NCBI RefSeq assembly: GCF_008087625.1
Contig: NZ_CP042997.1
Location: forward strand, 7,316,001 to 7,380,000
DNA length: 64,000 nt
Direction: 5' to 3'
Source of the DNA: Aquisphaera giovannonii
GTDB taxonomy: Bacteria > Planctomycetota > Planctomycetia > Isosphaerales > Isosphaeraceae
The notes under the pieces were generated by a model. The model searched no databases and was not told where the DNA came from. It worked only from the letters and a program-made list of their open reading frames with translations. Every line of letters starts with the position of its first letter. The first letter of the stretch is position 1. Shown piece by piece: positions 1 through 64,000 of the stretch. A program made the position numbers and the translations under genes.

Positions 1-2
1 TC

Positions 3-1904
3 AAGCTCACCTTCGCCAAGGCCGAACACCTGAAGCGGAATGCAACCAAGGCGCCCGACCCCCGGGCCATCTTCACGGCCATGCGTGGCGTCTTCAATGA
101 CTTCACGAGCGAGGTGAACCGGTCGATCGGGTTCTACTCGAGCATCAACCGGACGGCCAAGATCCGCAAGGTGATCGGCCTGGGTAACGGCTTCAAGCTG
201 CCCGGCCTGCAGAAGTTCCTCCAGCAGAACCTCAGCAGCGAGGTGGAGAAGGTCGACGCCTTCACGCGGCTGGCCGGCGACGAGGTGAAGGCCGCGCCGC
301 AGTTCCAGGAGAACCTCGCCTCGTTCGCCGTCGCGTATGGCCTGGGCGTGCAGGGCCTGGGGAAGGCGAACCTGAGCACCAACCTGCTGCCGCCCGAGAT
401 CGAGCGGGTGCGCCTGATCCGGGCCAAGAAACCGTGGGCCCTGGCCGCGTCCTCGCTCGTGATGCTCGGGCTCGGCTCGCTGTTCATCCTGGGGCCGTAT
501 CGGATCCTGGCCAGCGTCTCGACGCCCCAGTACAAGGCGGCCGTGGACAAGGCCAAGACCGTCACGAAGCGGGGCAACGACCTGAAGTCGGCCTACGAGA
601 AGGCCAAGGGGGAGTGGAAGGCCAAGTTCGACGAGGGCAAGGCGCTGGTCATCGACCCCAACTCCCGAGGCCTCTGGCCGGCCTTCCTCAAGACGTTCAG
701 CGAGTTCGTCTACGACCCCCTCAAGGACGTCTACAACCTCAACCCGGACAACCCGGCCGACCAGGAGACCCTGGACAAGCTCCGCGTGCACATCGACGTC
801 ATCCGCCCCGTTTGGCGGGAGGACGTGGCCGCCGATTGGTTCAACGAGATCGATCCCAAGTTCAAGAGGCTGATGCACCCGTATGACGCGGCCAATCCGC
901 CCTCGGGCAAGGGCTGGATCATCCAGGTCGTCGGCCACCACTACAACCCGTATCCCTCCGCCGATCAGCTCAAGATCGTGGACCTCAGGGATCCGCGGCG
1001 GGTGGAGTTCGGCCCCTATCAGTTCATCACCGAGAAGATCCTCCACAGCCTGAACTCGCTCGACTTCCGCCTCTTCGGCGTCACCCACGTGGCCCTCGCC
1101 TGGATGATGTCCGACCGGGAATGGACCAGCGAGAAGGGGAGCGCGACGAATAACCTGGCCAGCAACACCGTGCCCCTGCTCCCGCCGGCCACCGCCCCCG
1201 AGGGCACCGAGTCGGGCGGGGCGGGCGGCATGATGGGCGGCGGGCCCATGGGGAGTGCCTACGGCTCCAGGGGCGGCATGATGGCCGGCGGCCCCGGCGG
1301 GGGCGCCTACGGCAAGGGCGGCATGATGGGCGGCGGCCCCATGGGGGGCGCCTACGGCAAGGGCGGCATGATGGGCGGCGGGCCCATGGGGGGAGCCTAC
1401 GGCGGCATGATGGGCGCCGGCCGGGGGATGATGGGCGTCGGCTACGGCGGACAGGGAGGAGGCGCCGACCTGAAGAAGAGCCTCAAGACCCTCACCAGGA
1501 CCGATTTCCTGATCCAGTTCCTCTGGACGCCGGTGATCCCCGAGACCCTGCCCGACGATCCCGAGCAGCGCAAGGCGAAGCTCGAGGAGCAGGCCGCGAA
1601 GATCAAGGATCAGGTCAAGGACATGATGGAGAAGATGACGGCCGCGGAGAAGGAGAAGGACAGTGCGGCCGTGAAGATCCCCAGCATGGAGGAGATCGAG
1701 GCCGCCTCCAAGAAGAAGTCCTCCGAGGTGGACACGGCTATCAGCAACGCCGTGTCGAAGCTGGCCGCCCCGGGTGCGCCGGGTGCGCCGGGCACGCCGG
1801 GGGCCCCGGCCGCAGCGGCTCCGGGCGCACCGGCCGCGGGGACGTCGGGTGCCACGCCCGCGGGCACGCCGGCCACCCCGCCCGCCTCGCCGCCCAATCA
1901 GTGA
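3..1904 (+). CDS. PilM-PilN-like pilus assembly fusion protein, 5' truncated
   Basis: The open frame enters from the left edge, so the true start is outside the window; an internal ATG at 81 is not the natural start. The first ~130 visible codons look like the C-terminal actin-like lobe of PilM (a GNGFKLPGLQKFLQQNL stretch, then VEKVDAF). A hydrophobic segment follows at about 432-500 (WALAASSLVMLGLGSLFIL) and then a charged, probably coiled-coil region, the layout of PilN. I infer a PilM-PilN fusion: cytoplasmic ATPase-like lobe plus inner-membrane anchor. The rest is unusual: a Gly/Met/Tyr-rich repeat block at 1222-1470 built on GGMMGGGPMGGAYG and an Ala/Pro/Gly tail. It is first in a co-directional run ending at the terminator at 6020-6050. 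The PilM/PilN call is fairly safe; the function of the repeats is unknown. Confidence 0.75.
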   Translation, partial: KLTFAKAEHLKRNATKAPDPRAIFTAMRGVFNDFTSEVNRSIGFYSSINRTAKIRKVIGLGNGFKLPGLQKFLQQNLSSEVEKVDAFTRLAGDEVKAAPQFQENLASFAVAYGLGVQGLGKANLSTNLLPPEIERVRLIRAKKPWALAASSLVMLGLGSLFILGPYRILASVSTPQYKAAVDKAKTVTKRGNDLKSAYEKAKGEWKAKFDEGKALVIDPNSRGLWPAFLKTFSEFVYDPLKDVYNLNPDNPADQETLDKLRVHIDVIRPVWREDVAADWFNEIDPKFKRLMHPYDAANPPSGKGWIIQVVGHHYNPYPSADQLKIVDLRDPRRVEFGPYQFITEKILHSLNSLDFRLFGVTHVALAWMMSDREWTSEKGSATNNLASNTVPLLPPATAPEGTESGGAGGMMGGGPMGSAYGSRGGMMAGGPGGGAYGKGGMMGGGPMGGAYGKGGMMGGGPMGGAYGGMMGAGRGMMGVGYGGQGGGADLKKSLKTLTRTDFLIQFLWTPVIPETLPDDPEQRKAKLEEQAAKIKDQVKDMMEKMTAAEKEKDSAAVKIPSMEEIEAASKKKSSEVDTAISNAVSKLAAPGAPGAPGTPGAPAAAAPGAPAAGTSGATPAGTPATPPASPPNQ

Positions 1905-2042
1905 CCTCCGCCATCGAGGCCCACGCGCCAGGCCCGGCACCCTCACCCAGGGTCGGGCCCGGCGCCGGCCAGCCACGCTCCGACACCGTGCCCCCGGGAC
2001 GCAAGACACCGCACGACCGATCTAGACGAGGCGTGAACGACC

Positions 2043-3839
2043 ATGGATCAAGTCAAGGAATTCCTCCGGCAGTGCGTGAAATACCGCTTCTGGATCTCCG
2101 TATGCACCGCGGCCCTCTTCGCCGTGATCGCCTATTTCCTCGGCGCGGGGCCCGTGCAGAAGAAGGCCGATGATGAGATCAAGTCCATCACCGATGCCAA
2201 CAAGGGGGTCGAGCCGTTCAAGGCGCCCGGCGTCCCCAACCAGGACTACACGAAGCTGGTGGACGAGAAGACCGCCGTCGTGAGCAAGGACGTCGACACG
2301 GCCTGGAGGGACCTGTACAAGCGCCAGGCTCCGCTGCTCAACTGGCCGGAGCAGGTCGACAAGCGGTTCCGCGAGTGGGGCCGCCAGTGGCCCGAGAAGG
2401 TCGCCCCCAGCGCGGTTTCGGTGGCGATCGTCGATTACATCGAGGCCTACCCCAGCTACGTGGATAACGTCTACAAGGTCATCAACCCGTTCGACTACGA
2501 GACCGGGCAGGGCGTGATCGCCGCGCCGCCGAAGGAGCAGCTCCTCCAGCCGGTCCCGTTCGACGTCAACGCCCTCCCGGACCTCGGCAAGGTCTGGGCG
2601 GCCCAGGAGCGGCTCTGGGTCCAGCGATCGGTCCTTGAGGTCGTCCGCGAGGTCAACAAGAAGGCGAAGGACTGGGACTCGGCGATCATCAAGCAGATCA
2701 ACTTCCTCACCGTCGGCAGCGCGGAGGCCCAGGACCAGAAGTCCCAGGCGCAGGCCGAGACCCTGACCGAGTCCGAGGCCATCCACGCCCCCGGCGAGGA
2801 GACCGAGGAGGAGTCCTCCGGCGGTGGTAGTGCCACTGGCGCACCGTCGACGGGCGACTCCATGCGGGCCATGATGGGAGGCCGCGGGGGGATGATGGCA
2901 GGCGGCGGCGGGATGATGGGGGGCGGGGGTGCCGTGCCCGAGACCATCTCCTATATCAAGCCCGAGAAAGGTGCTTACAAAATACTCCCCGTCCTCCTCT
3001 CCGTGCTCATCGACCAGGATCACATCCAGGACCTGCTCGTCGATCTCGAGAACTCCCCCATGGCGATCCAGGTGATGGACTTCACCCTGGAACGGCCCTC
3101 GTCCCGCGTGACCAAGCCCGAGAAGGGCGAGAACATGATGGGCGGCATGATGGGCGGAATGATGGGCGGGATGATGGGCGGCTACATGAACAGGGGCGGC
3201 GCCGAGTACATGATGCGGGGGATGATGGGCGGCCGAGGGAGCATGATGGGCTACGGCGGCATGGCCTCCCAGATGCAAGGGATGATGGGCGGCGGGCCGA
3301 TGGGGGGCGCCTACGGGGCCGGTTATGGCGGGGGCTATGGCGGCATGGGCGGCGCGGCCGCGGAGCGCAAGGGGACCGACAAGCGCTCCAGCGACCGCAG
3401 CAAGACCCGCGAGGAGGCCACGAAGAAGGTCGAGTCCAGCAAGGGCGTCAGCCTCTTCGACCCCTACTACGACATCGTCGAGCTGAAGGTGTACGGCCAG
3501 GCCCGCTTCTACGACGCGCCGCCTGCCCAGGCCCCCGCCGAGACCAGCCCCGGCGAGCAGCCCGAGGCGGGCCAGCCCGCCGAGGCTCCCAAGCCCGCCG
3601 AGGCATCCAAGCCCGCCGAGGCGCCGAAGGCCGATCAACCCGCCGAGGCCCCCAAGCCCGCGGACGCGTCGAAGCCTGCGGACGCCCCCAAGGCCGACCA
3701 GGCCAAGACGGCCGAGCCGGCCAAGGCCGAAGCCTCCAAGCCCGCGGGGGCCGCCGAGCCCGCCAAGCCCGATGGCGGCAAGCCTGCCGAGCCGTCGAAG
3801 CCGCAGGATGCGCCGAAGGAGAAGGCGCCCGGGGCCTGA
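2043..3839 (+). CDS. Single-pass inner-membrane protein of the pilus operon (PilO-position), Gly/Met-rich
   Basis: A 598-residue protein with a short cytoplasmic N-terminus and one hydrophobic segment at about residues 14-34 (YRFWISVCTAALFAVIAYFL), then a large probably periplasmic part. That topology and the position directly after the PilM-PilN-like gene suggest a PilO-like role, but I do not recognise a PilO domain by sequence, so this is inference from context. Two Gly/Met-rich blocks lie at about residues 273-297 and 364-440 (repeats of GGMMGG and a GGGPMGGAYG unit shared with the preceding protein). The C-terminal ~105 residues are a low-complexity Ala/Pro/Lys/Glu string (PAEAPKPAEASK type). 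It starts 138 bp after the upstream stop and ends 80 bp before the next gene, consistent with one transcript. Confidence 0.7.
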   Translation: MDQVKEFLRQCVKYRFWISVCTAALFAVIAYFLGAGPVQKKADDEIKSITDANKGVEPFKAPGVPNQDYTKLVDEKTAVVSKDVDTAWRDLYKRQAPLLNWPEQVDKRFREWGRQWPEKVAPSAVSVAIVDYIEAYPSYVDNVYKVINPFDYETGQGVIAAPPKEQLLQPVPFDVNALPDLGKVWAAQERLWVQRSVLEVVREVNKKAKDWDSAIIKQINFLTVGSAEAQDQKSQAQAETLTESEAIHAPGEETEEESSGGGSATGAPSTGDSMRAMMGGRGGMMAGGGGMMGGGGAVPETISYIKPEKGAYKILPVLLSVLIDQDHIQDLLVDLENSPMAIQVMDFTLERPSSRVTKPEKGENMMGGMMGGMMGGMMGGYMNRGGAEYMMRGMMGGRGSMMGYGGMASQMQGMMGGGPMGGAYGAGYGGGYGGMGGAAAERKGTDKRSSDRSKTREEATKKVESSKGVSLFDPYYDIVELKVYGQARFYDAPPAQAPAETSPGEQPEAGQPAEAPKPAEASKPAEAPKADQPAEAPKPADASKPADAPKADQAKTAEPAKAEASKPAGAAEPAKPDGGKPAEPSKPQDAPKEKAPGA

Positions 3840-3919
3840 GGCCCCCGGCGCCCCTCCCATCGCGCGAATCCACCTCGTCAGTCCGCTGAGAGCCGAACAT
3901 ATTTGCAGGAGATCACCGC

Positions 3920-5986
3920 ATGGCCCATCCCATGGTCGAGAAGCTGAAGGACGCCGGCCTGCGATACGGCGACAAGGCCGCCGTCGCCATCGGCTCGCTC
4001 TTGTTCGTCGTCTGCCTCGGCCTGGCCCTCCGCCAGAAATCCACCGACCTCACGCCCGACCAGATCAAGAAGACGGCCGAGGCGGCGGAGACGAACATCA
4101 ATCGCAAGCAGGACGTGGAGACGATCAACTCCGCGCTCCTCGCCGCCGACATCAAGCCGACCAACTTCACCAAGGAAGTCGAGGACTCGGTCAAGACCGT
4201 CCTCGTCGCGGACAACTACAAGCCCAATCGCGAGTGGGTCATCCCCGAGCCGGGCGCCGGGCTGATCCGGGACACCCCCACCCTGATCGCGCCCTTCGAG
4301 CTCTACGCGTATGCGAGCCGCGGCGGCGCGCTCGTCTACGAGCTGGACGAGAACGGCAACAAGGTGGTGGACACCGGGAAGAAGGAGGCGCCGAAGGAGA
4401 GGCCCGGGCGCAGGCGTCGCAGGCAGGGCGGCGGCATGGGCGGCATGGGCGGCATGATGGGCGGCGGGCAGCGTAGGAATCGCGGCAGCCGCAAGAGCCA
4501 GGCCGAGATCGAGCGCGAGCAGCAGAAGGATTACGAGGCGAGGAAGAAGGAGGTCGCCTCCAAGCTCGTGGGCAGCGACCAGGCCGACCCGGCCGACGAG
4601 AAGGCGAAGGCGGATAAGGAGCCCAACGGCCCGCAGGAGCAGTACAAGGAGATCACCCAGGGCCTCCGCTGGGTGGCCATCACGGGCAAGTTGGACCACG
4701 GCAAGCTCGTGGCGAATTACAAGGAGGCGTTGAAGAGCCCGGGCGCCCAGCCCTACTACGCGCGACTCGACCTCGAGAGGCAGACGCTCGAGGACGGCAC
4801 CTGGACGGGATGGGAGGCCGTGGACGCCGACGACAACAACAAGATCCTCGACAATCTCCCGGAGGAGGACGAGGAGCTAGCCCCCGAGAACGTCCTCCCG
4901 CCCGGCCTCGTGAATCCGCTCCCGTTCCTCAAGCAGGGGCTGTGGGAGAAGGTCCACATCGCCAGCCTCGTGCCCAAGGAGAAGAAAGAAGTTGCACCGC
5001 CCCCGCCGGTCGGCGGCCAGGGGATGGGCGGCATGATGAGCGGCTACCCCGGCACGGGCAGCATGATGAGCGGCATGCGGGGCGGCATGGGCGGGATGAT
5101 GGGCGGCTACGGCGGTATGATGGCCGGAGGGAGTGAACGTGGCGGTATGAGCATGAAAGGCGGCATGGGTAGCATGATGGCCGGCATGCGCGGCGGCGGC
5201 ATGGGCGGCATGATGGGCGGTTACGGCGGCGGCGGCGCGGCGGACATCGAGAGCGACTGGAAGAGCGACGAGAAGACCGTCATGATCCGCGGCCTCGACT
5301 TCACCGCCAAGCCCGACTCGCAGTATCGCTACCGCGTCCGTATCGTCGTGTTCAACCCGAACGTCAACCGGGACGACGTCAGCCCCGGCGTGGACAAGAA
5401 GTCCACCTACCTCTTCGGCCCCTGGAGCCAGCCGACCGACGTGGTCACCATGCCGCCGGACGTTTCGCCGTACGCGATGGGCACCCTCGCGGCGGGTCCC
5501 CGGTCCGACATCAAGGTGAACTTCCAGGTCGTCCGCTTCGACAAGGCGGACGGGGTCACCGTCCCGCACCGCTTCGCGGCGAGCCCCGGCGAGGTGATCG
5601 GCGACGTCAGCTCCGTGGACATCCCGACCTCCGAGGGGACGGGGGCCAAGTCCAAGAGGATCGACTTCAACACCCACTCCATCGTCCTCGACACGTCGGG
5701 CGGCCTGCAATCGCTCCCCGCGGGGTTCAGCGGCGGCGGGGTGGAGAAGCCGGCCCTGGCCCTCGTGCTCCGCAGCGACGGCAGCGTCGCGGCGCGTGCC
5801 CAGTTCGACGACGAGAATGACGAACTGCGGAAGGACGTCGAGCGGAACTACGCACGCGAGGTCAAGGACTCGAACAAGAAGCGACAGAACTCCGCGGGCT
5901 CCGGCTACGGCGGCATGATGGGCGGCTACGGCGGCATGATGGGCGGCGGCGGTCCCATGGGAGGGGCATACGGCGGCATGCGCTGA
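3920..5986 (+). CDS. Single-pass inner-membrane protein of the pilus operon, Gly/Met-rich
   Basis: A 688-residue protein that starts after a good ribosome site (AGGAG, 8 nt before the ATG). A hydrophobic segment sits at about residues 20-37 (AAVAIGSLLFVVCLGLAL) after a short cytoplasmic N-terminus. The periplasmic part holds three Gly/Met-rich blocks, at about residues 171-187, 367-440 and 667-687. Between them is a folded-looking stretch near residues 455-520 with alternating hydrophobics (QYRYRVRIVVFNPNVN), possibly a beta-sandwich. I recognise no named domain. It is the last gene before the intrinsic terminator at 6020-6050 and sits between pilus-like genes and the secretin, where pilP-type genes usually lie, so a link between inner-membrane platform and secretin is plausible but unproven. 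Confidence 0.7.
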   Translation: MAHPMVEKLKDAGLRYGDKAAVAIGSLLFVVCLGLALRQKSTDLTPDQIKKTAEAAETNINRKQDVETINSALLAADIKPTNFTKEVEDSVKTVLVADNYKPNREWVIPEPGAGLIRDTPTLIAPFELYAYASRGGALVYELDENGNKVVDTGKKEAPKERPGRRRRRQGGGMGGMGGMMGGGQRRNRGSRKSQAEIEREQQKDYEARKKEVASKLVGSDQADPADEKAKADKEPNGPQEQYKEITQGLRWVAITGKLDHGKLVANYKEALKSPGAQPYYARLDLERQTLEDGTWTGWEAVDADDNNKILDNLPEEDEELAPENVLPPGLVNPLPFLKQGLWEKVHIASLVPKEKKEVAPPPPVGGQGMGGMMSGYPGTGSMMSGMRGGMGGMMGGYGGMMAGGSERGGMSMKGGMGSMMAGMRGGGMGGMMGGYGGGGAADIESDWKSDEKTVMIRGLDFTAKPDSQYRYRVRIVVFNPNVNRDDVSPGVDKKSTYLFGPWSQPTDVVTMPPDVSPYAMGTLAAGPRSDIKVNFQVVRFDKADGVTVPHRFAASPGEVIGDVSSVDIPTSEGTGAKSKRIDFNTHSIVLDTSGGLQSLPAGFSGGGVEKPALALVLRSDGSVAARAQFDDENDELRKDVERNYAREVKDSNKKRQNSAGSGYGGMMGGYGGMMGGGGPMGGAYGGMR

Positions 5987-6019
5987 GCCTCCATCGATCA
6001 CCGCCCGGCCCGATGACGG

Positions 6020-6050
6020 ACCCCCATCCTCGCGATGGGGGTTCTTTTTT
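6020..6050 (+). terminator. Rho-independent terminator after the pilus inner-membrane genes
   Basis: A perfect 9-bp stem, ACCCCCATC (6020-6028) and GATGGGGGT (6034-6042), with a 5-nt loop, followed by TCTTTTTT. It lies 33 bp after the stop of the preceding gene and is the clearest intrinsic terminator in the window. It separates the inner-membrane genes from the secretin. Confidence 0.85.
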
Positions 6051-6152
6051 GGGCATGCGTGGCCCGCGACCGGCGGTGGACGCATGCCGGGGCGATGACG
6101 CGAAGGGCCGGTCCCCGGCGGTTCGTCCCCGCGACTTTTCTCGCCATTCGAC

Positions 6153-6181
6153 TTGACCCGCCTGGGGACCTCGTGTACACA
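6153..6181 (+). promoter_or_regulatory. Candidate sigma70-type promoter for the secretin gene
   Basis: TTGACC at 6153-6158, a 17-nt spacer, then TACACA at 6176-6181, in the 343-bp gap between the terminator and the secretin start. Its place right after a terminator supports separate transcription of the secretin with a leader of about 200 nt. The -10 box is an imperfect match. Confidence 0.4.
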
Positions 6182-6393
6182 GCCGGACAACGAATTTGCC
6201 CTCGTCCCGATCGCGCCACTTCGAACCTCCAACTTGATGCACTCCAGGGGACGCGTGATCCGGGCGGGATGCCGTGCCGACGCCATGGGCGGCCCGGGCA
6301 AAGCAAAGGAAATTGCTCTCTCGCCTCGCTGGCTTAAGGGGCCGCCCTCAAGGATGTCGGCGGTGGCCAACGAGGCGGCGAAAGGAGGTCGCG

Positions 6394-9300
6394 TTGGGAA
6401 GGCTCAGATCGCTCACAGTCATCCTGATCTTCGGCTCGATGGGAGCGGCCACGGAGGGCGCGTTTCCCGGTGACGCCGCCCCATCGCCGGCCGCGTCGGC
6501 ACGAAGGCCAGCGCCCGTGCCGCCCATCAAGTACCTCGAGGCGGGAGCCCGGCTCTACAACAGCGGCGACTTCGATCGCGCCGCGAAGTACCTGGACGCG
6601 GCCCGCCTGTATCGGGACGAGCTCCAGTCCGACGAGCAGGCCACGCTGGACGCCTACCTGAAGGAGCTCGCCAAGGTCCAGGGCGCGGCCTCGACGGCCC
6701 CCGCCCCGGCGGCGGACCCGGGCGTCACGAAGGCGGCCATGCCCGCCCCGACGGCCGCGTCCCCGGCACCGGTCGGCGACGTCCGCTCGGCCGGCACCGA
6801 CGAGCCGGCGATCGCCGACCCCAAGCAGCGGGCCCGCTGGCTGCTGCATGAGGCCCGGGAGCAGATCGCCGCGGGCAACCCGGCCGGCGCCGAGGCCAAG
6901 ATCGCCGAGGCCGAGGCCGTCGACGTGAAGTGGGGCCTCTTCGACGACACGCCCGCCAAGGTCCGCAAGGACCTCAAGCGGGAGTTCCCCAACGCCGCCT
7001 CGGCGGACGTCGGCAAGGCCGCCCCCTCCCAGCCCGGCGACCACAAGACCGCCGTGGCCCAGCTCCGCGAGGCCCGCGCGGCGCTCGCCAAGCACCAGGT
7101 CGACCAGGCGGAGTCCATCGCCGCGCAGGTCAAGGGGTGGAACCTCAGCTACGGCCTGTTCGAGGACAACCCGGACAAGGTCATCGCGGCCGCCCACGCC
7201 CTGCGGAAGCGGGACCGCATGCGCAACGTCCCGGCGAAGGAGTTGGCCAGCACGGGCGTCTATGACGTCCTCGTCCAGGAGTCCCGCCAGCTCCTGAAGC
7301 TCGGCAAGCTGGAGGAGGCCTCCGCCAAGGCCAAGCAGGCCCAGCGGATGAACGTCACCCCGTCCCTGACCGCCGACCGCGCCGAGTCGGTGCTCTTCGA
7401 CATCGCCGAGGCCGACGCCCGCCGGAAGAAGGCCGTCGCGAGCAAGTCGCCCGCCGCGACCATGGACCCGGCGGTCCGTCAGGTGTCCGGCGAGTCCGCC
7501 GGCGCGCCCCTGCTGGCCGCCCCGGATCAGGACCCGGCGCCCGCCGCGGCACCGGCCGAGCTCGTCCCGGCCGACCAGCCGGTGGCCGATGCGACGAAGG
7601 CCGAGGCCCCGAAGGTCGCGGCCGCCCCGCAGCCCGCCCCCGCGGACGCGATGCCCGCCCTCGACGACCAGCCCCACGCCGCCGAGCCCGTCGCGGCCGC
7701 GCCGGCCGCGGGCCACGCAAGCAAGGGCGAGCAGATGCTGGCCGAGGCCAGGGCCCTCTACGCCAGCGGCAACTACCCGGCCGCCCGCCAGCTCGCCGAG
7801 GAGGCCAAGGCCGGCAAGGCCGGCGTGGACTCCCAGGCCGACGAGCTCCTCGCCCAGGTCGGCATGGCCGAGCAGCGCGGCGCCTTCACGCTCTACGAGT
7901 CCGCCCTGTCGGCCATGCGGAACGGCGACAACGCCCGCGCCCGCGCCCTCCTCAACGAGGTGGCCTCGGCCGGCGCCTCGCTCGACGAGAACCTCCGCAC
8001 GAAGGTCGAGGAGCTGCTGAAGAAGATCCCCGCCGCCGACAAGGCGAACGCCCCGAGCGGCCGCGCGGTGGTCGGCGACAAGGCCCCCATCCCGGATGCC
8101 GAGGCGCTCGCCGCCCAGAAGCTCAACGCCGAGGTCGGGACCAAGATCGCCGAGGCCCGCCGGCTCCAGGAGATCGACCCCGACAAGTCGATCGCCCTCT
8201 ACGAGCAGACCATGAAGGCCGTGAAGGCCTCCGGCCTCTCGAACAGCCTGACCAAGCCGATGGTCCGCCGCCTCGAGGTGGCCCTCGAGCTGGCCAGGAA
8301 GGACAAGGTCGCCTTCGACGTGAAGATGAAGGACAAGTCCGCCAAGGCCGACATCGAGCTCAAGCGGCTCCGCTACCTGGAGGCCGACAACGCCAAGAAG
8401 GCCCGCATGAAGGAGCTGATGGACAAGGCGCAGGCCGCCTACGCCGCCGGCAACCTCAACGAGGCCGAGACCTACGCCAAGCGGGCCGGCGAGATCGACC
8501 CTAACGAGGTCGCGGCGACCATGATGGCCTACAAGGCCCGGATGGAGCGTCGCTACAAGCAGGACCTAGACACCCGCGCCGCCAAGGAGAACGGGGCCGT
8601 CACGGCGTTCCAGGAGGTCGACCTCGCGAGCGTCGCCGACCCCGAGGTCCAGCTCAACGGCATCAAGTACGCCAAGAACTTCAAGGACCTGACCCGCGAG
8701 CGGCTGCGGATGAACCAGAAGCTCGAGGTCAAGAAGGACCCCAAGGTCCTGGCCATCGAGGCGAAGCTCCGCGAGCCGATCTCGATGAACTTCGAGCAGC
8801 GGCCGCTCAGCGAGGCCATCACGTTCATCCAGAACTACACGGGCCTGAACGTGGTCCTCGACCCCAAGGCCCTCAGCGACGAGGGGCTCACCTCGGCGGC
8901 GCCGGTCTCCCTGACCGTGAACAACGTCTCGCTGAAGACCGCCCTCAAGCTGATGCTCCGGCCGCTCGGCCTGGTGCACAAGGTTGACGACGAGGTCCTG
9001 CTGATCACCAGCCCGCAGGCCACGCCCAACCAGATGTATGCCCAGACCTACTACGTGGGCGACCTGATCATGCCCGCGAGCAAGGCGGGGGACGGCCAGT
9101 TCACGGGGGCCCTGACCACGGCGGACAACCAGTCGACGCAGCTCCTCAGCAGCTCGACGTCCGGCGTCGTGCAGGGGAACGGCACGGACGTGTCCGGCGT
9201 CAAGAAGGGCGAGCGTCCCAACGTGGACATGACCCCGCTGATCCAGCTGATCTCGACGTCGATCGCGCCCGGCACCTGGCAGGTCCAGAACCAGGCCGGC

Positions 9301-10761
9301 CAGGACATCTCGGCGAACTACGGGCTCGGCGGCGGCTTCGGCGGCGGCGGCGGCCTCGGCGGCGCCGACGACTCCCGGCCCCCCGGGGCGATCATCCCCT
9401 TCTACCTGAGCATCAGCCTGATCATCCGGCACACGGCCGAGGTGCACGAGCAGATCGCCGACCTGCTCCGCCAGCTCCGCCGCCTGCAGGACCTCCAGGT
9501 GTCCATCGAGGTCCGGTTCATCACGGTCACGGATAACTTCTTCGAGCAGATCGGCGTCGACTTCGACTTCTCGATCCAGTCGGATTCGGTCGGCAAGAAG
9601 AGCACCTGGGCCATCCCCAACTCGGCGGCCCAGATCATCCCCGTGCCCGGCACGCCCGGCAACGGGACCGGGACGACCGGCGGCGGGATCGGCGGCACCG
9701 GCGGCGGCGTCGGCGGGACCGGCGGGACGACCGGCGGCGGCGTCGGAGGCACCGGCGGCGGCACGACCGGCGGGATCGGCGGCGGCGGCGGCGGGATCGG
9801 CGGCGGCGGCGGCGGCCTCGGCGGCGGCGGCGGCGGCCTCGGCGGCGGTGCCGGCGGCGGCCTCGGCGGCGGTGCCGGCGGCGGCCTCGGCGGCGGCGGC
9901 GGCACGACCGGCGGCTCCACCGCGCAGTATCTCGTCAACCCGTTCCGCGACCACGCCCTGGGCAGCAAGCTGCCGATCACGGTGGGCACGCAGGGCGGCG
10001 GCCTCTACAACTTCTCCAACAACCTCCAGATCCCGTTCACGAACACCAGCGGCAGCCTGATCGCCCCGACCAACGCCGTCGCCGGCGCCGGTGCGACCCT
10101 GGGCCTCGCGTTCCTGAGCGACCTCGAGGTGTACTTCTTCCTCACCGCGGCGCAGGGGGACACCCGCACGAACGTGCTCCAGGCCCCGAAGGTGACGACG
10201 TTCAACGGTGCCATCGCCACCATCCTGAACGCCGAGCTGCAGTACTACATCGCGGCCCTGACGCCCGTGGTCGGGCCCGGCTCGGTGGCCTTCCTGCCGC
10301 AGCCGCAGGCGTTGCTCAACGGCGTGTTCCTGTCGGTCACGCCGGTCGTCTCCGCCGACCGCAGGTACGTCCGGATGACGCTGTCGCCGAACTTCCAGAC
10401 GGTCGATGGCTTCACCACCATCCAGGTCCCGGCGGCGGTCGGCGGTGCCGGCCTGGGCGGCAGCTCGGCGGCGATCAACGCCACGATCCAGCTCCCCCAG
10501 ACGAACACGACCACGGTCTCGACCACGGTCACCGTCCCCGACGGCGGCACGGTCCTGCTCGGCGGCGTGAAGCGGCTGAACGAGGAGCGCCGCGAGTTCG
10601 GCGTGCCGGTCCTCTCCAAGACCCCCTGGATCGACCGCCTCTTCCGCAACGTGGGCATCGGCCGCATCAGCAGCAGCCTGATGCTGATGGTCACGCCGCG
10701 GATCATCATCATCGAGGAGGAGGAGGAGAAGCTGGGCATCCCGTCCACCGCGACGTTCTGA
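6394..10761 (+). CDS. Giant secretin (PilQ/GspD family) with TPR-like N-terminal region
   Basis: The outer-membrane channel of a type IV pilus or type II secretion machine. I chose the TTG at 6394 because AAAGGAGG lies 5 nt upstream and the protein then opens with a signal peptide (MGRLRSLTVILIFGSMGAATEGA); the frame is open further upstream but without signal or ribosome site. At 1455 residues it is about twice the usual secretin length. Residues ~30-760 are Ala/Lys/Glu-rich with TPR-like helical hairpins (EARALYASGNYPAARQLAEEA, AQAAYAAGNLNEAETYAKRA). Residues ~795-870 match a secretin N0/STN-like domain (FEQRPLSEAITFIQNYTGLN). The secretin core follows and ends with VPVLSKTPWIDRLFRN (~residue 1404), the conserved secretin motif. 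A glycine-rich insert (~1093-1176) interrupts the core. Probably the partner of the upstream inner-membrane proteins. Confidence 0.88.
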   Translation: MGRLRSLTVILIFGSMGAATEGAFPGDAAPSPAASARRPAPVPPIKYLEAGARLYNSGDFDRAAKYLDAARLYRDELQSDEQATLDAYLKELAKVQGAASTAPAPAADPGVTKAAMPAPTAASPAPVGDVRSAGTDEPAIADPKQRARWLLHEAREQIAAGNPAGAEAKIAEAEAVDVKWGLFDDTPAKVRKDLKREFPNAASADVGKAAPSQPGDHKTAVAQLREARAALAKHQVDQAESIAAQVKGWNLSYGLFEDNPDKVIAAAHALRKRDRMRNVPAKELASTGVYDVLVQESRQLLKLGKLEEASAKAKQAQRMNVTPSLTADRAESVLFDIAEADARRKKAVASKSPAATMDPAVRQVSGESAGAPLLAAPDQDPAPAAAPAELVPADQPVADATKAEAPKVAAAPQPAPADAMPALDDQPHAAEPVAAAPAAGHASKGEQMLAEARALYASGNYPAARQLAEEAKAGKAGVDSQADELLAQVGMAEQRGAFTLYESALSAMRNGDNARARALLNEVASAGASLDENLRTKVEELLKKIPAADKANAPSGRAVVGDKAPIPDAEALAAQKLNAEVGTKIAEARRLQEIDPDKSIALYEQTMKAVKASGLSNSLTKPMVRRLEVALELARKDKVAFDVKMKDKSAKADIELKRLRYLEADNAKKARMKELMDKAQAAYAAGNLNEAETYAKRAGEIDPNEVAATMMAYKARMERRYKQDLDTRAAKENGAVTAFQEVDLASVADPEVQLNGIKYAKNFKDLTRERLRMNQKLEVKKDPKVLAIEAKLREPISMNFEQRPLSEAITFIQNYTGLNVVLDPKALSDEGLTSAAPVSLTVNNVSLKTALKLMLRPLGLVHKVDDEVLLITSPQATPNQMYAQTYYVGDLIMPASKAGDGQFTGALTTADNQSTQLLSSSTSGVVQGNGTDVSGVKKGERPNVDMTPLIQLISTSIAPGTWQVQNQAGQDISANYGLGGGFGGGGGLGGADDSRPPGAIIPFYLSISLIIRHTAEVHEQIADLLRQLRRLQDLQVSIEVRFITVTDNFFEQIGVDFDFSIQSDSVGKKSTWAIPNSAAQIIPVPGTPGNGTGTTGGGIGGTGGGVGGTGGTTGGGVGGTGGGTTGGIGGGGGGIGGGGGGLGGGGGGLGGGAGGGLGGGAGGGLGGGGGTTGGSTAQYLVNPFRDHALGSKLPITVGTQGGGLYNFSNNLQIPFTNTSGSLIAPTNAVAGAGATLGLAFLSDLEVYFFLTAAQGDTRTNVLQAPKVTTFNGAIATILNAELQYYIAALTPVVGPGSVAFLPQPQALLNGVFLSVTPVVSADRRYVRMTLSPNFQTVDGFTTIQVPAAVGGAGLGGSSAAINATIQLPQTNTTTVSTTVTVPDGGTVLLGGVKRLNEERREFGVPVLSKTPWIDRLFRNVGIGRISSSLMLMVTPRIIIIEEEEEKLGIPSTATF

Positions 10762-10801
10762 TCCCGGCCTCTCCGCCTCCCAGCCAGCGCCCAATGCGAC
10801 C

Positions 10802-10831
10802 GGGCCGCCGGAGTCCCCACTCCGGCGGCCC
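10802..10831 (+). terminator. 13-bp perfect hairpin after the secretin, candidate terminator
   Basis: GGGCCGCCGGAGT (10802-10814) and ACTCCGGCGGCCC (10819-10831) form a perfect 13-bp stem with a CCCC loop, 40 bp after the secretin stop. The following CTTGGCTT is only weakly T-rich, so it may be a terminator or an RNA-stabilising 3' hairpin. Confidence 0.55.
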
Positions 10832-10991
10832 TTGGCTTGCGCCGAGCCGGCGCGGGGCGCAGGGCGCGCGGGGCGGGATCGGCGGATTCAACTTGCGGCG
10901 AGCCCGCGGCGGCCCCATGATCAGGGAGGCTCGCCCGGCCGTCGCCGGGCCGCGATCCGACGAGAGGCCCAGCCGCACCATCGAGGTGTCC

Positions 10992-11696
10992 ATGCCCCAC
11001 CTGCTTCCGCTCGCAATGGCCGCCCTGCTGGCGGCCCAGTCCGCGCCCGCGAGGCCCGACGCGGCGAAGGCCGGCCCGCCCCGGGAGCCCGACCCGGCGT
11101 GGAAGCCCCTGGCCCGCAGCCTCTGGTTCGACCCGTCCGCAAAGCAGCTCATCATCCGCGCCAAGGTCGTGCTGCGCGAGGGGCCGCTCGAGCACCTCAT
11201 GTGCCTGAAGGGCACCAAGGAGCACGAGGCGATCCTCGCCACCGACGCCCCTCCGCGTCAGATTCACGCCGGCCTCCTCCTGACCGGCGCGGAGGAAGGC
11301 CATCCCGTCCGCTTCCTCCCCAAGTTCGAGCCGCCGGCGGGGACCGCCATCGCGATCGAACTGCAATTCGCGGCGGGGGGTGAGGCGAAGAAGGTGGATG
11401 CCCGCACCTGGCTCAAGGACTCTCGGGGCAAGAAGGACTTGCAGGAACGCTGGGTCTTCGCCGGGAGCGAGGTCTACACCGACCCGATCACCAAGCAGAA
11501 GATGTACGCCGCCGACGAAGGCGACCTCATCACCGTCGCCAACTTCGGCGGCGCCATCCTCGACCTGCCGATCGCCAGCTCCGCCAGCAATGAAGAGCGA
11601 GTCTTCCTCGCGGACACGGATCACATCCCTCCGCTGGGGACCGAGGTCTTCCTCTTCCTCAAGCCGGCGGCGGGAGGGAAATCGGGCAAACGCTGA
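10992..11696 (+). CDS. Exported YdjY-domain-like protein
   Basis: A 234-residue protein. The ATG at 10992 is preferred over the open frame from 10794 because it starts with a convincing signal peptide (MPHLLPLAMAALLAAQSAPA) and has GAGGTG a few bases upstream. The mature part contains the run VVLREGPLEHLMCLKGTKEHEAIL, which I recognise as the conserved core of planctomycete YdjY-domain proteins; the biochemical role of that family is not known. It ends with a Lys/Gly-rich tail. It follows the secretin by 230 bp, with a strong hairpin between, so it is probably a separate unit. Cell location should be periplasmic or attached to the envelope. Confidence 0.72.
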   Translation: MPHLLPLAMAALLAAQSAPARPDAAKAGPPREPDPAWKPLARSLWFDPSAKQLIIRAKVVLREGPLEHLMCLKGTKEHEAILATDAPPRQIHAGLLLTGAEEGHPVRFLPKFEPPAGTAIAIELQFAAGGEAKKVDARTWLKDSRGKKDLQERWVFAGSEVYTDPITKQKMYAADEGDLITVANFGGAILDLPIASSASNEERVFLADTDHIPPLGTEVFLFLKPAAGGKSGKR

Positions 11697-11717
11697 CCGT
11701 CCCCCCCCCCGTGCCGC

Positions 11718-11939
11718 TCACTTGGCCCGGAGCGCGCACCAGACCCCCGAGGGATGGAACTGGGCGTCGATGGGCCGCTCCTGCAGGTCCGCCCACTCGT
11801 CGGGCGACCAGATCACGAGCCTCACCTCGTAGCCGTTGATCCTCCACCGAGCCGACTTCTCGATACCGTGTCCAGGATCGAAGACCCTGAGAAATGTCTC
11901 GCCAGGCCTGCGGCCTCGCACACCGAGATTTCGGACCAT
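11718..11939 (-). CDS. Small protein of unknown function (73 aa)
   Basis: A short minus-strand frame in the gap between two plus-strand genes. It reads like real protein rather than a shadow: GIEKSARWRINGYEVRLVIW then a stretch with EERPxDAQFHPSGVWCALR-like composition, with many aromatic and few Ala/Gly/Pro/Arg residues compared with shadow frames. I chose the ATG at 11939, which has GGGGAG about 9 nt upstream; the frame stays open to 12059 and an ATG at 11969 is the alternative. I do not recognise a named family. It lies tail-to-tail with the YdjY-like gene. Confidence 0.5.
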   Translation of the reverse strand: MVRNLGVRGRRPGETFLRVFDPGHGIEKSARWRINGYEVRLVIWSPDEWADLQERPIDAQFHPSGVWCALRAK

Positions 11940-12265
11940 GGCAGGGAACTCCCCTGTTGCGGCGGGCATCACGAACGATCGAGCACTCTGGCAGGGGTAC
12001 GCCCCCCTTCCTCCGTCGAAGGAGCTCCAATGCGTGGTTTTCTGCGTCCGTTCCTGCATGCTATTGCGTCATCGCGACAGCATGCCACACTTCGTGATCC
12101 CAGCCGTGCCTAGTATTATTTGCTTTATAAAACTGACTAGTCAAGGAAGGGCGTCGCGGATTCTTCCCTTACAATAAGTGATCCGAGATCGACGAGCCCG
12201 ACATGTCGAAGGCGTACGAAGCGGCCGATCCTGTTCCCCGGCTCGTCCATGGCGTGGTGGCGGGG

Positions 12266-13177
12266 ATGCAGCGCCCGGCGATCATCCACACGGAAGCCCT
12301 TTCGAAGAGTTACGGCCCCTTCCGGGCCCTCAAGGGGATCGACCTCGACGTCGCCCAGGGGGAAGTGTACGGCCTCCTCGGGCCCAACGGATCGGGCAAG
12401 ACGACGGCGATCCGGCTGCTGCTGGGGCTGATCCGCCCGACCTCCGGCCGGGCGACCGTGTTCGGCCTCGACTCCTGGCGGCAGAGCCTCCAGGTGCGCC
12501 GCCTGGTCTCCTTCCTGCCGGGGGAGTTGCGCCTCTTCGGGTCGATGTCCGGGCTGGGCACGCTCCGCTTCCTGTCCGATCTCCGCGGAGGCGACGGCCT
12601 GGACCGCGCCGTGGCCATCGCCGAGCAGGTGATGAAGCTCGACCTGCGGAAGAAGGTCCGGGCCTACTCCACGGGGATGAAGCAGAAGCTGGCCCTCGCG
12701 CTGGCGTTCGCGGATCCGGTGGACGTCCTCATCCTGGACGAGCCCACCTCCGCCCTGGATCCGTCGGCGCGGGGCGAGGTCATCCGGCTGGTCAAGGAGG
12801 CCCGCGAGATCGGCCAGACGATCATCTTCTCCGGCCACGTGCTCTCCGAGGTGGAGGAGGTCTCCGACCGCGTGGCGATCCTCCGCCGCGGGCGGCTGAT
12901 GCACGTGGAGGACATGAAAAGCCGTCGCGCGCTGAGGATGGTCCTCGCCCGGTTCCGGGGCGGGATCCCCGCGGACGTCCCTGAGGACCTGGGACTGGCG
13001 GCCCGCGAGCGCACGGGGGACGTCGTCCTGTTCGAGCACCGCGGGGAGATCGGCCCCCTGCTCTCCTGGCTGGCGAGTCTCCCCGTCGAGGACGTCGCCA
13101 TCGGGACGGAGGACCTCAGGAGCCCGTACGACCGCTTCCACGGGCCGGACATGGCGGACGGGGAGGACGAGGGATGA
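12266..13177 (+). CDS. ABC transporter ATP-binding protein
   Basis: A 303-residue ABC ATPase that should power the ABC-2 type permease encoded next. Visible motifs: Walker A GPNGSGKT (residues 39-46), signature YSTGMKQK, Walker B VLILDEPTSALD and the switch histidine in FSGHVLSE, in normal order and spacing. The C-terminal ~80 residues are the variable region of ABC-2 exporter ATPases. The ATG at 12266 is chosen because it leaves the usual short lead (MQRPAIIHTEALSKSYG); an upstream ATG at 12203 would add 21 residues of non-family sequence. The stop overlaps the permease start by 4 nt (ATGA), so the two are translationally coupled. The substrate cannot be told from sequence. Confidence 0.9.
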   Translation: MQRPAIIHTEALSKSYGPFRALKGIDLDVAQGEVYGLLGPNGSGKTTAIRLLLGLIRPTSGRATVFGLDSWRQSLQVRRLVSFLPGELRLFGSMSGLGTLRFLSDLRGGDGLDRAVAIAEQVMKLDLRKKVRAYSTGMKQKLALALAFADPVDVLILDEPTSALDPSARGEVIRLVKEAREIGQTIIFSGHVLSEVEEVSDRVAILRRGRLMHVEDMKSRRALRMVLARFRGGIPADVPEDLGLAARERTGDVVLFEHRGEIGPLLSWLASLPVEDVAIGTEDLRSPYDRFHGPDMADGEDEG

Positions 13178-14010
13178 GGCCGTTCCTGGGGCTGCTCCGG
13201 AAGAACCTGCACGACGTCCGGGGGACGTTCCTGCTCTCGTCGATGGCCCTCTTCGGGCTGGGCTGGCTGTTCGTCTTCGTGACGTCGCTCAACGAGGCGA
13301 GGATCATGAAGCCCCTGGCCGACGACGACACCGGGACCAGGTTCCGGATGATGCGTGCCATGGGCGTCGACGAGGAGTCGGCCTCGGCGGCCATCATGAT
13401 GACCTTCTGGAGCCATCCGTTCATCCTCCTCGTCGTCTCGATCTGGGCGATCTCCAGGGGCTCCGCGGCCGCCTCCGCGGAGATCGAGCGCGGCACCCTG
13501 GACCTGATCCTCAGCAGGCCGGTCTCCCGCCCGGCGTACCTGCTCAGCCACGTCCTCGTGGGGATGGGCGGGCTGCTGGGCCTGGCGATGATGCTCGTGG
13601 CGGGCGCCGCCTGCGCGCTGGGATTCAACTACCTCCGCGTCCCCCCCAGGCCCGCGGCGTTCCTCGGCCCCGGCCTCAACCTCGCCGCGCTGGGGGCGCC
13701 CATCTACGGCTACACCCTGCTGGCCTCGGCCTGCGACAGCGTCCGCTGGCGGCCCACCATGATCGGATCCGTGCTGACGCTCGGCGGCTTCATCGCGCTG
13801 GTCATCTCCCTGCTGCCGGTCTTCCAGGACTACCCCTGGAGGGTGTACCTGGAGCGGGCCTCGATCTTCAAGCTGTACAACCCCGTGGACGCCGTCGGCG
13901 CCGCGGAGCACCTGGCGCGGGACGTCGGCCTGTTGCTCCTCATCGGGGCCGGCTGCACGGGCCTGGCCCTGGCCGCCTTCATCCGTCGCGACCTCCCCGC
14001 GAATGGCTGA
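13174..14010 (+). CDS. ABC-2 type transporter permease
   Basis: A 278-residue polytopic membrane protein starting inside the stop of the ATPase gene (ATGA overlap at 13174-13177) with a purine-rich ribosome site in the end of that gene. About six hydrophobic segments are visible, beginning with LLSSMALFGLGWLFVFVTSL and including HPFILLVVSIWAI. The motif region EIERGTLDLILSRPVSRPAYLLSHVLV is typical of ABC-2 permeases. Together with the preceding ATPase it forms an exporter of unknown substrate. No operon partner follows; the next gene starts 150 bp downstream. Confidence 0.88.
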   Translation: MRPFLGLLRKNLHDVRGTFLLSSMALFGLGWLFVFVTSLNEARIMKPLADDDTGTRFRMMRAMGVDEESASAAIMMTFWSHPFILLVVSIWAISRGSAAASAEIERGTLDLILSRPVSRPAYLLSHVLVGMGGLLGLAMMLVAGAACALGFNYLRVPPRPAAFLGPGLNLAALGAPIYGYTLLASACDSVRWRPTMIGSVLTLGGFIALVISLLPVFQDYPWRVYLERASIFKLYNPVDAVGAAEHLARDVGLLLLIGAGCTGLALAAFIRRDLPANG

Positions 14011-14160
14011 CCGCGGCCCGCGGTGCACCGTTGCAATGTGACCGCGGCGCGATCAAGATGAGAGGAGATGTCGAGTCGCGGATGCAGCCCGCGACGTCCC
14101 TCCCCGACCGCCCCGCCGACTGTCGCCGGGCGTGCCAGACCGCGGAGGAGGCCAGCGACG

Positions 14161-14697
14161 ATGTCGAAGGCGATTCCCGACGCGCGAGCGACCGCCCCGC
14201 CCGATCCGGACGGCCATCCCGCGGGCGACCCGCGCCTCAAGCTCCTCGACGCGAGCATGAAGCGGCACCGATTCCAGCCCGATGCGCTCATCGAGGTGCT
14301 GCACACGGCCCAGGAGCTCTTCGGCCACCTGGAGGACGACCTCATGCTCTACATCGCCCACGGGCTGAGGCTGCCGCCGAGCCGCGTCTACGGGGTCGCC
14401 ACGTTCTATCACTTCTTCACGTTCGCCCCGCGGGGGGCCCATACCTGCGTCGTCTGCCTGGGCACCGCCTGCTACGTGAAGGGCTCCGAGGCCCTGCTGG
14501 CCGCCGCCCGCGGCCGCGCGGCGGCGCTGTCCGAGGCGGCCGAGGACCCGCGGTTCATCTCGGTCGAGACGGCCAGATGCCTGGGGGCCTGCGGGCTGGC
14601 CCCCATCGTGGTCTATGACGGGGACGTCTGCGGCGACCAGACGCCCGAGGCCGTGGCGGTCCGGATGGAAGGGTGGCGGAACCATGGATCTCGCTGA
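14161..14697 (+). CDS. hoxE: HoxE, 2Fe-2S subunit of bidirectional NAD-linked hydrogenase
   Basis: A 178-residue thioredoxin-fold 2Fe-2S protein of the NuoE/HoxE family, first gene of hoxEFUYHW. It mediates electron transfer in the diaphorase part of a cytoplasmic [NiFe] hydrogenase. The cluster-binding cysteines are visible as CVVCLGTAC and, further on, [11 protein letters not shown], and the family motif [11 protein letters not shown] is present. I chose the ATG at 14161, with GGAGGAG about 10 nt upstream; the longer frame from 14068 adds Arg/Pro-rich sequence. The start of hoxF lies inside this gene, 14 nt before its end. HoxE rather than NuoE is supported by the downstream hoxF/U/Y/H order. 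Confidence 0.9.
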
Positions 14698-16306
14698 GCT
14701 CCAGGAGGTCGCGGATCGCGAGGCCGCGGCCAGCAAGGCCGTCCGCTTCCGCGTCTGCTCGGCCGCGGGCTGCCTCTCCTCCGGCGCCCTGGAGGTCCGG
14801 AGCGGCCTCGAGGATGCCGTGGAGAGGGAGGGACTGGGCGAGAACGCGCAGGTCTGCGCGGTGGGATGCCTCAGGCTCTGCTGCGAGGGGCCGCTCGTCC
14901 GGGTGGACCCGGACGGGACGCTCTACGAGCGCGTCGCACCCGACCAGGCCGCCTCGATCGTCGCGACGCTCAAAGGCGGCGAGCCTTCGGCGCGTCGGGG
15001 GGACGCCGATCGGCCGTTCTTCTCGCTCCAGAGGTCGATCGTCCTGGAGAACAGCGGCACGGTCGAGCCCGAGCGGATCGAATCCTACATCGCCGCCGGC
15101 GGCTATCGCTCGCTCCACGAGGTCGTCCGGGAGATGAATCCGGCGGAGGTCGTGGACCTCGTCACGCGGAGCGGCTTGCGCGGCAGGGGCGGCGCCGGGT
15201 ATCCCACCGGGCTCAAGTGGGGCATGGTGGCCAAGAACCCCGGCCCGCACAAGTTCGTCGTCTGCAACGCCGACGAGGGGGATCCCGGCGCGTTCATGGA
15301 CCGGACCGTCCTGGAGAGCGACCCCCACCGGGTCCTCGAGGGGATGGCGATCGCCGCCTACGCGGTCGGTGCGGAGCAGGGCTACATCTACGTCCGGGGC
15401 GAGTACCCGCTGGCGATCCGCCGCCTCGAGACGGGGATCCGCCAGGCCCGACGGCTCGGCCTGCTCGGGACGCAGATCTTCGAGTCCCCGTTCAATTTCC
15501 GCGTGGACCTGAGGATCGGGGCCGGGGCCTTCGTCTGCGGCGAGGAGACCGCGCTGATCGCCTCCATCGAGGGCCGCCGAGGGGTCCCCCGCCCGCGCCC
15601 CCCCTACCCGGCCGCGAGCGGCCTCTGGGGCAACCCCACCCTCATCAACAACGTCGAGACGTTCGCCAACGTCCCGCCGATCATCCGCAACGGCCCGGAA
15701 TGGTTCGCCTCGATCGGCACCGCGAAGAGCAAGGGGACCAAGGTCTTCGCCCTCGCCGGCAAGGTCCGCCACACCGGCATCGTGGAGGTCCCCATGGGGA
15801 CGACGTTGAGGACGATCGTCGAGACGATGGGCGGGGGCGCGCCGGACGGAGGCACGATCAAGGCCGTCCAGACCGGCGGCCCGTCCGGCGGCTGCATCCC
15901 CGAGGACAGGCTCGACACGCCCGTGGACTACGAATCCCTCGCCCAGCTCGGCTCGATCATGGGGTCCGGCGGGATGATCGTCATGGACCAGGGCACGAAC
16001 ATGGTGGAGATCGCACGCTTCTTCATCGGATTCTGCATGGACGAGTCGTGCGGCAAGTGCATCCCCTGCCGCGCGGGGACCGTCCAGCTCCACCGCATGC
16101 TCAGCCGGATCATCGACGGCGAGGCGGCGGAGGAGGACCTGGAGCCGCTCCGGGCCCTCTGCGAGATGGTCAAGGCCGCGAGCCTCTGCGGCCTCGGCCA
16201 GTCCGCCCCCAACCCCGTGCTGAGCACGCTCCGCTACTTCGAGGACGAATACCGCCAGCTCCTCCGACCCGGGGCTGGGGCGGCCGCCGCGTCGGCGGGC
16301 CGCTGA
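14684..16306 (+). CDS. hoxF: HoxF, NADH-binding flavoprotein subunit of bidirectional hydrogenase
   Basis: A 540-residue diaphorase subunit homologous to NuoF; it binds FMN, NAD(H) and iron-sulfur clusters and exchanges electrons between NAD(H) and the hydrogenase. The N-terminal ~100 residues carry a 2Fe-2S thioredoxin-like domain ([22 protein letters not shown]), an extension typical of HoxF. The FMN/NAD fold follows ([13 protein letters not shown] near residue 165, [14 protein letters not shown]). The 4Fe-4S site is [12 protein letters not shown] (Cys451, 456, 459, 462) with a fourth ligand likely in ASLCGLGQS. The ATG at 14684 overlaps hoxE by 14 nt and has GGAAGGGTGG upstream. The length matches known HoxF proteins. 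Confidence 0.94.
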
Positions 16307-16350
16307 GGGACGCGGGGCCGCGGGGCCCGGCACCGGGGAGGCCGCTCGCC

Positions 16351-17070
16351 ATGGCCACGGTCAAGACCCTCTCGATCGACGGCAGGATGATCAACGCCGG
16401 CGGGGACCAGACGGTCCTCGAGGCCGCGGCGGAGGTCGGGATCGCGATCCCGACGCTCTGTCACCTGGACGGGGTCGCCGACGTCGGGGCCTGCCGCCTC
16501 TGCCTCGTGGAGGTGGGCGACCCGCCCCGCCTCCTGCCCGCCTGCTCCACCGAGGTCTTCGAGGCGATGGTCGTGCGGACCGACACCGAGCGCCTCCGGG
16601 GCCTCCGCCGGATGATCGTCGAGCTGCTCTTCGCGGAGCGCAACCACGTGTGCGCCGTGTGCGTCGCCAACGGCCACTGCGAGCTTCAGGACCTCGCCGT
16701 CCGCGTCGGCATGGACCACGTCCGCTTCGAGTACGTCCACCCCGGCCTCCCGGTGGACATCAGCCACGAGCGATTCGGCGTGGACCACAACCGCTGCGTG
16801 CTCTGCACCCGCTGCGTCCGGGTCTGCGACCAGATCGAAGGGGCCCACACCTGGGACGTCGCCTTCCGCGGCGCCGGGGCCAGGGTCGTCACCGACATGC
16901 ATCAGCCGTGGGGGACCTCGCAGACCTGTACGTCGTGCGGCAAGTGCATGCAGGCCTGCCCGACGGGTGCGATCTTCCGCAAGGGCGCGACCGTCGCCGA
17001 GATGGAACGGGACCGCTCGATCCTCTCGTTCCTGGTCACCGCCAGGGAGAAGAAGCAATGGAACGTCTGA
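16351..17070 (+). CDS. hoxU: HoxU, iron-sulfur subunit of bidirectional hydrogenase diaphorase
   Basis: A 239-residue iron-sulfur protein resembling the N-terminal part of NuoG; it relays electrons between HoxF and the hydrogenase small subunit. An N-terminal 2Fe-2S ferredoxin domain shows [15 protein letters not shown] and ACSTEV. Next is the His-Cys cluster region ([15 protein letters not shown]), then two 4Fe-4S motifs, [11 protein letters not shown] and [12 protein letters not shown]. The ATG at 16351 has GGGGAGG 10 nt upstream; the open frame reaches back to 14866 but only antisense-like shadow sequence of hoxF precedes this start. The length is that expected for HoxU. It overlaps the start of hoxY by 13 nt. 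Confidence 0.94.
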
Positions 17071-17600
17071 AGCTGGCGACCATGTGGCTGGGCGGGTGCT
17101 CCGGCTGCCACATGTCGTTCCTCGACCTCGACGAGTTCCTCATCGAGCTGGCCGGGATGGCGGAGATTGTCTACTCGCCGATCGTGGACGCGAAGGTCTT
17201 CCCCGAGCACGTCGACGCGACCCTCGTGGAGGGGGCCGTGGCGAACGAGGACCATCTCGGGCTGGTCCGGAACGCCAGGGCGCGGTCCGACTTCCTCGTC
17301 GCCTTCGGCGACTGTGCGATCACCGGCAACGTCACGGCGATCAGGAATCCGCTGGGGGGGGCCCGGGTGGTCCTGGACCGCTCGTACCTCTGCCGAGCCG
17401 ACCTGCGGCCGGCCGTCCCGGAATCTCCCGGCGTGCTGCCGCGGCTGCTGGATCGCGTCGTCCCGGTCCATGCGGTCGTGCCCGTCGACGCGTTCCTGCC
17501 CGGCTGCCCGCCCCCCGCGGGGCGGATCCGCGAGACCCTCTCGCAGCTCGCCACCCGGCACGCCGCGCGGCTCGCGGGCGCCGACCTGAAGTTCGGCTGA
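17058..17600 (+). CDS. hoxY: HoxY, [NiFe] hydrogenase small subunit
   Basis: A 180-residue small subunit that carries the proximal 4Fe-4S cluster next to the NiFe site. The cluster ligands are visible: [10 protein letters not shown] near the N-terminus (Cys14 and Cys17), FGDCAITGN in the middle and GCPPPAGRI near the C-terminus. The short length without extra ferredoxin-like C-terminal domain or Tat signal is that of cytoplasmic group 3d HoxY. It starts inside the end of hoxU (13-nt overlap), which indicates translational coupling, and is followed after 47 bp by hoxH. Confidence 0.94.
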
Positions 17601-17647
17601 GTTCCGGCTCGCGCCCGAGCCCGGACCGCACGCCCGGAGGCATGCAC

Positions 17648-19072
17648 ATGGCGAAGCAAATCCTCGTCGATCCGGTGACCCGAATCGAGGGCCACGCCAA
17701 GATCACGATCCAGCTCGACGACTCCGGCGAGGTCCGGGACGCCCGCTTCCACGTGGCCGAATTCCGCGGCTTCGAGAAGTTCTGCGAGGGACGCCCGCTC
17801 TGGGAGATGCCCGGGATCACCGCGAGGGTCTGCGGGATCTGCCCGATCAGCCACCTGCTCGCCTCGTCCAAGGCCGGCGACGCCATCCTCGCCGTCAGCA
17901 TCCCGCCGGCCGCCACCAAGCTGCGTCGGCTGATGAACCTGGGCCAGATCGTCCAGTCGCACGCCCTCTCCTTCTTCCACATGAGTGCGCCGGACCTGCT
18001 GCTGGGGATGGAGGGCGATCCGGCCTCGCGCAACCTCTTCGGGCTGATCGCCGCCGAGCCCGAGTTCGCACGCCGGGGGATCCGCCTGCGGCAGTTCGGC
18101 CAGGAGGTGATCGAGACCCTGGGCGGCCGCAAGATCCACCCCGCCTGGTCGGTCCCGGGCGGGGTGCGCGGGGGCCTGGCCGCCGAGGGCCGCGACCGGA
18201 TCCTCGGGAGGCTGCCGGAAGCCTTCGACACCGCCCAGGTGGCGCTGAGGCGTTTCAAGGAGATCTTCGACCGGTTCCATGAGGAGGCGGCCTGCTTCGG
18301 CGACTTCCCGACGCTCTTCATGGGCATGGTCTCGCCCGAGGGCCACTGGGAGCATTACGACGGGACGCTGCGGATCGCGGGCTCCGACGGTGAGATCCTC
18401 GCCGACCACCTGGACCCATCGCGGTACGCGGAATTTCTCCGCGAGGCCGTCGAGCCGGACTCGTACCTCAAGTCGCCCTATTACCAGCCGCTCGGATACC
18501 CAGGGGGCATCTACCGCGTCGGCCCGCTGGCGCGCCTCAACGTCTGCAACCGCATGGGCGTGCCGCGGGCCGAGCAGGAGCTGAAGGAGTTCCGGTACCG
18601 TTTCCACGGCACGGGGACCTCGTCGTTCCTCTACCATTACGCGCGATTGATCGAAATCCTGGCCGCCCTCGAGCTGATCGAGACGCTGCTCGACGACCCG
18701 GACCTCGGATCCGACCAGTTGCGCGCCAGCGCCGGGATCAATCGGCTCGATGGCGTCGGGGCCAGCGAGGCCCCTCGCGGCACGCTCTTCCACGATTACA
18801 GCGTCGACCGGCACGGCCTGATCACCCGCGTGAACCTCATCATCGCGACCGGCCAGAACAACCTGGCCATGAATCGGACGGTCGCCCAGATCGCCCGGCA
18901 TTACATCCGGGACGGCAAGGCCTCCGAAGGGATCCTCAACCGGATCGAGGCCGGCATCCGGGCCTACGATCCTTGCCTGAGCTGTTCGACGCACGCCGCG
19001 GGCCGCATGCCGCTGGTCGTGCGGATCCTCGACGGGGACGGGACGCTGCGGCAGGAGATCCGGCGCGAATGA
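17648..19072 (+). CDS. hoxH: HoxH, [NiFe] hydrogenase large subunit
   Basis: A 474-residue catalytic subunit. The four Ni-Fe ligating cysteines are visible: RVCGIC (Cys62 and Cys65) and DPCLSC (Cys443 and Cys446). The sequence goes on STHA and a 25-residue tail after His449, which in the family is removed by the maturation protease after metal insertion; here the protease gene hoxW follows directly. RIEGHAKI near the N-terminus is also typical. I chose the ATG at 17648 because GGAGG ends 7 nt before it; the ATG at 17642 lies too close to that site. With HoxEFUY it should reversibly reduce NAD+ with H2 in the cytoplasm (group 3d). Confidence 0.95.
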
Positions 19073-19087
19073 AGGCGGCGTCGAGCG

Positions 19088-19639
19088 ATGAATGAGGACG
19101 GCCCGGGACGACTCCCACTCCTGGTCATCGGCTTCGGCAACCCCCTCCGCCGGGATGATGCCGCGGGACTCGTCGTGGCGGATCGCCTCGGCGCCGTTCC
19201 GCGGCCGGGATGGCGCGTCCTGTCGGTCCCCCAGCTCGTGCCGGAGCTCGCCGCGTCGTTGGCCGAGGCCCGGACCGTCGTCTTCGTCGATGCCGGCCTG
19301 CCGGGCGTCGCCGACCGGGTCCGCGTCGAGGCCGTCGCGCCGGGCGCGGCGGGCGAGAGCCTGGACCACGCCGCGTCGCCTCGAGGACTGCTCGGGCTCT
19401 GCCGCCTTGCCTATGGCCGATCGCCGGACGGCTGGCTCGTGACCGTGCCGGCGGAGGACCTCGGCTTCGGCGAGGAGCTTTCCGGGCGTACGATCGCGGG
19501 AATCCGCGAGGCGGTCGGTCGCATCGAAGACCTCGCCGCGGGGCCCGCGTCCGGCGAACTCCCTCGCGCAGAGCGGTGTCCGACCCCGCGGGTACAAACT
19601 CGGCTCGATCGATCCACGACCGCGGAGGGGACGCGATGA
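19088..19639 (+). CDS. hoxW: HoxW, hydrogenase maturation protease
   Basis: A 183-residue endopeptidase of the HyaD/HoxW family, expected to clip the C-terminal tail of HoxH once Ni is inserted. The N-terminal motif GFGNPLRRDD (residues 15-24) is the family's metal-binding start, an acidic residue lies in QLVPEL, and SLDHAASP supplies the conserved histidine. It begins 15 bp after hoxH and ends with a 4-nt overlap (ATGA) with the PhzF-family gene. The C-terminal ~25 residues look non-conserved. No hyp genes for Fe(CN)2CO cofactor assembly lie in the window, so they must be elsewhere. Confidence 0.88.
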   Translation: MNEDGPGRLPLLVIGFGNPLRRDDAAGLVVADRLGAVPRPGWRVLSVPQLVPELAASLAEARTVVFVDAGLPGVADRVRVEAVAPGAAGESLDHAASPRGLLGLCRLAYGRSPDGWLVTVPAEDLGFGEELSGRTIAGIREAVGRIEDLAAGPASGELPRAERCPTPRVQTRLDRSTTAEGTR

Positions 19640-20445
19640 CGCAGATGTTCATCCAGGTTGATGCCTTCACGGACGCCCCGTTCTCCGGCAACCCCGCCGC
19701 CGTCTGCCCTCTGGACGGCCCCGCGGACGAGGTGTGGATGCAGCGGGTCGCCGCCGAGATGAACCTCTCGGAGACGGCCTTCGTCTATCCCGAGCCGGCC
19801 GGCCCATCCTTCCGGCTCCGCTGGTTCACCCCCTTGACCGAGGTGGACCTGTGCGGCCACGCGACGCTCGCCACGGCCCACGCGCTCTGGGAGGAGGGAA
19901 TCGTCGACCGCTCCGCCCCCGTCTTCTTCGAGACCCGGAGCGGTCGTCTCCGGGCGGCCCGAGAGGGGGACTGGATCGCCCTGGATTTCCCCTCCGAGCC
20001 GATCCGCGAGACGATCTCCGACGCCGCGGAGCTCGCGGCCATCGGCGAGGCGATCGGGGTCGCCGTCGCGACGGCCGGGCGGAACCGCCTCCACCTGCTC
20101 GTCGAGCTGGCCGACGAGGAGGCCGTCGTCCGCCTGTCGCCGGACATGAGAAAGCTCGGCTCGATCCCGGTCCGGGGCCTGATCGTCACGGCGAAGTCGA
20201 GCGACCCTTCCTCCGACTTCGTTTCCCGGTTCTTCGCCCCGCGGGTGGGCATCGACGAGGATCCGGTGACCGGATCGGCGCACTGCGGACTGGGGCCGTT
20301 CTGGGCGTCCAGGCTCGGCCGCACGGACCTCGTCGGCCGGCAGGTCTCGCGACGGGGCGGCGTCGTCCGCGTCCGCGTGGGGGAAAGCCGGGTCGAACTC
20401 CTGGGTAGGGCCGTGACCGTGATGAGGGGGGACATCCTGGCTTGA
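19636..20445 (+). CDS. PhzF-family isomerase/epimerase-like protein
   Basis: A 269-residue protein of the PhzF (phenazine biosynthesis-like) family, which has a diaminopimelate-epimerase fold. The probable catalytic glutamate is in NLSETAFV (Glu46). Other family motifs are FSGNPAAVC, DLCGHATLATAH and the C-terminal DEDPVTGSAH. Family members catalyse isomerisations of varied substrates; no phenazine genes are here, so the substrate is unknown. The ATG at 19636 overlaps the end of hoxW and is preceded by GGAGGGG at 19624-19630, so it is translated from the hox transcript. Why it belongs to that operon is unclear. Confidence 0.85.
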   Translation: MTQMFIQVDAFTDAPFSGNPAAVCPLDGPADEVWMQRVAAEMNLSETAFVYPEPAGPSFRLRWFTPLTEVDLCGHATLATAHALWEEGIVDRSAPVFFETRSGRLRAAREGDWIALDFPSEPIRETISDAAELAAIGEAIGVAVATAGRNRLHLLVELADEEAVVRLSPDMRKLGSIPVRGLIVTAKSSDPSSDFVSRFFAPRVGIDEDPVTGSAHCGLGPFWASRLGRTDLVGRQVSRRGGVVRVRVGESRVELLGRAVTVMRGDILA

Positions 20446-20603
20446 TGTGGCACGCAAGGTGCATTCGGCTCCGGGGATGAATTCACCTTAAGAGGCGACG
20501 CGGGCGATCGACAGCCGGCACGCCCCGGCCCTACCATGTTGCACGGTGGACGGGGGCCGACCCGCCTCGGGATGCCTGGACCGATTTTGCGAGCCACTGG
20601 AAC

Positions 20604-23600
20604 ATGGGAAGCCGCGATACGCTCTGGTACAAGGACGCCATCATCTATGAGCTCCACGTCCGGGCCTTCCACGACAGCACCGGCCAGGGGCACGGGGACT
20701 TCCGAGGCCTGGCCCAGAAGCTCGATTACCTCCAGGACCTGGGCATCACGGCGATCTGGCTCCTCCCGTTCTACCCCTCGCCGCTGAAGGACGACGGCTA
20801 CGACATCGCGGACTACAACCGAATCCACCCGCTCTACGGCAACCTCGAGGACTTCCAGGCCTTCCTCGAGGCCGCCCACGAGCGCGACCTCCGCGTCATC
20901 ACCGAGCTCGTCATCAATCACACGTCGGACCAGCACCCCTGGTTCCAGCGCGCGAGGCGATCGCCGCCGGGGAGCCCGGAGCGCGACTTCTACGTCTGGA
21001 GCGACACGCCCGGCAAGTATGCCGGTGCGCGGATCATCTTCCGGGACTTCGAACGGTCGAACTGGACGCTGGACCCGGTGGCCGGGGCCTACTACTGGCA
21101 CCGCTTCTATTCCCACCAGCCCGACCTGAACTTCGACAACCGGGCGGTCTGGGACGCCATCTTCCCGGTCCTGGACTTCTGGTTCGAGATGGGCGTGGAC
21201 GGCCTCCGGCTGGACGCGATCCCCTACCTGTACGAGCGCGAGGGGACCGATTGCGAGAACCTGCCGGAGACGCACGCCTTCCTGAAGGCCCTCCGCGCCC
21301 ACATGGACGAGCGGTTCCCGGACCGGATGCTCCTGGCCGAGGCCAACCAGTGGCCCGAGGACGCGGTGGCCTACTTCGGGGACGGCGACGAATGCCACAT
21401 GGCGTTCCACTTCCCCCTCATGCCCCGCCTCTTCATGGCCGTCCACGAGGAGAACCGGTTCCCGATCCACGACATCATGGACCAGACGCCGGCGATCCCC
21501 GAGAACTGCCAGTGGTGCATCTTCCTCCGCAACCACGACGAGCTCACGCTCGAGATGGTCACCGATGAAGAGCGCGATTATATGTACCGCGCCTACACCC
21601 AGGACCGCACCGCGCGGATCAACCTGGGGATCCGCCATCGCCTGGCCCCGCTGCTCCGCAACGACCGGCGTCGCATCGAGCTGATGTACGGCCTGCTCTT
21701 CTCCCTGCCGGGCTCGCCCGTCATCTACTACGGCGACGAGATCGGCATGGGGGACAACATCTACCTCGGCGACCGCAACGGCGTGCGGACCCCGATGCAG
21801 TGGTCGGCCGACCGCAACGCGGGATTCAGCCGGGCGAATCCCCAGCGCCTCTACCTGCCGGTGATCATCGACCCGGAGTACCACTACGAGACGGTCAACG
21901 TGGAGGCGCAGCAGGGCAACTCGTCCTCGCTCCTCTGGTGGGTGAAGCGGCTGATCGCCCTGCGGAAGCGCTACCCCGCCTTCGCCAGGGGGGCGCTCGA
22001 GTTCCTCCGCCCGGACAACCCCAAGGTGCTGGCCTACATCCGGGCGATGGACGGCGAGCGGATCCTGGTGGTGGCCAACCTGTCCCGGTTCGTGCAGTAC
22101 GTGCAGCTCGACCTCAAGGCCTTCGCCGGAGTCGTGCCGGAGGAGATGCTCGGGCACTCCCCGTTCCCCCGGATCACGGACCAGCCCTACCCGCTCACGT
22201 TGGGCCCGCACGGCTTCATCTGGTTCTCCCTCCCCGAATCGAGCGCCGACGCGATCGCCATGGCCCCCTCCGGGGCCCTGGCCGGCGAAGGGGCCGAGCT
22301 CGAGCTGCCCCATCTTCCCGGGAAGATGCCGCTGGCCCGCAGATTCCGGCCCGCGGGCTGGGATGACCTCGAGGAGATCCTCCCCGCCTTCCTCGATCGG
22401 CGCAAGCCCAGGTACGAGGCGGCGGAGATCCGCTCGGTCCGCATCCTCCACGCCGCCCCCGTCCAGATCGGCGACGCCGAGGTCTGGTTCGTGGTGACCC
22501 AGGCCGACATGACCGAAGGGGATCCGAAGATCGTCTCTCTGGCGCTGACGTTCGTCGCCGAGGAGCGCGTCGGGACGTTGCTGGCGCCCTTGCCGGTGGC
22601 AGGCCTGGCGCGGGTGGCCGCCCCCGAGCCGGGCCTGATCTGCGACTCGCTCGCGGTCCCGGAGTGCTGCCGCGCCCTCCTCCGCGGCATCCTCGCCGGC
22701 CGGTCGCGCCGGGTGGAGGACGGCCACATCGAGGCCGCCCCGGCGGGCCCCCCGAGCGAGATCGGCGCCGACGAGCTGAACGGCCTCACGCTCTCGCTGC
22801 GGCGCAGCGAACGCGGCAACTGGGCCGCCGTCTTCGGCGACGCCTACGTCCTGAAGATCTTCCGCCGCATCCAGGAAGGCACCAATCCCGACCTGGAGAT
22901 CGGCCGCTATCTCGGCTCCCATCCCGACTTCCAGGGGGCGGCCCCGGTGCTCGGCTCGATCGAGTATCGCCGCCAGGGCTCCGAGCCGTTCACGCTCGGC
23001 GTCCTCCACCGCTACGTCGAGAATCACGGCACGGCCTGGCAGTTCACGCTCGACCAGCTCAGCCAGTTCTTCGAGCGCGTCGCGACCCTCCCACCCCGAT
23101 CGTCAGTGGCCCCGCCAGCCATCCCGCCGGCGAGGGACGGAGAGCACGGCGGCACGCCGGGCGACGCCTCGGCCGTGGAGCCGGAGTCGGCCCCGACGGG
23201 GGCGGCCGCGACCGGGGGCGAGGCCGCCCCGGCGGGCGGGCTCAACGGCTGGTCGGACCTGATCGGGGGATACCTCGAGACGGCTCGCCGGCTCGCCGAC
23301 CGGACGGCCGAGATGCACCTGCTGCTCGCCGCGGATCGCAGCGACCCGGCCTTCGCGCCGGAGCTGTTCAGCCGGCAGTACCAGAGGTCGCTCTACCAGT
23401 CGTTGAGGACCCTCACGGGCCGCCTTTGCGACCGCCTGGCCCGGGCTCAATCCCGGCTCGACGAGAACGCGAGGTCCGTCGCCGCCCAGGTGCTCGACCG
23501 CCGCCGGGCGATCCTCGAGCGCTTCGAGTCGATCCAGGATCCGGCCCTCCATTGCCACCGCATCCGCTGCCACGGCGACTACCACCTGGGACAGCTCCTC

Positions 23601-24065
23601 TACACGGGCAAGGGCTTCGTCATCGTCGACTTCGAGGGCGACCCCGCCATGACGATCGGAGAGCGGAGGGTGAAGCGGACGCCGCTGCGGGACGTCGCGT
23701 CCATGATCCGGTCGTTCGACTACGCGGCGCAGGGCATGCTGCTCGGGGACCCGGGCGCCCGGGGCCACTCGCCGGGCACGATCCGCGGGGAGGACATTCC
23801 CCTGCTGGAACGCTGGGCCACCGCCTGGTTCGAGCTGGTCTCGCGCGAATTCGCGGCGGCCTACGCCCGCGCCATGGAGCCCTCGGGGCTGCTGCCGAGC
23901 ACGCCTCAGGCCCGCTCCACCCTTCTGGAGATCCTGCTGCTGGAGGAGGCCCTGCGCGAGGTGGATGGCGAGCTGACGGAGCGGCCGCACATGACGATCA
24001 TCCCGCTCCGGGGCGTCGTCCACCTCCTCGGCCGCAACGCCTCCAATCCGCTGATCCCCTCCTGA
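20604..24065 (+). CDS. treS: Trehalose synthase-maltokinase fusion (TreS-Mak)
   Basis: A 1153-residue two-domain enzyme. The N-terminal ~550 residues are a GH13 maltose alpha-D-glucosyltransferase (trehalose synthase): [11 protein letters not shown] with nucleophile Asp204, [11 protein letters not shown] with acid/base Glu246, and [11 protein letters not shown] with Asp312; the start [16 protein letters not shown] is typical. After a linker the C-terminal part is a maltokinase with catalytic HGDYHLGQ (His990-Asp992) and metal-binding VDFEGDP (Asp1009). Together it would interconvert trehalose and maltose and phosphorylate maltose to maltose-1-phosphate, the donor for GlgE-type alpha-glucan synthesis. 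An Ala/Gly/Pro-rich stretch near residues 830-880 is inserted in the kinase half. No glgE or glgB lies beside it. Confidence 0.92.
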
Positions 24066-24082
24066 GGCCCGTCGGGTCGGAG

Positions 24083-24100
24083 GCCGGGCGTGGGCCCGGC
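24083..24100. terminator. Hairpin between convergent genes, candidate bidirectional terminator
   Basis: GCCGGGC (24083-24089) and GCCCGGC (24094-24100) form a perfect 7-bp stem with a GTGG loop in the 54-bp gap between the convergent treS-mak and PP2C genes. There is no clear T-run on either side, so only the position supports a terminator role. Confidence 0.4.
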
Positions 24101-24119
24101 TCGCCAGGTGCCGCCGCGG

Positions 24120-25289
24120 TCATTTGACCGCGGCGGTGCCGGTGTTCTTGCGGTGGAACCTCGCCGCCTGGCCGAGCATGGCGATGATCTCGCCGACTTC
24201 CCGCAGGGCCGCCCAGTCCCGTCGGCCGGACCTGGCGTCGGCGAGCTTGCGGCGACGCTCCGTGAGCTCCGCCCAGTCCACCGACCAGGCCTGCTCGATG
24301 GCGGCCTCGCGCACCCGGTCGGTCAGCTCCGACAGCCGGTCGAGGAGGGCCTCGCCGATCGGGCAATCGCTCGATCGATACCGGTGCTCCTCCTCCGGCG
24401 TGAGAGCGGCCGGCGCCTTCTTGCCGGGCCTCACGAGGCGGAGGATGCGGTCCTTCCAGCTCCCGCCGCCGTCGGCCTTGCGGCCGTCCGCGGGCTCCTG
24501 CTGCGCGACCTCCGCGGACTCCGGGTCCACCCAGTCGCCGACCCGGACGATGACCACGGTGATGTTGTCCAGGCCGCCTCGCAGGTTCGCGAGGCTGATC
24601 AGGTAGCGGCAGGCGTCCCTGGGGTGGAAGTTGCCCGCGAAGACGCCCAGCTCGGGGTCCTCGACAGGGCCGGAGAGCCCGTCGGAGCAGAGCAGGTAGA
24701 CGTCGCCCAGGTGGACGTCCAGGGGGCCCTCGATGTCCACCTCGATGGTCGGCTCGGGGCCGAGGCTCCGCGTGATCACGTTCTTCGGGACGGAGAGGTT
24801 GGCCTGCTCGGGCGTGAGGTGGTTGCGACGGACCAGCTCCCAGACCAGGCTGTGGTCGAACGAGAGCTGGTCGATCTGCCGGTCGCGGATGCGGTAGACG
24901 CGGGAGTCCCCCACGTGGGCGACGAGGGCGCCTTCCGGCAGCAGGATGAGCGAGGAGCAGGTCGTGCCCATGCCCTGGAAATCGCGATTCGCCGCCGCCC
25001 GGCTATGGATGACCGAGCAGGCCTCGCGGAAGGCCTTGGAGATCGCCTCGGCGGGCGTCCCCCCCTTCGTCTTCATGTACGTGTGCGGGATCAGGTCGCA
25101 GGCCATCTTGCTGGCCAGCTCGCCGACGGCATGCGCGCCCATGCCGTCGGCGACCATGAAGACGTGGCCGCGGGCCTGCCAGACCTCCGGCTTCGAGGCC
25201 CGGACGACGGTCTGGCTATCCTGATTGTTCCATCGCCGCATCCCCGTGTCCGAGGCCGCCGCGTCGATGATGATGTCATCCCATTTCAC
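24120..25289 (-). CDS. PP2C-family protein serine/threonine phosphatase
   Basis: A 389-residue Mn2+/Mg2+-dependent phosphatase. The PP2C motifs are in order: SDTGMRRWNNQDS, VADGMGAHAVGE (metal-binding Asp), GTTCSSLILLPEGALVAHVGDSRVYRI, LCSDGLSG and GLDNITVVIVRV. The catalytic domain fills residues ~1-255. The remaining ~130 residues are a charged helical extension without a recognised domain or membrane segment. I chose the GTG at 25289, which gives the usual start MKWDDIIIDAAASDTG; an ATG at 25370 is an alternative. It probably antagonises Hanks-type kinases such as the one at 58506, though the two are not neighbours. A TATACT -10-like box lies upstream on this strand (25529-25534). Confidence 0.88.
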   Translation of the reverse strand: MKWDDIIIDAAASDTGMRRWNNQDSQTVVRASKPEVWQARGHVFMVADGMGAHAVGELASKMACDLIPHTYMKTKGGTPAEAISKAFREACSVIHSRAAANRDFQGMGTTCSSLILLPEGALVAHVGDSRVYRIRDRQIDQLSFDHSLVWELVRRNHLTPEQANLSVPKNVITRSLGPEPTIEVDIEGPLDVHLGDVYLLCSDGLSGPVEDPELGVFAGNFHPRDACRYLISLANLRGGLDNITVVIVRVGDWVDPESAEVAQQEPADGRKADGGGSWKDRILRLVRPGKKAPAALTPEEEHRYRSSDCPIGEALLDRLSELTDRVREAAIEQAWSVDWAELTERRRKLADARSGRRDWAALREVGEIIAMLGQAARFHRKNTGTAAVK

Positions 25290-25645
25290 GACGTGACCCC
25301 GGGCTTGGAAGCGTCGACCCGGATCCTCACCTGGGGATCCGCCAATCCGGACCCGATCGCCGTCAGCCAATCCTATCTTGACCTCGGAATCGGAGGGCGA
25401 CTAAGGTCTGATACCACGCCCGCGGCCCCGGCTCGCTCGCCTCGCGCATGTCCAAAACACATGCGATCGCCCCGGTTGCGTCGGGATTCGCGCCGGGCCG
25501 CCGGCCGTTTGCGGGCTCCTCGCTCAACAGTATACCCGCGAGCGTCCCCCCTCGTGATCACGACTTATACCCGATTCGTCATGGCCTTGTGACCAACTCG
25601 CCCCTGCTTGAATAAACAGTACCCCTTCGGCGGCGCATACCTACC
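25290..25645. other. Divergent intergenic region between PP2C and M16 peptidase genes
   Basis: About 355 bp without a gene. It must hold promoters for both neighbours. On the minus strand TATACT at 25534-25529 is a good -10 box with no clear -35. On the plus strand TTGTGA (25587-25592), 17 nt, GAATAA (25610-25615) is a weak candidate. The part just before the peptidase is less GC-rich than the surrounding genes. I see no convincing riboswitch or repeat. Confidence 0.4.
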
Positions 25646-28288
25646 ATGCAATTGCCCGATCTCGATTTCCGGAAGCACACGCTCGCCAACGGCCTCGACG
25701 TCATCCTGAGGGCCCAGGGCGGCCTCCCTTTCGTGGCCGTAAACCTCTGGTATCATGTCGGTTCGAAGAACGAGGAGCGAAACCAGCGGGGCTACGCTCA
25801 CCTGTTCGAACACCTCATGTTCGAAGGTTCGCAGCATTACCCCGGTGATTTCTTCAAACACCTCCAACGCCTGGGCGCCAGCATCAACGGGTCGACGTCG
25901 AGCGACCGTACGAATTATTTCGTCGACATACCCACGGCGCACCTCGAGACGGTCCTGGCCATGGAGTCGGATCGCATGGCGTGCCTGGTCCCCGCGCTCG
26001 ATGAGAACAGGCTGCGGATCCAGAAGGGGGTTGTCAAGAACGAATATCGTCAGAACTACGCCAACCGCCCCTACGGCATGGTATGGCCGCTCATCGCGGA
26101 GGCGATGTATCCGCCGCAGCATCCGTACAGCTGGATGACGATCGGGGTGATGGAAGACCTGGACGCGGCGACCCTGGGGGACGTGTCCGCCTTCTTCGCG
26201 CGCTACTATGTCCCCGCGAACTCGAGCCTCGCGATCGTCGGGGACATCGACCCGGATGCCGCCCTGTCCACCGCGGAACGCTACTTCGGGCCGATCCCGG
26301 CCGGGAGCAAGGCACAGGCGCCGTGGACGCCGGCGACGCCCCTGCCCTCCGGCCGCGAGCTGGTGCTCCGGGATCGGGTCGAGCTCGACCGGCTCTACCT
26401 CCTCTGGCATACGGTGCCGCATTTCCACGAAGACGACGCGCCCCTCGGGCTGCTCGGCGACATCCTGGCCCGTGGCAAGGCCAGCCGCCTCTACAACAAG
26501 CTCGTGATCGACCGTCAGATCGCGCAGGATGTGACGGCGTACCAGTCCGGCCGCGAGCTCGCTGGCGCCTTCGGGATCACCGTCACGCTGCGGCCTTCGC
26601 GGGCGATCGACGAGCTCCGCGGCCTGCTGGACGAAGAGGTCGCCTCCATCGCCGAGGCCGGGGTGACGCCGGAGGAGCTCTCGCGAGTCCGCACCATGAA
26701 GACGGCGAGCTTCCTCTTCGCGCTCGAGCATCTCGGGGGCTTCGGCGGCGTGGCCGACAGGCTCAACGCCTACAACGTCTACCGGGGCGATCCGGGCCTC
26801 ATCACGAGGGACCTCCCGCGCTTCCAGGCCGTCGACGTGGACGACATCCGCCGCGTCGCGCGGCGGTACCTCGCCGGCAAGCCGGCGGTGTCCCTCTCGG
26901 TCGTCGGGCAGAAGGCCGTCACCTCGTCCCCGACGCTGGACCGGGCGGTCCCCCCGACGAGCTCGCCGCCGGCGGCGTTCGCGGCCCCGACGCCGGAAAT
27001 CCTTCGGCTGGGCAACGGCCTCCCGGTCTGGGTCATCCCGCGTCGGGACCTGCCGACGGTGTCCATGGCGGTGGCCATGATCGGGGGCGCGAGCCTGCAG
27101 CCGAGCCGTCGCGCGGGGCTGGCGCAGCTCGCCGTCTCGATGCTCGACGAGGGGACGCGGACCCGTTCCGCCGCCGAGATCGCCCTGGCCGCCGAGGCGA
27201 TGGGCACCGGGCTCTCCGCGAGCTGCGGCTGGGACGGGGCGTTCGTCTCCTTCCGGTGCCTGGAGCCCCTCGTCGAGCCCAGCCTGGACCTGGCGGCGGA
27301 CATCCTCCGCGAGCCGTCCTTCCCGGAGGCCGAGTGGGACCGCCTGCACGGCCAGACGCTCGCCGCCCTCAGGGCCGATCGCGACAGCGCCGAGGCCCGC
27401 GGCTACCGCGCCCTCCTCGCGGCCCTCTACGACGAGGGCCATCCGTACCACGACCCGCTCGACGGGACCGAGGAGATCGTCGCCGGGCTCCGCCGCGACG
27501 AGGCGATCGACTTCCACCGCCGCGTCCTGGGCCCCGCCCACGCCGGCGTGGTCGTCGCGGGGGACGTGGACCCGGACAGGATCGTCTCCCTCCTCGAACG
27601 CCGCCTCGGCGACTGGGCCGGCCCGCCCATCCCCTCCCCGGTGATCGACGCGCCCTCGCCGTCCTCACGGCCGCGCCTGATCCTGCTGGACCGCCCGGGC
27701 GCGGCGCAGGCCGTGATCCGCGCGGGGCACGTCGGCATCGCCCGCAACGAGCCGGACTTCGAGGCACTCCTGCTGGCCAATCAGGTCCTGGGCGGCCAGT
27801 TCACGTCCCGCCTCAATGAGAAGCTCCGCGAGGAGAAGGCCTACACCTACGGGGTCCGCAGCAGCTTCGATTGCCGGCTCGGCGTCGGGCCCTTCTCGGT
27901 CGCCACCTCGGTCCAGTCCGACAAGGCCGCCGACGCGATCGACGACATCATGAACGAGCTCCGCGCCCTCGTCGGCGATCGCCCTCCGACCCAGGCCGAG
28001 CTGGACGACGCGCGCCGGTCGCTCATCGAGGGCCAGACCCGCCAGTTCGAGACCCCGGCGGCGCTGGTCAACCGCTATGCCAACCTGTTCGTCCACTCGC
28101 TGCCGCCCGACCACTTCCGCGACTTCGCCGCCCGACTCCAGGAGGTGAGCCTCGGGTCGCTGGCCGACGCGGCGAGGCGGAGGATCCGGCCGGACTCCCT
28201 CGTCGTGGTCGTTGTCGCCGACGCCGCGCAGGTTCAGGACGACCTGAAGCGACTGGGATGGGCCGAGCTCGAACTCCTGAAGGACTGA
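25646..28288 (+). CDS. M16-family zinc metallopeptidase, tandem catalytic and inactive halves
   Basis: An 880-residue pitrilysin-family protein. The inverted zinc motif HLFEH is at residues 52-56 and the third ligand is Glu133 in KNEYRQNY, exactly the 76-residue spacing of the family. A second M16 half starts near residue 450 (PEILRLGNGLPVWVIPRRDL) and lacks the HxxEH motif but keeps the R/Y substrate-binding region (REEKAYTYGVRSSF), so both halves of the clam-shell are in one chain. No signal peptide is visible, suggesting a cytoplasmic enzyme, unlike its paralogue at 34184-37018. I see no strong ribosome site before the ATG. It probably degrades or processes peptides; the substrate is unknown. 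Confidence 0.9.
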   Translation: MQLPDLDFRKHTLANGLDVILRAQGGLPFVAVNLWYHVGSKNEERNQRGYAHLFEHLMFEGSQHYPGDFFKHLQRLGASINGSTSSDRTNYFVDIPTAHLETVLAMESDRMACLVPALDENRLRIQKGVVKNEYRQNYANRPYGMVWPLIAEAMYPPQHPYSWMTIGVMEDLDAATLGDVSAFFARYYVPANSSLAIVGDIDPDAALSTAERYFGPIPAGSKAQAPWTPATPLPSGRELVLRDRVELDRLYLLWHTVPHFHEDDAPLGLLGDILARGKASRLYNKLVIDRQIAQDVTAYQSGRELAGAFGITVTLRPSRAIDELRGLLDEEVASIAEAGVTPEELSRVRTMKTASFLFALEHLGGFGGVADRLNAYNVYRGDPGLITRDLPRFQAVDVDDIRRVARRYLAGKPAVSLSVVGQKAVTSSPTLDRAVPPTSSPPAAFAAPTPEILRLGNGLPVWVIPRRDLPTVSMAVAMIGGASLQPSRRAGLAQLAVSMLDEGTRTRSAAEIALAAEAMGTGLSASCGWDGAFVSFRCLEPLVEPSLDLAADILREPSFPEAEWDRLHGQTLAALRADRDSAEARGYRALLAALYDEGHPYHDPLDGTEEIVAGLRRDEAIDFHRRVLGPAHAGVVVAGDVDPDRIVSLLERRLGDWAGPPIPSPVIDAPSPSSRPRLILLDRPGAAQAVIRAGHVGIARNEPDFEALLLANQVLGGQFTSRLNEKLREEKAYTYGVRSSFDCRLGVGPFSVATSVQSDKAADAIDDIMNELRALVGDRPPTQAELDDARRSLIEGQTRQFETPAALVNRYANLFVHSLPPDHFRDFAARLQEVSLGSLADAARRRIRPDSLVVVVVADAAQVQDDLKRLGWAELELLKD

Positions 28289-28302
28289 ACGGCCTGCAAG
28301 GA

Positions 28303-28319
28303 CCGAGTCACGCACTCGG
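28303..28319 (+). terminator. Short hairpin after M16 peptidase, weak terminator candidate
   Basis: CCGAGT and ACTCGG pair across a 5-nt loop (CACGC), 14 bp after the peptidase stop. There is no T-run, so support is only position and symmetry. Confidence 0.3.
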
Positions 28320-28929
28320 GCCGACGCCCGGGCGCTCCAGGGCTCCCCGCGGGTGCTGACCGTTGGCCGGTGAAGAACCCGAGGAAATTCTCGTGCGCGG
28401 GCGCGAATATCGAGGGTGATAGCGCTAGTCTCCTATAGGGAGCGTGGTAGGTCGATCGACCAGGGTCCCACCCGTGCGATCACTTGATCGCCATCTTTGG
28501 CGTTGCCAACTCCGATGCGAGTGGCGTCATCGTCGAATAGGCCACGGCGAAGCCGATTTTTTCTGGGGTTAACTCCTTGCAGCATCATAATAAGGGTTGA
28601 AAGTGACGCGACAATTGGCGAAACGGGTGAACCCACCGTCCATCGCGAATGGTTGGGCCATCGAGATGATCCGGCCGCCGAGATGAGGCATGCTGCGACT
28701 CCCTTACCCCGGGCGAGATGATCCGACTCCAGACCGGATTGCTTGATTGGAGACGATCCTGAGCTCGCCCGACGATCGGGATCCCGAATCGGTCCGCATC
28801 GAGGGAATGATTTCGGGGATCGAGCATTTTCCCGTTTCCGATCGAAGCGGCCGGCTCCTAGAATGAGCTACCTGGGGCGGCCTCTATCCTCTCGCATCCG
28901 TCGAGCCTCCAACACCTCCGAGACGACTC
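28320..28929. other. Large intergenic region without a convincing gene
   Basis: About 610 bp, the longest gene-free stretch. Base composition drops in 28400-28620 (for example a TTTTTTCTGGGGTTAA run and CATCATAATAAGGG), unlike coding DNA here. Small open frames exist on both strands (e.g. 28433-28636 minus) but their sequences match nothing I recognise. A poor promoter-like pair, TTTCCG (28835-28840) and TAGAAT (28859-28864) with an 18-nt spacer, lies about 65 bp before the next gene. It may hold regulatory sequence, a small RNA or a decayed gene. Confidence 0.4.
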
Positions 28930-30567
28930 ATGGACGCAGGTCCCCCCGCCCCCGAGCGGCCCCAGAAGTTTCGGCGCTGGCTGGACGACCTGGCGCGTCG
29001 GTACGACGACACGGAGACGGTGTACTCGGTCCCCTCCTGGGGGCTCAGCCTGATGCTCCACGCCCTGCTCCTGCTGATCCTGGCGCTGCTCATCCGCGCG
29101 GGGAACGGGACGTCGGAGAAGAAGGAGATCAAGGGGGCGATCGCGATCCCGGCGATCGGCGACCTGAGCTCGCTGGTGGAGGCGGATCGGGCCGGCGACC
29201 CATTCACGAAAGAGCAGACCGACGATCAGCCCTCCATCGGACTGGAGACGATCGAGCCGATCGCCCGGTTCGCCCAGCCCGAGATCCCTAACCTGGAACG
29301 CTTCGCGCCGGACCTCTCCGGGCCGAACGGCGATCCGAAGGGGGGAGTCAAGATCCTCAACGAGGCCTCCGGCGCCGGCACTCTGAGGGGCGGTGCCCAG
29401 TTCCCGTCGCTCTCGGCGGACATCTCGGCCCCGTTCTCGGGGCGCCAGGGGCTCGACCGCGCCCAGCTCGTCCGTCGCGAGGGGGGCACCGTCCACTCCG
29501 AGAAGGCCGTGGAGGAGGGGCTGGAGTGGCTCGTCCGGCACCAGGCGGCCGACGGCTCGTGGTCGCTCAATTTCCAGGACCACTGCGGGGCCGACCCCTG
29601 CCCCGCCGAGCGGACCATGGAATCCCAGACCGCCGCGACGGGCCTGGCCCTGCTGCCGCTGCTCGGGGCCGGCTACATCCACAACGTGAAGTGCCGTCAC
29701 CAGGACTCCGTCCGGCGGGGCATCGAGTGGCTGATCCACAACCAGCAGCCCAATGGCGACCTCTTCACCGGCCCGCCGGGCATCGCCTACATGTACAGCC
29801 ACGCCATCGGCGCCATGGCCCTGTGCGAGGCCTACGGCCTGTCCCGTGACTCCAACCTGAAGGAGCCGGCCCGGCACGCCCTGGAGTTCATCATCGAGTC
29901 GCAGAACTCTCAGACCGGCGGCTGGCGATACGCCCCCGGCCAGGCCGGAGACACCTCGGTCTTCGGCTGGCAGATCTTCGCCCTGCGGAGCGGGCATCTC
30001 GCCGGCCTGACCGTACCCAAGTCCACCCTCAAGGGGTGCTCCGACTGGCTCAACGCGGCGGCGACCGATTCCAAGAAGGTGCTCTACGCCTACCAGCCCG
30101 GGCACGAGGTCTCGCCCATCATGACGGCCGAGGCCCTGGTGGCTCGCCAGCTCCTCGGCTGGCCGCGGAACCACCCGTCCCTCGTGAAAGGGGCCGGCCG
30201 GATCGCCGCCCACCTCGAGAGCAACAAGGACCGCAACATCTACTACTGGTACTACGCGACCCAGCTCCTCCACAACATGAAGAACAAGGACTGGGAGAAG
30301 TGGAACCCCGAGGTCCGCGAGGGCCTCATCGGGGCGCAGGTGAAGGACGATTCCTGCGCGAACGGGAGCTGGGATCCGTTCCAGCCGAACCAGGATCGCT
30401 GGGGTGTGGTCGCCGGCCGGCTCTTCCAGACCTCGCTGTCGATCCTCACGCTCGAGGTCTACTACCGCTACCTGCCGCTCTACCGGACCTCGGACACCGA
30501 CGGCCTGGAGGCCAACGCGGCGCCGCCCGAGGCCCGGAAGAAGCCCCAGGCGGGTCGCCAGCCCTGA
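28930..30567 (+). CDS. Membrane-anchored prenyltransferase/squalene-oxidase repeat protein
   Basis: A 545-residue protein with one membrane segment at about residues 38-57 (LSLMLHALLLLILALLIRAG) after a cytoplasmic N-terminus, a ~100-residue linker, then an alpha/alpha-toroid-type repeat region of the terpene cyclase/prenyltransferase superfamily. Repeat elements are visible as VEEGLEWLVRHQAADGSWSL, RRGIEWLIHNQQPNGDLF and EFIIESQNSQTGGWRY. The DxDD catalytic motif of squalene-hopene cyclases is not seen, so it is probably not a hopanoid cyclase; such anchored repeat proteins are common in planctomycetes with unknown roles. It converges on the next gene with a 15-bp gap. Confidence 0.78.
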   Translation: MDAGPPAPERPQKFRRWLDDLARRYDDTETVYSVPSWGLSLMLHALLLLILALLIRAGNGTSEKKEIKGAIAIPAIGDLSSLVEADRAGDPFTKEQTDDQPSIGLETIEPIARFAQPEIPNLERFAPDLSGPNGDPKGGVKILNEASGAGTLRGGAQFPSLSADISAPFSGRQGLDRAQLVRREGGTVHSEKAVEEGLEWLVRHQAADGSWSLNFQDHCGADPCPAERTMESQTAATGLALLPLLGAGYIHNVKCRHQDSVRRGIEWLIHNQQPNGDLFTGPPGIAYMYSHAIGAMALCEAYGLSRDSNLKEPARHALEFIIESQNSQTGGWRYAPGQAGDTSVFGWQIFALRSGHLAGLTVPKSTLKGCSDWLNAAATDSKKVLYAYQPGHEVSPIMTAEALVARQLLGWPRNHPSLVKGAGRIAAHLESNKDRNIYYWYYATQLLHNMKNKDWEKWNPEVREGLIGAQVKDDSCANGSWDPFQPNQDRWGVVAGRLFQTSLSILTLEVYYRYLPLYRTSDTDGLEANAAPPEARKKPQAGRQP

Positions 30568-30582
30568 GTCGTTGCGACGGCC

Positions 30583-31440
30583 TCAGCGGTTGTTGTTGCC
30601 GTTCGCGTTGGCGTTGGCGTCGGGCCTCGCGTTGGGATTCGCCCGGAACTGGCGGTAAGTCATCTGCTTGTAGACGACGAGTTGGGACACGATCAGCCCC
30701 CTCGGCGTGATCTGAAGGGGCATCAGGAACGCGGTGTCCCCCTTCTTCGTCAGGTTCGTCGTGCCCCTGGTGATCTGCGTGATGGTCATCTGCCCGCTGG
30801 CGTCGGGCACGATGGTCGCCCAGTTGTTGCCCGGCAGGCCGACCCTCACCAGGGGCCCCTGCTGGAGGCCCTCGACGCTCCCCACGACGTGGAGCTTGGA
30901 CGGGATGCCGTTGGTGTTGGCCGGAACCGGGTAGGCCCAGCCGTAGAGCATGTTCTGGCCGGCGTAGTCCCAGGCGTTCATGTACCGGTTGAAGCCCGGG
31001 TCCAGGGTCGTCACGACCATGTTGTTCGGGAGCAAGCTGTTGTAGGTGGGCGACACGAGGTCCCGGTCATCCCCCTCGAAGACATCGACGTGCTCGGTCC
31101 GGACGACGTTGGATCCGGCGTCCTGCCCCACGGCCTCGATGACCGACTGCTGGTTCAGGTCGTCGAAGCGATAGGGCCAGCGGATGAGGAACTCCCGCAT
31201 GTCATCGACGGCGATCGGGAATTGCTGGCCGCTGTGGTTCTGGACCACGATCCAGCGCGAGGTGACGTTGATGATCTCGCCCCAGGCGCCCTCGGGCGGC
31301 AGGTCCGGCAGTCCCCTCGGCCGCCCGACCACCGAGTCGAACGCGAGGTCCCGGTTCTGGGCCCTCGCCGGGGACACCGCCCCGAAGCCGGCCGCGAGCA
31401 CCGCCGCCAACAGCCCGATCTTAGCCCGTCGAGACCACAT
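30583..31440 (-). CDS. Exported protein of unknown function with Asn-rich tail
   Basis: A 285-residue protein. The ATG at 31440 is preferred over the open frame up to 31599: it starts a signal peptide (MWSRRAKIGLLAAVLAAGFG, cleavage likely after SPARA) and has GGAG 8 nt upstream. The mature part begins QNRDLAFDSVVGRPRG and contains a beta-rich region (VTSRWIVVQNHSGQQFPIAV); it ends with a low-complexity Asn/Ala tail (DANANANGNNNR). I recognise no named domain. Its start lies within the last codons of the upstream PEP-CTERM gene (20-nt overlap), suggesting co-transcription. Confidence 0.65.
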   Translation of the reverse strand: MWSRRAKIGLLAAVLAAGFGAVSPARAQNRDLAFDSVVGRPRGLPDLPPEGAWGEIINVTSRWIVVQNHSGQQFPIAVDDMREFLIRWPYRFDDLNQQSVIEAVGQDAGSNVVRTEHVDVFEGDDRDLVSPTYNSLLPNNMVVTTLDPGFNRYMNAWDYAGQNMLYGWAYPVPANTNGIPSKLHVVGSVEGLQQGPLVRVGLPGNNWATIVPDASGQMTITQITRGTTNLTKKGDTAFLMPLQITPRGLIVSQLVVYKQMTYRQFRANPNARPDANANANGNNNR

Positions 31441-32311
31441 GACCGTGACTCCGAGGGTGCCCAACGAATGACTCCGCGCGCGCCGCGACCCAGTCTCCAG
31501 GATAGGCGTTACGGGCCCGGCGGGCAACGCCAGCGGACGCGACTTTCCGGGGCGGGACCGTCGAGGGGAGCTTCCCACCCGCCCGCATCCTTCGAGCATT
31601 CAGGGCCGCCCCGCAGAGGACCAGGATGCACAGGACGAGGGACGTCGGCTCGGGCACCGGGCTAGGCAGGCCCAGGCCGTTTGGCGTCAAGAGATAGACA
31701 TGCCCGTCCTCTCCCCGAGCCAGGATGCGGTCCAGGTCGTCGATCTGGATAGCCGACGTCAGCCTCGTCCCGAGCCCTTGGGGGATGTAATTGTTCAGGT
31801 TGTTGTAGTAGAGGGCGCCGACCCCGGACTCCATGCCCGGCAGGCCACTGGCCATCGCATACGTGGCCGGAGCTCCCCAGTCCGTCGAAGCGGCATAACC
31901 CACATAGTGGCCGCTCGCATTCAGATCCGTTGGCCTGCCATTCCAGCCGTTGGAGACGGTCTCGGTCTTCCCATCCGTCGTCGAATTGGTGACCGGATAC
32001 GTCCCCGAGAAGGTGTTATTGGATTGATACCCAGCCCGGTGTGCCCCGTTCTGCATGGTCCAGATCGTCTCACCGGCGTGGGGACTGAAGGAGACGTGCT
32101 CGTCGAGAGCCGTGACCGGCGATTTCTCGAATGCATAGGTCTGCCCGCCGTCGCCGCTGATCACTCCGTGAACCAGACCGGCCGAGTCCGCCTGGAGACG
32201 ATACCCGGTTCCCAGGTCGGTCACACGGAACGCCATCGCGATCGGGATCGGCGAAGCCCCAAGCGGACTGCCGCTGATCGCGATCAATGCCAGAAGTAGA
32301 GCAACCCGCAT
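31421..32311 (-). CDS. PEP-CTERM sorting-domain exported protein with HAF-like repeats
   Basis: A 296-residue protein with a signal peptide (MRVALLLALIAISGSPLGAS) and AAGGA 8 nt before the ATG. The body shows loose repeats of the kind NxxGxxxGxxxxxGxxxxF (for example LVHGVISGDGGQTYAFEKS and LNASGHYVGYAASTDWG), like HAF-type extracellular repeats. A PEP-CTERM signal is clear: PEPTSLVLCILVLCGAALNA followed by RRMRAGG; family members are exported and sorted by exosortase/archaeosortase-type enzymes. Oddly, the frame continues about 50 residues beyond the arginine cluster, where these proteins normally end, and runs into the start of the next gene. No exosortase gene is in the window. Confidence 0.75.
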   Translation of the reverse strand: MRVALLLALIAISGSPLGASPIPIAMAFRVTDLGTGYRLQADSAGLVHGVISGDGGQTYAFEKSPVTALDEHVSFSPHAGETIWTMQNGAHRAGYQSNNTFSGTYPVTNSTTDGKTETVSNGWNGRPTDLNASGHYVGYAASTDWGAPATYAMASGLPGMESGVGALYYNNLNNYIPQGLGTRLTSAIQIDDLDRILARGEDGHVYLLTPNGLGLPSPVPEPTSLVLCILVLCGAALNARRMRAGGKLPSTVPPRKVASAGVARRARNAYPGDWVAARAESFVGHPRSHGHVVSTG

Positions 32312-32616
32312 ACTTGCGTCCTTGCTTGGCGGAACTCACTTTCCCCTGAGTGTTTTCCGACAATAGCCCGGAACCGTCAAGTCGTGAGTGATTCGGACGA
32401 TTCTGGGACCAACCGCGATGCCGACGCGATGCGATGTCCGCCGCCCTCGTCAAGCCGGAAAAGCATGGGAGCCACCCCGTAAGCTTGGCCGTTCGGCGAC
32501 GAATCGCTAGGCTAAAGTCCGACGCCGGACTCGCGTGTGGTGCGGGCCGGTGTCAGGGTCGGCGGATCCTCGACGGCCCAGCCACGTACACGCCCAGACC
32601 GACGACGGACTCGACC

Positions 32617-34050
32617 ATGGCCGACCAGAACCCCTCTCCCCGCCCCGATCACGCCCACGGCTCCAAGCCCTCGTCCCCGATTCGCCCGGGCCCACCGCCG
32701 GACGCCGAGGAGAGCCTGCTCGACGAGGTCCTCGACAAGGCGATGGGGGAGGTCGCGGGGGCCGGCCCACGCCAGGAGGTCTCCCTCAAGCGGCAGTGGG
32801 ACGACCAGCTCGAGGCCGAGCTCGAGGCGGCCCTCGCGGGCTTCGACCCCAAGTCCATCGACCCGAGGCGGGAGCGGCCCAAGCGCGCCGAGAAGCCCGC
32901 GGACGATAAGTCGAAGCCGGGCGAGCGCGACCGCTCCCATTCCCACGATGCCCGGAAGGCCGTCCGCACGGGGAGAGTCATCGGCGCGCGGGGCAAGAGC
33001 CTGTTCATCGACCTCGGCGGCAAGAGCGAGGGGGTGATCCCGATCGGCAGCTTCGAGGGCGAAATCCCGGTCCCCGGCTCGACGATCGAGGTCGTCTTCG
33101 ACCACTACGACCCGTCCGAAGGGATACAGCACCTCCGCCTCAAGGGCTCCGCCATCGAGGCCAACTGGGACAACCTCCGCGAGGGCGTCGTCGTCGAGGG
33201 CCGCGGGACGAAGGCCGTCAAGGGCGGCCTCGAGGTCGACGTCGACGGCATCCGCGCCTTCATGCCGATCAGCCAGATCGACCTGAATCGCGTCGAGAGC
33301 GCCGCCGACTACGTCAACCAGAAGCTCAAGGCGATCGTCACGGAGGTCAACTCCCGCGAGAAGAACCTCGTCATCTCCCGCCGCGAACTCCTCGAGCAGG
33401 AACGGGCCGAGCTCCGCGAGAAGACCTGGGCCACGCTCGAGGTGAATCAGACGCGGGAGGGCGTCGTCCGCTCGGTCAAGGACTTCGGCGCGTTCGTGGA
33501 CATCGGCGGCGTGGACGGCCTGCTGCCGATCGGCGAGATGAGCTGGTCCCGCGTCCAGAAGGTCGAGGACCTAATCAAGACCGGCGACAAGGTCACGGTG
33601 AAGGTGCTGAAGATCGACCCCGTCACCCGCAAGCTGACCCTGGGCCTCAAGCAGCTCATGCCGAGCCCCTGGGAGGGCGTGGAGCAGAAGTACCCGCGCG
33701 GCCTCATGGTGAACGGCAAGGTCACCAAGCTGATGGAGTTCGGCGCCTTCGTCGAGCTGGAGCCAGGCGTCGAGGGCCTGATCCACGTCACCGAGCTATC
33801 CCCGACCCGCGTCCGGAAGATCTCCGACATCGTCAAGCCGGAGCAGGAGGTCGAGGTGCGGATCCTCAAGGTCGAGCCGGACCTGAAGCGGATCTCGTTG
33901 TCCCTCCTCCCGGCCAAGGGCAAGGACGCCCCGAAGGCCGACGAGCCCGAGGAAGAGGACGAGCCCGAGACCCCGCCAATCCCCAAGCCCGAGCGCAAGG
34001 TGCCCCTCAAGGGCGGCCTCGGCGACAAGGACCGCGGCCTCTTCGGCTGA
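32617..34050 (+). CDS. S1 RNA-binding domain protein (ribosomal protein S1-like, four S1 repeats)
   Basis: A 477-residue protein with four S1 OB-fold repeats at about residues 117-185, 196-265, 281-350 and 365-435. The third and fourth are the best (TREGVVRSVKDFGAFVDIGG; NGKVTKLMEFGAFVELEPGV). The N-terminal ~110 residues are charged and disordered-looking, and the C-terminus is Asp/Glu/Pro/Lys-rich. It may be the ribosomal protein S1 itself (typically 4-6 repeats) or an additional S1-domain RNA-binding protein; the divergent first repeat argues for caution. The ATG at 32617 is chosen at the start of the hydrophilic lead; the frame is open from 32434. No strong ribosome site, which is common for S1 genes. 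Confidence 0.82.
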   Translation: MADQNPSPRPDHAHGSKPSSPIRPGPPPDAEESLLDEVLDKAMGEVAGAGPRQEVSLKRQWDDQLEAELEAALAGFDPKSIDPRRERPKRAEKPADDKSKPGERDRSHSHDARKAVRTGRVIGARGKSLFIDLGGKSEGVIPIGSFEGEIPVPGSTIEVVFDHYDPSEGIQHLRLKGSAIEANWDNLREGVVVEGRGTKAVKGGLEVDVDGIRAFMPISQIDLNRVESAADYVNQKLKAIVTEVNSREKNLVISRRELLEQERAELREKTWATLEVNQTREGVVRSVKDFGAFVDIGGVDGLLPIGEMSWSRVQKVEDLIKTGDKVTVKVLKIDPVTRKLTLGLKQLMPSPWEGVEQKYPRGLMVNGKVTKLMEFGAFVELEPGVEGLIHVTELSPTRVRKISDIVKPEQEVEVRILKVEPDLKRISLSLLPAKGKDAPKADEPEEEDEPETPPIPKPERKVPLKGGLGDKDRGLFG

Positions 34051-34056
34051 GAGGCA

Positions 34057-34215
34057 AGCCACAGACACACGGAAATTTAGCCACAGATGAACACGGATTC
34101 ACACAGATAAGAAATGCAAGAAACGGCGGGCATGGCCGGACCATCGCGACGGCCCCGATAGCCCACCCCGTTCCTCTCGTGTATTATCCGTGTTCATCCG
34201 TGTGCGTCTGTGGCT
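34057..34215. repeat. Imperfect inverted repeat, dispersed-repeat-like (CCACAGATGAACACGGAT type)
   Basis: The left arm (34057-34110) contains AGCCACAGAC, ACACGG and ATGAACACGGAT; the right arm (34184-34215) is the reverse complement of AGCCACAGACGCACACGGATGAACACGGATAA. Pairing is near perfect apart from two insertions in the left arm (14 and 8 nt). The left arm itself holds a partial direct duplication (AGCCACAGA twice). It lies between convergent genes, 6 bp after the S1 gene stop, and the right arm runs into the M16 peptidase gene. The motif resembles a non-coding repeat I know from many bacterial genomes, a recollection that needs a genome search. Confidence 0.75.
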
Positions 34216-37018
34216 CATCCCGTATTGGCGAGCCGTCGTGGGTGATGGGCCGGATGTTGCGGAAGCCCGCATTGCGGAGCTGGGGCTCGACGGCCTTGCG
34301 GTCCCCGACGACCAGGATGTAGCGGCCGGATGGGGCGACGACCTCGGCCATGGCCCTCTGCACCTCCTCGGCGGAGACGCGTTCGAGGCGGGGCAGGAAG
34401 CTCTCGAGCTCGTCGGCGGGAAGGCCGAAGCGGGCCAGCTCGGCGAGCTCGGCGGCGATGCCTGAGGGGGACTCGAACGCCTCCGGAAAGCTCCGGGCCT
34501 CCGCCCAGCGCGCGGTGGCGACCTCCTCCTCGGTGATCGGACGGCCCCCGCCGATGCCGTCCAGTTCCTTGACGATCTCCGCGAGCGCGGCGCCCGTGAC
34601 GTCGGCGCGGACCGACGTGGCGACGCCCCAGACGCTCCGGCCGCGGCGGAAGTCGAAGGTGGACCCGGCGCCGTAGGTGTAGCCGTGGTCCTCGCGGAGG
34701 TTCTTGTTCAGGCGGCTCAGGAAGTCCCCGCCGGTCAGGTGATTGCCGACGAGCGTGGCCATGTACCGCGGGTCGCGGCGGTCGGCCCAGTGCCGGCCCA
34801 GGCGGATCACGCTCTGCACGGCGTCCGGCTTGTCCACCAGGTAGACGACGCCGGGCTCCGGCCTCGCCGACTCGGCCGGCCTCGGGCGGGCCCCGGGGTT
34901 CGACCCCCGCCACCCGCCCAGCGCGCGTTCCAGGGCCTTAATCAGGGCGTCCGGATCGACGTCTCCCGCCACGACGAGCACGGCGTCCTTCGGGCCAAAG
35001 TGGGCGGCGTGGAAGGCGCGGACGTCCTCCAGGGCGAGGGCCCTCACGGTGGCGGGGAAGCCGTCGGACGGGTTGCCGTAGGGGTGAGACCGGCCGAACA
35101 TGATCGCGGGGAGGGCCCTGCGGGCCATCCAGTTGACCTGAGTCGGCCCCTGGAGCAGGTCGGCGAGCTGCTGCGCCTGCTCGCGGTCGAAGTCCTTCGG
35201 GTCGAAGCGCGGCCGGGTGACCATCTCGGCGAAGAGGTCCAGCGTCGGCCGGAAGTTGCGGGCGAGAACGGCCACGCTGAGGGACGTCTCGTCGGCCCCG
35301 GAGCCGACCCGCACGGAGGCGCCCAGGAGCTCGTAGGCCTCGGAGAGCTCGGTGGCCGTCCGTCCGGCCGTCCCCTGGTCGAGGAGCCGGGCCATGAGAT
35401 GGGCGACGCCCGACTTCCCGGCCGGGTCGTCCCCGGTGCCGGCCGGGACGAACAGCGAGAGTCGCACGAGGGGGAGCGTCTTCCACGGGGCGATGTACAC
35501 CCTTACGCCGTTGCTGAGCGAGGCCTGAACATATTTCGGGGCCAGGAACGGGAGCGGCTCGGACGGGCCGGGCAGCTTCGTCCAGTCCGGCCCGGGCGCG
35601 GGCTTCCGGGCCGCGGCGGGGGCGGCGTCCCCAGCGACGTGCGGGGCGGGGTCGGGGCCGACGGGCTCGACGGTGGTCTTGGGCTCGCCGGGGCGGGCGG
35701 GACGCACGAGGATGCGGACCTTCTCGTCGACCAGGTACTTCCGGGCGACCCTGCGGACGTCCTCCGGGGTGACCCGGAAGATCCTCGCGAGCTCGACGCG
35801 GTAATGCTCCGGGTCGCCCTTGCTGGCGTAGCCGGTGGCGAGGGCGACGGCCCGGCCGTGGGCCGTCGTCAGGCCCGCATACGTGCCGGTCTCGGCCCCC
35901 GCCTTGAGGCGCTCGACCTCCTGCGGCGACGGCGCCTCGGCCTTGAGGCGCCCGATCTCCTTGCGGAAGACGGCCTCGATGTCCTCGATCGACTTGCCCT
36001 CGGCCGCGGTGGCCTCCAGGGTGAAATACCCGGCGATCTCCTTGGGCGAGTCGTCCGAGTCCACGTCCTTCGCAAGGCGCAGGTCGCGGACGAGCGCCTT
36101 GTACAGCCGCGAGGTCTCGCCGGAGGCCAGGATGCCCGCGAGCAGGCCGAGCGGCGCGGAGTCGGGATGGTCCTCGTCCACCGTCGGCCAGGCCCAGTGG
36201 ATCCTGGGGAGCTCTACCTCGTCGGCCAGCTCGACCGACGCCGGCCTCGGCGTGGCGAGCCGACGCGACGGTGCGGCGGGCCTGGGGCCCGGCGAGAGCG
36301 GCCCGAAGTACGCCCCGATCAGGGCCTTCGCCCGCGAGGGGTCGAAGTCGCCGGCGAGGCAGAGCGTGGCGTTGGCCGGGTGGTAGAACTCGGCGAAGAA
36401 CGAGCGGAGGTCGGCGAGCGACGCTCTGTCCAGGTCCCTCATCGAGCCGATCACCGACCAGGAATAGGGATGCCCCTTGGGGAAGACGCCCTGGAGGATC
36501 GCCTCCTCGACCTGGCCGTACGGGACGTTGTCCACCCCCTGCCGCCGCTCGTTCTTCACGACCTCGCGCTCGGTGTCGAACTTCGCCTGGTCGAGGGCCT
36601 CGGGCAGGAAGGCCAGGCGCTCGGCCTCGAGGTAGAGGGCCCGCTCGAGGAACTCGCTGGAGACGGTCTCGTGATAGACAGTCAGGTCCTCGGTCGTGAA
36701 GGCGTTCGACTGTGCGCCGGTCTCCTGGAGCGGGATGTCATAGTTCGGCACGTTCCTCGTGCCCCGGAACATCATATGCTCGAAGAAGTGCGCGAAGCCC
36801 GTCCGCCCGGCCCGCTCGTTCCGCGCGCCCACGTGGTAGGCGACCGCGACGACCACGCGGGGGACGCTCGCGTCCCTGTGGAGGACGACCTTCAGCCCGT
36901 TGGGCAGCTCGTACGCCTCGACAGGCAGCCTGGGGCCCATTCGATCCGTCTCCGCCGCCCTTGCGGGCGATGTCAGGATGGCGATGATCACGGCGAGGAC
37001 GCGGACGGCGACTCTCAT
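34184..37018 (-). CDS. Exported M16-family zinc metallopeptidase, two M16 halves
   Basis: A 944-residue pitrilysin-family protease. The ATG at 37018 gives a signal peptide (MRVAVRVLAVIIAILTSPARA) and has GAGGAAG 9 nt upstream; the longer frame from 37096 has neither. The zinc motif HFFEH is at residues 77-81, with a third ligand expected in REVVKNERRQ. A Pro/Ala linker separates it from the second, inactive half (YVQASLSNGVRVYIAPWKTL onward), which keeps the HGYTYGAGSTF substrate-binding region. It is thus an envelope relative of the peptidase at 25646. The last ~10 codons and the stop come from the right arm of the repeat at 34057-34215 (EPQTHTDEHG), so the natural C-terminus has probably been altered. 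Confidence 0.9.
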   Translation of the reverse strand: MRVAVRVLAVIIAILTSPARAAETDRMGPRLPVEAYELPNGLKVVLHRDASVPRVVVAVAYHVGARNERAGRTGFAHFFEHMMFRGTRNVPNYDIPLQETGAQSNAFTTEDLTVYHETVSSEFLERALYLEAERLAFLPEALDQAKFDTEREVVKNERRQGVDNVPYGQVEEAILQGVFPKGHPYSWSVIGSMRDLDRASLADLRSFFAEFYHPANATLCLAGDFDPSRAKALIGAYFGPLSPGPRPAAPSRRLATPRPASVELADEVELPRIHWAWPTVDEDHPDSAPLGLLAGILASGETSRLYKALVRDLRLAKDVDSDDSPKEIAGYFTLEATAAEGKSIEDIEAVFRKEIGRLKAEAPSPQEVERLKAGAETGTYAGLTTAHGRAVALATGYASKGDPEHYRVELARIFRVTPEDVRRVARKYLVDEKVRILVRPARPGEPKTTVEPVGPDPAPHVAGDAAPAAARKPAPGPDWTKLPGPSEPLPFLAPKYVQASLSNGVRVYIAPWKTLPLVRLSLFVPAGTGDDPAGKSGVAHLMARLLDQGTAGRTATELSEAYELLGASVRVGSGADETSLSVAVLARNFRPTLDLFAEMVTRPRFDPKDFDREQAQQLADLLQGPTQVNWMARRALPAIMFGRSHPYGNPSDGFPATVRALALEDVRAFHAAHFGPKDAVLVVAGDVDPDALIKALERALGGWRGSNPGARPRPAESARPEPGVVYLVDKPDAVQSVIRLGRHWADRRDPRYMATLVGNHLTGGDFLSRLNKNLREDHGYTYGAGSTFDFRRGRSVWGVATSVRADVTGAALAEIVKELDGIGGGRPITEEEVATARWAEARSFPEAFESPSGIAAELAELARFGLPADELESFLPRLERVSAEEVQRAMAEVVAPSGRYILVVGDRKAVEPQLRNAGFRNIRPITHDGSPIRDEPQTHTDEHG

Positions 37019-37092
37019 CAATCTGGCTTCCTCGATTCGGGCGGGGACGAGACCCGGGGGGCGTGGGCATCCGGGCCGCCGGCCCCGACGCC

Positions 37093-38121
37093 TCACAGCA
37101 GGGCGGTCTCCTCCGGATGGCCGAGCATCAGGTTGAGGTTCTGAACGGCGACCCCCGCGGCACCCTTCACGAGGTTGTCGAGGCAGGCGAGGACCAGGAT
37201 TTTGCCGCGGACCACGCGCACGGTGATGTCGCAGAAGTTGGTGAACGACGAGTCCTTCGTCGCCGGCAGGTGGGAGACCACCCGGACGAACGGGCTGGAC
37301 GCGTAGAACGAGCGATACAGCTCGATGAGGTCATGCTCGACGGCCGTCCGCTTCGGCTGGGCGTAGACGGTGGCGAGGATGCCCCGGTCCATCGGCACGA
37401 GGTGGGGCGTGAAGATGGTCTCGACGGGATCCCCCTTGCCGCCCGCGACGGCGGTGAGCACCTGGTCGATCTCGGGGGTGTGGCGATGCCGCCCCACGCC
37501 GTAGGCGGAGAAATTCTCGTTGCACTCGGGGAAGTGGAAGCTCGGCTTGGGCGCCCGTCCGCCGCCGCTCACGCCGCTCTTGGCGTCGACGATGATGCCC
37601 GATCGCTCGATCAGGTCCTCGGCGATCAGGGGGGCCAGCGCCAGGATGCTCGTCGACGAGTAGCAGCCCGGGTTGGCGATCAGCGAGGCGCCCGGGATCC
37701 GGGGCCGGAACAGCTCGGGCAGGCCGTAGACCGCCTCGTCGAGGCCCCTCGCGTCGGTGTGAGCGTGACCGTACCAGTCGGCGTAGACCTGGGCGTCGGC
37801 CAGGCGATAATCCGCGCTCAGGTCGATCACCTTGACTCCCCGCTCGCGGAGCGGCGGGACCGCCGCCATGCTCGCGGTGTGCGGCAGGGCCAGCAGGGCG
37901 AAGTCCGCCTTGCCGGCGATCCGGTCCGCGTCGAAGGGCTCGCAGACGAGGTCGATCCGCCTCGCCAGGCTGGGGTGCAGCGCGTCCACGCGCGGGGCCT
38001 CGTCCTGCCTCGACGTCGCCGCGGTGATCGCGACGCCGGGGTGATTCAGCAGGATCCGGAACAACTCGCGGGCCGCATAGCCCGACGCACCCACGATCGC
38101 GACGCCGACTCGACTGCTCAC
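37093..38121 (-). CDS. argC: ArgC, N-acetyl-gamma-glutamyl-phosphate reductase
   Basis: A 342-residue NADPH-dependent reductase of arginine biosynthesis (third step, N-acetylglutamyl phosphate to the semialdehyde). The nucleotide-binding [14 protein letters not shown] is at the N-terminus, the catalytic cysteine is in NPGCYSS, and HRHTPEID and [11 protein letters not shown] are conserved active-site segments. The start is GTG at 38121, with GGGGAGG 8 nt upstream; it overlaps the stop of the upstream membrane-protein gene as GTGA, so the two are translationally coupled. No other arg genes are adjacent, which is unusual for a coupled gene and suggests argC is placed on this transcript for expression only. 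Confidence 0.95.
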
Positions 38122-40679
38122 TCGCCGTGCCTCCCCTCGCGCGGGCCTCGCGGCAGGCCGCGGAGCCAAAGGACGCCCCAGGCCAGCCAGGCCACCGCCG
38201 ACGCCGCGGCACCCGCCTCGACGTCATTCGCCCGGTATTCTAGGCGGAGCGTCCAGCGCCCGGAGCCGGGAACCTTCACACGCTGCCATCCGCCGTCGGA
38301 CCGACTTCGTCGGAACGTGGGGAGGACCTGCGCATCGCGTGATCCGCCGGCTCCGTCGATCCACGAGGCCTTCCACTGCGGGTCGGCGAGCATCGAAATC
38401 ACGATCCATCCCGGTTCCGCGGCGTCGACGACGATTTCCCACCGCTCCGGAGTCGGGGCCGAGTGACGCAACGGCCGTGCGCCGTCGAAGAGCTCGAGCA
38501 GCACGCCGGGCTCGCCGCCCCAACTGTCCAGGATCTCCGGGTGCGCCATCCCGGTCAAGGGGACGAGCCAGGCCCGGGCCGGCTCGCCTCCGGGCCGGAC
38601 GACGGAGAACGTGCCGGCCGGACCGCGAGACGGCCCTCCCGGATCCGGCCCGTAGAGCCACTCGGCTAGGGCCGGATCCTCCATGAGCCGGCCCTCCAGC
38701 GGGGGCGGACTGCCCGGGGCCCGCGGCGTCCGCCGCGCCTGCTCCACCTCCGCGGGGGAGAGGACGCGGACGCCGACCCCTTCCGCCCGCATCGCCTTGC
38801 GGACGGCCGTCGATACGGGCAACGAATCCAGCGGCCCGCTCGCGAGCTGGGCCAGCCCGGGCACGGTCGGCAGGTCCAATGTCCGGTAGGCCGTGATCGG
38901 CGAGAGGCCCGCCCGCATCGAGAAGTTCCCGGCCGTGTCCGCAACCCTCGTCCCCCTCGGGAGGCTCGAGAGGTATGCCATGACCGGGCTCATCTCGGGG
39001 GCCGTGCGGAGCGGGCCGGTCGGCACCTTCATGCCGATTCCGAGGGCCATCAGGTCCGCGAATGAGAGGAGCAACAGGGCCGATGGCAGGAATCCCCGAC
39101 GATCGCGGAGCGGCGGGACGGCCGCGAGGCCGGCGACGAGCAGGACGCCGCCGAGCACGGCCGCCGGCCCGGCGAGCTCGCGCGCGTAGATGCCGCCGCG
39201 GGCTTCCTCGAAGTTCCGCGGGGTGCGATCCTCCGAGCCGCCCGGTCGCGACGAAATACCGGCCGGCCGCCGGCCCTCCCCGCCCGACCGGCGGGCCAGC
39301 GCGATCACGGCCCGGAAGTCCGGGTCGTCGGCCCACGGCCGCGCCCGGAACGCGCGTTCGAAGCCCGCCGAGAGCCACGAGTCCGTGCCGGAACGCCCGG
39401 CGAGCTGGGCTAGCTCCAACAGTCCCACCGTCGCGAGGATCCAGGCAATGCCGAGGGCCGACAGCAATGCCAGCGACCTCGGCAGCCGCGGCCATTCCCG
39501 GCATCGGTCCAGCCCCTTGCCCGCGAGGAGGGCCATCGCCAGGGAGGTCGCCAGCGTCCACCGCGCGGGGGCTCGGAAGAACGAGAAACCGGGGAGGCGG
39601 ATCAGGAGCCGGAACCCCGGCACGTACGGCCCCAGGCTCAGCAGCAGCGTGAGGCCGGCCAGCACGGCGAGCGCCCGGGTCGCCGCATCCCGCTTCGAAT
39701 CGCGGAGGACCGCGAGCACCGCCAGGAACGCCGGCACGAGCCCGATGTAGGCGAGCATCTCCTCCGGGGACGTATGCAGGGGATCCCAGACCAGGGGACG
39801 CCAGAAGGGCGAATGATGGAAGAGGTCCGGTGCCACGAAGCTGACCAGGTGGAATGGGGTCGCCGCGAACCCCGACAGGTAGCCGAAGTCGCGCTGGGAG
39901 GCTGCGAGGACCGCCAGCCTCGCCGTCGGCCAGACCTGGACGGCCGACAGGGGGAGCACGGCCAGCAGCGCGATCAGGACGAGCCCGACGCGCCTCGCCC
40001 CGGCGAGACCCCGTTCGGCCGCCCCGCATGCGGCCAGGATCGCGACGCCGACCTCGGTCAGGAAAGCGACCTGAAAGTGGCCAGGCAGGACCTGGAGCGC
40101 GAGGACGGCCGCCAGCAGGAGGGCATCGCGGCCGGCCCGCCGATGCGATCGGTCCAGCACCGACCACGCCAGCCCCCAGGCCCACGGCATCCACGATCCC
40201 GTGGTGTAGCCCCACTGGTGCGTCGCGTGGATCACGAAGAAGCCCGACGCCGAGAACGCGAACGCCGCGAGCCCCGCGCCCGCGGGCGAGGCACCGAACC
40301 TGCGAGCGGCCCACCAGGCGCCGAAGCCCCCCCAGAGCGTGTGAATCACCAGGCTCCCGACGTAGGCGTACTCGGTGGCCAGCAGCCCGTACAGGAGCAG
40401 GTGGGGCGGATAGAAGACCCCCATCTGGCTCTCGCCGACTCCGGGGAAGCCGTCGCCCCAGAGGTCATTCCAGAAAGGTAGCCGCCGCGACTTCAGCGAC
40501 TGCGAGAGGACATCCATCAAGCCGAGGAAGAACCGGGTGACATCCCCGCCCACGGGCATCTTGCCGCCGATGCCGACCGGCCATAGCCAGGCCTGGATCG
40601 CTCCGGCGAGGAGGATGAGGGAGACAGCGACGCGGGAAGACCGGCGATCGGCCTCGTTTCCTTGGTTCTCGACGATCAA
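38118..40679 (-). CDS. YfhO-like polytopic membrane protein
   Basis: A large membrane protein of about 853 residues with some 11-13 hydrophobic segments in its first two thirds (for example [45 protein letters not shown]) and a soluble, beta-rich C-terminal part ending in one more membrane segment ([13 protein letters not shown]). The layout and motifs such as [26 protein letters not shown] and [12 protein letters not shown]-like sequence fit the YfhO/GT-C fold family, which acts with lipid-linked sugars in Gram-positives; the role here is unknown. The start is uncertain: I chose TTG at 40679, with AGAAGG upstream; the frame is open to 40919 but that part reads as non-coding. It is coupled to argC by a GTGA overlap. 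Confidence 0.75.
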
Positions 40680-41008
40680 GATCGCGCACCTTCTCGACTC
40701 GCCTGCATTCGACGCAGGCCCACCCCGGTCGGATTTTGCGGAGCCCCCCGGCCTCCAGGCAATCCTTACAATCCCGAGGTCGATCTTACACGAGACACGC
40801 CCTGCGCGGCATGGGTCGATTCTCGCCGGAGCGGCTCCAGCAATTCCCGCCTTTTCGCTCAAGCGTCCCTGGGACGGTGCGATGGGTTGTACGGAGGTTG
40901 CCTCACGTCCTTCCGGCATGAAAGCTGCTTCAGGAACGCGTCATGACGTGTCGGCTGACGGGGGCGGCTGAATCCCGCCTCGACCTGGCCTCGACTAAGG
41001 AGTGGGTC
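40680..41008. other. Divergent intergenic region upstream of csrA and the YfhO-like gene
   Basis: About 330 bp between the divergent genes. Open frames reading into either gene cross it but have no family-like sequence. It should carry promoters for both and possibly the csrA leader; the stretch around 40760-40800 (ATCCTTACAATCCCG, GATCTTACACGAG) is the least GC-rich and the best place to look. I could not fix clear -35/-10 pairs. Confidence 0.35.
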
Positions 41009-41218
41009 ATGCTCGTGCTCAGCAGGAAGCTGGGACAGGCCGTGAATCTCGGCGGGGAAGTCCGGATCACCGTGGTGAAGATCGACGGGAACAGCGTCCG
41101 GATCGGCATCGAGGCCCCCGATGAGGTCCCCGTGAAGCGGCTCGAGATCGCGTTCGAGGTGCCCGAGCCCCTCGCCGCCGGCTCCCCCGAAGATCTCGCC
41201 CCCGATCCGTTCATCTGA
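41009..41218 (+). CDS. csrA: CsrA, carbon storage / translational regulator
   Basis: A 69-residue RNA-binding protein that binds GGA-containing leaders and controls translation. The family core is complete: MLVLSRKLGQAVNLGGEVRI, then VRIGIEAPDEVPVKR with the conserved arginine region. The C-terminal tail is Pro/Glu-rich and a few residues longer than in E. coli CsrA (61 residues). The ATG at 41009 has AAGGAG 6 nt upstream; the open frame to 40943 adds non-family residues. In many bacteria csrA sits with flagellar genes and fliW; none is visible here. It precedes the glycerate kinase by 92 bp on the same strand. Confidence 0.93.
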   Translation: MLVLSRKLGQAVNLGGEVRITVVKIDGNSVRIGIEAPDEVPVKRLEIAFEVPEPLAAGSPEDLAPDPFI

Positions 41219-41310
41219 TTGAGCCCCCCTCTCCCCGTCCGCTATGCTGGCATCGAGACGGCTCGTCACCGAGACTCGCAACGCCCCGCAGCCCGACCGA
41301 GATCCGCTCG

Positions 41311-42453
41311 ATGCGCATCGTCATCGCGCCCGACAAGTTCAAGGGATGCCTCACCGCCGCCGAGGTGGCGGAGGCCCTGGCGCGCGGCGTCACCTCGGTC
41401 CTCCCCGACGCCGAGATGGACCGCGTCCCGATGGCCGACGGCGGCGAGGGGACGGTCGCCGCGCTCGTCGCCGCGACGGGCGGGCGGGTCCGCGAGGCCG
41501 CCGTCACGGGGCCGATGGGGGAGCCGATCACGGCGGAGTTCGGCCTCCTCGGCGACGGCCGCACCGCCGTCCTGGAGATGGCCGCGGCCTCCGGACTGGT
41601 GCTGGTACCGAAGGAGCGCCGCGATCCCCTCAGGGCCTCGACCCGGGGCACCGGCGAGCTCCTGCGGGCCTCGATCCGGGCCGGGGTCGGACGCGTCATC
41701 CTGGGCATCGGCGGCAGCGCGACGAACGACGCCGGCGCCGGGCTCGGCCAGGCGCTCGGATTTCGCCTGCTCGATGCTGACGGCAACGAGTTGGGCCCGG
41801 GAGGCGGAGAGCTCGGAAGGCTAAGCCGGATCGAGAGGCCGGAAGAGCCGCCGATCCCGGACGGCGTCGAGGTCCTCGTCGCCTGCGACGTGACGAATCC
41901 GCTGTGCGGGCCGGACGGCGCCTCCGCGGTCTACGGGCCGCAGAAAGGGGCGTCGCCGGAGGCGGTCCGGGAGCTGGATCGGAACCTCGCCCGATTCGCC
42001 GAGATCGTCGCGCGAGACCTGAAGGTGGAGATCGCCGGCGTCCCGGGATCCGGTGCCGCGGGGGGGCTGGGCGGGGGCCTGCTCGCCTTCGCCGGGGCCA
42101 GGCTGGCGCGGGGAGTGGACCTGATCACCGAGGCGGTCCGGCTTCGCGACCGCCTCGATGGGGCCGACCTCTGCCTGACGGGCGAGGGCTCGATGGACGG
42201 CCAGACGGCATTCGGCAAGACGGCCGTCGGGGTCTCCCGCCTGGCCCGTTCGCTGGGCATCCCGACCTTCGCCTTCGCCGGCGACCTCGGCGAGGGCGTC
42301 GAGGCGGTCCTCGAAGAGGGGATCACCGCCTACTTCAGCATCTGCCCCGGCCCGATCGCGCTGGAAGACGCGGTCCGCCGCGGGGCGGAGCTGCTCGAGA
42401 GGGCGGGCGCCCAGGCGATCCGGGCCTTCCTGGCGGGCCGCAGCCGTCGGTAA
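41311..42453 (+). CDS. Glycerate kinase (type I, GarK/GlxK family)
   Basis: A 380-residue kinase that phosphorylates D-glycerate, feeding glycolysis from glyoxylate or aldarate breakdown. Family hallmarks are all visible: MRIVIAPDKFKGCLTAAEVA at the N-terminus, MADGGEGT, GIGGSATNDAGAG near residue 131, GAAGGLGGGLLAF and LTGEGSMDGQT. The length fits the type I family. It is co-directional with csrA upstream and thiL 33 bp downstream; the connection to thiamine or tRNA modification genes is probably only transcriptional. Confidence 0.92.
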   Translation: MRIVIAPDKFKGCLTAAEVAEALARGVTSVLPDAEMDRVPMADGGEGTVAALVAATGGRVREAAVTGPMGEPITAEFGLLGDGRTAVLEMAAASGLVLVPKERRDPLRASTRGTGELLRASIRAGVGRVILGIGGSATNDAGAGLGQALGFRLLDADGNELGPGGGELGRLSRIERPEEPPIPDGVEVLVACDVTNPLCGPDGASAVYGPQKGASPEAVRELDRNLARFAEIVARDLKVEIAGVPGSGAAGGLGGGLLAFAGARLARGVDLITEAVRLRDRLDGADLCLTGEGSMDGQTAFGKTAVGVSRLARSLGIPTFAFAGDLGEGVEAVLEEGITAYFSICPGPIALEDAVRRGAELLERAGAQAIRAFLAGRSRR

Positions 42454-42486
42454 TCCACCACGCAGTCCGCAGCGGGAGCATCATCC

Positions 42487-43455
42487 TTGGACCCATCGTC
42501 TCCGCCGCCATCGGGCGAGTTCGGCCTCATTCGCTGGATCCGGGAGCGCGAGCGGGCCGGCCGGAGGGGAGGCGGGACCGTGCTGGGCATCGGGGACGAT
42601 TGCGCGATCCTCGAGCCGACGCCCGGGGCGAAGCTCCTCGTGACGACCGACATGCTGATGGACGGCCGGCATTTCCGCCTGGACGAGGATGGTGCGGAGG
42701 CCGTCGGATACAAGGCGATGGGCGTGAACGTCTCCGACATCGCGGCCATGGCGGGCGTGCCCCTCGCCGCCGTCGTCTCCGTCTCCCTGCCGAGGGTCGG
42801 CGCCGCGGAGATCGCACGGGGGCTGCATGCGGGCCTCAGGCGGATGGCCGACCGCTTCGGCGTGGACCTCGTCGGGGGCGACACCAACGCCTGGGACGGC
42901 CCGCTCGTCGTCAACGTGACCGTGCTCGGGGAGGCCACGTCGCGAGGGGCGGTCTTGCGCTCGGGCGCCCGGCCCGGCGACGTCGTCTGCGTCACCGGCC
43001 CGCTCGGCGGCAGCCTCTTCCGGGGGCGGCATCTCCGCCCCGAGCCCAGGGTCAAGGAGGCCCTCGCCTTGCACGAGGCGATACCCATCCGCGCGATGAT
43101 CGACATCTCCGACGGGCTCTCTTCCGACCTGGGCCACATCCTGGAAGAGAGCGGCGGCCTGGGTGCGGTCCTCGATCTGGATCGGCTCCCGATCCACTCG
43201 GATGCCCGGGACCTCGCCGAGGAGGACGGCACGCCCGCGTACCTTCACGCGTTGAACGACGGCGAGGATTTCGAGCTTTGCGTCGCGATCGATCGGGATG
43301 ATGCGATCCTCTTGAGGAACCTGACGGGCCTGCACCGCATCCACCCCGTCGGGGAAATCGTCTCCGAGCCCGGCCTCCGGCTGCGTCGGAACGACGGCTC
43401 TATGGAACCGATCCTCCCGGCCGGATTCGATCACTTGCGAGGCGTCGAGGCATGA
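42487..43455 (+). CDS. thiL: ThiL, thiamine-monophosphate kinase
   Basis: A 322-residue enzyme that converts thiamine monophosphate to the diphosphate cofactor. It starts with TTG at 42487, with GGGAGC about 8 nt upstream. Family motifs: GEFGLIRWI, GIGDDCAIL (Asp37, Asp38, metal binding), TTDMLMDGRHF, VNVSDIAAMAG, VGGDTNAWDG and IDISDGLSSDLGHI, and near the C-terminus NDGEDFELCVAI. All metal and substrate motifs appear intact. The stop overlaps the tsaE start by 4 nt (ATGA at 43452-43455), indicating translational coupling. Confidence 0.94.
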   Translation: MDPSSPPPSGEFGLIRWIRERERAGRRGGGTVLGIGDDCAILEPTPGAKLLVTTDMLMDGRHFRLDEDGAEAVGYKAMGVNVSDIAAMAGVPLAAVVSVSLPRVGAAEIARGLHAGLRRMADRFGVDLVGGDTNAWDGPLVVNVTVLGEATSRGAVLRSGARPGDVVCVTGPLGGSLFRGRHLRPEPRVKEALALHEAIPIRAMIDISDGLSSDLGHILEESGGLGAVLDLDRLPIHSDARDLAEEDGTPAYLHALNDGEDFELCVAIDRDDAILLRNLTGLHRIHPVGEIVSEPGLRLRRNDGSMEPILPAGFDHLRGVEA

Positions 43456-43931
43456 GGACCACGAGGACGGAGACCGGCCTGCTGGTCGAGCTGGACTCCG
43501 AGCTGGAGACCGTCGACTTCGGCCGGCGGCTCGCCGATCGGCTCGCCCCGGGGACGATCGTCGGGCTGGTCGGCCCCCTCGGCGCCGGGAAGACGCGGCT
43601 GGCCCGTGCCGTGGCCGAGGCCCTCGGCGTCGATCCCGCCGCGATCGCGAGCCCGACCTTCGTCCTCATCCACGAGTACGCCGGGAGCATCCCCATCTAC
43701 CACTTCGACGTCTACCGGCTGCCCTCTCGCGAGGCGTTCGAGGACCTCGGGCCGGCGGATTACTGGGACGCGGGGGGCATCTGCCTGGTCGAATGGGCCG
43801 ACCGCTTCCCGGGCCTGCTCCCCGCGGGCGCCTGGACGATCGCGATCGAGCCCGGCCCCGGCGAACGGCGGCGGCTGACGATCGACGTCCCGCCCGGCGA
43901 CGTCGGGCGGCTGGAAGGGCTCGATCTTTGA
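43452..43931 (+). CDS. tsaE: TsaE, tRNA threonylcarbamoyladenosine biosynthesis ATPase
   Basis: A 159-residue P-loop ATPase that works with TsaB and TsaD in making t6A37 in tRNAs that read ANN codons. Walker A is GPLGAGKT (residues 41-48); ASPTFVLIHEY and the downstream YHFDVYRL and CLVEWADRF segments are diagnostic. It overlaps thiL by 4 nt and is followed by a 97-bp gap to the AAA ATPase. thiL-tsaE adjacency is seen in other bacteria. Confidence 0.95.
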   Translation: MRTTRTETGLLVELDSELETVDFGRRLADRLAPGTIVGLVGPLGAGKTRLARAVAEALGVDPAAIASPTFVLIHEYAGSIPIYHFDVYRLPSREAFEDLGPADYWDAGGICLVEWADRFPGLLPAGAWTIAIEPGPGERRRLTIDVPPGDVGRLEGLDL

Positions 43932-44028
43932 CCGCGGGACGCAGGCGACCTAGGCTTCCAGCGACTCCCCGAGGCGCCGGAGCCGGGAACCGGCGGGATG
44001 TGGGGAGCCCCCACCGAGGAGACGTGCC

Positions 44029-45354
44029 GTGCGCCTGGCCGCCCCTTCCGTATTGCCCCCCCTCTCCGGCCTCGACGCCCGGGACGCGGGCGAGGCCTTC
44101 GTGCCCCGCGGGATCTCGACGTTCGAGGAGGCCGGTCTCGAGACTGCGCTCCTGGAGGGGCTGGTACTCAAATTCCTCTTCAACACCGGCCAGTCCTCGG
44201 GCCGGAGGATCGCCGCGGAGCTCGGGCTCCCTTTCGGCCCCTTCCCGGAGTATCTCCGCCAGCTCAAGAACGCCCAGATCCTGACGTACGCCAACACCGT
44301 GACGGCCGGGGACTTCGTCTACTCCCTGACCGACGTGGGCCGCGCGCGGGCGAGGAGCTACCTCGACGAATGCTCCTACGTCGGCACGGCGCCGGTGCCC
44401 TTCGACGATTACCTGGACTCGGTGGCCGCGCAGACGATCGTCAATGAGCACCCGAAGGAGGACGACCTCCGCCGGGCGTTCGAGGACCTGCTCATCTCCG
44501 AGCAGACCTTCGGCATGCTCGGGCCGGCGATCAACTCCGGTCGCGGCCTGTTCCTTTATGGCTTCCCGGGCAACGGCAAGACGAGCATCGCGGAGAGGAT
44601 CACCCTCTGCTTCGGCACGAGCGTCTGGATCCCGCGGGTGCTCTGCATCGAGGGCCAGCTCGTCAAGCTCTTCGACCCGGCCAATCACGAGGAGATGCCC
44701 CGCCGGTCGGCCGGCGGCCTCCTCGACTCCTCCGACTACGACCGCCGCTGGGTCCACATCAAGCGGCCGACGATCGTGGCCGGGGGCGAGCTGCGGATGG
44801 AGGACCTCGAGATCCGCTTCGACCCGATCACGAAGCTGAGCGAGGCCCCGCTCCAGTTGAAGAGCAACCTCGGCAGCTTCCTGATCGACGACTTCGGCCG
44901 CCAGCGGATGCAGCCCGTCGAGCTCCTGAACCGGTGGATCGTCCCGCTGGAGAAGCGCTACGACTTCCTCAGCCTGGCCAACGGCAAGAAGGTCCGCGTC
45001 CCCTTCGATCAGCTCATCATCTTCTCGACCAACCTGGAGCCGCGTCAGCTCGTGGACGAGGCCTTCCTCCGCCGCATCCCGTACAAGATCCACGCGGTCG
45101 ATCCGACCGAGGCGGAATTCCGTCAGATGATCCACATCTTCGCGCCTCGCCTCGGCTTCGAGGCGGTGGACGCGGACGCGGTCGATTACCTCATCAACGC
45201 TCACTACAGGCGTGCCAAGCGTCCGTTCCGCTGCTGCCAGCCGCGGGACCTGCTGCTCCAGGTCCGGAACTACTGCGTCTACAACGACCTCCCCCTCGTC
45301 ATGAAGCCGGAGTACTTCGACTTCGCGGTCAAGAACTACTTCACCGTCATGTGA
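44029..45354 (+). CDS. AAA-type ATPase with N-terminal winged-helix-like region
   Basis: A 441-residue ATPase. Residues ~1-120 look like a DNA-binding winged-helix or similar small fold (LEGLVLKFLFNTGQSSGRRIAAELGL, LRQLKNAQILTY). The AAA core has Walker A GFPGNGKT (178-185), a Walker B-like SFLIDDFGRQ near 281-290 and sensor 1 IIFSTNLEP near 331-339. The C-terminal part (HYRRAKRPFRCCQPRDLLLQ) completes the AAA lid. It starts with GTG at 44029 behind GAGGAGA. Such stand-alone ATPases are common in planctomycetes next to unrelated genes; the partner or substrate is not evident. Confidence 0.8.
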   Translation: MRLAAPSVLPPLSGLDARDAGEAFVPRGISTFEEAGLETALLEGLVLKFLFNTGQSSGRRIAAELGLPFGPFPEYLRQLKNAQILTYANTVTAGDFVYSLTDVGRARARSYLDECSYVGTAPVPFDDYLDSVAAQTIVNEHPKEDDLRRAFEDLLISEQTFGMLGPAINSGRGLFLYGFPGNGKTSIAERITLCFGTSVWIPRVLCIEGQLVKLFDPANHEEMPRRSAGGLLDSSDYDRRWVHIKRPTIVAGGELRMEDLEIRFDPITKLSEAPLQLKSNLGSFLIDDFGRQRMQPVELLNRWIVPLEKRYDFLSLANGKKVRVPFDQLIIFSTNLEPRQLVDEAFLRRIPYKIHAVDPTEAEFRQMIHIFAPRLGFEAVDADAVDYLINAHYRRAKRPFRCCQPRDLLLQVRNYCVYNDLPLVMKPEYFDFAVKNYFTVM

Positions 45355-45426
45355 TGACCGGGATAACGCTGCCGCCCCGGCCGCCCGCCGCTATGATGTG
45401 GCATGGGAACCGCGGGAGGGCTTGGG

Positions 45427-46791
45427 GTGGACGGCTCCGGATTGGCGGCGATGGACCGGGTCGAGTTCGATGCGGAGGTTGCCGTCCTGGGCGCGGGGGC
45501 CGCCGGGTTATTCGCGGCGATCCGCGCCGCGGATCTCGGGGCGAACGTGGTCGTCCTGGAACGCAACCGCCGGCCGGGCGTGAAGATCCTGATGTCGGGC
45601 GGGACGCGCTGCAACCTCACCAACGCACGGGGGCTGCGTCGGCTGGAGGTCGTCTCGGGGCCGATCGACGCGGCCTACAACCCGGCGCTCTGCCGGGGCA
45701 CTCGGGCGATCCAGGACGCGTTCGGGCCCGGGGGGCCGTTCCTCGGGCCGGCCCTGAGGCAGCTCGACGTGGACCGGACCGTGCAGCTGTTCGAGGCCGA
45801 AGGGGTCGCGACCAAGGTCGAGGGGAATGGGAAGATCTTCCCCGCCACCGACCGCGCCGTGGACGTGCTCGACGCGCTCGTGCGACGCCTCGGTCGCAGC
45901 GGCGCCTCGCTCCGTGGACATGAGTCGGTGGAGTCGCTCCACCCAGACGAAGGCGGGGCCGGCGGGTTCCGCATCGGGATGGCTGGCGGCTCGATTCGCG
46001 CCCGCCGCGTGGTCCTGGCGATGGGCGGCAGGTCCTATCCGGGCTGCGGGACGAGAGGCGACGGCTATCGGATCGGGGCGGAGCTGGGGCATGGCATCGT
46101 CGCCACGCGGCCGGCGCTCGTGCCGATCCGGGTCGTGCCGGAGTGGGTCGCGTCGCTGCGCGGGCTCAGCCTCCAGGACGTCACGGCGTCCGTCCAGGAG
46201 CGAGGCGGGAAGCTCCTCCAGCAGCGGCGCGAGGCGGTGCTGTTCGCCCACTTCGGCCTCAGCGGCCCCGCGATCCTGGACGTCAGCAGGGCCGTCGCGC
46301 ACCACGAGGGGACGGAGCCCCTCGACCTGAGCCTGGACCTCTTCCCCGACCAGTCGAGGGAGCAGGTCGACGCCAGACTCCAGGCCGCCTGCCGGCACGG
46401 GCGGGCGACCGTGGCCTCCATCGTCGGGGCGGACCTGCCCCAGCGGCTGGCCGAATGCCTCGTCGAGGCGGCCGGCATCCCGAGGTCCCGGACCGGCCCG
46501 GAGCTTTCTCGCGCCGAGCGGATGCGGCTGGTCCGGGCGATGAAGGGGCATCCCCTGACGATCGCCGGGACGCTCGGCTTCGAGAAGGCGGAGGTGACCA
46601 CCGGCGGCATCCGGCTGGAGGAGGTCGAGCCGCGGACCATGGAGAGCCGCATCGTCCCCGGCCTCTACCTCGCCGGCGAGGTCCTGGACCTGGACGGCCT
46701 GATCGGTGGCTACAACTTCCAGGCCGCCTGGAGCACGGGCTGGCTCGCGGGGGAAGCCGCCGCACGCGCCGTCCGAGGTGGCGGCCCGTAG
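45427..46791 (+). CDS. BaiN/HI0933-type NAD(P)/FAD-dependent oxidoreductase
   Basis: A 454-residue flavoprotein. The FAD-binding Rossmann motif VLGAGAAGLFAAIRA is at the N-terminus; MSGGTRCNLTN and GFEKAEVTTGGIRLEEV and the C-terminal GEVLDLDGLIGGYNFQAAWS are diagnostic of the HI0933/YhiN family. A GTG at 45427 with GGGAGGG 6 nt upstream is the best start; the ATG at 45403 lies further upstream without a ribosome site. Members are soluble; most have no known physiological substrate (BaiN acts on bile acids). It faces the unrecognised membrane protein gene at 46844 tail to tail. Confidence 0.9.
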   Translation: MDGSGLAAMDRVEFDAEVAVLGAGAAGLFAAIRAADLGANVVVLERNRRPGVKILMSGGTRCNLTNARGLRRLEVVSGPIDAAYNPALCRGTRAIQDAFGPGGPFLGPALRQLDVDRTVQLFEAEGVATKVEGNGKIFPATDRAVDVLDALVRRLGRSGASLRGHESVESLHPDEGGAGGFRIGMAGGSIRARRVVLAMGGRSYPGCGTRGDGYRIGAELGHGIVATRPALVPIRVVPEWVASLRGLSLQDVTASVQERGGKLLQQRREAVLFAHFGLSGPAILDVSRAVAHHEGTEPLDLSLDLFPDQSREQVDARLQAACRHGRATVASIVGADLPQRLAECLVEAAGIPRSRTGPELSRAERMRLVRAMKGHPLTIAGTLGFEKAEVTTGGIRLEEVEPRTMESRIVPGLYLAGEVLDLDGLIGGYNFQAAWSTGWLAGEAAARAVRGGGP

Positions 46792-46843
46792 CTCCGGCTT
46801 CCTCCGTGCCCCGTGGACCGTGGCAGGCCGACGGGCGGTAGGT

Positions 46844-48571
46844 TCAGAGGACGGCCACCGCCGCCCCGTAATCGCGACCGTGCACGCCCAGGAGCTCCCT
46901 CAGGTGCTGGGAGAGGAGGACGACGGCCTTCGGCGGCCCCTGCTTCCGGGGCAGCCACTCCGCGAGATCGAAGAACGAGCCGTCGGCCTCCTCGATCTGG
47001 AGGTTGTAGGCGTGGAAAGTATGCTCCTCCGTGCCTTGGACCTCGTGGAAGGAGTCGATCCGCGCCAGGCGTCTGATCAGGAGGACTCTCGGCTCGGGCC
47101 ACGTCCCCGGCCGTCGCGGATCCCACCGGCGATCGGGCCGGAGCCAGCTCAGGGCCAGGGAACGGATCACTCCCTTCGCCTCGACGTGGACGTCGGGGGC
47201 GAGCTCAATCTGATGGCGAAAGATGCGGATGCGCACTGCCATCTTCAGCCTCGAGCGGAGCAGGACGTAGCCCGACGCGACGAGGACGTAGGCGGAGGCG
47301 GTCGCGAGATGGAGGAGCCAAAGAGTGGCCTGGACGCGGGGCCGATAGGACGGTCCATGATTGGCGAGGAAATGGATCAGTCCCAGCGTCGGCGGCAGGA
47401 TCGTCCCCGCGCCGGTGAGCACCATCAGGACGTCCGAACGCAGACGGGGGAGGTCGCCGAGCGGCAAGATGAGGGAGAGACGTCCGCCCTCCTTCTCGAC
47501 CGAATACCCCATCGCCTTCGCCGGCGCCAGCCCGCGATAAGGATCCACGCGTCCCCGGCACCTCGCCGTCCGACGCGAGAGTTCGGGCGGCGTCGCGGCC
47601 GCCCTCCAGGCCTTGACGGCCCTCAGGATGCGATCCGCGTCGGCCGGCGTGAGGTCTCGGCCGAACGAGATCCCGTCGATGCTCCGATACGGCTCGACCG
47701 ACACGAGGATGTCCCGCTCGGGCGTCCTGTAACGCAGCTCGCCGATGTTCGCGCGGTGGAATCGCCTGGCCCGCCGGAAGCCGGCGAAGTCGGAGGACAG
47801 GAGGAAGGCCTCGCCGTCCAGCCACATCGTCTCGTGGAGGATCCAGGCGTAGGCCACCCGGCCGAGGGAGATCGCCGCGACCAGTGCGGGCACGGCGACG
47901 GGCAGCACGAGGAGAACGGGGCGGCGAGGGTCCCAGCGCGATTCGAAGATGACCGGCATGCCGGTGAGGACAGATGCGGCGCACGCCACCACGAGCCACG
48001 GGATGTCCTCCGCCTGGAGCGATCGCTTCGGGAACAGCTCGATGCGGAGGCCGCAGTCCGCATCGTCCCAGATGACGGCCCGCGCCCCGCGAAGGCTAGG
48101 CGAGGATTCGCTCAGCGGCAGGGCCGAAGGGGTGTCGGAGATTCCGCCCGCCCGCCTCGTGGAGAGCTCGACCGCGTTCGGCGCGGGCGAGGTCCCTCGC
48201 GGCGGGCCGGACTTCTCCCCGACCCCAGGTGGGACGCGAATGGCGGACGGCCGGTGGCGTCGGACGAGGACCAGGACGATCGGTAGGACGGCAAGCCCGG
48301 TGATGACCGGGATCGCAGCGAAAGGGGAATGGACCCCCACGAGGACGGGTATCGGGGCCGACGCGAGCGGGCCGACCGAAATGCTCAGGCCGACGATCTC
48401 GACCAGGTCGAGGCCGGAAAGGACCGCCCGGATGGTGCCGCCCGGAGGATCTGGTCCGCCCCATCCCCCATCTCGCCCGGGGAACTCGTCGACGTCGCCG
48501 GACGACGCGGCGGGCGGAGCCGCGATCGCCGGGTACGCGTCGATCTCGCGATCGTAGAGCGGGTCATCCAT
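46844..48571 (-). CDS. Membrane protein of unknown function
   Basis: A 575-residue protein with about six hydrophobic segments: two near residues 57-100 (VEIVGLSISVGPLASAPIPV; IPVITGLAVLPIVLVLV), two around 195-255 (WLVVACAASVLTGMPVIF; VLLVLPVAVPALVAAISL) and two around 395-460 (VLMVLTGAGTILPPTLGLI; ASAYVLVASGYVLL). Soluble loops between them contain Arg-rich and beta-rich stretches. I recognise no domain. The start at ATG 48571 is preferred to the frame from 49027, which overlaps the opposite-strand ceramidase-like gene; GGGGG lies 6 nt upstream. It is divergent from the ceramidase-like gene with a 127-bp gap. Confidence 0.6.
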   Translation of the reverse strand: MDDPLYDREIDAYPAIAAPPAASSGDVDEFPGRDGGWGGPDPPGGTIRAVLSGLDLVEIVGLSISVGPLASAPIPVLVGVHSPFAAIPVITGLAVLPIVLVLVRRHRPSAIRVPPGVGEKSGPPRGTSPAPNAVELSTRRAGGISDTPSALPLSESSPSLRGARAVIWDDADCGLRIELFPKRSLQAEDIPWLVVACAASVLTGMPVIFESRWDPRRPVLLVLPVAVPALVAAISLGRVAYAWILHETMWLDGEAFLLSSDFAGFRRARRFHRANIGELRYRTPERDILVSVEPYRSIDGISFGRDLTPADADRILRAVKAWRAAATPPELSRRTARCRGRVDPYRGLAPAKAMGYSVEKEGGRLSLILPLGDLPRLRSDVLMVLTGAGTILPPTLGLIHFLANHGPSYRPRVQATLWLLHLATASAYVLVASGYVLLRSRLKMAVRIRIFRHQIELAPDVHVEAKGVIRSLALSWLRPDRRWDPRRPGTWPEPRVLLIRRLARIDSFHEVQGTEEHTFHAYNLQIEEADGSFFDLAEWLPRKQGPPKAVVLLSQHLRELLGVHGRDYGAAVAVL

Positions 48572-48698
48572 CGCCTGCCCCCGAACCTGCATGATCGGGG
48601 CGATCCGCCATCGATTGGTGCGTCGTCGGCCGATACCGTACTCTATTTCGCACATCCCCGCTCTTCCCTGGCAAGGCTCTCTCGCGAGGACGCAGACC

Positions 48699-49991
48699 AT
48701 GAACCGCCCGAGGCACCTGGCGACGGCCATCCTCTCCGCATGCTTCCTCATCATCTCCCGGCCGGCGTACGCCGGGCTCGAGGCGGGGGCCGCCTCGCGG
48801 GCGATCACCCCGGCCCCGCTTCTGCCGGTGTCCGGCGGGATGGGAGCGCCCAGGCCCGCCTCGGAGAAGCGTGGCGAGTTGGTCGCGCGAGCCGTCGTCT
48901 TCCGCCGGGGGGACGTCTCGGTGGCCGTCGTCTCGCTGGACCTCCTGGGCTTCCCCTCGGTGCTCGGCGACCGGGTGCGGGCGAAGGTGCCTCGGATACC
49001 GGCCGCCAACATCTTGATCGGGTCCACGCATACCCATAGCGCCCCGGATTGCTACGCCTTCCCCGACGGCAGGGGCGGCCACACGGGCGATCTCGCCTAC
49101 ATGGACTCCGTCGTCGCGAAGGCGGCCGAGGCGATCAACGAGGCCATCGACCGCCTCGAGCCGGCCTGGCTCCGGGTGGCGACGGGCGAGGCGAATGGCC
49201 GGATCGCCTACAACTATTACGCCCCGGACCTGTACGACCGGCGGATGAGCGTGATCCAGGCCATGAGCCCGCAAGGCAAGACGATCTCGACCCTGATCAA
49301 CTACGCCGTTCACCCGGAAGTGCTCGGCAACGACGTCGGCATCTGCAGCCCCGACCTCGTCGGCCCGCTCTACGAGTACGTGGACGCGAAGGCCGGCGGA
49401 CTGACCGTCTTCATGAACGGCGCCCAGGGGGGCATGGTGACCGCCGACAACCGCCAGCTCGACCGGCCGAGCGACCCGGCCCGCGGCTATTGGGACGATT
49501 CCAGGACGTGGGAGGAATGCATCCGCATCGGCCGTCTCATGGGCAGCGAGGCCCTTCGGATCGTCGCCGACTCGCCGGTGCAGAAGGATCCGGGAGTCTT
49601 CTGCACCTCGGTCGACGTGCCGTTCCCGGTTGCGTCCGATGCCATGTGGGCCGTCGTCACCCTCTCGCCGCTCAAATATCCCCACGGCGAGGACCGGTCG
49701 ATCACGGCCCGCATCAACCTGGTGAACCTCGGGGACGCCCAGATCCTGACCATCCCGGGCGAGGCCCTGCCGAACATCGGCTTTTACCTGAAGCGCAAGA
49801 TGCACGGCAAGAACAACCTCCTCTTCGGCCTCACGAACGACGCCTTCGGGTACATCCTGACGAAGGTCGATTTCGCCAGCTTCCCGCGCTACGAATACGT
49901 GTCTCGGACCTCGCTCGGCGAGATGACCGGCGAGATCCTCATCGATCAGGCGTTGCGGCTCGTCGAACGGTCCCCGCGTCCCGACCATTGA
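48699..49991 (+). CDS. Exported neutral/alkaline ceramidase-like protein
   Basis: A 430-residue protein with a signal peptide (MNRPRHLATAILSACFLIIS, cleavage after PAYA) and GAGGA upstream of the ATG at 48699. The N-terminal half matches the neutral/alkaline non-lysosomal ceramidase family: LEAGAASRAITPAP, VAVVSLDLLGF, and GSTHTHSAPD with zinc-ligand histidines near residue 110; NYAVHPEVL gives another. The catalytic Ser-containing GDVSPN of bacterial ceramidases is not seen; the corresponding place reads FMNGAQGGMVTADNRQ. So it is a metal-dependent amidase-like family member, with ceramide as substrate doubtful. Such proteins are abundant in planctomycetes. Confidence 0.78.
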   Translation: MNRPRHLATAILSACFLIISRPAYAGLEAGAASRAITPAPLLPVSGGMGAPRPASEKRGELVARAVVFRRGDVSVAVVSLDLLGFPSVLGDRVRAKVPRIPAANILIGSTHTHSAPDCYAFPDGRGGHTGDLAYMDSVVAKAAEAINEAIDRLEPAWLRVATGEANGRIAYNYYAPDLYDRRMSVIQAMSPQGKTISTLINYAVHPEVLGNDVGICSPDLVGPLYEYVDAKAGGLTVFMNGAQGGMVTADNRQLDRPSDPARGYWDDSRTWEECIRIGRLMGSEALRIVADSPVQKDPGVFCTSVDVPFPVASDAMWAVVTLSPLKYPHGEDRSITARINLVNLGDAQILTIPGEALPNIGFYLKRKMHGKNNLLFGLTNDAFGYILTKVDFASFPRYEYVSRTSLGEMTGEILIDQALRLVERSPRPDH

Positions 49992-50254
49992 TCATCGGAT
50001 TCACCTTCAGGCGGTGTGGCCGCCGATCGGTCTATCTCCAGACTTTCGATTGACTGGCTCGTGAGGATCGGCTAAGACGAAATGGACGTGCGTCCACGCG
50101 GCGGCGGACGTGTCCAAGCGGGCGGATGGGTCGTCGCGAGGCGGCCTCTTCGTCGCTCCGGGGTTACCCCGCGAGACGTTGGTGACGCAGGCAATTCGGC
50201 GCGTGAGGTCCACTACGCCTCCGTCGTAGGTCCCCTCACGCCGGACGAGTCTGG
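49992..50254. other. Structured intergenic region upstream of the reverse transcriptase
   Basis: Hairpins: TGGAC-GTGC-GTCCA at 50083-50096; GAGG-CGG-CCTC at 50138-50148; CGGGG-TTA-CCCCG with outer CGTC/GACG at 50151-50178; and GTGAGG...CCTCAC with inner CTACG/CGTAG at 50203-50239. A 7-nt complementary pair, CCAGACT (50038-50044) and AGTCTGG (50248-50254), brackets them and ends just before the reverse transcriptase start. This is a candidate retron-type non-coding RNA locus; see the findings. Confidence 0.35.
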
Positions 50255-51610
50255 TTGGAGCGTCCGCCGCTGTCGTCTTCCTCCTTCCATCGATTGCGCC
50301 GGTACTGCCTGATCCTGGCCCGAGCCTTCCTCGCCGGGCCCTGGGAGCGCCAGGGGCTCGTCGAACGCGGCCGGGCGACGGTCCAGCGGAAGGCGAAGTG
50401 GCTGGACTCCGCGGCGAAGCGGGCGATGGAAGCCTTCCCGACCTGCGCGGCCCTCCGCGAGGCGAGGCTCGCCGATCACCTCGCCGGGGATCCCGACGTC
50501 CTGAAGGCGGCCACCAGCGGTCGAGTTCCCCTGCGTCCCCAGGCCCTCGTCGATCTTCGGCCCGAGATGAGGCCCCCACCCGGCCCATCGGCCGCGTGGA
50601 GCGTCCCGGCGATCGCGACGCCGGCGGAGCTGGCCGCGTTCTGCGACGTGTCGCCCGTCCAGCTCGAGGGCCTCGCCGATTGCCAGGGCCGCGAGCGGAG
50701 GACGCCGCGTGAACCGCTGAGGAACTATCGCTACCGGGCCTTCCCGAAGGCCTCCGGCGGTTTTCGGATCATCGAGGCGCCCAAGCCACGCTTGAGGCGC
50801 ATGCAGCGTCTTTTGCTCGACGAGATCCTCGCGAAGATCCCCGCACACGAGGCCGCGCACGGCTTCCGGCCGGGCCGCTCGGTCATGAGTTTCGTCGAGA
50901 GGCACGTCGGCCGCCACGTCGTCCTGAAGATGGACCTGGCCGACTTCTTCCCCTCGATCACCGCCGCCCGGGTGCTCGCCATCTTCATGACCGCGGGCTA
51001 TCCGGAGGACGTGGCGAAACTCCTCGCCGGGCTATGCACCAACGCCGTGCCGATGCACCTGGAGCGGCTTCTCGGGGGGACGCCCGTCGGCGACTGGCGC
51101 TCGCGGAAGCTCCTGGCCGGTCCCCATCTGCCGCAGGGTGCCCCGACGTCGCCCGCCCTGGCCAACCTGGCGGCCTATCGCCTGGACCTGCGGCTCGATG
51201 CGCTGGCCCGCTCGGCGGGAGCCCACTACACGCGGTACGCCGACGACATGGTCTTCTCCGGCGACGAATCGTTCGCCCGCTCGGCGGGCCGATTCGCGCT
51301 TTCCGTCTCGGCGATCGCCCTGGAAGAGGGCCTCGCCGTCCGGAACCGCAAGACCCGCGTCATGCGTCGGGGCGTCCGGCAGCGAGCCGCGGGGATCGTC
51401 CTGAACGAGCGGCCCAAGATCCCTCGCGACGATTATGACAAGCTCAAGGCGACCCTCCACAATTGCCTCCGTCACGGCCCCGCGGGGCAGAATCGCGACG
51501 GGCACATGGACTTCCGCGCCCATCTCCTGGGCCGGATCGCGTACGTTGCCCGCATCCATCCGGGCCGCGGGGAGAGGCTGATGCGCTCCTTCGATCGCAT
51601 AACCTGGTGA
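50255..51610 (+). CDS. Retron-like reverse transcriptase
   Basis: A 451-residue RNA-directed DNA polymerase. Core RT motifs are in order: RIIEAPKPRLRRMQRLLLDE, AHGFRPGRS, LKMDLADFFPSI (Asp227, Asp230), LPQGAPTSPALANL, YTRYADDMVFSG (catalytic Y328-ADD331), and EEGLAVRNRKTRVM; the thumb-like end reads RQRAAGIVLNERPKIPRDDYDKL. This is the retron/retron-like layout, with no group II intron maturase or endonuclease domain. The retron hallmarks are altered: NAxxH appears as FVERH (213-217) and VTG as AAG (378-380). The N-terminal ~150 residues are helical with no named domain. The start is uncertain: TTG at 50255, no ribosome site; first ATG is 50426. No effector partner gene is adjacent. Confidence 0.85.
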   Translation: MERPPLSSSSFHRLRRYCLILARAFLAGPWERQGLVERGRATVQRKAKWLDSAAKRAMEAFPTCAALREARLADHLAGDPDVLKAATSGRVPLRPQALVDLRPEMRPPPGPSAAWSVPAIATPAELAAFCDVSPVQLEGLADCQGRERRTPREPLRNYRYRAFPKASGGFRIIEAPKPRLRRMQRLLLDEILAKIPAHEAAHGFRPGRSVMSFVERHVGRHVVLKMDLADFFPSITAARVLAIFMTAGYPEDVAKLLAGLCTNAVPMHLERLLGGTPVGDWRSRKLLAGPHLPQGAPTSPALANLAAYRLDLRLDALARSAGAHYTRYADDMVFSGDESFARSAGRFALSVSAIALEEGLAVRNRKTRVMRRGVRQRAAGIVLNERPKIPRDDYDKLKATLHNCLRHGPAGQNRDGHMDFRAHLLGRIAYVARIHPGRGERLMRSFDRITW

Positions 51611-51647
51611 ACCGAGGGTCCCTCACGCCGCCGCGGTCATGCCGCTC

Positions 51648-53102
51648 TCAGGCGAGCAGCGGCCTGACGACGTTGCCGTGCACGTCCGTGAGGCGGAAGT
51701 CGCGCCCCTGGAAGCGGTAGGTCAGGCGGGTGTGGTCGAAGCCGAGCAGGTGGAGCAGGGTCGCGTGCAGGTCGTGGACGTGGACCTTGTCCCTCGCGAC
51801 GGAGAAGCCGAGGTCGTCGCTCTCGCCGTAGGTGATCCCGGGCTTGATGCCGCCGCCGGCGACCCACATCGTGAAGGCGTTCGGGTGGTGGTCTCGGCCG
51901 TCGGCCCCCCCCTGCACCATCGGGGTGCGGCCGAATTCGCCGCCCCAGACGACGAGGGTATCTTCCAGCATCCCCCGCTGCTTGAGGTCCTTGACCAGCG
52001 CCGCGCAAGCCTGGTCGGTGTCCTCGCAGTTGTGCTTCAGGTCGCTCACGAGCGCCCCGTGCTGGTCCCAGGCTTCGTGGAAGATCTCGACGAAGCGGAC
52101 ACCGCGCTCCAGGAGGCGGCGGGCGAGGAGGCACGTCCCGGCGAACGAGGGCTTGCCGGGCTTCGCCCCGTACATGTCGAGGATGTGCTGGGGCTCGCGG
52201 CCGATGTCCACGACCTCGGGGGCGGTCATCTGCATCCGGAAGGCCGTCTCGTACGAGTGGATCCGCGTGGCGATCTCGGGGTCGCCGATCTGCTTGAGCC
52301 GGGACTCGTTGAGCTGCCGGACGACGTCCAGGGAGTCGCGCTGGAGCTCCTCGTCGATGCCCTTGGGGTTGGTCAGGTAGAGCACCGGCTCGCCGCCGTT
52401 CCGGAACTGGACGCCCTGGTAGACGGTCGGGAGGAAGCCGCTCCCCCAGTTCGAGTTCCCGCCGCTGGGGCCCTTCTTGCCGGTGCTGAAGACGACGAAG
52501 CCGGGCAGGTCGTTGGATTCGCTCCCCAGCCCGTAGCAGGTCCAGGCGCCGAAGCTGGGCCGGCCGAAGATCATCGAGCCGGTGCTCATCATGATCTGGC
52601 CGGGGGCGTGATTGAAGGCGTCCGTCGTCATCCCCTTGATGACGGCGATGTCGTCCACCACGCCGGCCAGGTGCGGCAGCAGGGTCGACAGCTCGGTCCC
52701 GCTCTGGCCGTGGCGGGCGAACGGGAATTTCGGGCCCAGCAGGCGGGCGTCCGGGTTGATGAACGCGGCGCGGTAGCCCTTCAGGAGGTCCGCCGGGGGC
52801 AGCTTGCCGTCGAACTTGGCGAGATGGGGCTTGTTGTCGAACAGCTCAAGGTGGCTCGGGCCGCCGGCCATGAACAGGAAGATGACCCGCTTGGCCTTCG
52901 GGGCGAAGTGGGGCGCCCGGGGGGCCAGCGGGTTCGCACCGAGGGACGGCGTCCCGGGCGTGGCCGCGGCGTACCCGTCCTGGCCGAGCAGGTGGGCGAG
53001 GGCCATGGAGCCCAGGCCGACGCCGCACTGGCCGAGGAACCAGCGACGGGAGATCGATCGAGGGTCCCCGGCGCCGCGATACAGATGGTCCTGGCAATTC
53101 AT
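51648..53102 (-). CDS. DUF1501 domain protein, Tat-exported
   Basis: A 484-residue member of the DUF1501 family, an alkaline-phosphatase/sulfatase-superfamily fold common in planctomycetes. A Tat-type signal is visible ([20 protein letters not shown], twin Arg19-Arg20). Conserved segments include [51 protein letters not shown] and [15 protein letters not shown], with candidate metal-binding His and Asp residues. It lies 19 bp downstream of the cytochrome/DUF1549/DUF1553 gene on the same strand, the usual planctomycete pair. The function of the pair is not established; links to breakdown of complex sulfated glycans or other polymers have been proposed, which is only an inference here. Confidence 0.93.
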
Positions 53103-53121
53103 CGCGTGGTTGCTCCGGGGC

Positions 53122-56100
53122 CTATTCCCTGGTGATCGTCTCGTCGAGGTTCAGGAGCACGCGGGCGACGACGGTCCAGCTCGCGAGCGACTCCGCGGTC
53201 GCGCCCTGCGGCAGGCCGGCGGCGTCGGCGGGCGTCGCGAAGGCGAGGTCGCCGGCCTTCGCCTCGCCGCGGGCGAAGCGTTCGCCCTGTCTCTTCAGGA
53301 GGGACAGGAGGGCCCTCGCCTCGTCGGCGGCGGGCGGGCGCGCGAGGCAGCGGCGGAAGGCGAAGTCCAGCCGCTCGGCGTCGCATTCGCCGCCCTCCTT
53401 CAGGGTCTTCCGGGCGAGCGCGCGGGCGGCCTCCAGGGAGATCGGCTCGTTCAGGAGCGTCAGGGCCTGGAGCGGCGTGTTCGAGCGGCTCCGCCGGACG
53501 CACGAGAAGTCCCCGTTCGGGGCGTCGAAGTTCTGGAGCATCGGGTAGGGGACGCTCCGATAGCGGAACGTGTACAGGGCCCGCCGGTAGCGATCCGGAC
53601 CCGTCGCCTCGGGCCAGGACTTCGGGCCGTAGCTCGCGGGGGGTGCGAACAGGAAGGCGGGTGCCGTGGGGAAGACGCTCGGGCCGCCGATCCGGGGCTC
53701 GAGGAGCCCGCTGGCCTCAAGGGTGATGTCGCGGACGACCTCGGCGTCCACGCGGAACCTCGGGCCGCGTGCCAGGAGGCGGTTGTACGGGTCCTTCGCC
53801 AGCAGCTCGGGCGAAACGCGCGACGACTGGCGGTACGTGGACGAATCCAGGATCAGGCGGTGGATGTGGCGAAGGCTCCATCCGGAGTCCATCAGCTCGA
53901 CGGCCAGCCAGTCCAGCAGCTCGGGATGCGACGGGGCCTCGCACTGGGAACCCAGGTCCTCGCTCGTGGCGACGATCCCGGTCCCGAAGTACGCCTGCCA
54001 GATCCGGTTCACGATCGCCCGGGCGGTGGTGGGGGCCTTGCGGTCGACGAGCCATCGCGCCAGCGTCAGGCGGTTCGCCGGCCGGTCGGCGGGCATCGGG
54101 TTGAGGAAGGCGGGCGTGCCCGCGCCGACCTCCTTCCCGGGCTTGAGGAAGTCCCCACGCTGGAGCAGGTGGGTCGTGCGGGGCTTCGGCATGTCCTCCA
54201 TGACGAGTTGCGAGGACCCTTCCGGGTGCCGTCGCCAGAGGGCCTCGATCCGGTCGTTGGCGGCCTTCCACTCGGGCACGGTCGTCCGCCAGTGCCGGAA
54301 GACGGCCTCCACCTGGGCCGGACTCCGCTTCGACTCGGGGATGCCCAGGATCTCCCGCACGGGCAGTGGCATCGGGTCGGCGGCCGCCCCCGGCCGGTCG
54401 GTCACGGAGAGGCGGAAGCGGCCCAGGTTGTTGTTCTGGTTGTCGTCGCTGTTCCAGCCCCCGTGCTTCTGCACGAGCTTGAAGGTCAGGATCGCGCCCT
54501 TCGGGTACGAGATCGGCTTCTCCAGGACGAACACGGCCTTGCGGGGGACGTTGCGGCGGCCCGGCCCGGCGTCGATGCACCAGGCGGTCTCCTCCTTGTC
54601 GTCGATGGCGAAATTGATCGGCCCGGTGACCCGACGCCGGCCGCTGCGGTCGTCGAAAATCGGGGCGAGCGGCCGCTCCTGCGGGTTGACGTCGGCCGTC
54701 GCCGAGACGACCTTCACCTGCGTCACCTTATCGGGGTGGTCGGCGGGGGCGGCCTCGAGCTGGAACTCGGTCAGTGCCAGTCCCCCCGTCGTCGAGCGGC
54801 CGGGTCCGCCCAGCGGCAGGGCCGGGTCGTTCAGCAGCTCGAGCCGGACGGCCGCGATGTCGTTGACCGGCTCCAGCGACGTGAACCGGGCGACGTGGAT
54901 CGTCGGCGCGTAGCCCTGGGCGAGGATCGAGCCGTCTTCCAGGAGGTAGTGCTTCTGCCCGCTGCCGTTGTTCTGGTCGACCTCCGTGCGGACGACCCGC
55001 CACGGGACGGGCTCTTCCCTCACGGTCGCCTCCCAGGCCCGCATCCGCTCGGGCCAGTCGGGATGCTCGTGACGCAGTCGCGCCTCGATCTCCTGGATGC
55101 CCCGGAAGATGTCCGCCCGCGTCATCTGCTCGGCCGGCGTGTAGACGGCGACGTTCGACTCGTTCGTGCTGTTCAGGAAGGCGAAGAGCCTGTAGTACTC
55201 TTCCTGGGTCAGCGGGTCGTACTTGTGGCTGTGGCACTGGGCGCACTGGATCGTGAGGCCGAGGATCCCCTTGCCCAGGGCGTCCATCCGGTCGAACATC
55301 GCCTCCATCCGGAACTGCTCGGGGTCGATGCCCCCTTCCTCGTTGATCATCGAGTTCCGCAGGAACCCCGTGGCGACGACCTCATCCTGCGTGTGGTTGG
55401 GCAGCAGGTCGCCGGCGATCTGGTCGATCAGGAACCGGTCGTAGGGCAGGTCGCGGTTGAAGGCCTCGATGACCCAGTCGCGGAAGAAGTGGACCGTGCG
55501 GGGCTTGTCCTTCTCGTAGCCGTCCGAGTCGGCGTACCGGGCGGCGTCCAGCCAGATCCTCGCCCAGCGCTCGCCGAAGTGGGGCGACGCCAGGTAGTCC
55601 TCGACTCGACGCGCGTAGGCGTCGTCCCTCCGGTCGGCGACGAAGGCATCAACGTCCGGGACGCTCGGCGGCAGGCCGACGAGGTCCAGCGAGAGCCTCC
55701 GGACGAGGGTCGTCCGGTCGGCCTCCGGGGATGGCTTCAGCCCTTCCTTCTCCAGCCTCGCCAGGATGAAGGCGTCGATCGGGTTGCTGACCCAGGGGCG
55801 ATCCCGGACGGGCGGCACGGCGGGCCGCTCCGGCGGGATGAAGGCCCAGTGGCCCTCGTACTGGGCCCCCTGCTCGATCCAGGTGCGCAGGATCCGGGCC
55901 TCCGAGGGCGTGATCGGCTTGCCGACCTTCGCCGGCGGCATGACGTCCTCGGCCTCGTGCGTCGTGATCCGCCGGATCAGTTCGCTCTCGTCCGGCTTGC
56001 CCGGGACGATGGCCGCCTCGCCGGAGGCCGCTGGGGCCGTAGCGGCCTGGCGGCCGTCGAGCCGCAGGTTGCCCTTCCGCTGGGAGGCGTCGGGCCCATG

Positions 56101-56316
56101 GCACTGGAAGCAGCGGTCCGAGAGGATCGGCCGCACGTCCCGGTTGAAGCGGATGGCCTGGGGCTCGCGAGGCTTCGCATCCGGCTCGGCGCCGGCCAGG
56201 CAGGGCGTTTCGGCGACGAATCCCGGCAGGGCCGCCGCGAGGCAGGCGACGACCCAGCCCGATCGGGCGAGGGTCCGGGCCCCGGGCGGCCGGGGGAGGG
56301 TTCGGGCGGCGATCAT
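53122..56316 (-). CDS. Planctomycete cytochrome c / DUF1549 / DUF1553 protein (PSCyt1-PSD1)
   Basis: A 1064-residue exported protein. After a signal peptide ([20 protein letters not shown]) comes a planctomycete-type cytochrome c domain with heme motif CFQCH (Cys69, Cys72, His73) and a likely Met ligand in [12 protein letters not shown]1549 domain follows (about 160-370) with a second CxxCH-like [11 protein letters not shown], then a ~300-residue region with a probable carbohydrate-binding-like beta fold, and DUF1553 (about 690-1000: ERGVFLxx-type [16 protein letters not shown] region, [15 protein letters not shown]). Start is ATG 56316 (GTG at 56328 possible). It is the first gene of a two-gene operon with the DUF1501 gene. 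Confidence 0.94.
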
Positions 56317-56709
56317 GAGGAAGTCCACTCCGGGGCCAGGGTCGCACGGCAGGGATGGCGGCCCGGGGTTCCTTCCCGGGGGGCCATCGGGGAGCGGGTG
56401 AGATTTCCACCAATTATTCCCTTGCCTCCATGCCGATGCGAGACGAAACCGGGCCGAAGTCCCATCGCAACGGTGAGACTGCGTTGTGTCGATCGCGACC
56501 GTTGCGTATCTTGGGGCGGGGTCACGAAACCCGACCGAAACCGTTCCGGGCTATCCCCTAGCGCGAATCGACTGGTCCGGCCCCAGGACGGACGCCACCC
56601 TCCCCGGAGGGACGGGTCCGCGGTCGGCCCGTGCGTCGCCGGGGCCGGGCGGGTGTCCACCTATCCTCGCCACTTACCCCATCAGGTCATCGAGCGGAGT
56701 CGTGCCGGG
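56317..56709. other. Divergent intergenic region with a 9-bp inverted repeat
   Basis: About 390 bp between the PSCyt1 gene and the acyl synthetase gene. It holds CGCAACGGT (56466-56474) and its complement ACCGTTGCG (56498-56506), and two copies of an ACGAAACC-like word (near 56431 and 56526) flanking them. The A/T-rich patch at 56405-56430 (GAGATTTCCACCAATTATTCCC) is the likeliest promoter site for the minus-strand gene. Confidence 0.45.
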
Positions 56710-58383
56710 ATGAGCTGGACCGCAGATCGCGTAGGTGGATCGGCCGCGATGGACGCCGCCCCGTCGCCCGGATATCGACCGCTCCGCCCCCTACCCGCGG
56801 GGTGGGGCTCGCTCGGGCATGCCTTCGTCTCCTCGGTGAAGGCGCACTGGAATTCGACGGCCCTCTGCGACGGGACCGGCACCAGGTTGACCTTCGGCGA
56901 GACCCTCGTCCGTTCCTGCGTGCTGGGCCGATACCTCTCCCGGTCGCTCGGTCCGGAGCGATACGTCGGCGTGATGCTGCCGCCGATGGTGCCGGCGGCG
57001 GTGGTCAACATCGCGCTGGTGCTCCAGGGACGAATCCCGGTCAACCTCAACTTCACGGCCGGGCAGTCGATGATCGACTCCTCCATCCGGCAGTGTGGGA
57101 TCCGCCACGTCATCACGTCCCCGAAGGTGCTCGACAAGTTCCAGGTCCGCCCGGCCGCGGAGATCCACCCCCTCGAGCAGGTCCCCGCGCGGATCTCGCG
57201 GGGCGACAAGCTCGCGGGTGCGGCGGCGGCGCACCTGGTGCGTCGCGGGCTCCTGCCCGGGCTGCTCCCGGGCCTGCGGGGCCGCGACCTCGGGGCCCCG
57301 GCGACGGTCATCTTCACGTCGGGATCCACGGGTGACCCCAAGGGCGTCCTGCTCACGCACCGCAACGTCCTGAGCAACGTCCTCCAGGTCGAGGAGCAGG
57401 TGAAGCTGGCCCCCGACGAGGTGCTCCTGGGGATGCTCCCCTTCTTCCATTCCTTCGGGTTCACGGTGACGATCTGGACCGCGCTGTGCCTCGGGAAGAA
57501 GGTCGTCTATCACAGCAACCCCCTGGACTCCAAGACGATCGGCTCGCTCTGCGAGCAGCACAAGGTGACGCTCCTGGCCGGCACGCCGTCGTTCACGCGG
57601 CTCTTCCAGAAGAGCTGCCGCGCCGAGCAGTTCCGGACCCTCACCCACCTGATCCTGGGCGCGGAGAAGCTGAAGCCGGAGCTCTACCGGGACCTGGAGG
57701 GCTGGCTGGGCATCGAGCCTATGGAGGGCTACGGCACGACCGAGCTGTCGCCGGTCGTCGCGGTGAACGTGCCCGAGGAAGTGACCCTGGCGGACGGGCG
57801 GAAGGTCCACGGGAACCGCCCCGGGACGGTGGGGCTACCCGTCCCCGGCACCCGGATCAAGACGATCGACCCGGACACGGGGGAGGATCTCCCCCAGGGC
57901 GCGGAGGGGGTGATCGCCGTCAAGGGGCCGCAGGTGATGGACGGCTACCTCGGTCGCCCCGAGGAGACGGCGCGGGTCATCCGGGACGGCTGGTACGTGA
58001 CCGGGGACATCGGATTCGTGGACCCGGACGGGTTCCTGAAGATCACCGACCGGCAGAGCCGGTTCGCCAAGATCGCCGGCGAGATGGTGCCGCACCTGCT
58101 GGTCGAGGGGGCGATCATCGAGGCGGCCGGCGTGGACGAGACCTACGTCGCCGTGACCTCGGTGCCCGACCCCAAGCACGGCGAACGGCTCTGCGTCATC
58201 CACAAGGACCTCGGGAAGACTCCCGACGAGATCCACAAGGCGCTCACCGGCAGCCACATGCCAAGGCTCTGGATCCCCTCGGTCCGCGACTTCATCCCGG
58301 TCGATGAGCTGCCGCTCACGGGCACGGGGAAGGTGGACATCCGGCGGATCAAGGAGCTGGCGATGGAGGCGTGCCAGGTCTGA
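56710..58383 (+). CDS. AMP-forming acyl-CoA/acyl-ACP synthetase-like protein
   Basis: A 557-residue adenylate-forming enzyme. The P-loop TVIFTSGSTGDPKGVLLTH is near residues 198-216, and GYGTTELSP near 339, TGDIGFVDPDGFLKITDR and the C-terminal hinge and lysine region (LPLTGTGKVDIRRIKEL) complete the family signature. The N-terminal half (GVMLPPMVPAAVVNIALVLQ, GRIPVNLNFTAGQSM) is most like the acyl-ACP synthetase half of Aas, so fatty-acid activation for lipid remodelling is more likely than amino-acid activation; this is inference. The ATG at 56710 has GGAG 10 nt upstream; a second ATG at 56749 is possible. No acyltransferase domain is fused and none is adjacent. Confidence 0.88.
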   Translation: MSWTADRVGGSAAMDAAPSPGYRPLRPLPAGWGSLGHAFVSSVKAHWNSTALCDGTGTRLTFGETLVRSCVLGRYLSRSLGPERYVGVMLPPMVPAAVVNIALVLQGRIPVNLNFTAGQSMIDSSIRQCGIRHVITSPKVLDKFQVRPAAEIHPLEQVPARISRGDKLAGAAAAHLVRRGLLPGLLPGLRGRDLGAPATVIFTSGSTGDPKGVLLTHRNVLSNVLQVEEQVKLAPDEVLLGMLPFFHSFGFTVTIWTALCLGKKVVYHSNPLDSKTIGSLCEQHKVTLLAGTPSFTRLFQKSCRAEQFRTLTHLILGAEKLKPELYRDLEGWLGIEPMEGYGTTELSPVVAVNVPEEVTLADGRKVHGNRPGTVGLPVPGTRIKTIDPDTGEDLPQGAEGVIAVKGPQVMDGYLGRPEETARVIRDGWYVTGDIGFVDPDGFLKITDRQSRFAKIAGEMVPHLLVEGAIIEAAGVDETYVAVTSVPDPKHGERLCVIHKDLGKTPDEIHKALTGSHMPRLWIPSVRDFIPVDELPLTGTGKVDIRRIKELAMEACQV

Positions 58384-58505
58384 CGACGCCGGGCGGGCCG
58401 TGTACGCCACCCGGCCCGCGGCCCCTCCCGCCCGGGCATGCTTTCCCTCGGGCCATCCTCCTCCATAGGATATTCAGTATGGAACCTGGGGAGGGGGATG
58501 GGGGA

Positions 58506-59888
58506 ATGGATGTCATCCTTCGGGTGATCGCCGGGCCGCACAAGGGGCACGACTGCCGCGTCGAGGGCGGCCGGTTCGTCGTCGGCCGGTCGTCGCGCGC
58601 CTCCCTCCCGATGACGAAGGACCTGGCCCTCTCCCGGGAGCATTTCGCGATCGAGAGCGTCCCGCCCGTGTGCCACATCGCGGACCTCGGCAGCACCAAT
58701 GGCACGAAGGTCAACGGCCTTCGCGTCGAGCGACTCCTCCTCCGCGATGGTGACACCATCACGGCGGGCGACAGCCATTTCCGCGTCCAGTTCCAGGGGT
58801 CGGAGGCGCAGGCGGGGGATGGGTACCCGCTCCGCTGCGCCGGCTGCGACGCCCCGCTCCGCCGCACCGCCGATCCCGGAGGCCCGGTCGACGACGGCCC
58901 GGCCAGCCCCGCCGACTCGGATGACATGCCGGAGGGGATCATGCTCTCGCCGGGCGTTTGGATCTGCGAACGCTGCGAGCTCCGCCGCCGGAGCTACCCG
59001 GAGACCAGCCCGGACTACCTCATCGAGGAGCTGATCGGCGAGGGGGGGATGGGCCAGGTCTATCGCGCCCGCCAGGTCTCGCGCAACCGCCGGGTGGCCA
59101 TCAAGACCATGAGCGCCCACGCGGGCGGGCCCGGGGGCGAGAAGGCCATCGAATACTTCCGGCGCGAAATCCAGGCGCTCCATGACATGCTCACCCCGGG
59201 GGGAAGCAACCACCCGTGCATCGTGGAGTTCTACGAACTGTTCCAGGTCGAGGGGCAGCTCCAGCTCGTGATGGAATATGTCGATGGGAAGAACGCGGCG
59301 GCCTGGGTGCGCGGGCTGGGCGAGCCGCTGCCGATCGACAGCGCCGTGAGGATCGGGGAACTGCTGCTCTCCGCCCTGCACTACGCGCACTCGAGGGGGT
59401 ACGTGCACCGGGACATCAAGCCGTCCAACCTGCTCGTCATGGGCCCGGCGCGGCGGCCCCGGCTCAAGCTCACGGACTTCGGCTTGGCGAAGAGCCTGAT
59501 CGACAGCAACGTGCTGGTGAACCTGACGCGCCAGGGCGAGATCGGGGGGACCGTCGGCTTCCTCTCGCCGGAGCACATCCGCCAGTTCGGGGAGGTCCGC
59601 GAGCCGGCGGACATCTACGGCGTGGGCGCCACGCTCTTCTACCTGCTGACCCAGCAATATCCCTACCTGGGCTTCAGGCCGGAGCGACCCGACTCTTACG
59701 AGATGATCCTGGAGCACCCGGCGGTCCCGCTGCGGGCCTTCCGCCCGGACGCCCCGAAGTGGCTCGAGGCCGTCATCCTCAAGTCGCTCGAGAAGAGCCC
59801 GCGTGACCGCTGGCCCTCCGCGCTGGAGATGTGGCGGGCCCTCCGCCCACGCACGGCCCGGGGCCCGAGGCACCGCGGGCACGCCTGA
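58506..59888 (+). CDS. FHA-domain serine/threonine protein kinase
   Basis: A 460-residue protein with three parts: an N-terminal FHA phosphothreonine-binding domain (FVVGRSSRASLPMTKDLALS, REHFAIE, DLGSTNGTKVNG), a short zinc-ribbon-like segment with two CxxC pairs (CAGC and CERC, about residues 112-162), and a Hanks-type kinase with GEGGMGQVYRAR, AIKTM, HRDIKPSN, DFGLAK and SPEH. No membrane segment is seen, so it should be cytoplasmic. I chose the ATG at 58506, behind a GGGAGGGGGATGGGGG purine run; ATG 58479 is possible. It may phosphorylate or recognise partners through the FHA domain; the PP2C at 24120 could oppose it. No neighbour suggests its pathway. Confidence 0.9.
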   Translation: MDVILRVIAGPHKGHDCRVEGGRFVVGRSSRASLPMTKDLALSREHFAIESVPPVCHIADLGSTNGTKVNGLRVERLLLRDGDTITAGDSHFRVQFQGSEAQAGDGYPLRCAGCDAPLRRTADPGGPVDDGPASPADSDDMPEGIMLSPGVWICERCELRRRSYPETSPDYLIEELIGEGGMGQVYRARQVSRNRRVAIKTMSAHAGGPGGEKAIEYFRREIQALHDMLTPGGSNHPCIVEFYELFQVEGQLQLVMEYVDGKNAAAWVRGLGEPLPIDSAVRIGELLLSALHYAHSRGYVHRDIKPSNLLVMGPARRPRLKLTDFGLAKSLIDSNVLVNLTRQGEIGGTVGFLSPEHIRQFGEVREPADIYGVGATLFYLLTQQYPYLGFRPERPDSYEMILEHPAVPLRAFRPDAPKWLEAVILKSLEKSPRDRWPSALEMWRALRPRTARGPRHRGHA

Positions 59889-59959
59889 AATCCCCCCGCA
59901 CGCGGCCCCGAGGGCGCGGGCCGACTCTCCGACCGGACTCGTCGGCCGGTCGCTCAGCA

Positions 59960-59968
59960 TGTTAAGAT
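59960..59968 (+). promoter_or_regulatory. Extended -10 promoter element upstream of tyrA
   Basis: TGTTAAGAT reads as TG-n-TAAGAT, an extended -10 box, 78 bp before tyrA, in a 157-bp gap after the kinase gene. No good -35 is seen at the right spacing, as is often the case for extended -10 promoters. The same ten bases (ATGTTAAGAT) recur at 63974-63983. Confidence 0.4.
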
Positions 59969-60045
59969 AAGGTACGGGGACGGGCCGGGCCGGTCGACGG
60001 CCCCCGCGATCCGCGTGACGCGGCAAGGGTCTTGAGGGTGGAGTC

Positions 60046-60918
60046 TTGGAGCAACTGGGCACCGTGACGATCATCGGCGTCGGGCTGATCGGCGGCTCGA
60101 TCGGCATGGCCTTACGCTCCGAACGGCTGGCCGCGCGCGTCGTCGGCGTCGGCCGCAACGCGGAGGCCCTCCGGCAGGCGGTGGATCGGGGCCTGATCGA
60201 CGAGGCGACGACGGTCCCGGAAGAGGGCGTCCGCTCGGCCGAGGTGGTGCTCGTCTGCACGCCCGTCGACCGTATCCCCGGCGACGTCTGCCGCGCCGCG
60301 GCTGCGGCGCCCGGCGACGCGCTGATCATGGACGCCGGGAGCACCAAGCGGAAGATCGTGGAGGCCGTCGAGGCCGACCCGTCCGGCCGCGACTCGTTCG
60401 TCGGGGCCCACCCGATCGCCGGCTCGGAACGGTCCGGCGCGGCGAACGCCCGCGCGGGGCTGCTGCGAGGCCGGGCCTGCGTCCTGACGCCGACCGGCCG
60501 CACCCCGGCGGATCTCGTCCGGCGGGCCCGCGCCTTCTGGGCGAACCTCGGCGCCCGCGTCGTCGAGATGAGCCCGGGGGATCACGACGAGGTGCTCGCC
60601 TACACGAGCCACCTCCCCCACGCCGTCGCCGCGGCGCTCGCCCTCTCGGTCCCGGCGCCCTGGCAGTCGCTGGCGGCGGGGGCCCTGCGCGACGGGACCC
60701 GCGTGGCCGCCGCCGACACGGACCTCTGGACGGCGATCTTCCGCGACAACCGCGGCCCCCTGCTGAAGGCGCTCGGCTCTTTCCAGGATCGCGTCGCCGC
60801 ATTGAAGTACGCGGTCATGACCGACGACGCCGACGCGATCCGCGACTGGTGGGAGCAGGCCCGCAAGCTCCGCACCCTCCTCGAAGAAAGGCAATCCCCT
60901 CCCGGCGGGATGGACTGA
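60046..60918 (+). CDS. TyrA-family prephenate/arogenate dehydrogenase
   Basis: A 290-residue NAD(P)+-dependent dehydrogenase of tyrosine biosynthesis. The nucleotide-binding motif GVGLIGGSIGMAL is at residues 11-23, MDAGSTKRKIV and GAHPIAGSERSG (with the conserved histidine) form the active site, and YTSHLPHAVAAAL is a further family segment. The short length fits a stand-alone TyrA without fused chorismate mutase or ACT domain. It starts with TTG at 60046, with GAGGG about 6 nt upstream. Prephenate versus arogenate preference cannot be told. purL follows 75 bp downstream on the same strand. Confidence 0.93.
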   Translation: MEQLGTVTIIGVGLIGGSIGMALRSERLAARVVGVGRNAEALRQAVDRGLIDEATTVPEEGVRSAEVVLVCTPVDRIPGDVCRAAAAAPGDALIMDAGSTKRKIVEAVEADPSGRDSFVGAHPIAGSERSGAANARAGLLRGRACVLTPTGRTPADLVRRARAFWANLGARVVEMSPGDHDEVLAYTSHLPHAVAAALALSVPAPWQSLAAGALRDGTRVAAADTDLWTAIFRDNRGPLLKALGSFQDRVAALKYAVMTDDADAIRDWWEQARKLRTLLEERQSPPGGMD

Positions 60919-60993
60919 CCGAGTGACGGACCGCGACCGGGATGGGCCCGCGACGAACGCGACTCCTCGATTCCCCCAACCTCATGGCGACGC

Positions 60994-63885
60994 ATGCTCT
61001 GGCACCTTGAAATCCGACCCGCCCCCGGGCGACCCGACCTCGCCGGCCTACGACTCGCCCATGAAGCCGCCGACATCGGGATCGCCGGGCCCTGGCACCT
61101 CGCCGTCAGCCGCGGCTTCCTGATCGAGGGCCCGCTCGGCCGCGACGCGGTGGACCGGGCCGCCCGGCAGGTCCTCGTCGACCCGGTCGTCGAGGCCTAC
61201 GCGATCCATCCCGGCGGGGACGGCCAGGGCGGGGACCGCCACGGCAACGGCTCGGGGGGCGCCGTCGTCCACGTCCTCCCGAAGGCGGGCGTCACCGACC
61301 CGGAGGCCGAGAGCGCACTCGGGCTGCTCCGCGACCTTGGCTACGAGGTCGTCGAGGTGCGGACGATCCGCACCTACCACATCGACGGGCCGGCGGAGGA
61401 GCGTCGGCGGCTCATCGACAGGCTCCTCGCCAACGAGGCCGTGGAGCAGGTCATCGTCGGCCCCCTGCCCTTCGATCACCTGGGCCAGGGGCATGATTAC
61501 GACTTCCGACTCGTCACGATCCCCATCCGGAGCATGGACGACCGGGGCCTGGTCGAGGCCAGCCGCGCCGGGCAGCTCTCGCTGAGCCTCGCCGAGATGA
61601 AGGCGATCCAGGCCCACTTCACCGCACTCGGCCGCGATCCGACCGATTGCGAGCTGGAGACCCTGGCCCAGACCTGGAGCGAGCACTGCTCCCACAAGAC
61701 GCTGAAGGGGCGGATCGAGTTCGAGGGGCGGACGATCGACAACCTGCTGAAGCAGACGATCTTCGAGGCGACCCGGTCGCTCGACCTGGACTGGCTCGTG
61801 AGCGTCTTCTCGGACAACGCGGGCGTGGTGCGTTTCGACGACGAGTTCGACGTCTGCTTCAAGGTGGAGACGCACAATCACCCGTCGGCCATCGACCCCT
61901 ATGGCGGGTCGAACACGGGCATCGGCGGCGTGATCCGGGACGCGCTGGGCACGGGCCTGGGCTCGCGGCCGATCTGCAACACGGACGTCTTCTGCGTGGC
62001 CCCGACGGACATGCCGCCGGAGCAGATCCCCGCGGGCGTCCTCCACCCCCGGCGCGTGCTCAAGGGGGTCGTCGCCGGCGTCCGCGACTACGGGAACCGG
62101 ATGGGCATCCCCACCGTCAACGGCGCGCTCGCCGTCGACCCGGGCTACCTCGCCAACCCGCTGGTCTTCTGCGGCACGGTGGGCGTCATACCGCGCGGGA
62201 TGGCGTTCAAGAAGGTGGAGCCGGGCGACCGGATCATCGCCATCGGAGGCCGGACCGGCCGCGACGGCATCCACGGCGCCACGTTCAGCTCGCTCGAGCT
62301 CACGAGCGAAAGCGAGTCGATCTCCGGCGGGGCCGTCCAGATCGGCAACGCGATCACCGAGAAGATGGTCCAGGACGTCGTCATCCAGGCCCGCGACCGG
62401 GGCCTCTTCCACGCGATCACCGACTGCGGCGCCGGCGGCTTCAGCTCGGCCGTGGGCGAGATGGGGGAGAAGCTCGGCGCCGCGGTGGACCTGGAGAGGG
62501 CGCCGCTCAAGTACCGGGGCCTCTCCTACACCGAGATCTGGATCTCGGAGGCCCAGGAGCGGATGGTCCTGGCCGTGCCGCCCGAGTCCTGGCCGGAGCT
62601 GCGGCGACTCTGCGAGGCGGAGCACGTCGAGGCGACCGACCTGGGCGAGTTCGTCCCGACGGGGCGGCTCACGCTCCGGTACCACGGCGAGGTCGTGGCC
62701 GACCTCTCGATGGAGTTCCTCCACGACGGCCGCCCCGCCGTGGTCCGCTCGGCGACGTTCACGCCGATGCCGGCGGTCCCCTTGGAAGCGCCCATCAAGG
62801 CCGATTACACGGGCGACCTGATGGCCCTGCTCGGCCATTGGGACGTCTGCAGCAAGGAGTGGATCGTCCGTCAGTACGACCACGAGGTCCAGGGCCGGAC
62901 GGTGGTGAAGCCGCTCGTGGGCATCCACGACGACGGCCCCGGCGACGCCTCGGTGATCCTGCCGGTCCGCGGGTCAAACCGGGGGCTGGCCGTCTCCTGC
63001 GGGATCAATCCCCGCTACGGCCGACTCGACCCCTACGCCATGGCCGCCTGCGTCATCGACGAGGCCATCCGCAACTGCGTCGCCGTGGGCGCCGATCCGG
63101 GGCGGATCGCGCTGCTGGACAACTTCTGCTGGGGCAGCACGGACCGGCCCGAGACGCTCGGCTCGCTCGTCCTGGCCGCTCGGGCCTGCCACGACCTTTC
63201 CCTCGCGTACCGGGCCCCGTTCATCTCGGGCAAGGACAGCCTGAACAACGAGTACTCGCACGACGGGAAGAGCCTGGCCATCCCGCCCACCCTGCTCATC
63301 AGCGCGATCGGCCAGGTCCCGGACGTCCGCCGCTGCGTGACGATGGACCTGAAGGAGCCGGGCAACGTCCTCGTGATCGTCGGCACGACCCTCGATGAGC
63401 TGGGCGGATCGCTCTGGGCGCATACACTGGGCATGGAGGGGGGGGCCGTCCCCGGCGTGGATCCCGAGGCCGGGGCTGCGATCTTCCGGGCCATCCACGA
63501 GGCCATCTGCCGGGGCCTGATCCGGAGCTGCCACGACCTCAGCGAGGGGGGCCTGGCCGTCGCCCTCGCGGAGATGGCCATCGCCGGCGGCCTGGGCGCG
63601 TCCGCCTCGCTCCGCGACGTCCCCTGCGACGACTCCGCGGCGAAGGACGGGGTGCTCCTCTTCTCCGAGTCGCCCAGCCGGTTCCTCCTCGAGGTCCGGC
63701 CGGCGGACTACGACGCCCTCGCCGCACTGCTCGGCGTCATCCCGATGGGCCGGCTCGGGGAGGTCCGCGGCGCGGCCCCGGGCGAATCCCCGAGGCTCTC
63801 CATCGCCGGCCTCGACCGCATCCCCGTCGTGGACGCCCCGGTCCCCGACCTCAAGGACGCCTGGCAACGCACGCTGAAGTGGTGA
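60994..63885 (+). CDS. purL: PurSL-type phosphoribosylformylglycinamidine synthase
   Basis: A 963-residue FGAM synthase of purine biosynthesis. The N-terminal ~190 residues contain a PurS-like region in two parts (VHVLPKAGVTDPEAESALGL, LGYEVVEVRTIRTYHIDGP) fused to the ATP-binding PurL core. The core shows SEHCSHKT (from residue 229), VETHNHPSAIDPYGGSNTG (substrate/ATP loop), GIPTVNGAL, DNFCWGST, ISGKDSLNNE and HDLSEGGLAVALAEM. A glutaminase domain is missing, so a separate PurQ must supply ammonia. The length is between small PurL (~740) and the E. coli type (~1295), consistent with a PurS-PurL fusion. The start at ATG 60994 lacks a clear ribosome site. Confidence 0.93.
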   Translation: MLWHLEIRPAPGRPDLAGLRLAHEAADIGIAGPWHLAVSRGFLIEGPLGRDAVDRAARQVLVDPVVEAYAIHPGGDGQGGDRHGNGSGGAVVHVLPKAGVTDPEAESALGLLRDLGYEVVEVRTIRTYHIDGPAEERRRLIDRLLANEAVEQVIVGPLPFDHLGQGHDYDFRLVTIPIRSMDDRGLVEASRAGQLSLSLAEMKAIQAHFTALGRDPTDCELETLAQTWSEHCSHKTLKGRIEFEGRTIDNLLKQTIFEATRSLDLDWLVSVFSDNAGVVRFDDEFDVCFKVETHNHPSAIDPYGGSNTGIGGVIRDALGTGLGSRPICNTDVFCVAPTDMPPEQIPAGVLHPRRVLKGVVAGVRDYGNRMGIPTVNGALAVDPGYLANPLVFCGTVGVIPRGMAFKKVEPGDRIIAIGGRTGRDGIHGATFSSLELTSESESISGGAVQIGNAITEKMVQDVVIQARDRGLFHAITDCGAGGFSSAVGEMGEKLGAAVDLERAPLKYRGLSYTEIWISEAQERMVLAVPPESWPELRRLCEAEHVEATDLGEFVPTGRLTLRYHGEVVADLSMEFLHDGRPAVVRSATFTPMPAVPLEAPIKADYTGDLMALLGHWDVCSKEWIVRQYDHEVQGRTVVKPLVGIHDDGPGDASVILPVRGSNRGLAVSCGINPRYGRLDPYAMAACVIDEAIRNCVAVGADPGRIALLDNFCWGSTDRPETLGSLVLAARACHDLSLAYRAPFISGKDSLNNEYSHDGKSLAIPPTLLISAIGQVPDVRRCVTMDLKEPGNVLVIVGTTLDELGGSLWAHTLGMEGGAVPGVDPEAGAAIFRAIHEAICRGLIRSCHDLSEGGLAVALAEMAIAGGLGASASLRDVPCDDSAAKDGVLLFSESPSRFLLEVRPADYDALAALLGVIPMGRLGEVRGAAPGESPRLSIAGLDRIPVVDAPVPDLKDAWQRTLKW

Positions 63886-63973
63886 CGAGGCCCCTCCCTT
63901 GACGCGCAGCCCCCGCCCGCCGCTCGATTCCGCCCCTTGGAAAGACGAAATGGCACCTTATGAAGGATCATCG

Positions 63974-63983
63974 ATGTTAAGAT
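63974..63983 (+). promoter_or_regulatory. Extended -10-like element near the right edge
   Basis: ATGTTAAGAT contains TG-n-TAAGAT, identical to the element at 59959-59968. It lies about 90 bp after purL and may drive a gene beyond the window. The first bases could alternatively be a start codon (ATG at 63974) of a truncated gene; the remaining bases are too few to tell. Confidence 0.3.
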
Positions 63984-64000
63984 TCGTGACATTCGTCGAC

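Follow-up and report, generated by a model that had tools for sequence, protein, structure and literature searches.

At one end of a 64-kb planctomycete window (the whole stretch of DNA analysed here), three consecutive genes of a pilus-like operon encode proteins, here called P1, P2 and P3, that carry blocks rich in glycine and methionine, which raises the question of what machine these proteins form and whether the blocks serve it or are an accident of sequence. To our knowledge, planctomycete pili, crateriform structures and the wide periplasm are poorly understood, and a literature search on planctomycete Met-rich pilus proteins gave nothing on point. The interest of the locus lies in an apparent Met-specific selection on disordered loops common to three partners of a pilus/secretion platform.

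Identity of the operon

The preliminary description had placed the blocks in the assembly platform of a pilus-like operon, and our results agree: the operon is a type IV pilus platform of the PVC type, with the Akkermansia gene order Amuc_1101-1100-1099-1098. P1 (positions 1-1904; this and all features below lie on the plus strand) is a PilM-type protein of 865 aa fused to a membrane helix (residues 378-396) and a periplasmic PilN-like part. Its gene begins about 690 bases before the window does, and only the C-terminal two thirds of P1 are encoded within it. P1 exceeded the cut-off of TIGR01175 (PilM; 165.5 bits, cut-off 133), its full-length gene exceeded that of PF11104 (124.8 bits, cut-off 27), and its profile matched solved PilM structures. 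Against NF045709, the Amuc_1101 equivalog model with a cut-off of 650, the N-terminal 398 aa of P1 reached 218.3 bits and the full-length orthologue of genome G002 reached 216.6; on these scores P1 is best regarded as a relative of Amuc_1101, not the equivalog.

P2 (2043-3839, 598 aa) is a PilO/Amuc_1100-like inner-membrane protein, whose AF2 model contains a transmembrane helix, a coiled coil and a split ferredoxin-like periplasmic domain, i.e., the Amuc_1100/PilO-like fold. Foldseek with this model returned Amuc_1100 in the top nine rows with weak E values, and VIA comparison gave Z 10.3-11.4 with Amuc_1100 (rmsd 3.5-6.0 over 162-176 residues) and Z 5-6.6 with PilO structures. The Amuc_1100 family model NF038287 did not match P2, and matched two of 39 orthologues weakly (best E 0.16). 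P3 (3920-5986, 688 aa) is an inner-membrane protein with an FN3-like domain at the Amuc_1099 position (AF2 model; VIA, Z 7-8.6 against FN3 domains). The Amuc_1099 family model NF042425 did not match P3 and hit one of 45 orthologues (E 0.036); the operon position agrees with Amuc_1099. Profiles of P2 and P3 searched against PDB sequences gave nothing useful, and a search for P3 on plasmids gave no match. PilP, also named in the preliminary description, is a lipoprotein with a small beta-sandwich domain binding the secretin. Pfam, NCBIfam, profile and fold searches returned no PilP for P3; neither sequence nor fold points that way, and P3 has a transmembrane helix and FN3-like folds, though it may yet be distantly related to PilP.

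An intrinsic terminator (6018-6050; RNA fold -31.8 kcal/mol, z -4.25) ends the P1-P2-P3 unit and is followed by P4 (6274-10761), a PilQ/Amuc_1098-like secretin with a TPR part. P4 is above the cut-off of the general Secretin domain PF00263 (87.5 against 27.5; E 1e-24) and below those of TIGR02515 (PilQ; 95.5 bits, cut-off 284) and NF042912. Long antisense ORFs over P1-P3 are as expected from coding DNA at 68-70% GC.

Arrangement and conservation of the Gly/Met-rich blocks

Six blocks are distributed over P1, P2 and P3 from base 1194 to base 5983 and together measure 355 aa, whereas the adjacent secretin P4 carries no block. They were found where the preliminary description had placed them, with the correction that P2 has two and P3 three. 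The P1 block (1194-1469, residues 630-721) contains four copies of a 45-bp unit. In P2, the first block (2847-2951, residues 269-303) interrupts the split ferredoxin-like domain between two of its strands, and the second (3108-3341, residues 356-433) comes after strand 341-350 and before the last one, 478-490. In P3, the first block (4400-4495, residues 161-192) has Arg-rich flanks, the second (5006-5257, residues 363-446) separates two folded parts, and the third (5882-5983, residues 655-688) is a C-terminal tail. Each of the three proteins has a transmembrane helix and all six blocks are C-terminal to it, hence presumably periplasmic. In the AF2 models, the P2 and P3 blocks coincide with stretches of pLDDT <50 between or after confident domains, low values which may partly stem from unalignable rows, and the blocks are predicted to be unstructured loops and tails.

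GGMMGG occurs three, four and five times in P1, P2 and P3, and GPMGGAYG twice, once and once; neither motif appeared in 500 shuffles of each protein, which upholds the claim that three consecutive platform proteins bear such blocks. Their proteome-wide rarity was estimated from a DNA pattern search and a 400-kb genome sample. Twelve of the 19 exact GGMMGG DNA matches in the 10.5-Mb genome fall inside the 5-kb P1-P3 stretch, and the reversed pattern, searched as a control, gave none. A scan of the remaining window outside this stretch found no Met/Gly block, and the 400-kb sample contained a single further block-bearing locus, a tandem pair encoding exported proteins. The blocks are not exclusive to the pilus proteins; a few further proteins that appear to be exported contain them too.

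Among orthologues from the family of the window (33 genomes), a block is present at the same position in 28 of 29 P1, 29 of 30 P2 and all 33 P3 proteins; outside the family the corresponding figures are 1/11, 1/10 and 2/11. The sole P1 without a block (G010, L047) has a frameshift before the transmembrane helix, and the block can still be read, intact, in the other frame. Absence from close relatives had been named as the sign of recent, functionless slippage, and the close relatives carry the blocks. That nearly all family members have them at the same positions marks them as a conserved addition to an established machine and not as a slippage accident. Other families keep loops at these positions, which are Met-poor and of other compositions; the basic machine can therefore do without Met.

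Origin and possible roles of the blocks

The composition of the blocks is 38% Gly and 24.6% Met, with about 2% Leu, Ile, Val and Phe together; in every genome, Met lies at 16-31% and these four residues below 7%. This Met-specific, Gly-rich composition has been kept over deep divergence. The third-base diversity of Gly codons is equal inside and outside the blocks (0.58 and 0.61), which indicates that the blocks are not fresh expansions. The secretin P4 has a Gly-rich loop of its own, with no Met in 11 genomes, and regional mutational bias was rejected on this ground. The steady Met content with scarce Leu, Ile, Val and Phe, the varied Gly codons and the Met-free secretin loop point to protein-level selection for Met, and the earlier view of the blocks as functional rather than accidental gains from this apparent selection.

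On this basis, the reading we tentatively prefer, as quite possible though short of probable, is that the blocks are disordered periplasmic insertions which act as flexible, weakly adhesive tethers in type IV pilus alignment proteins, namely the PilM fusion, the Amuc_1100/PilO-like protein and the FN3-like protein at the Amuc_1099 position. By analogy with the Gly/Met tails of GroEL and with abductin, Gly would provide flexibility and Met soft, promiscuous hydrophobic contacts. Such tethers could help to keep P1, P2 and P3 together and could let the complex yield during pilus work across a wide and variable periplasm. In favour of this reading, the blocks of the three proteins are more alike within a genome than between genomes. 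Against it, the presence of comparable blocks in a few exported proteins unrelated to these suggests a general property of the envelope rather than one specific to the pilus.

The strongest competitor, which we consider unlikely, is tolerated low-complexity drift, in which permissive surface loops were filled by slippage and inter-gene copying and the Met/Gly content is a functionless accident of the family. The lengths of the block loops vary widely, P1 contains the tandem 45-bp units, and the loops of other families carry other compositions, all as drift would have it. Exact P1-P2 DNA matches of 59 nt in L039 and 45 nt in L063, each beating all 100 synonymous shuffles, also favour it. Yet the other 25 of 27 genomes showed no clear excess over synonymous shuffles, and DNA copying was rejected as the main source of the shared motifs, which are shared as first described but derive in part from copying in at least two genomes. 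Methionine, having a single codon, should decay fastest if neutral and is nevertheless retained in every genome, the Gly codons have not been homogenised, and the Gly-rich loop of the secretin encoded at this locus is free of Met. Recent functionless slippage as the sole cause was rejected, as the blocks are family-wide and their Gly codons diverse.

The Met-specificity also fits redox or metal roles. A redox sink or switch, which seems rather improbable, would have Met absorb periplasmic oxidants, or have its sulfoxide alter the stickiness of the loops, as in yeast Pbp1, whose Met-rich low-complexity region self-associates and senses oxidation (PMC8394241). Met is not swapped for other hydrophobics, and the genome itself encodes MsrP (460.7 bits, cut-off 207). 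MsrP was looked for in 37 family genomes and 22 others, and MsrA in this genome only. MsrP exceeded the cut-off in 6 of the former and 4 of the latter, a distribution not associated with that of the blocks, and was rejected as a partner that follows them. With a comparably small chance, this planctomycete family could have evolved a methionine-based periplasmic mesh, adhesive or elastic, in which matching Met/Gly loops of the three partners bind each other. The pilus platform would then be a stretchable link between the two membranes, perhaps tuned by oxidation, for example in crateriform structures, a role of Met-rich disorder that is not known from the envelope machines of bacteria.

Phase separation, in which multivalent loops condense the platform proteins into envelope clusters, appears still less probable: low complexity and multivalency common to three partners would suit it, and a Met-rich condensate has a precedent (PMC8394241), but aromatics are scarce in the blocks (Tyr 1.5%, Phe 0.6%, Trp 0.1%) and P1, P2 and P3 are all membrane-anchored. 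Least probable of all is thioether binding of Cu(I) or Ag(I) by Met clusters, since the MxM spacing is depleted (z -12.5), the blocks have essentially no His or Cys, no copper genes were seen adjoining the operon, and the other block-bearing proteins are, as a group, not metal proteins. In its favour, pairs of Met are enriched at distances of 1, 3 and 4, which occur in some copper Met motifs.

Comparison with known systems

Gene order and the fold of P2 tie these planctomycete pilus genes to the pilus-like cluster Amuc_1098-1102 of Akkermansia muciniphila, whose members correspond to these and follow one another in the same order (PilM 1101, PilO-like 1100, 1099 and secretin 1098). P2 and P3, with their Met/Gly blocks, are much longer than their Akkermansia counterparts; their sequence similarity to the NCBIfam models is marginal, and P1 and P4 are below the equivalog cut-offs. 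The PilM/PilN/PilO alignment complex of type IVa pili is matched by P1, a PilM that continues into a membrane helix and a periplasmic region, and by P2, which matches PilO structures. In contrast to that complex, the PilN-like part forms one protein with PilM, six predicted-disordered Met/Gly insertions are present and a PilP-like protein was not found.

In composition only, the blocks resemble the short, disordered Gly/Met-rich C-terminal tails of GroEL/Hsp60, which show a polyproline-II tendency and contact clients (PMC12571646). The GroEL tail belongs to a cytoplasmic chaperonin and has about 19 residues, while the blocks are presumably periplasmic, form internal loops of 20-90 residues and often contain MM doublets. 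Pbp1 likewise has a Met-rich low-complexity segment, but is a cytoplasmic, eukaryotic protein. Abductin, the elastomer of the bivalve hinge, consists of Gly/Met-rich random-coil repeats with the consensus GGFGGMGGGX (PMC13052691). Unlike abductin, the blocks are almost without Phe and rich in MM doublets, and they are short insertions in folded proteins instead of a bulk elastomer; the likeness in composition does not imply homology. Should the loops prove adhesive or elastic, they would be a bacterial envelope counterpart of the GroEL tails and abductin, and would give experimental access to the way in which type IV machinery accommodates a varying distance between the membranes.

The pilus cluster and its Met/Gly blocks

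The genome (10.5 Mb, about 70% GC) encodes three proteins in uninterrupted order, PilM-type P1 of 865 aa, P2 of 598 aa and P3 of 688 aa, with a strong intrinsic terminator at their end (6018-6050) and a secretin downstream. The P1 gene begins about 690 bases before the window. P1 is the single PilM of the genome; it scores over the PilM cut-off, and its profile matches solved PilM structures. P2 is predicted to fold like Amuc_1100/PilO, as the nine top Foldseek rows were all Amuc_1100, with weak E values, and VIA gave Z of 10.3-11.4 across 162-176 residues. P3 contains FN3-like sandwiches and occupies the operon place of Amuc_1099, to which its orthologues gave one weak sequence match, and the secretin matched the Amuc_1098 family below cut-off. 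Because the order 1101-1100-1099-1098 is common to both, the operon is a PVC-type pilus cluster as known from Akkermansia (PMC5332112; PMC13174399). In the genome there were also about 98 N-methylation signals of prepilin type and 12 matches to T2SSE-type ATPases, 11 above cut-off, which makes one PilM platform for very many pilin-like proteins.

The preliminary description had noted GGMMGG and GGGPMGGAYG repeats in three adjacent pilus-assembly proteins, and these proved genuine. Six blocks (P1, 1194-1469; P2, 2847-2951 and 3108-3341; P3, 4400-4495, 5006-5257 and 5882-5983) sum to 355 aa, GGMMGG and GPMGGAYG counts in P1-P3 are far above shuffled expectation, and 12 of the 19 exact GGMMGG sites of the whole genome fall inside these 5 kb. 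One other Met/Gly-block locus was present in a 400-kb genome sample. Every block is positioned after the TM helix of its protein, and the blocks are presumably periplasmic. In P2 and P3 they fall where model confidence is very low, the two of P2 being modelled as inter-strand loops of a split ferredoxin-like domain.

Conservation and composition

Orthologues were drawn from 32 other genomes within the family and 11 genomes from other families of the class. Within the family, blocks were present in 28/29 P1, 29/30 P2 and 33/33 P3. The sole P1 without one is a frameshifted gene with the block intact in the other frame; the frameshift (L047 in genome G010, minus strand, about 11596) cuts the gene precisely between its PilM part and its membrane helix, and reflects either misassembly or a genuine gene split. 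Outside the family, blocks were found in 1/11 P1, 1/10 P2 and 2/11 P3, genome G041 (L066) having them in P1 and P3 only. The loops there lie at the same positions and are Gly/Pro/Ala/Ser-rich, with a median Met per loop of 0-6% versus 11-26% inside the family, so the loop sites predate the Met enrichment, which is largely particular to the family.

Family-wide, block composition is 38% Gly, 24.6% Met and about 2% Leu+Ile+Val+Phe, with no Cys and essentially no His. Met, which has one codon only, makes up 16-31% of the blocks in every genome, Met-Met spacings of 1, 3 and 4 are favoured and 2 is avoided, and the Gly third-base mix is equal inside (0.58) and outside (0.61) the blocks. The secretin's own Gly-rich loop at the same locus (9677-9903, GGIGGTGGG type, tandem 21-bp units) differs in make-up between genera, is absent in some, and contained no Met in any of the 11 genomes with such a loop. 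Regional mutation or recent slippage alone is therefore insufficient, given the steady Met, the unhomogenised Gly codons and the Met-free secretin loop.

Likeness among the blocks and beyond the operon

K-mer sharing among P1, P2 and P3 blocks was higher within than between genomes (0/5000 permutations reached the observed mean), but a genome's own partner block ranked first in just 2-11 of 27. Against synonymous-codon shuffles, DNA copying between P1 and P2 was clear in L039 (59 identical nt) and L063 (45 nt) and was not clearly seen beyond these two loci, so gene conversion among P1-P3 is occasional and the remaining likeness lies at the protein level, through either selection or older events since erased by codon change.

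The site in L083 aside, the remaining exact GGMMGG sites of the genome belong to proteins of extracytoplasmic type, namely an exported protein carrying a pair of long GMG blocks, one alpha-2-macroglobulin, two VWA proteins, one sialate-esterase-like protein and an ECF sigma factor whose C-terminal part is P3-like (L074:6130-8265; G000:C1 about 10198129-10200264). In relatives, secretin paralogues and a HlyD-type protein are among the carriers. Since GGMMGG recurs in such proteins, Met/Gly disorder looks like a habit of the lineage's envelope, densest in the pilus platform.

Past its membrane helix, the sigma factor has an extension that is similar to the central part of P3 and includes a Met/Gly block of its own; among the genomes searched with P3, this second strong match occurred here only. 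The exported family with two long GMG-rich blocks, often a tandem gene pair (L080:409-2022, minus strand; L086, L087, L088, L100), had no Pfam or NCBIfam match. Paralogous TPR/STN secretin-type proteins (L092, L093, L095) carry a GGGMGGGMGG block directly after the STN domain.

Possible role of the blocks

The Met/Gly blocks are a real variant of a known machine, family-wide and apparently kept by selection. With this position, composition, conservation and predicted disorder, they may act as flexible, weakly sticky tethers. Redox switching of the block Met has precedent (PMC8394241) and MsrP is encoded in this genome, but the distribution of MsrP (6/37 genomes in the family, 4/22 outside) does not follow that of the blocks. 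Metal binding would be possible, although the blocks are without His and Cys. For flexible tethers, planctomycete crateriform complexes, which join the two membranes and bear pili-like fibres (PMC5394234), would make sense as a hypothetical place for P1-P3. Published analogues of such tethers are the Gly/Met tails of GroEL, which sample polyproline-II and possibly make client contacts (PMC12571646), and abductin, which is elastic (PMC13052691).
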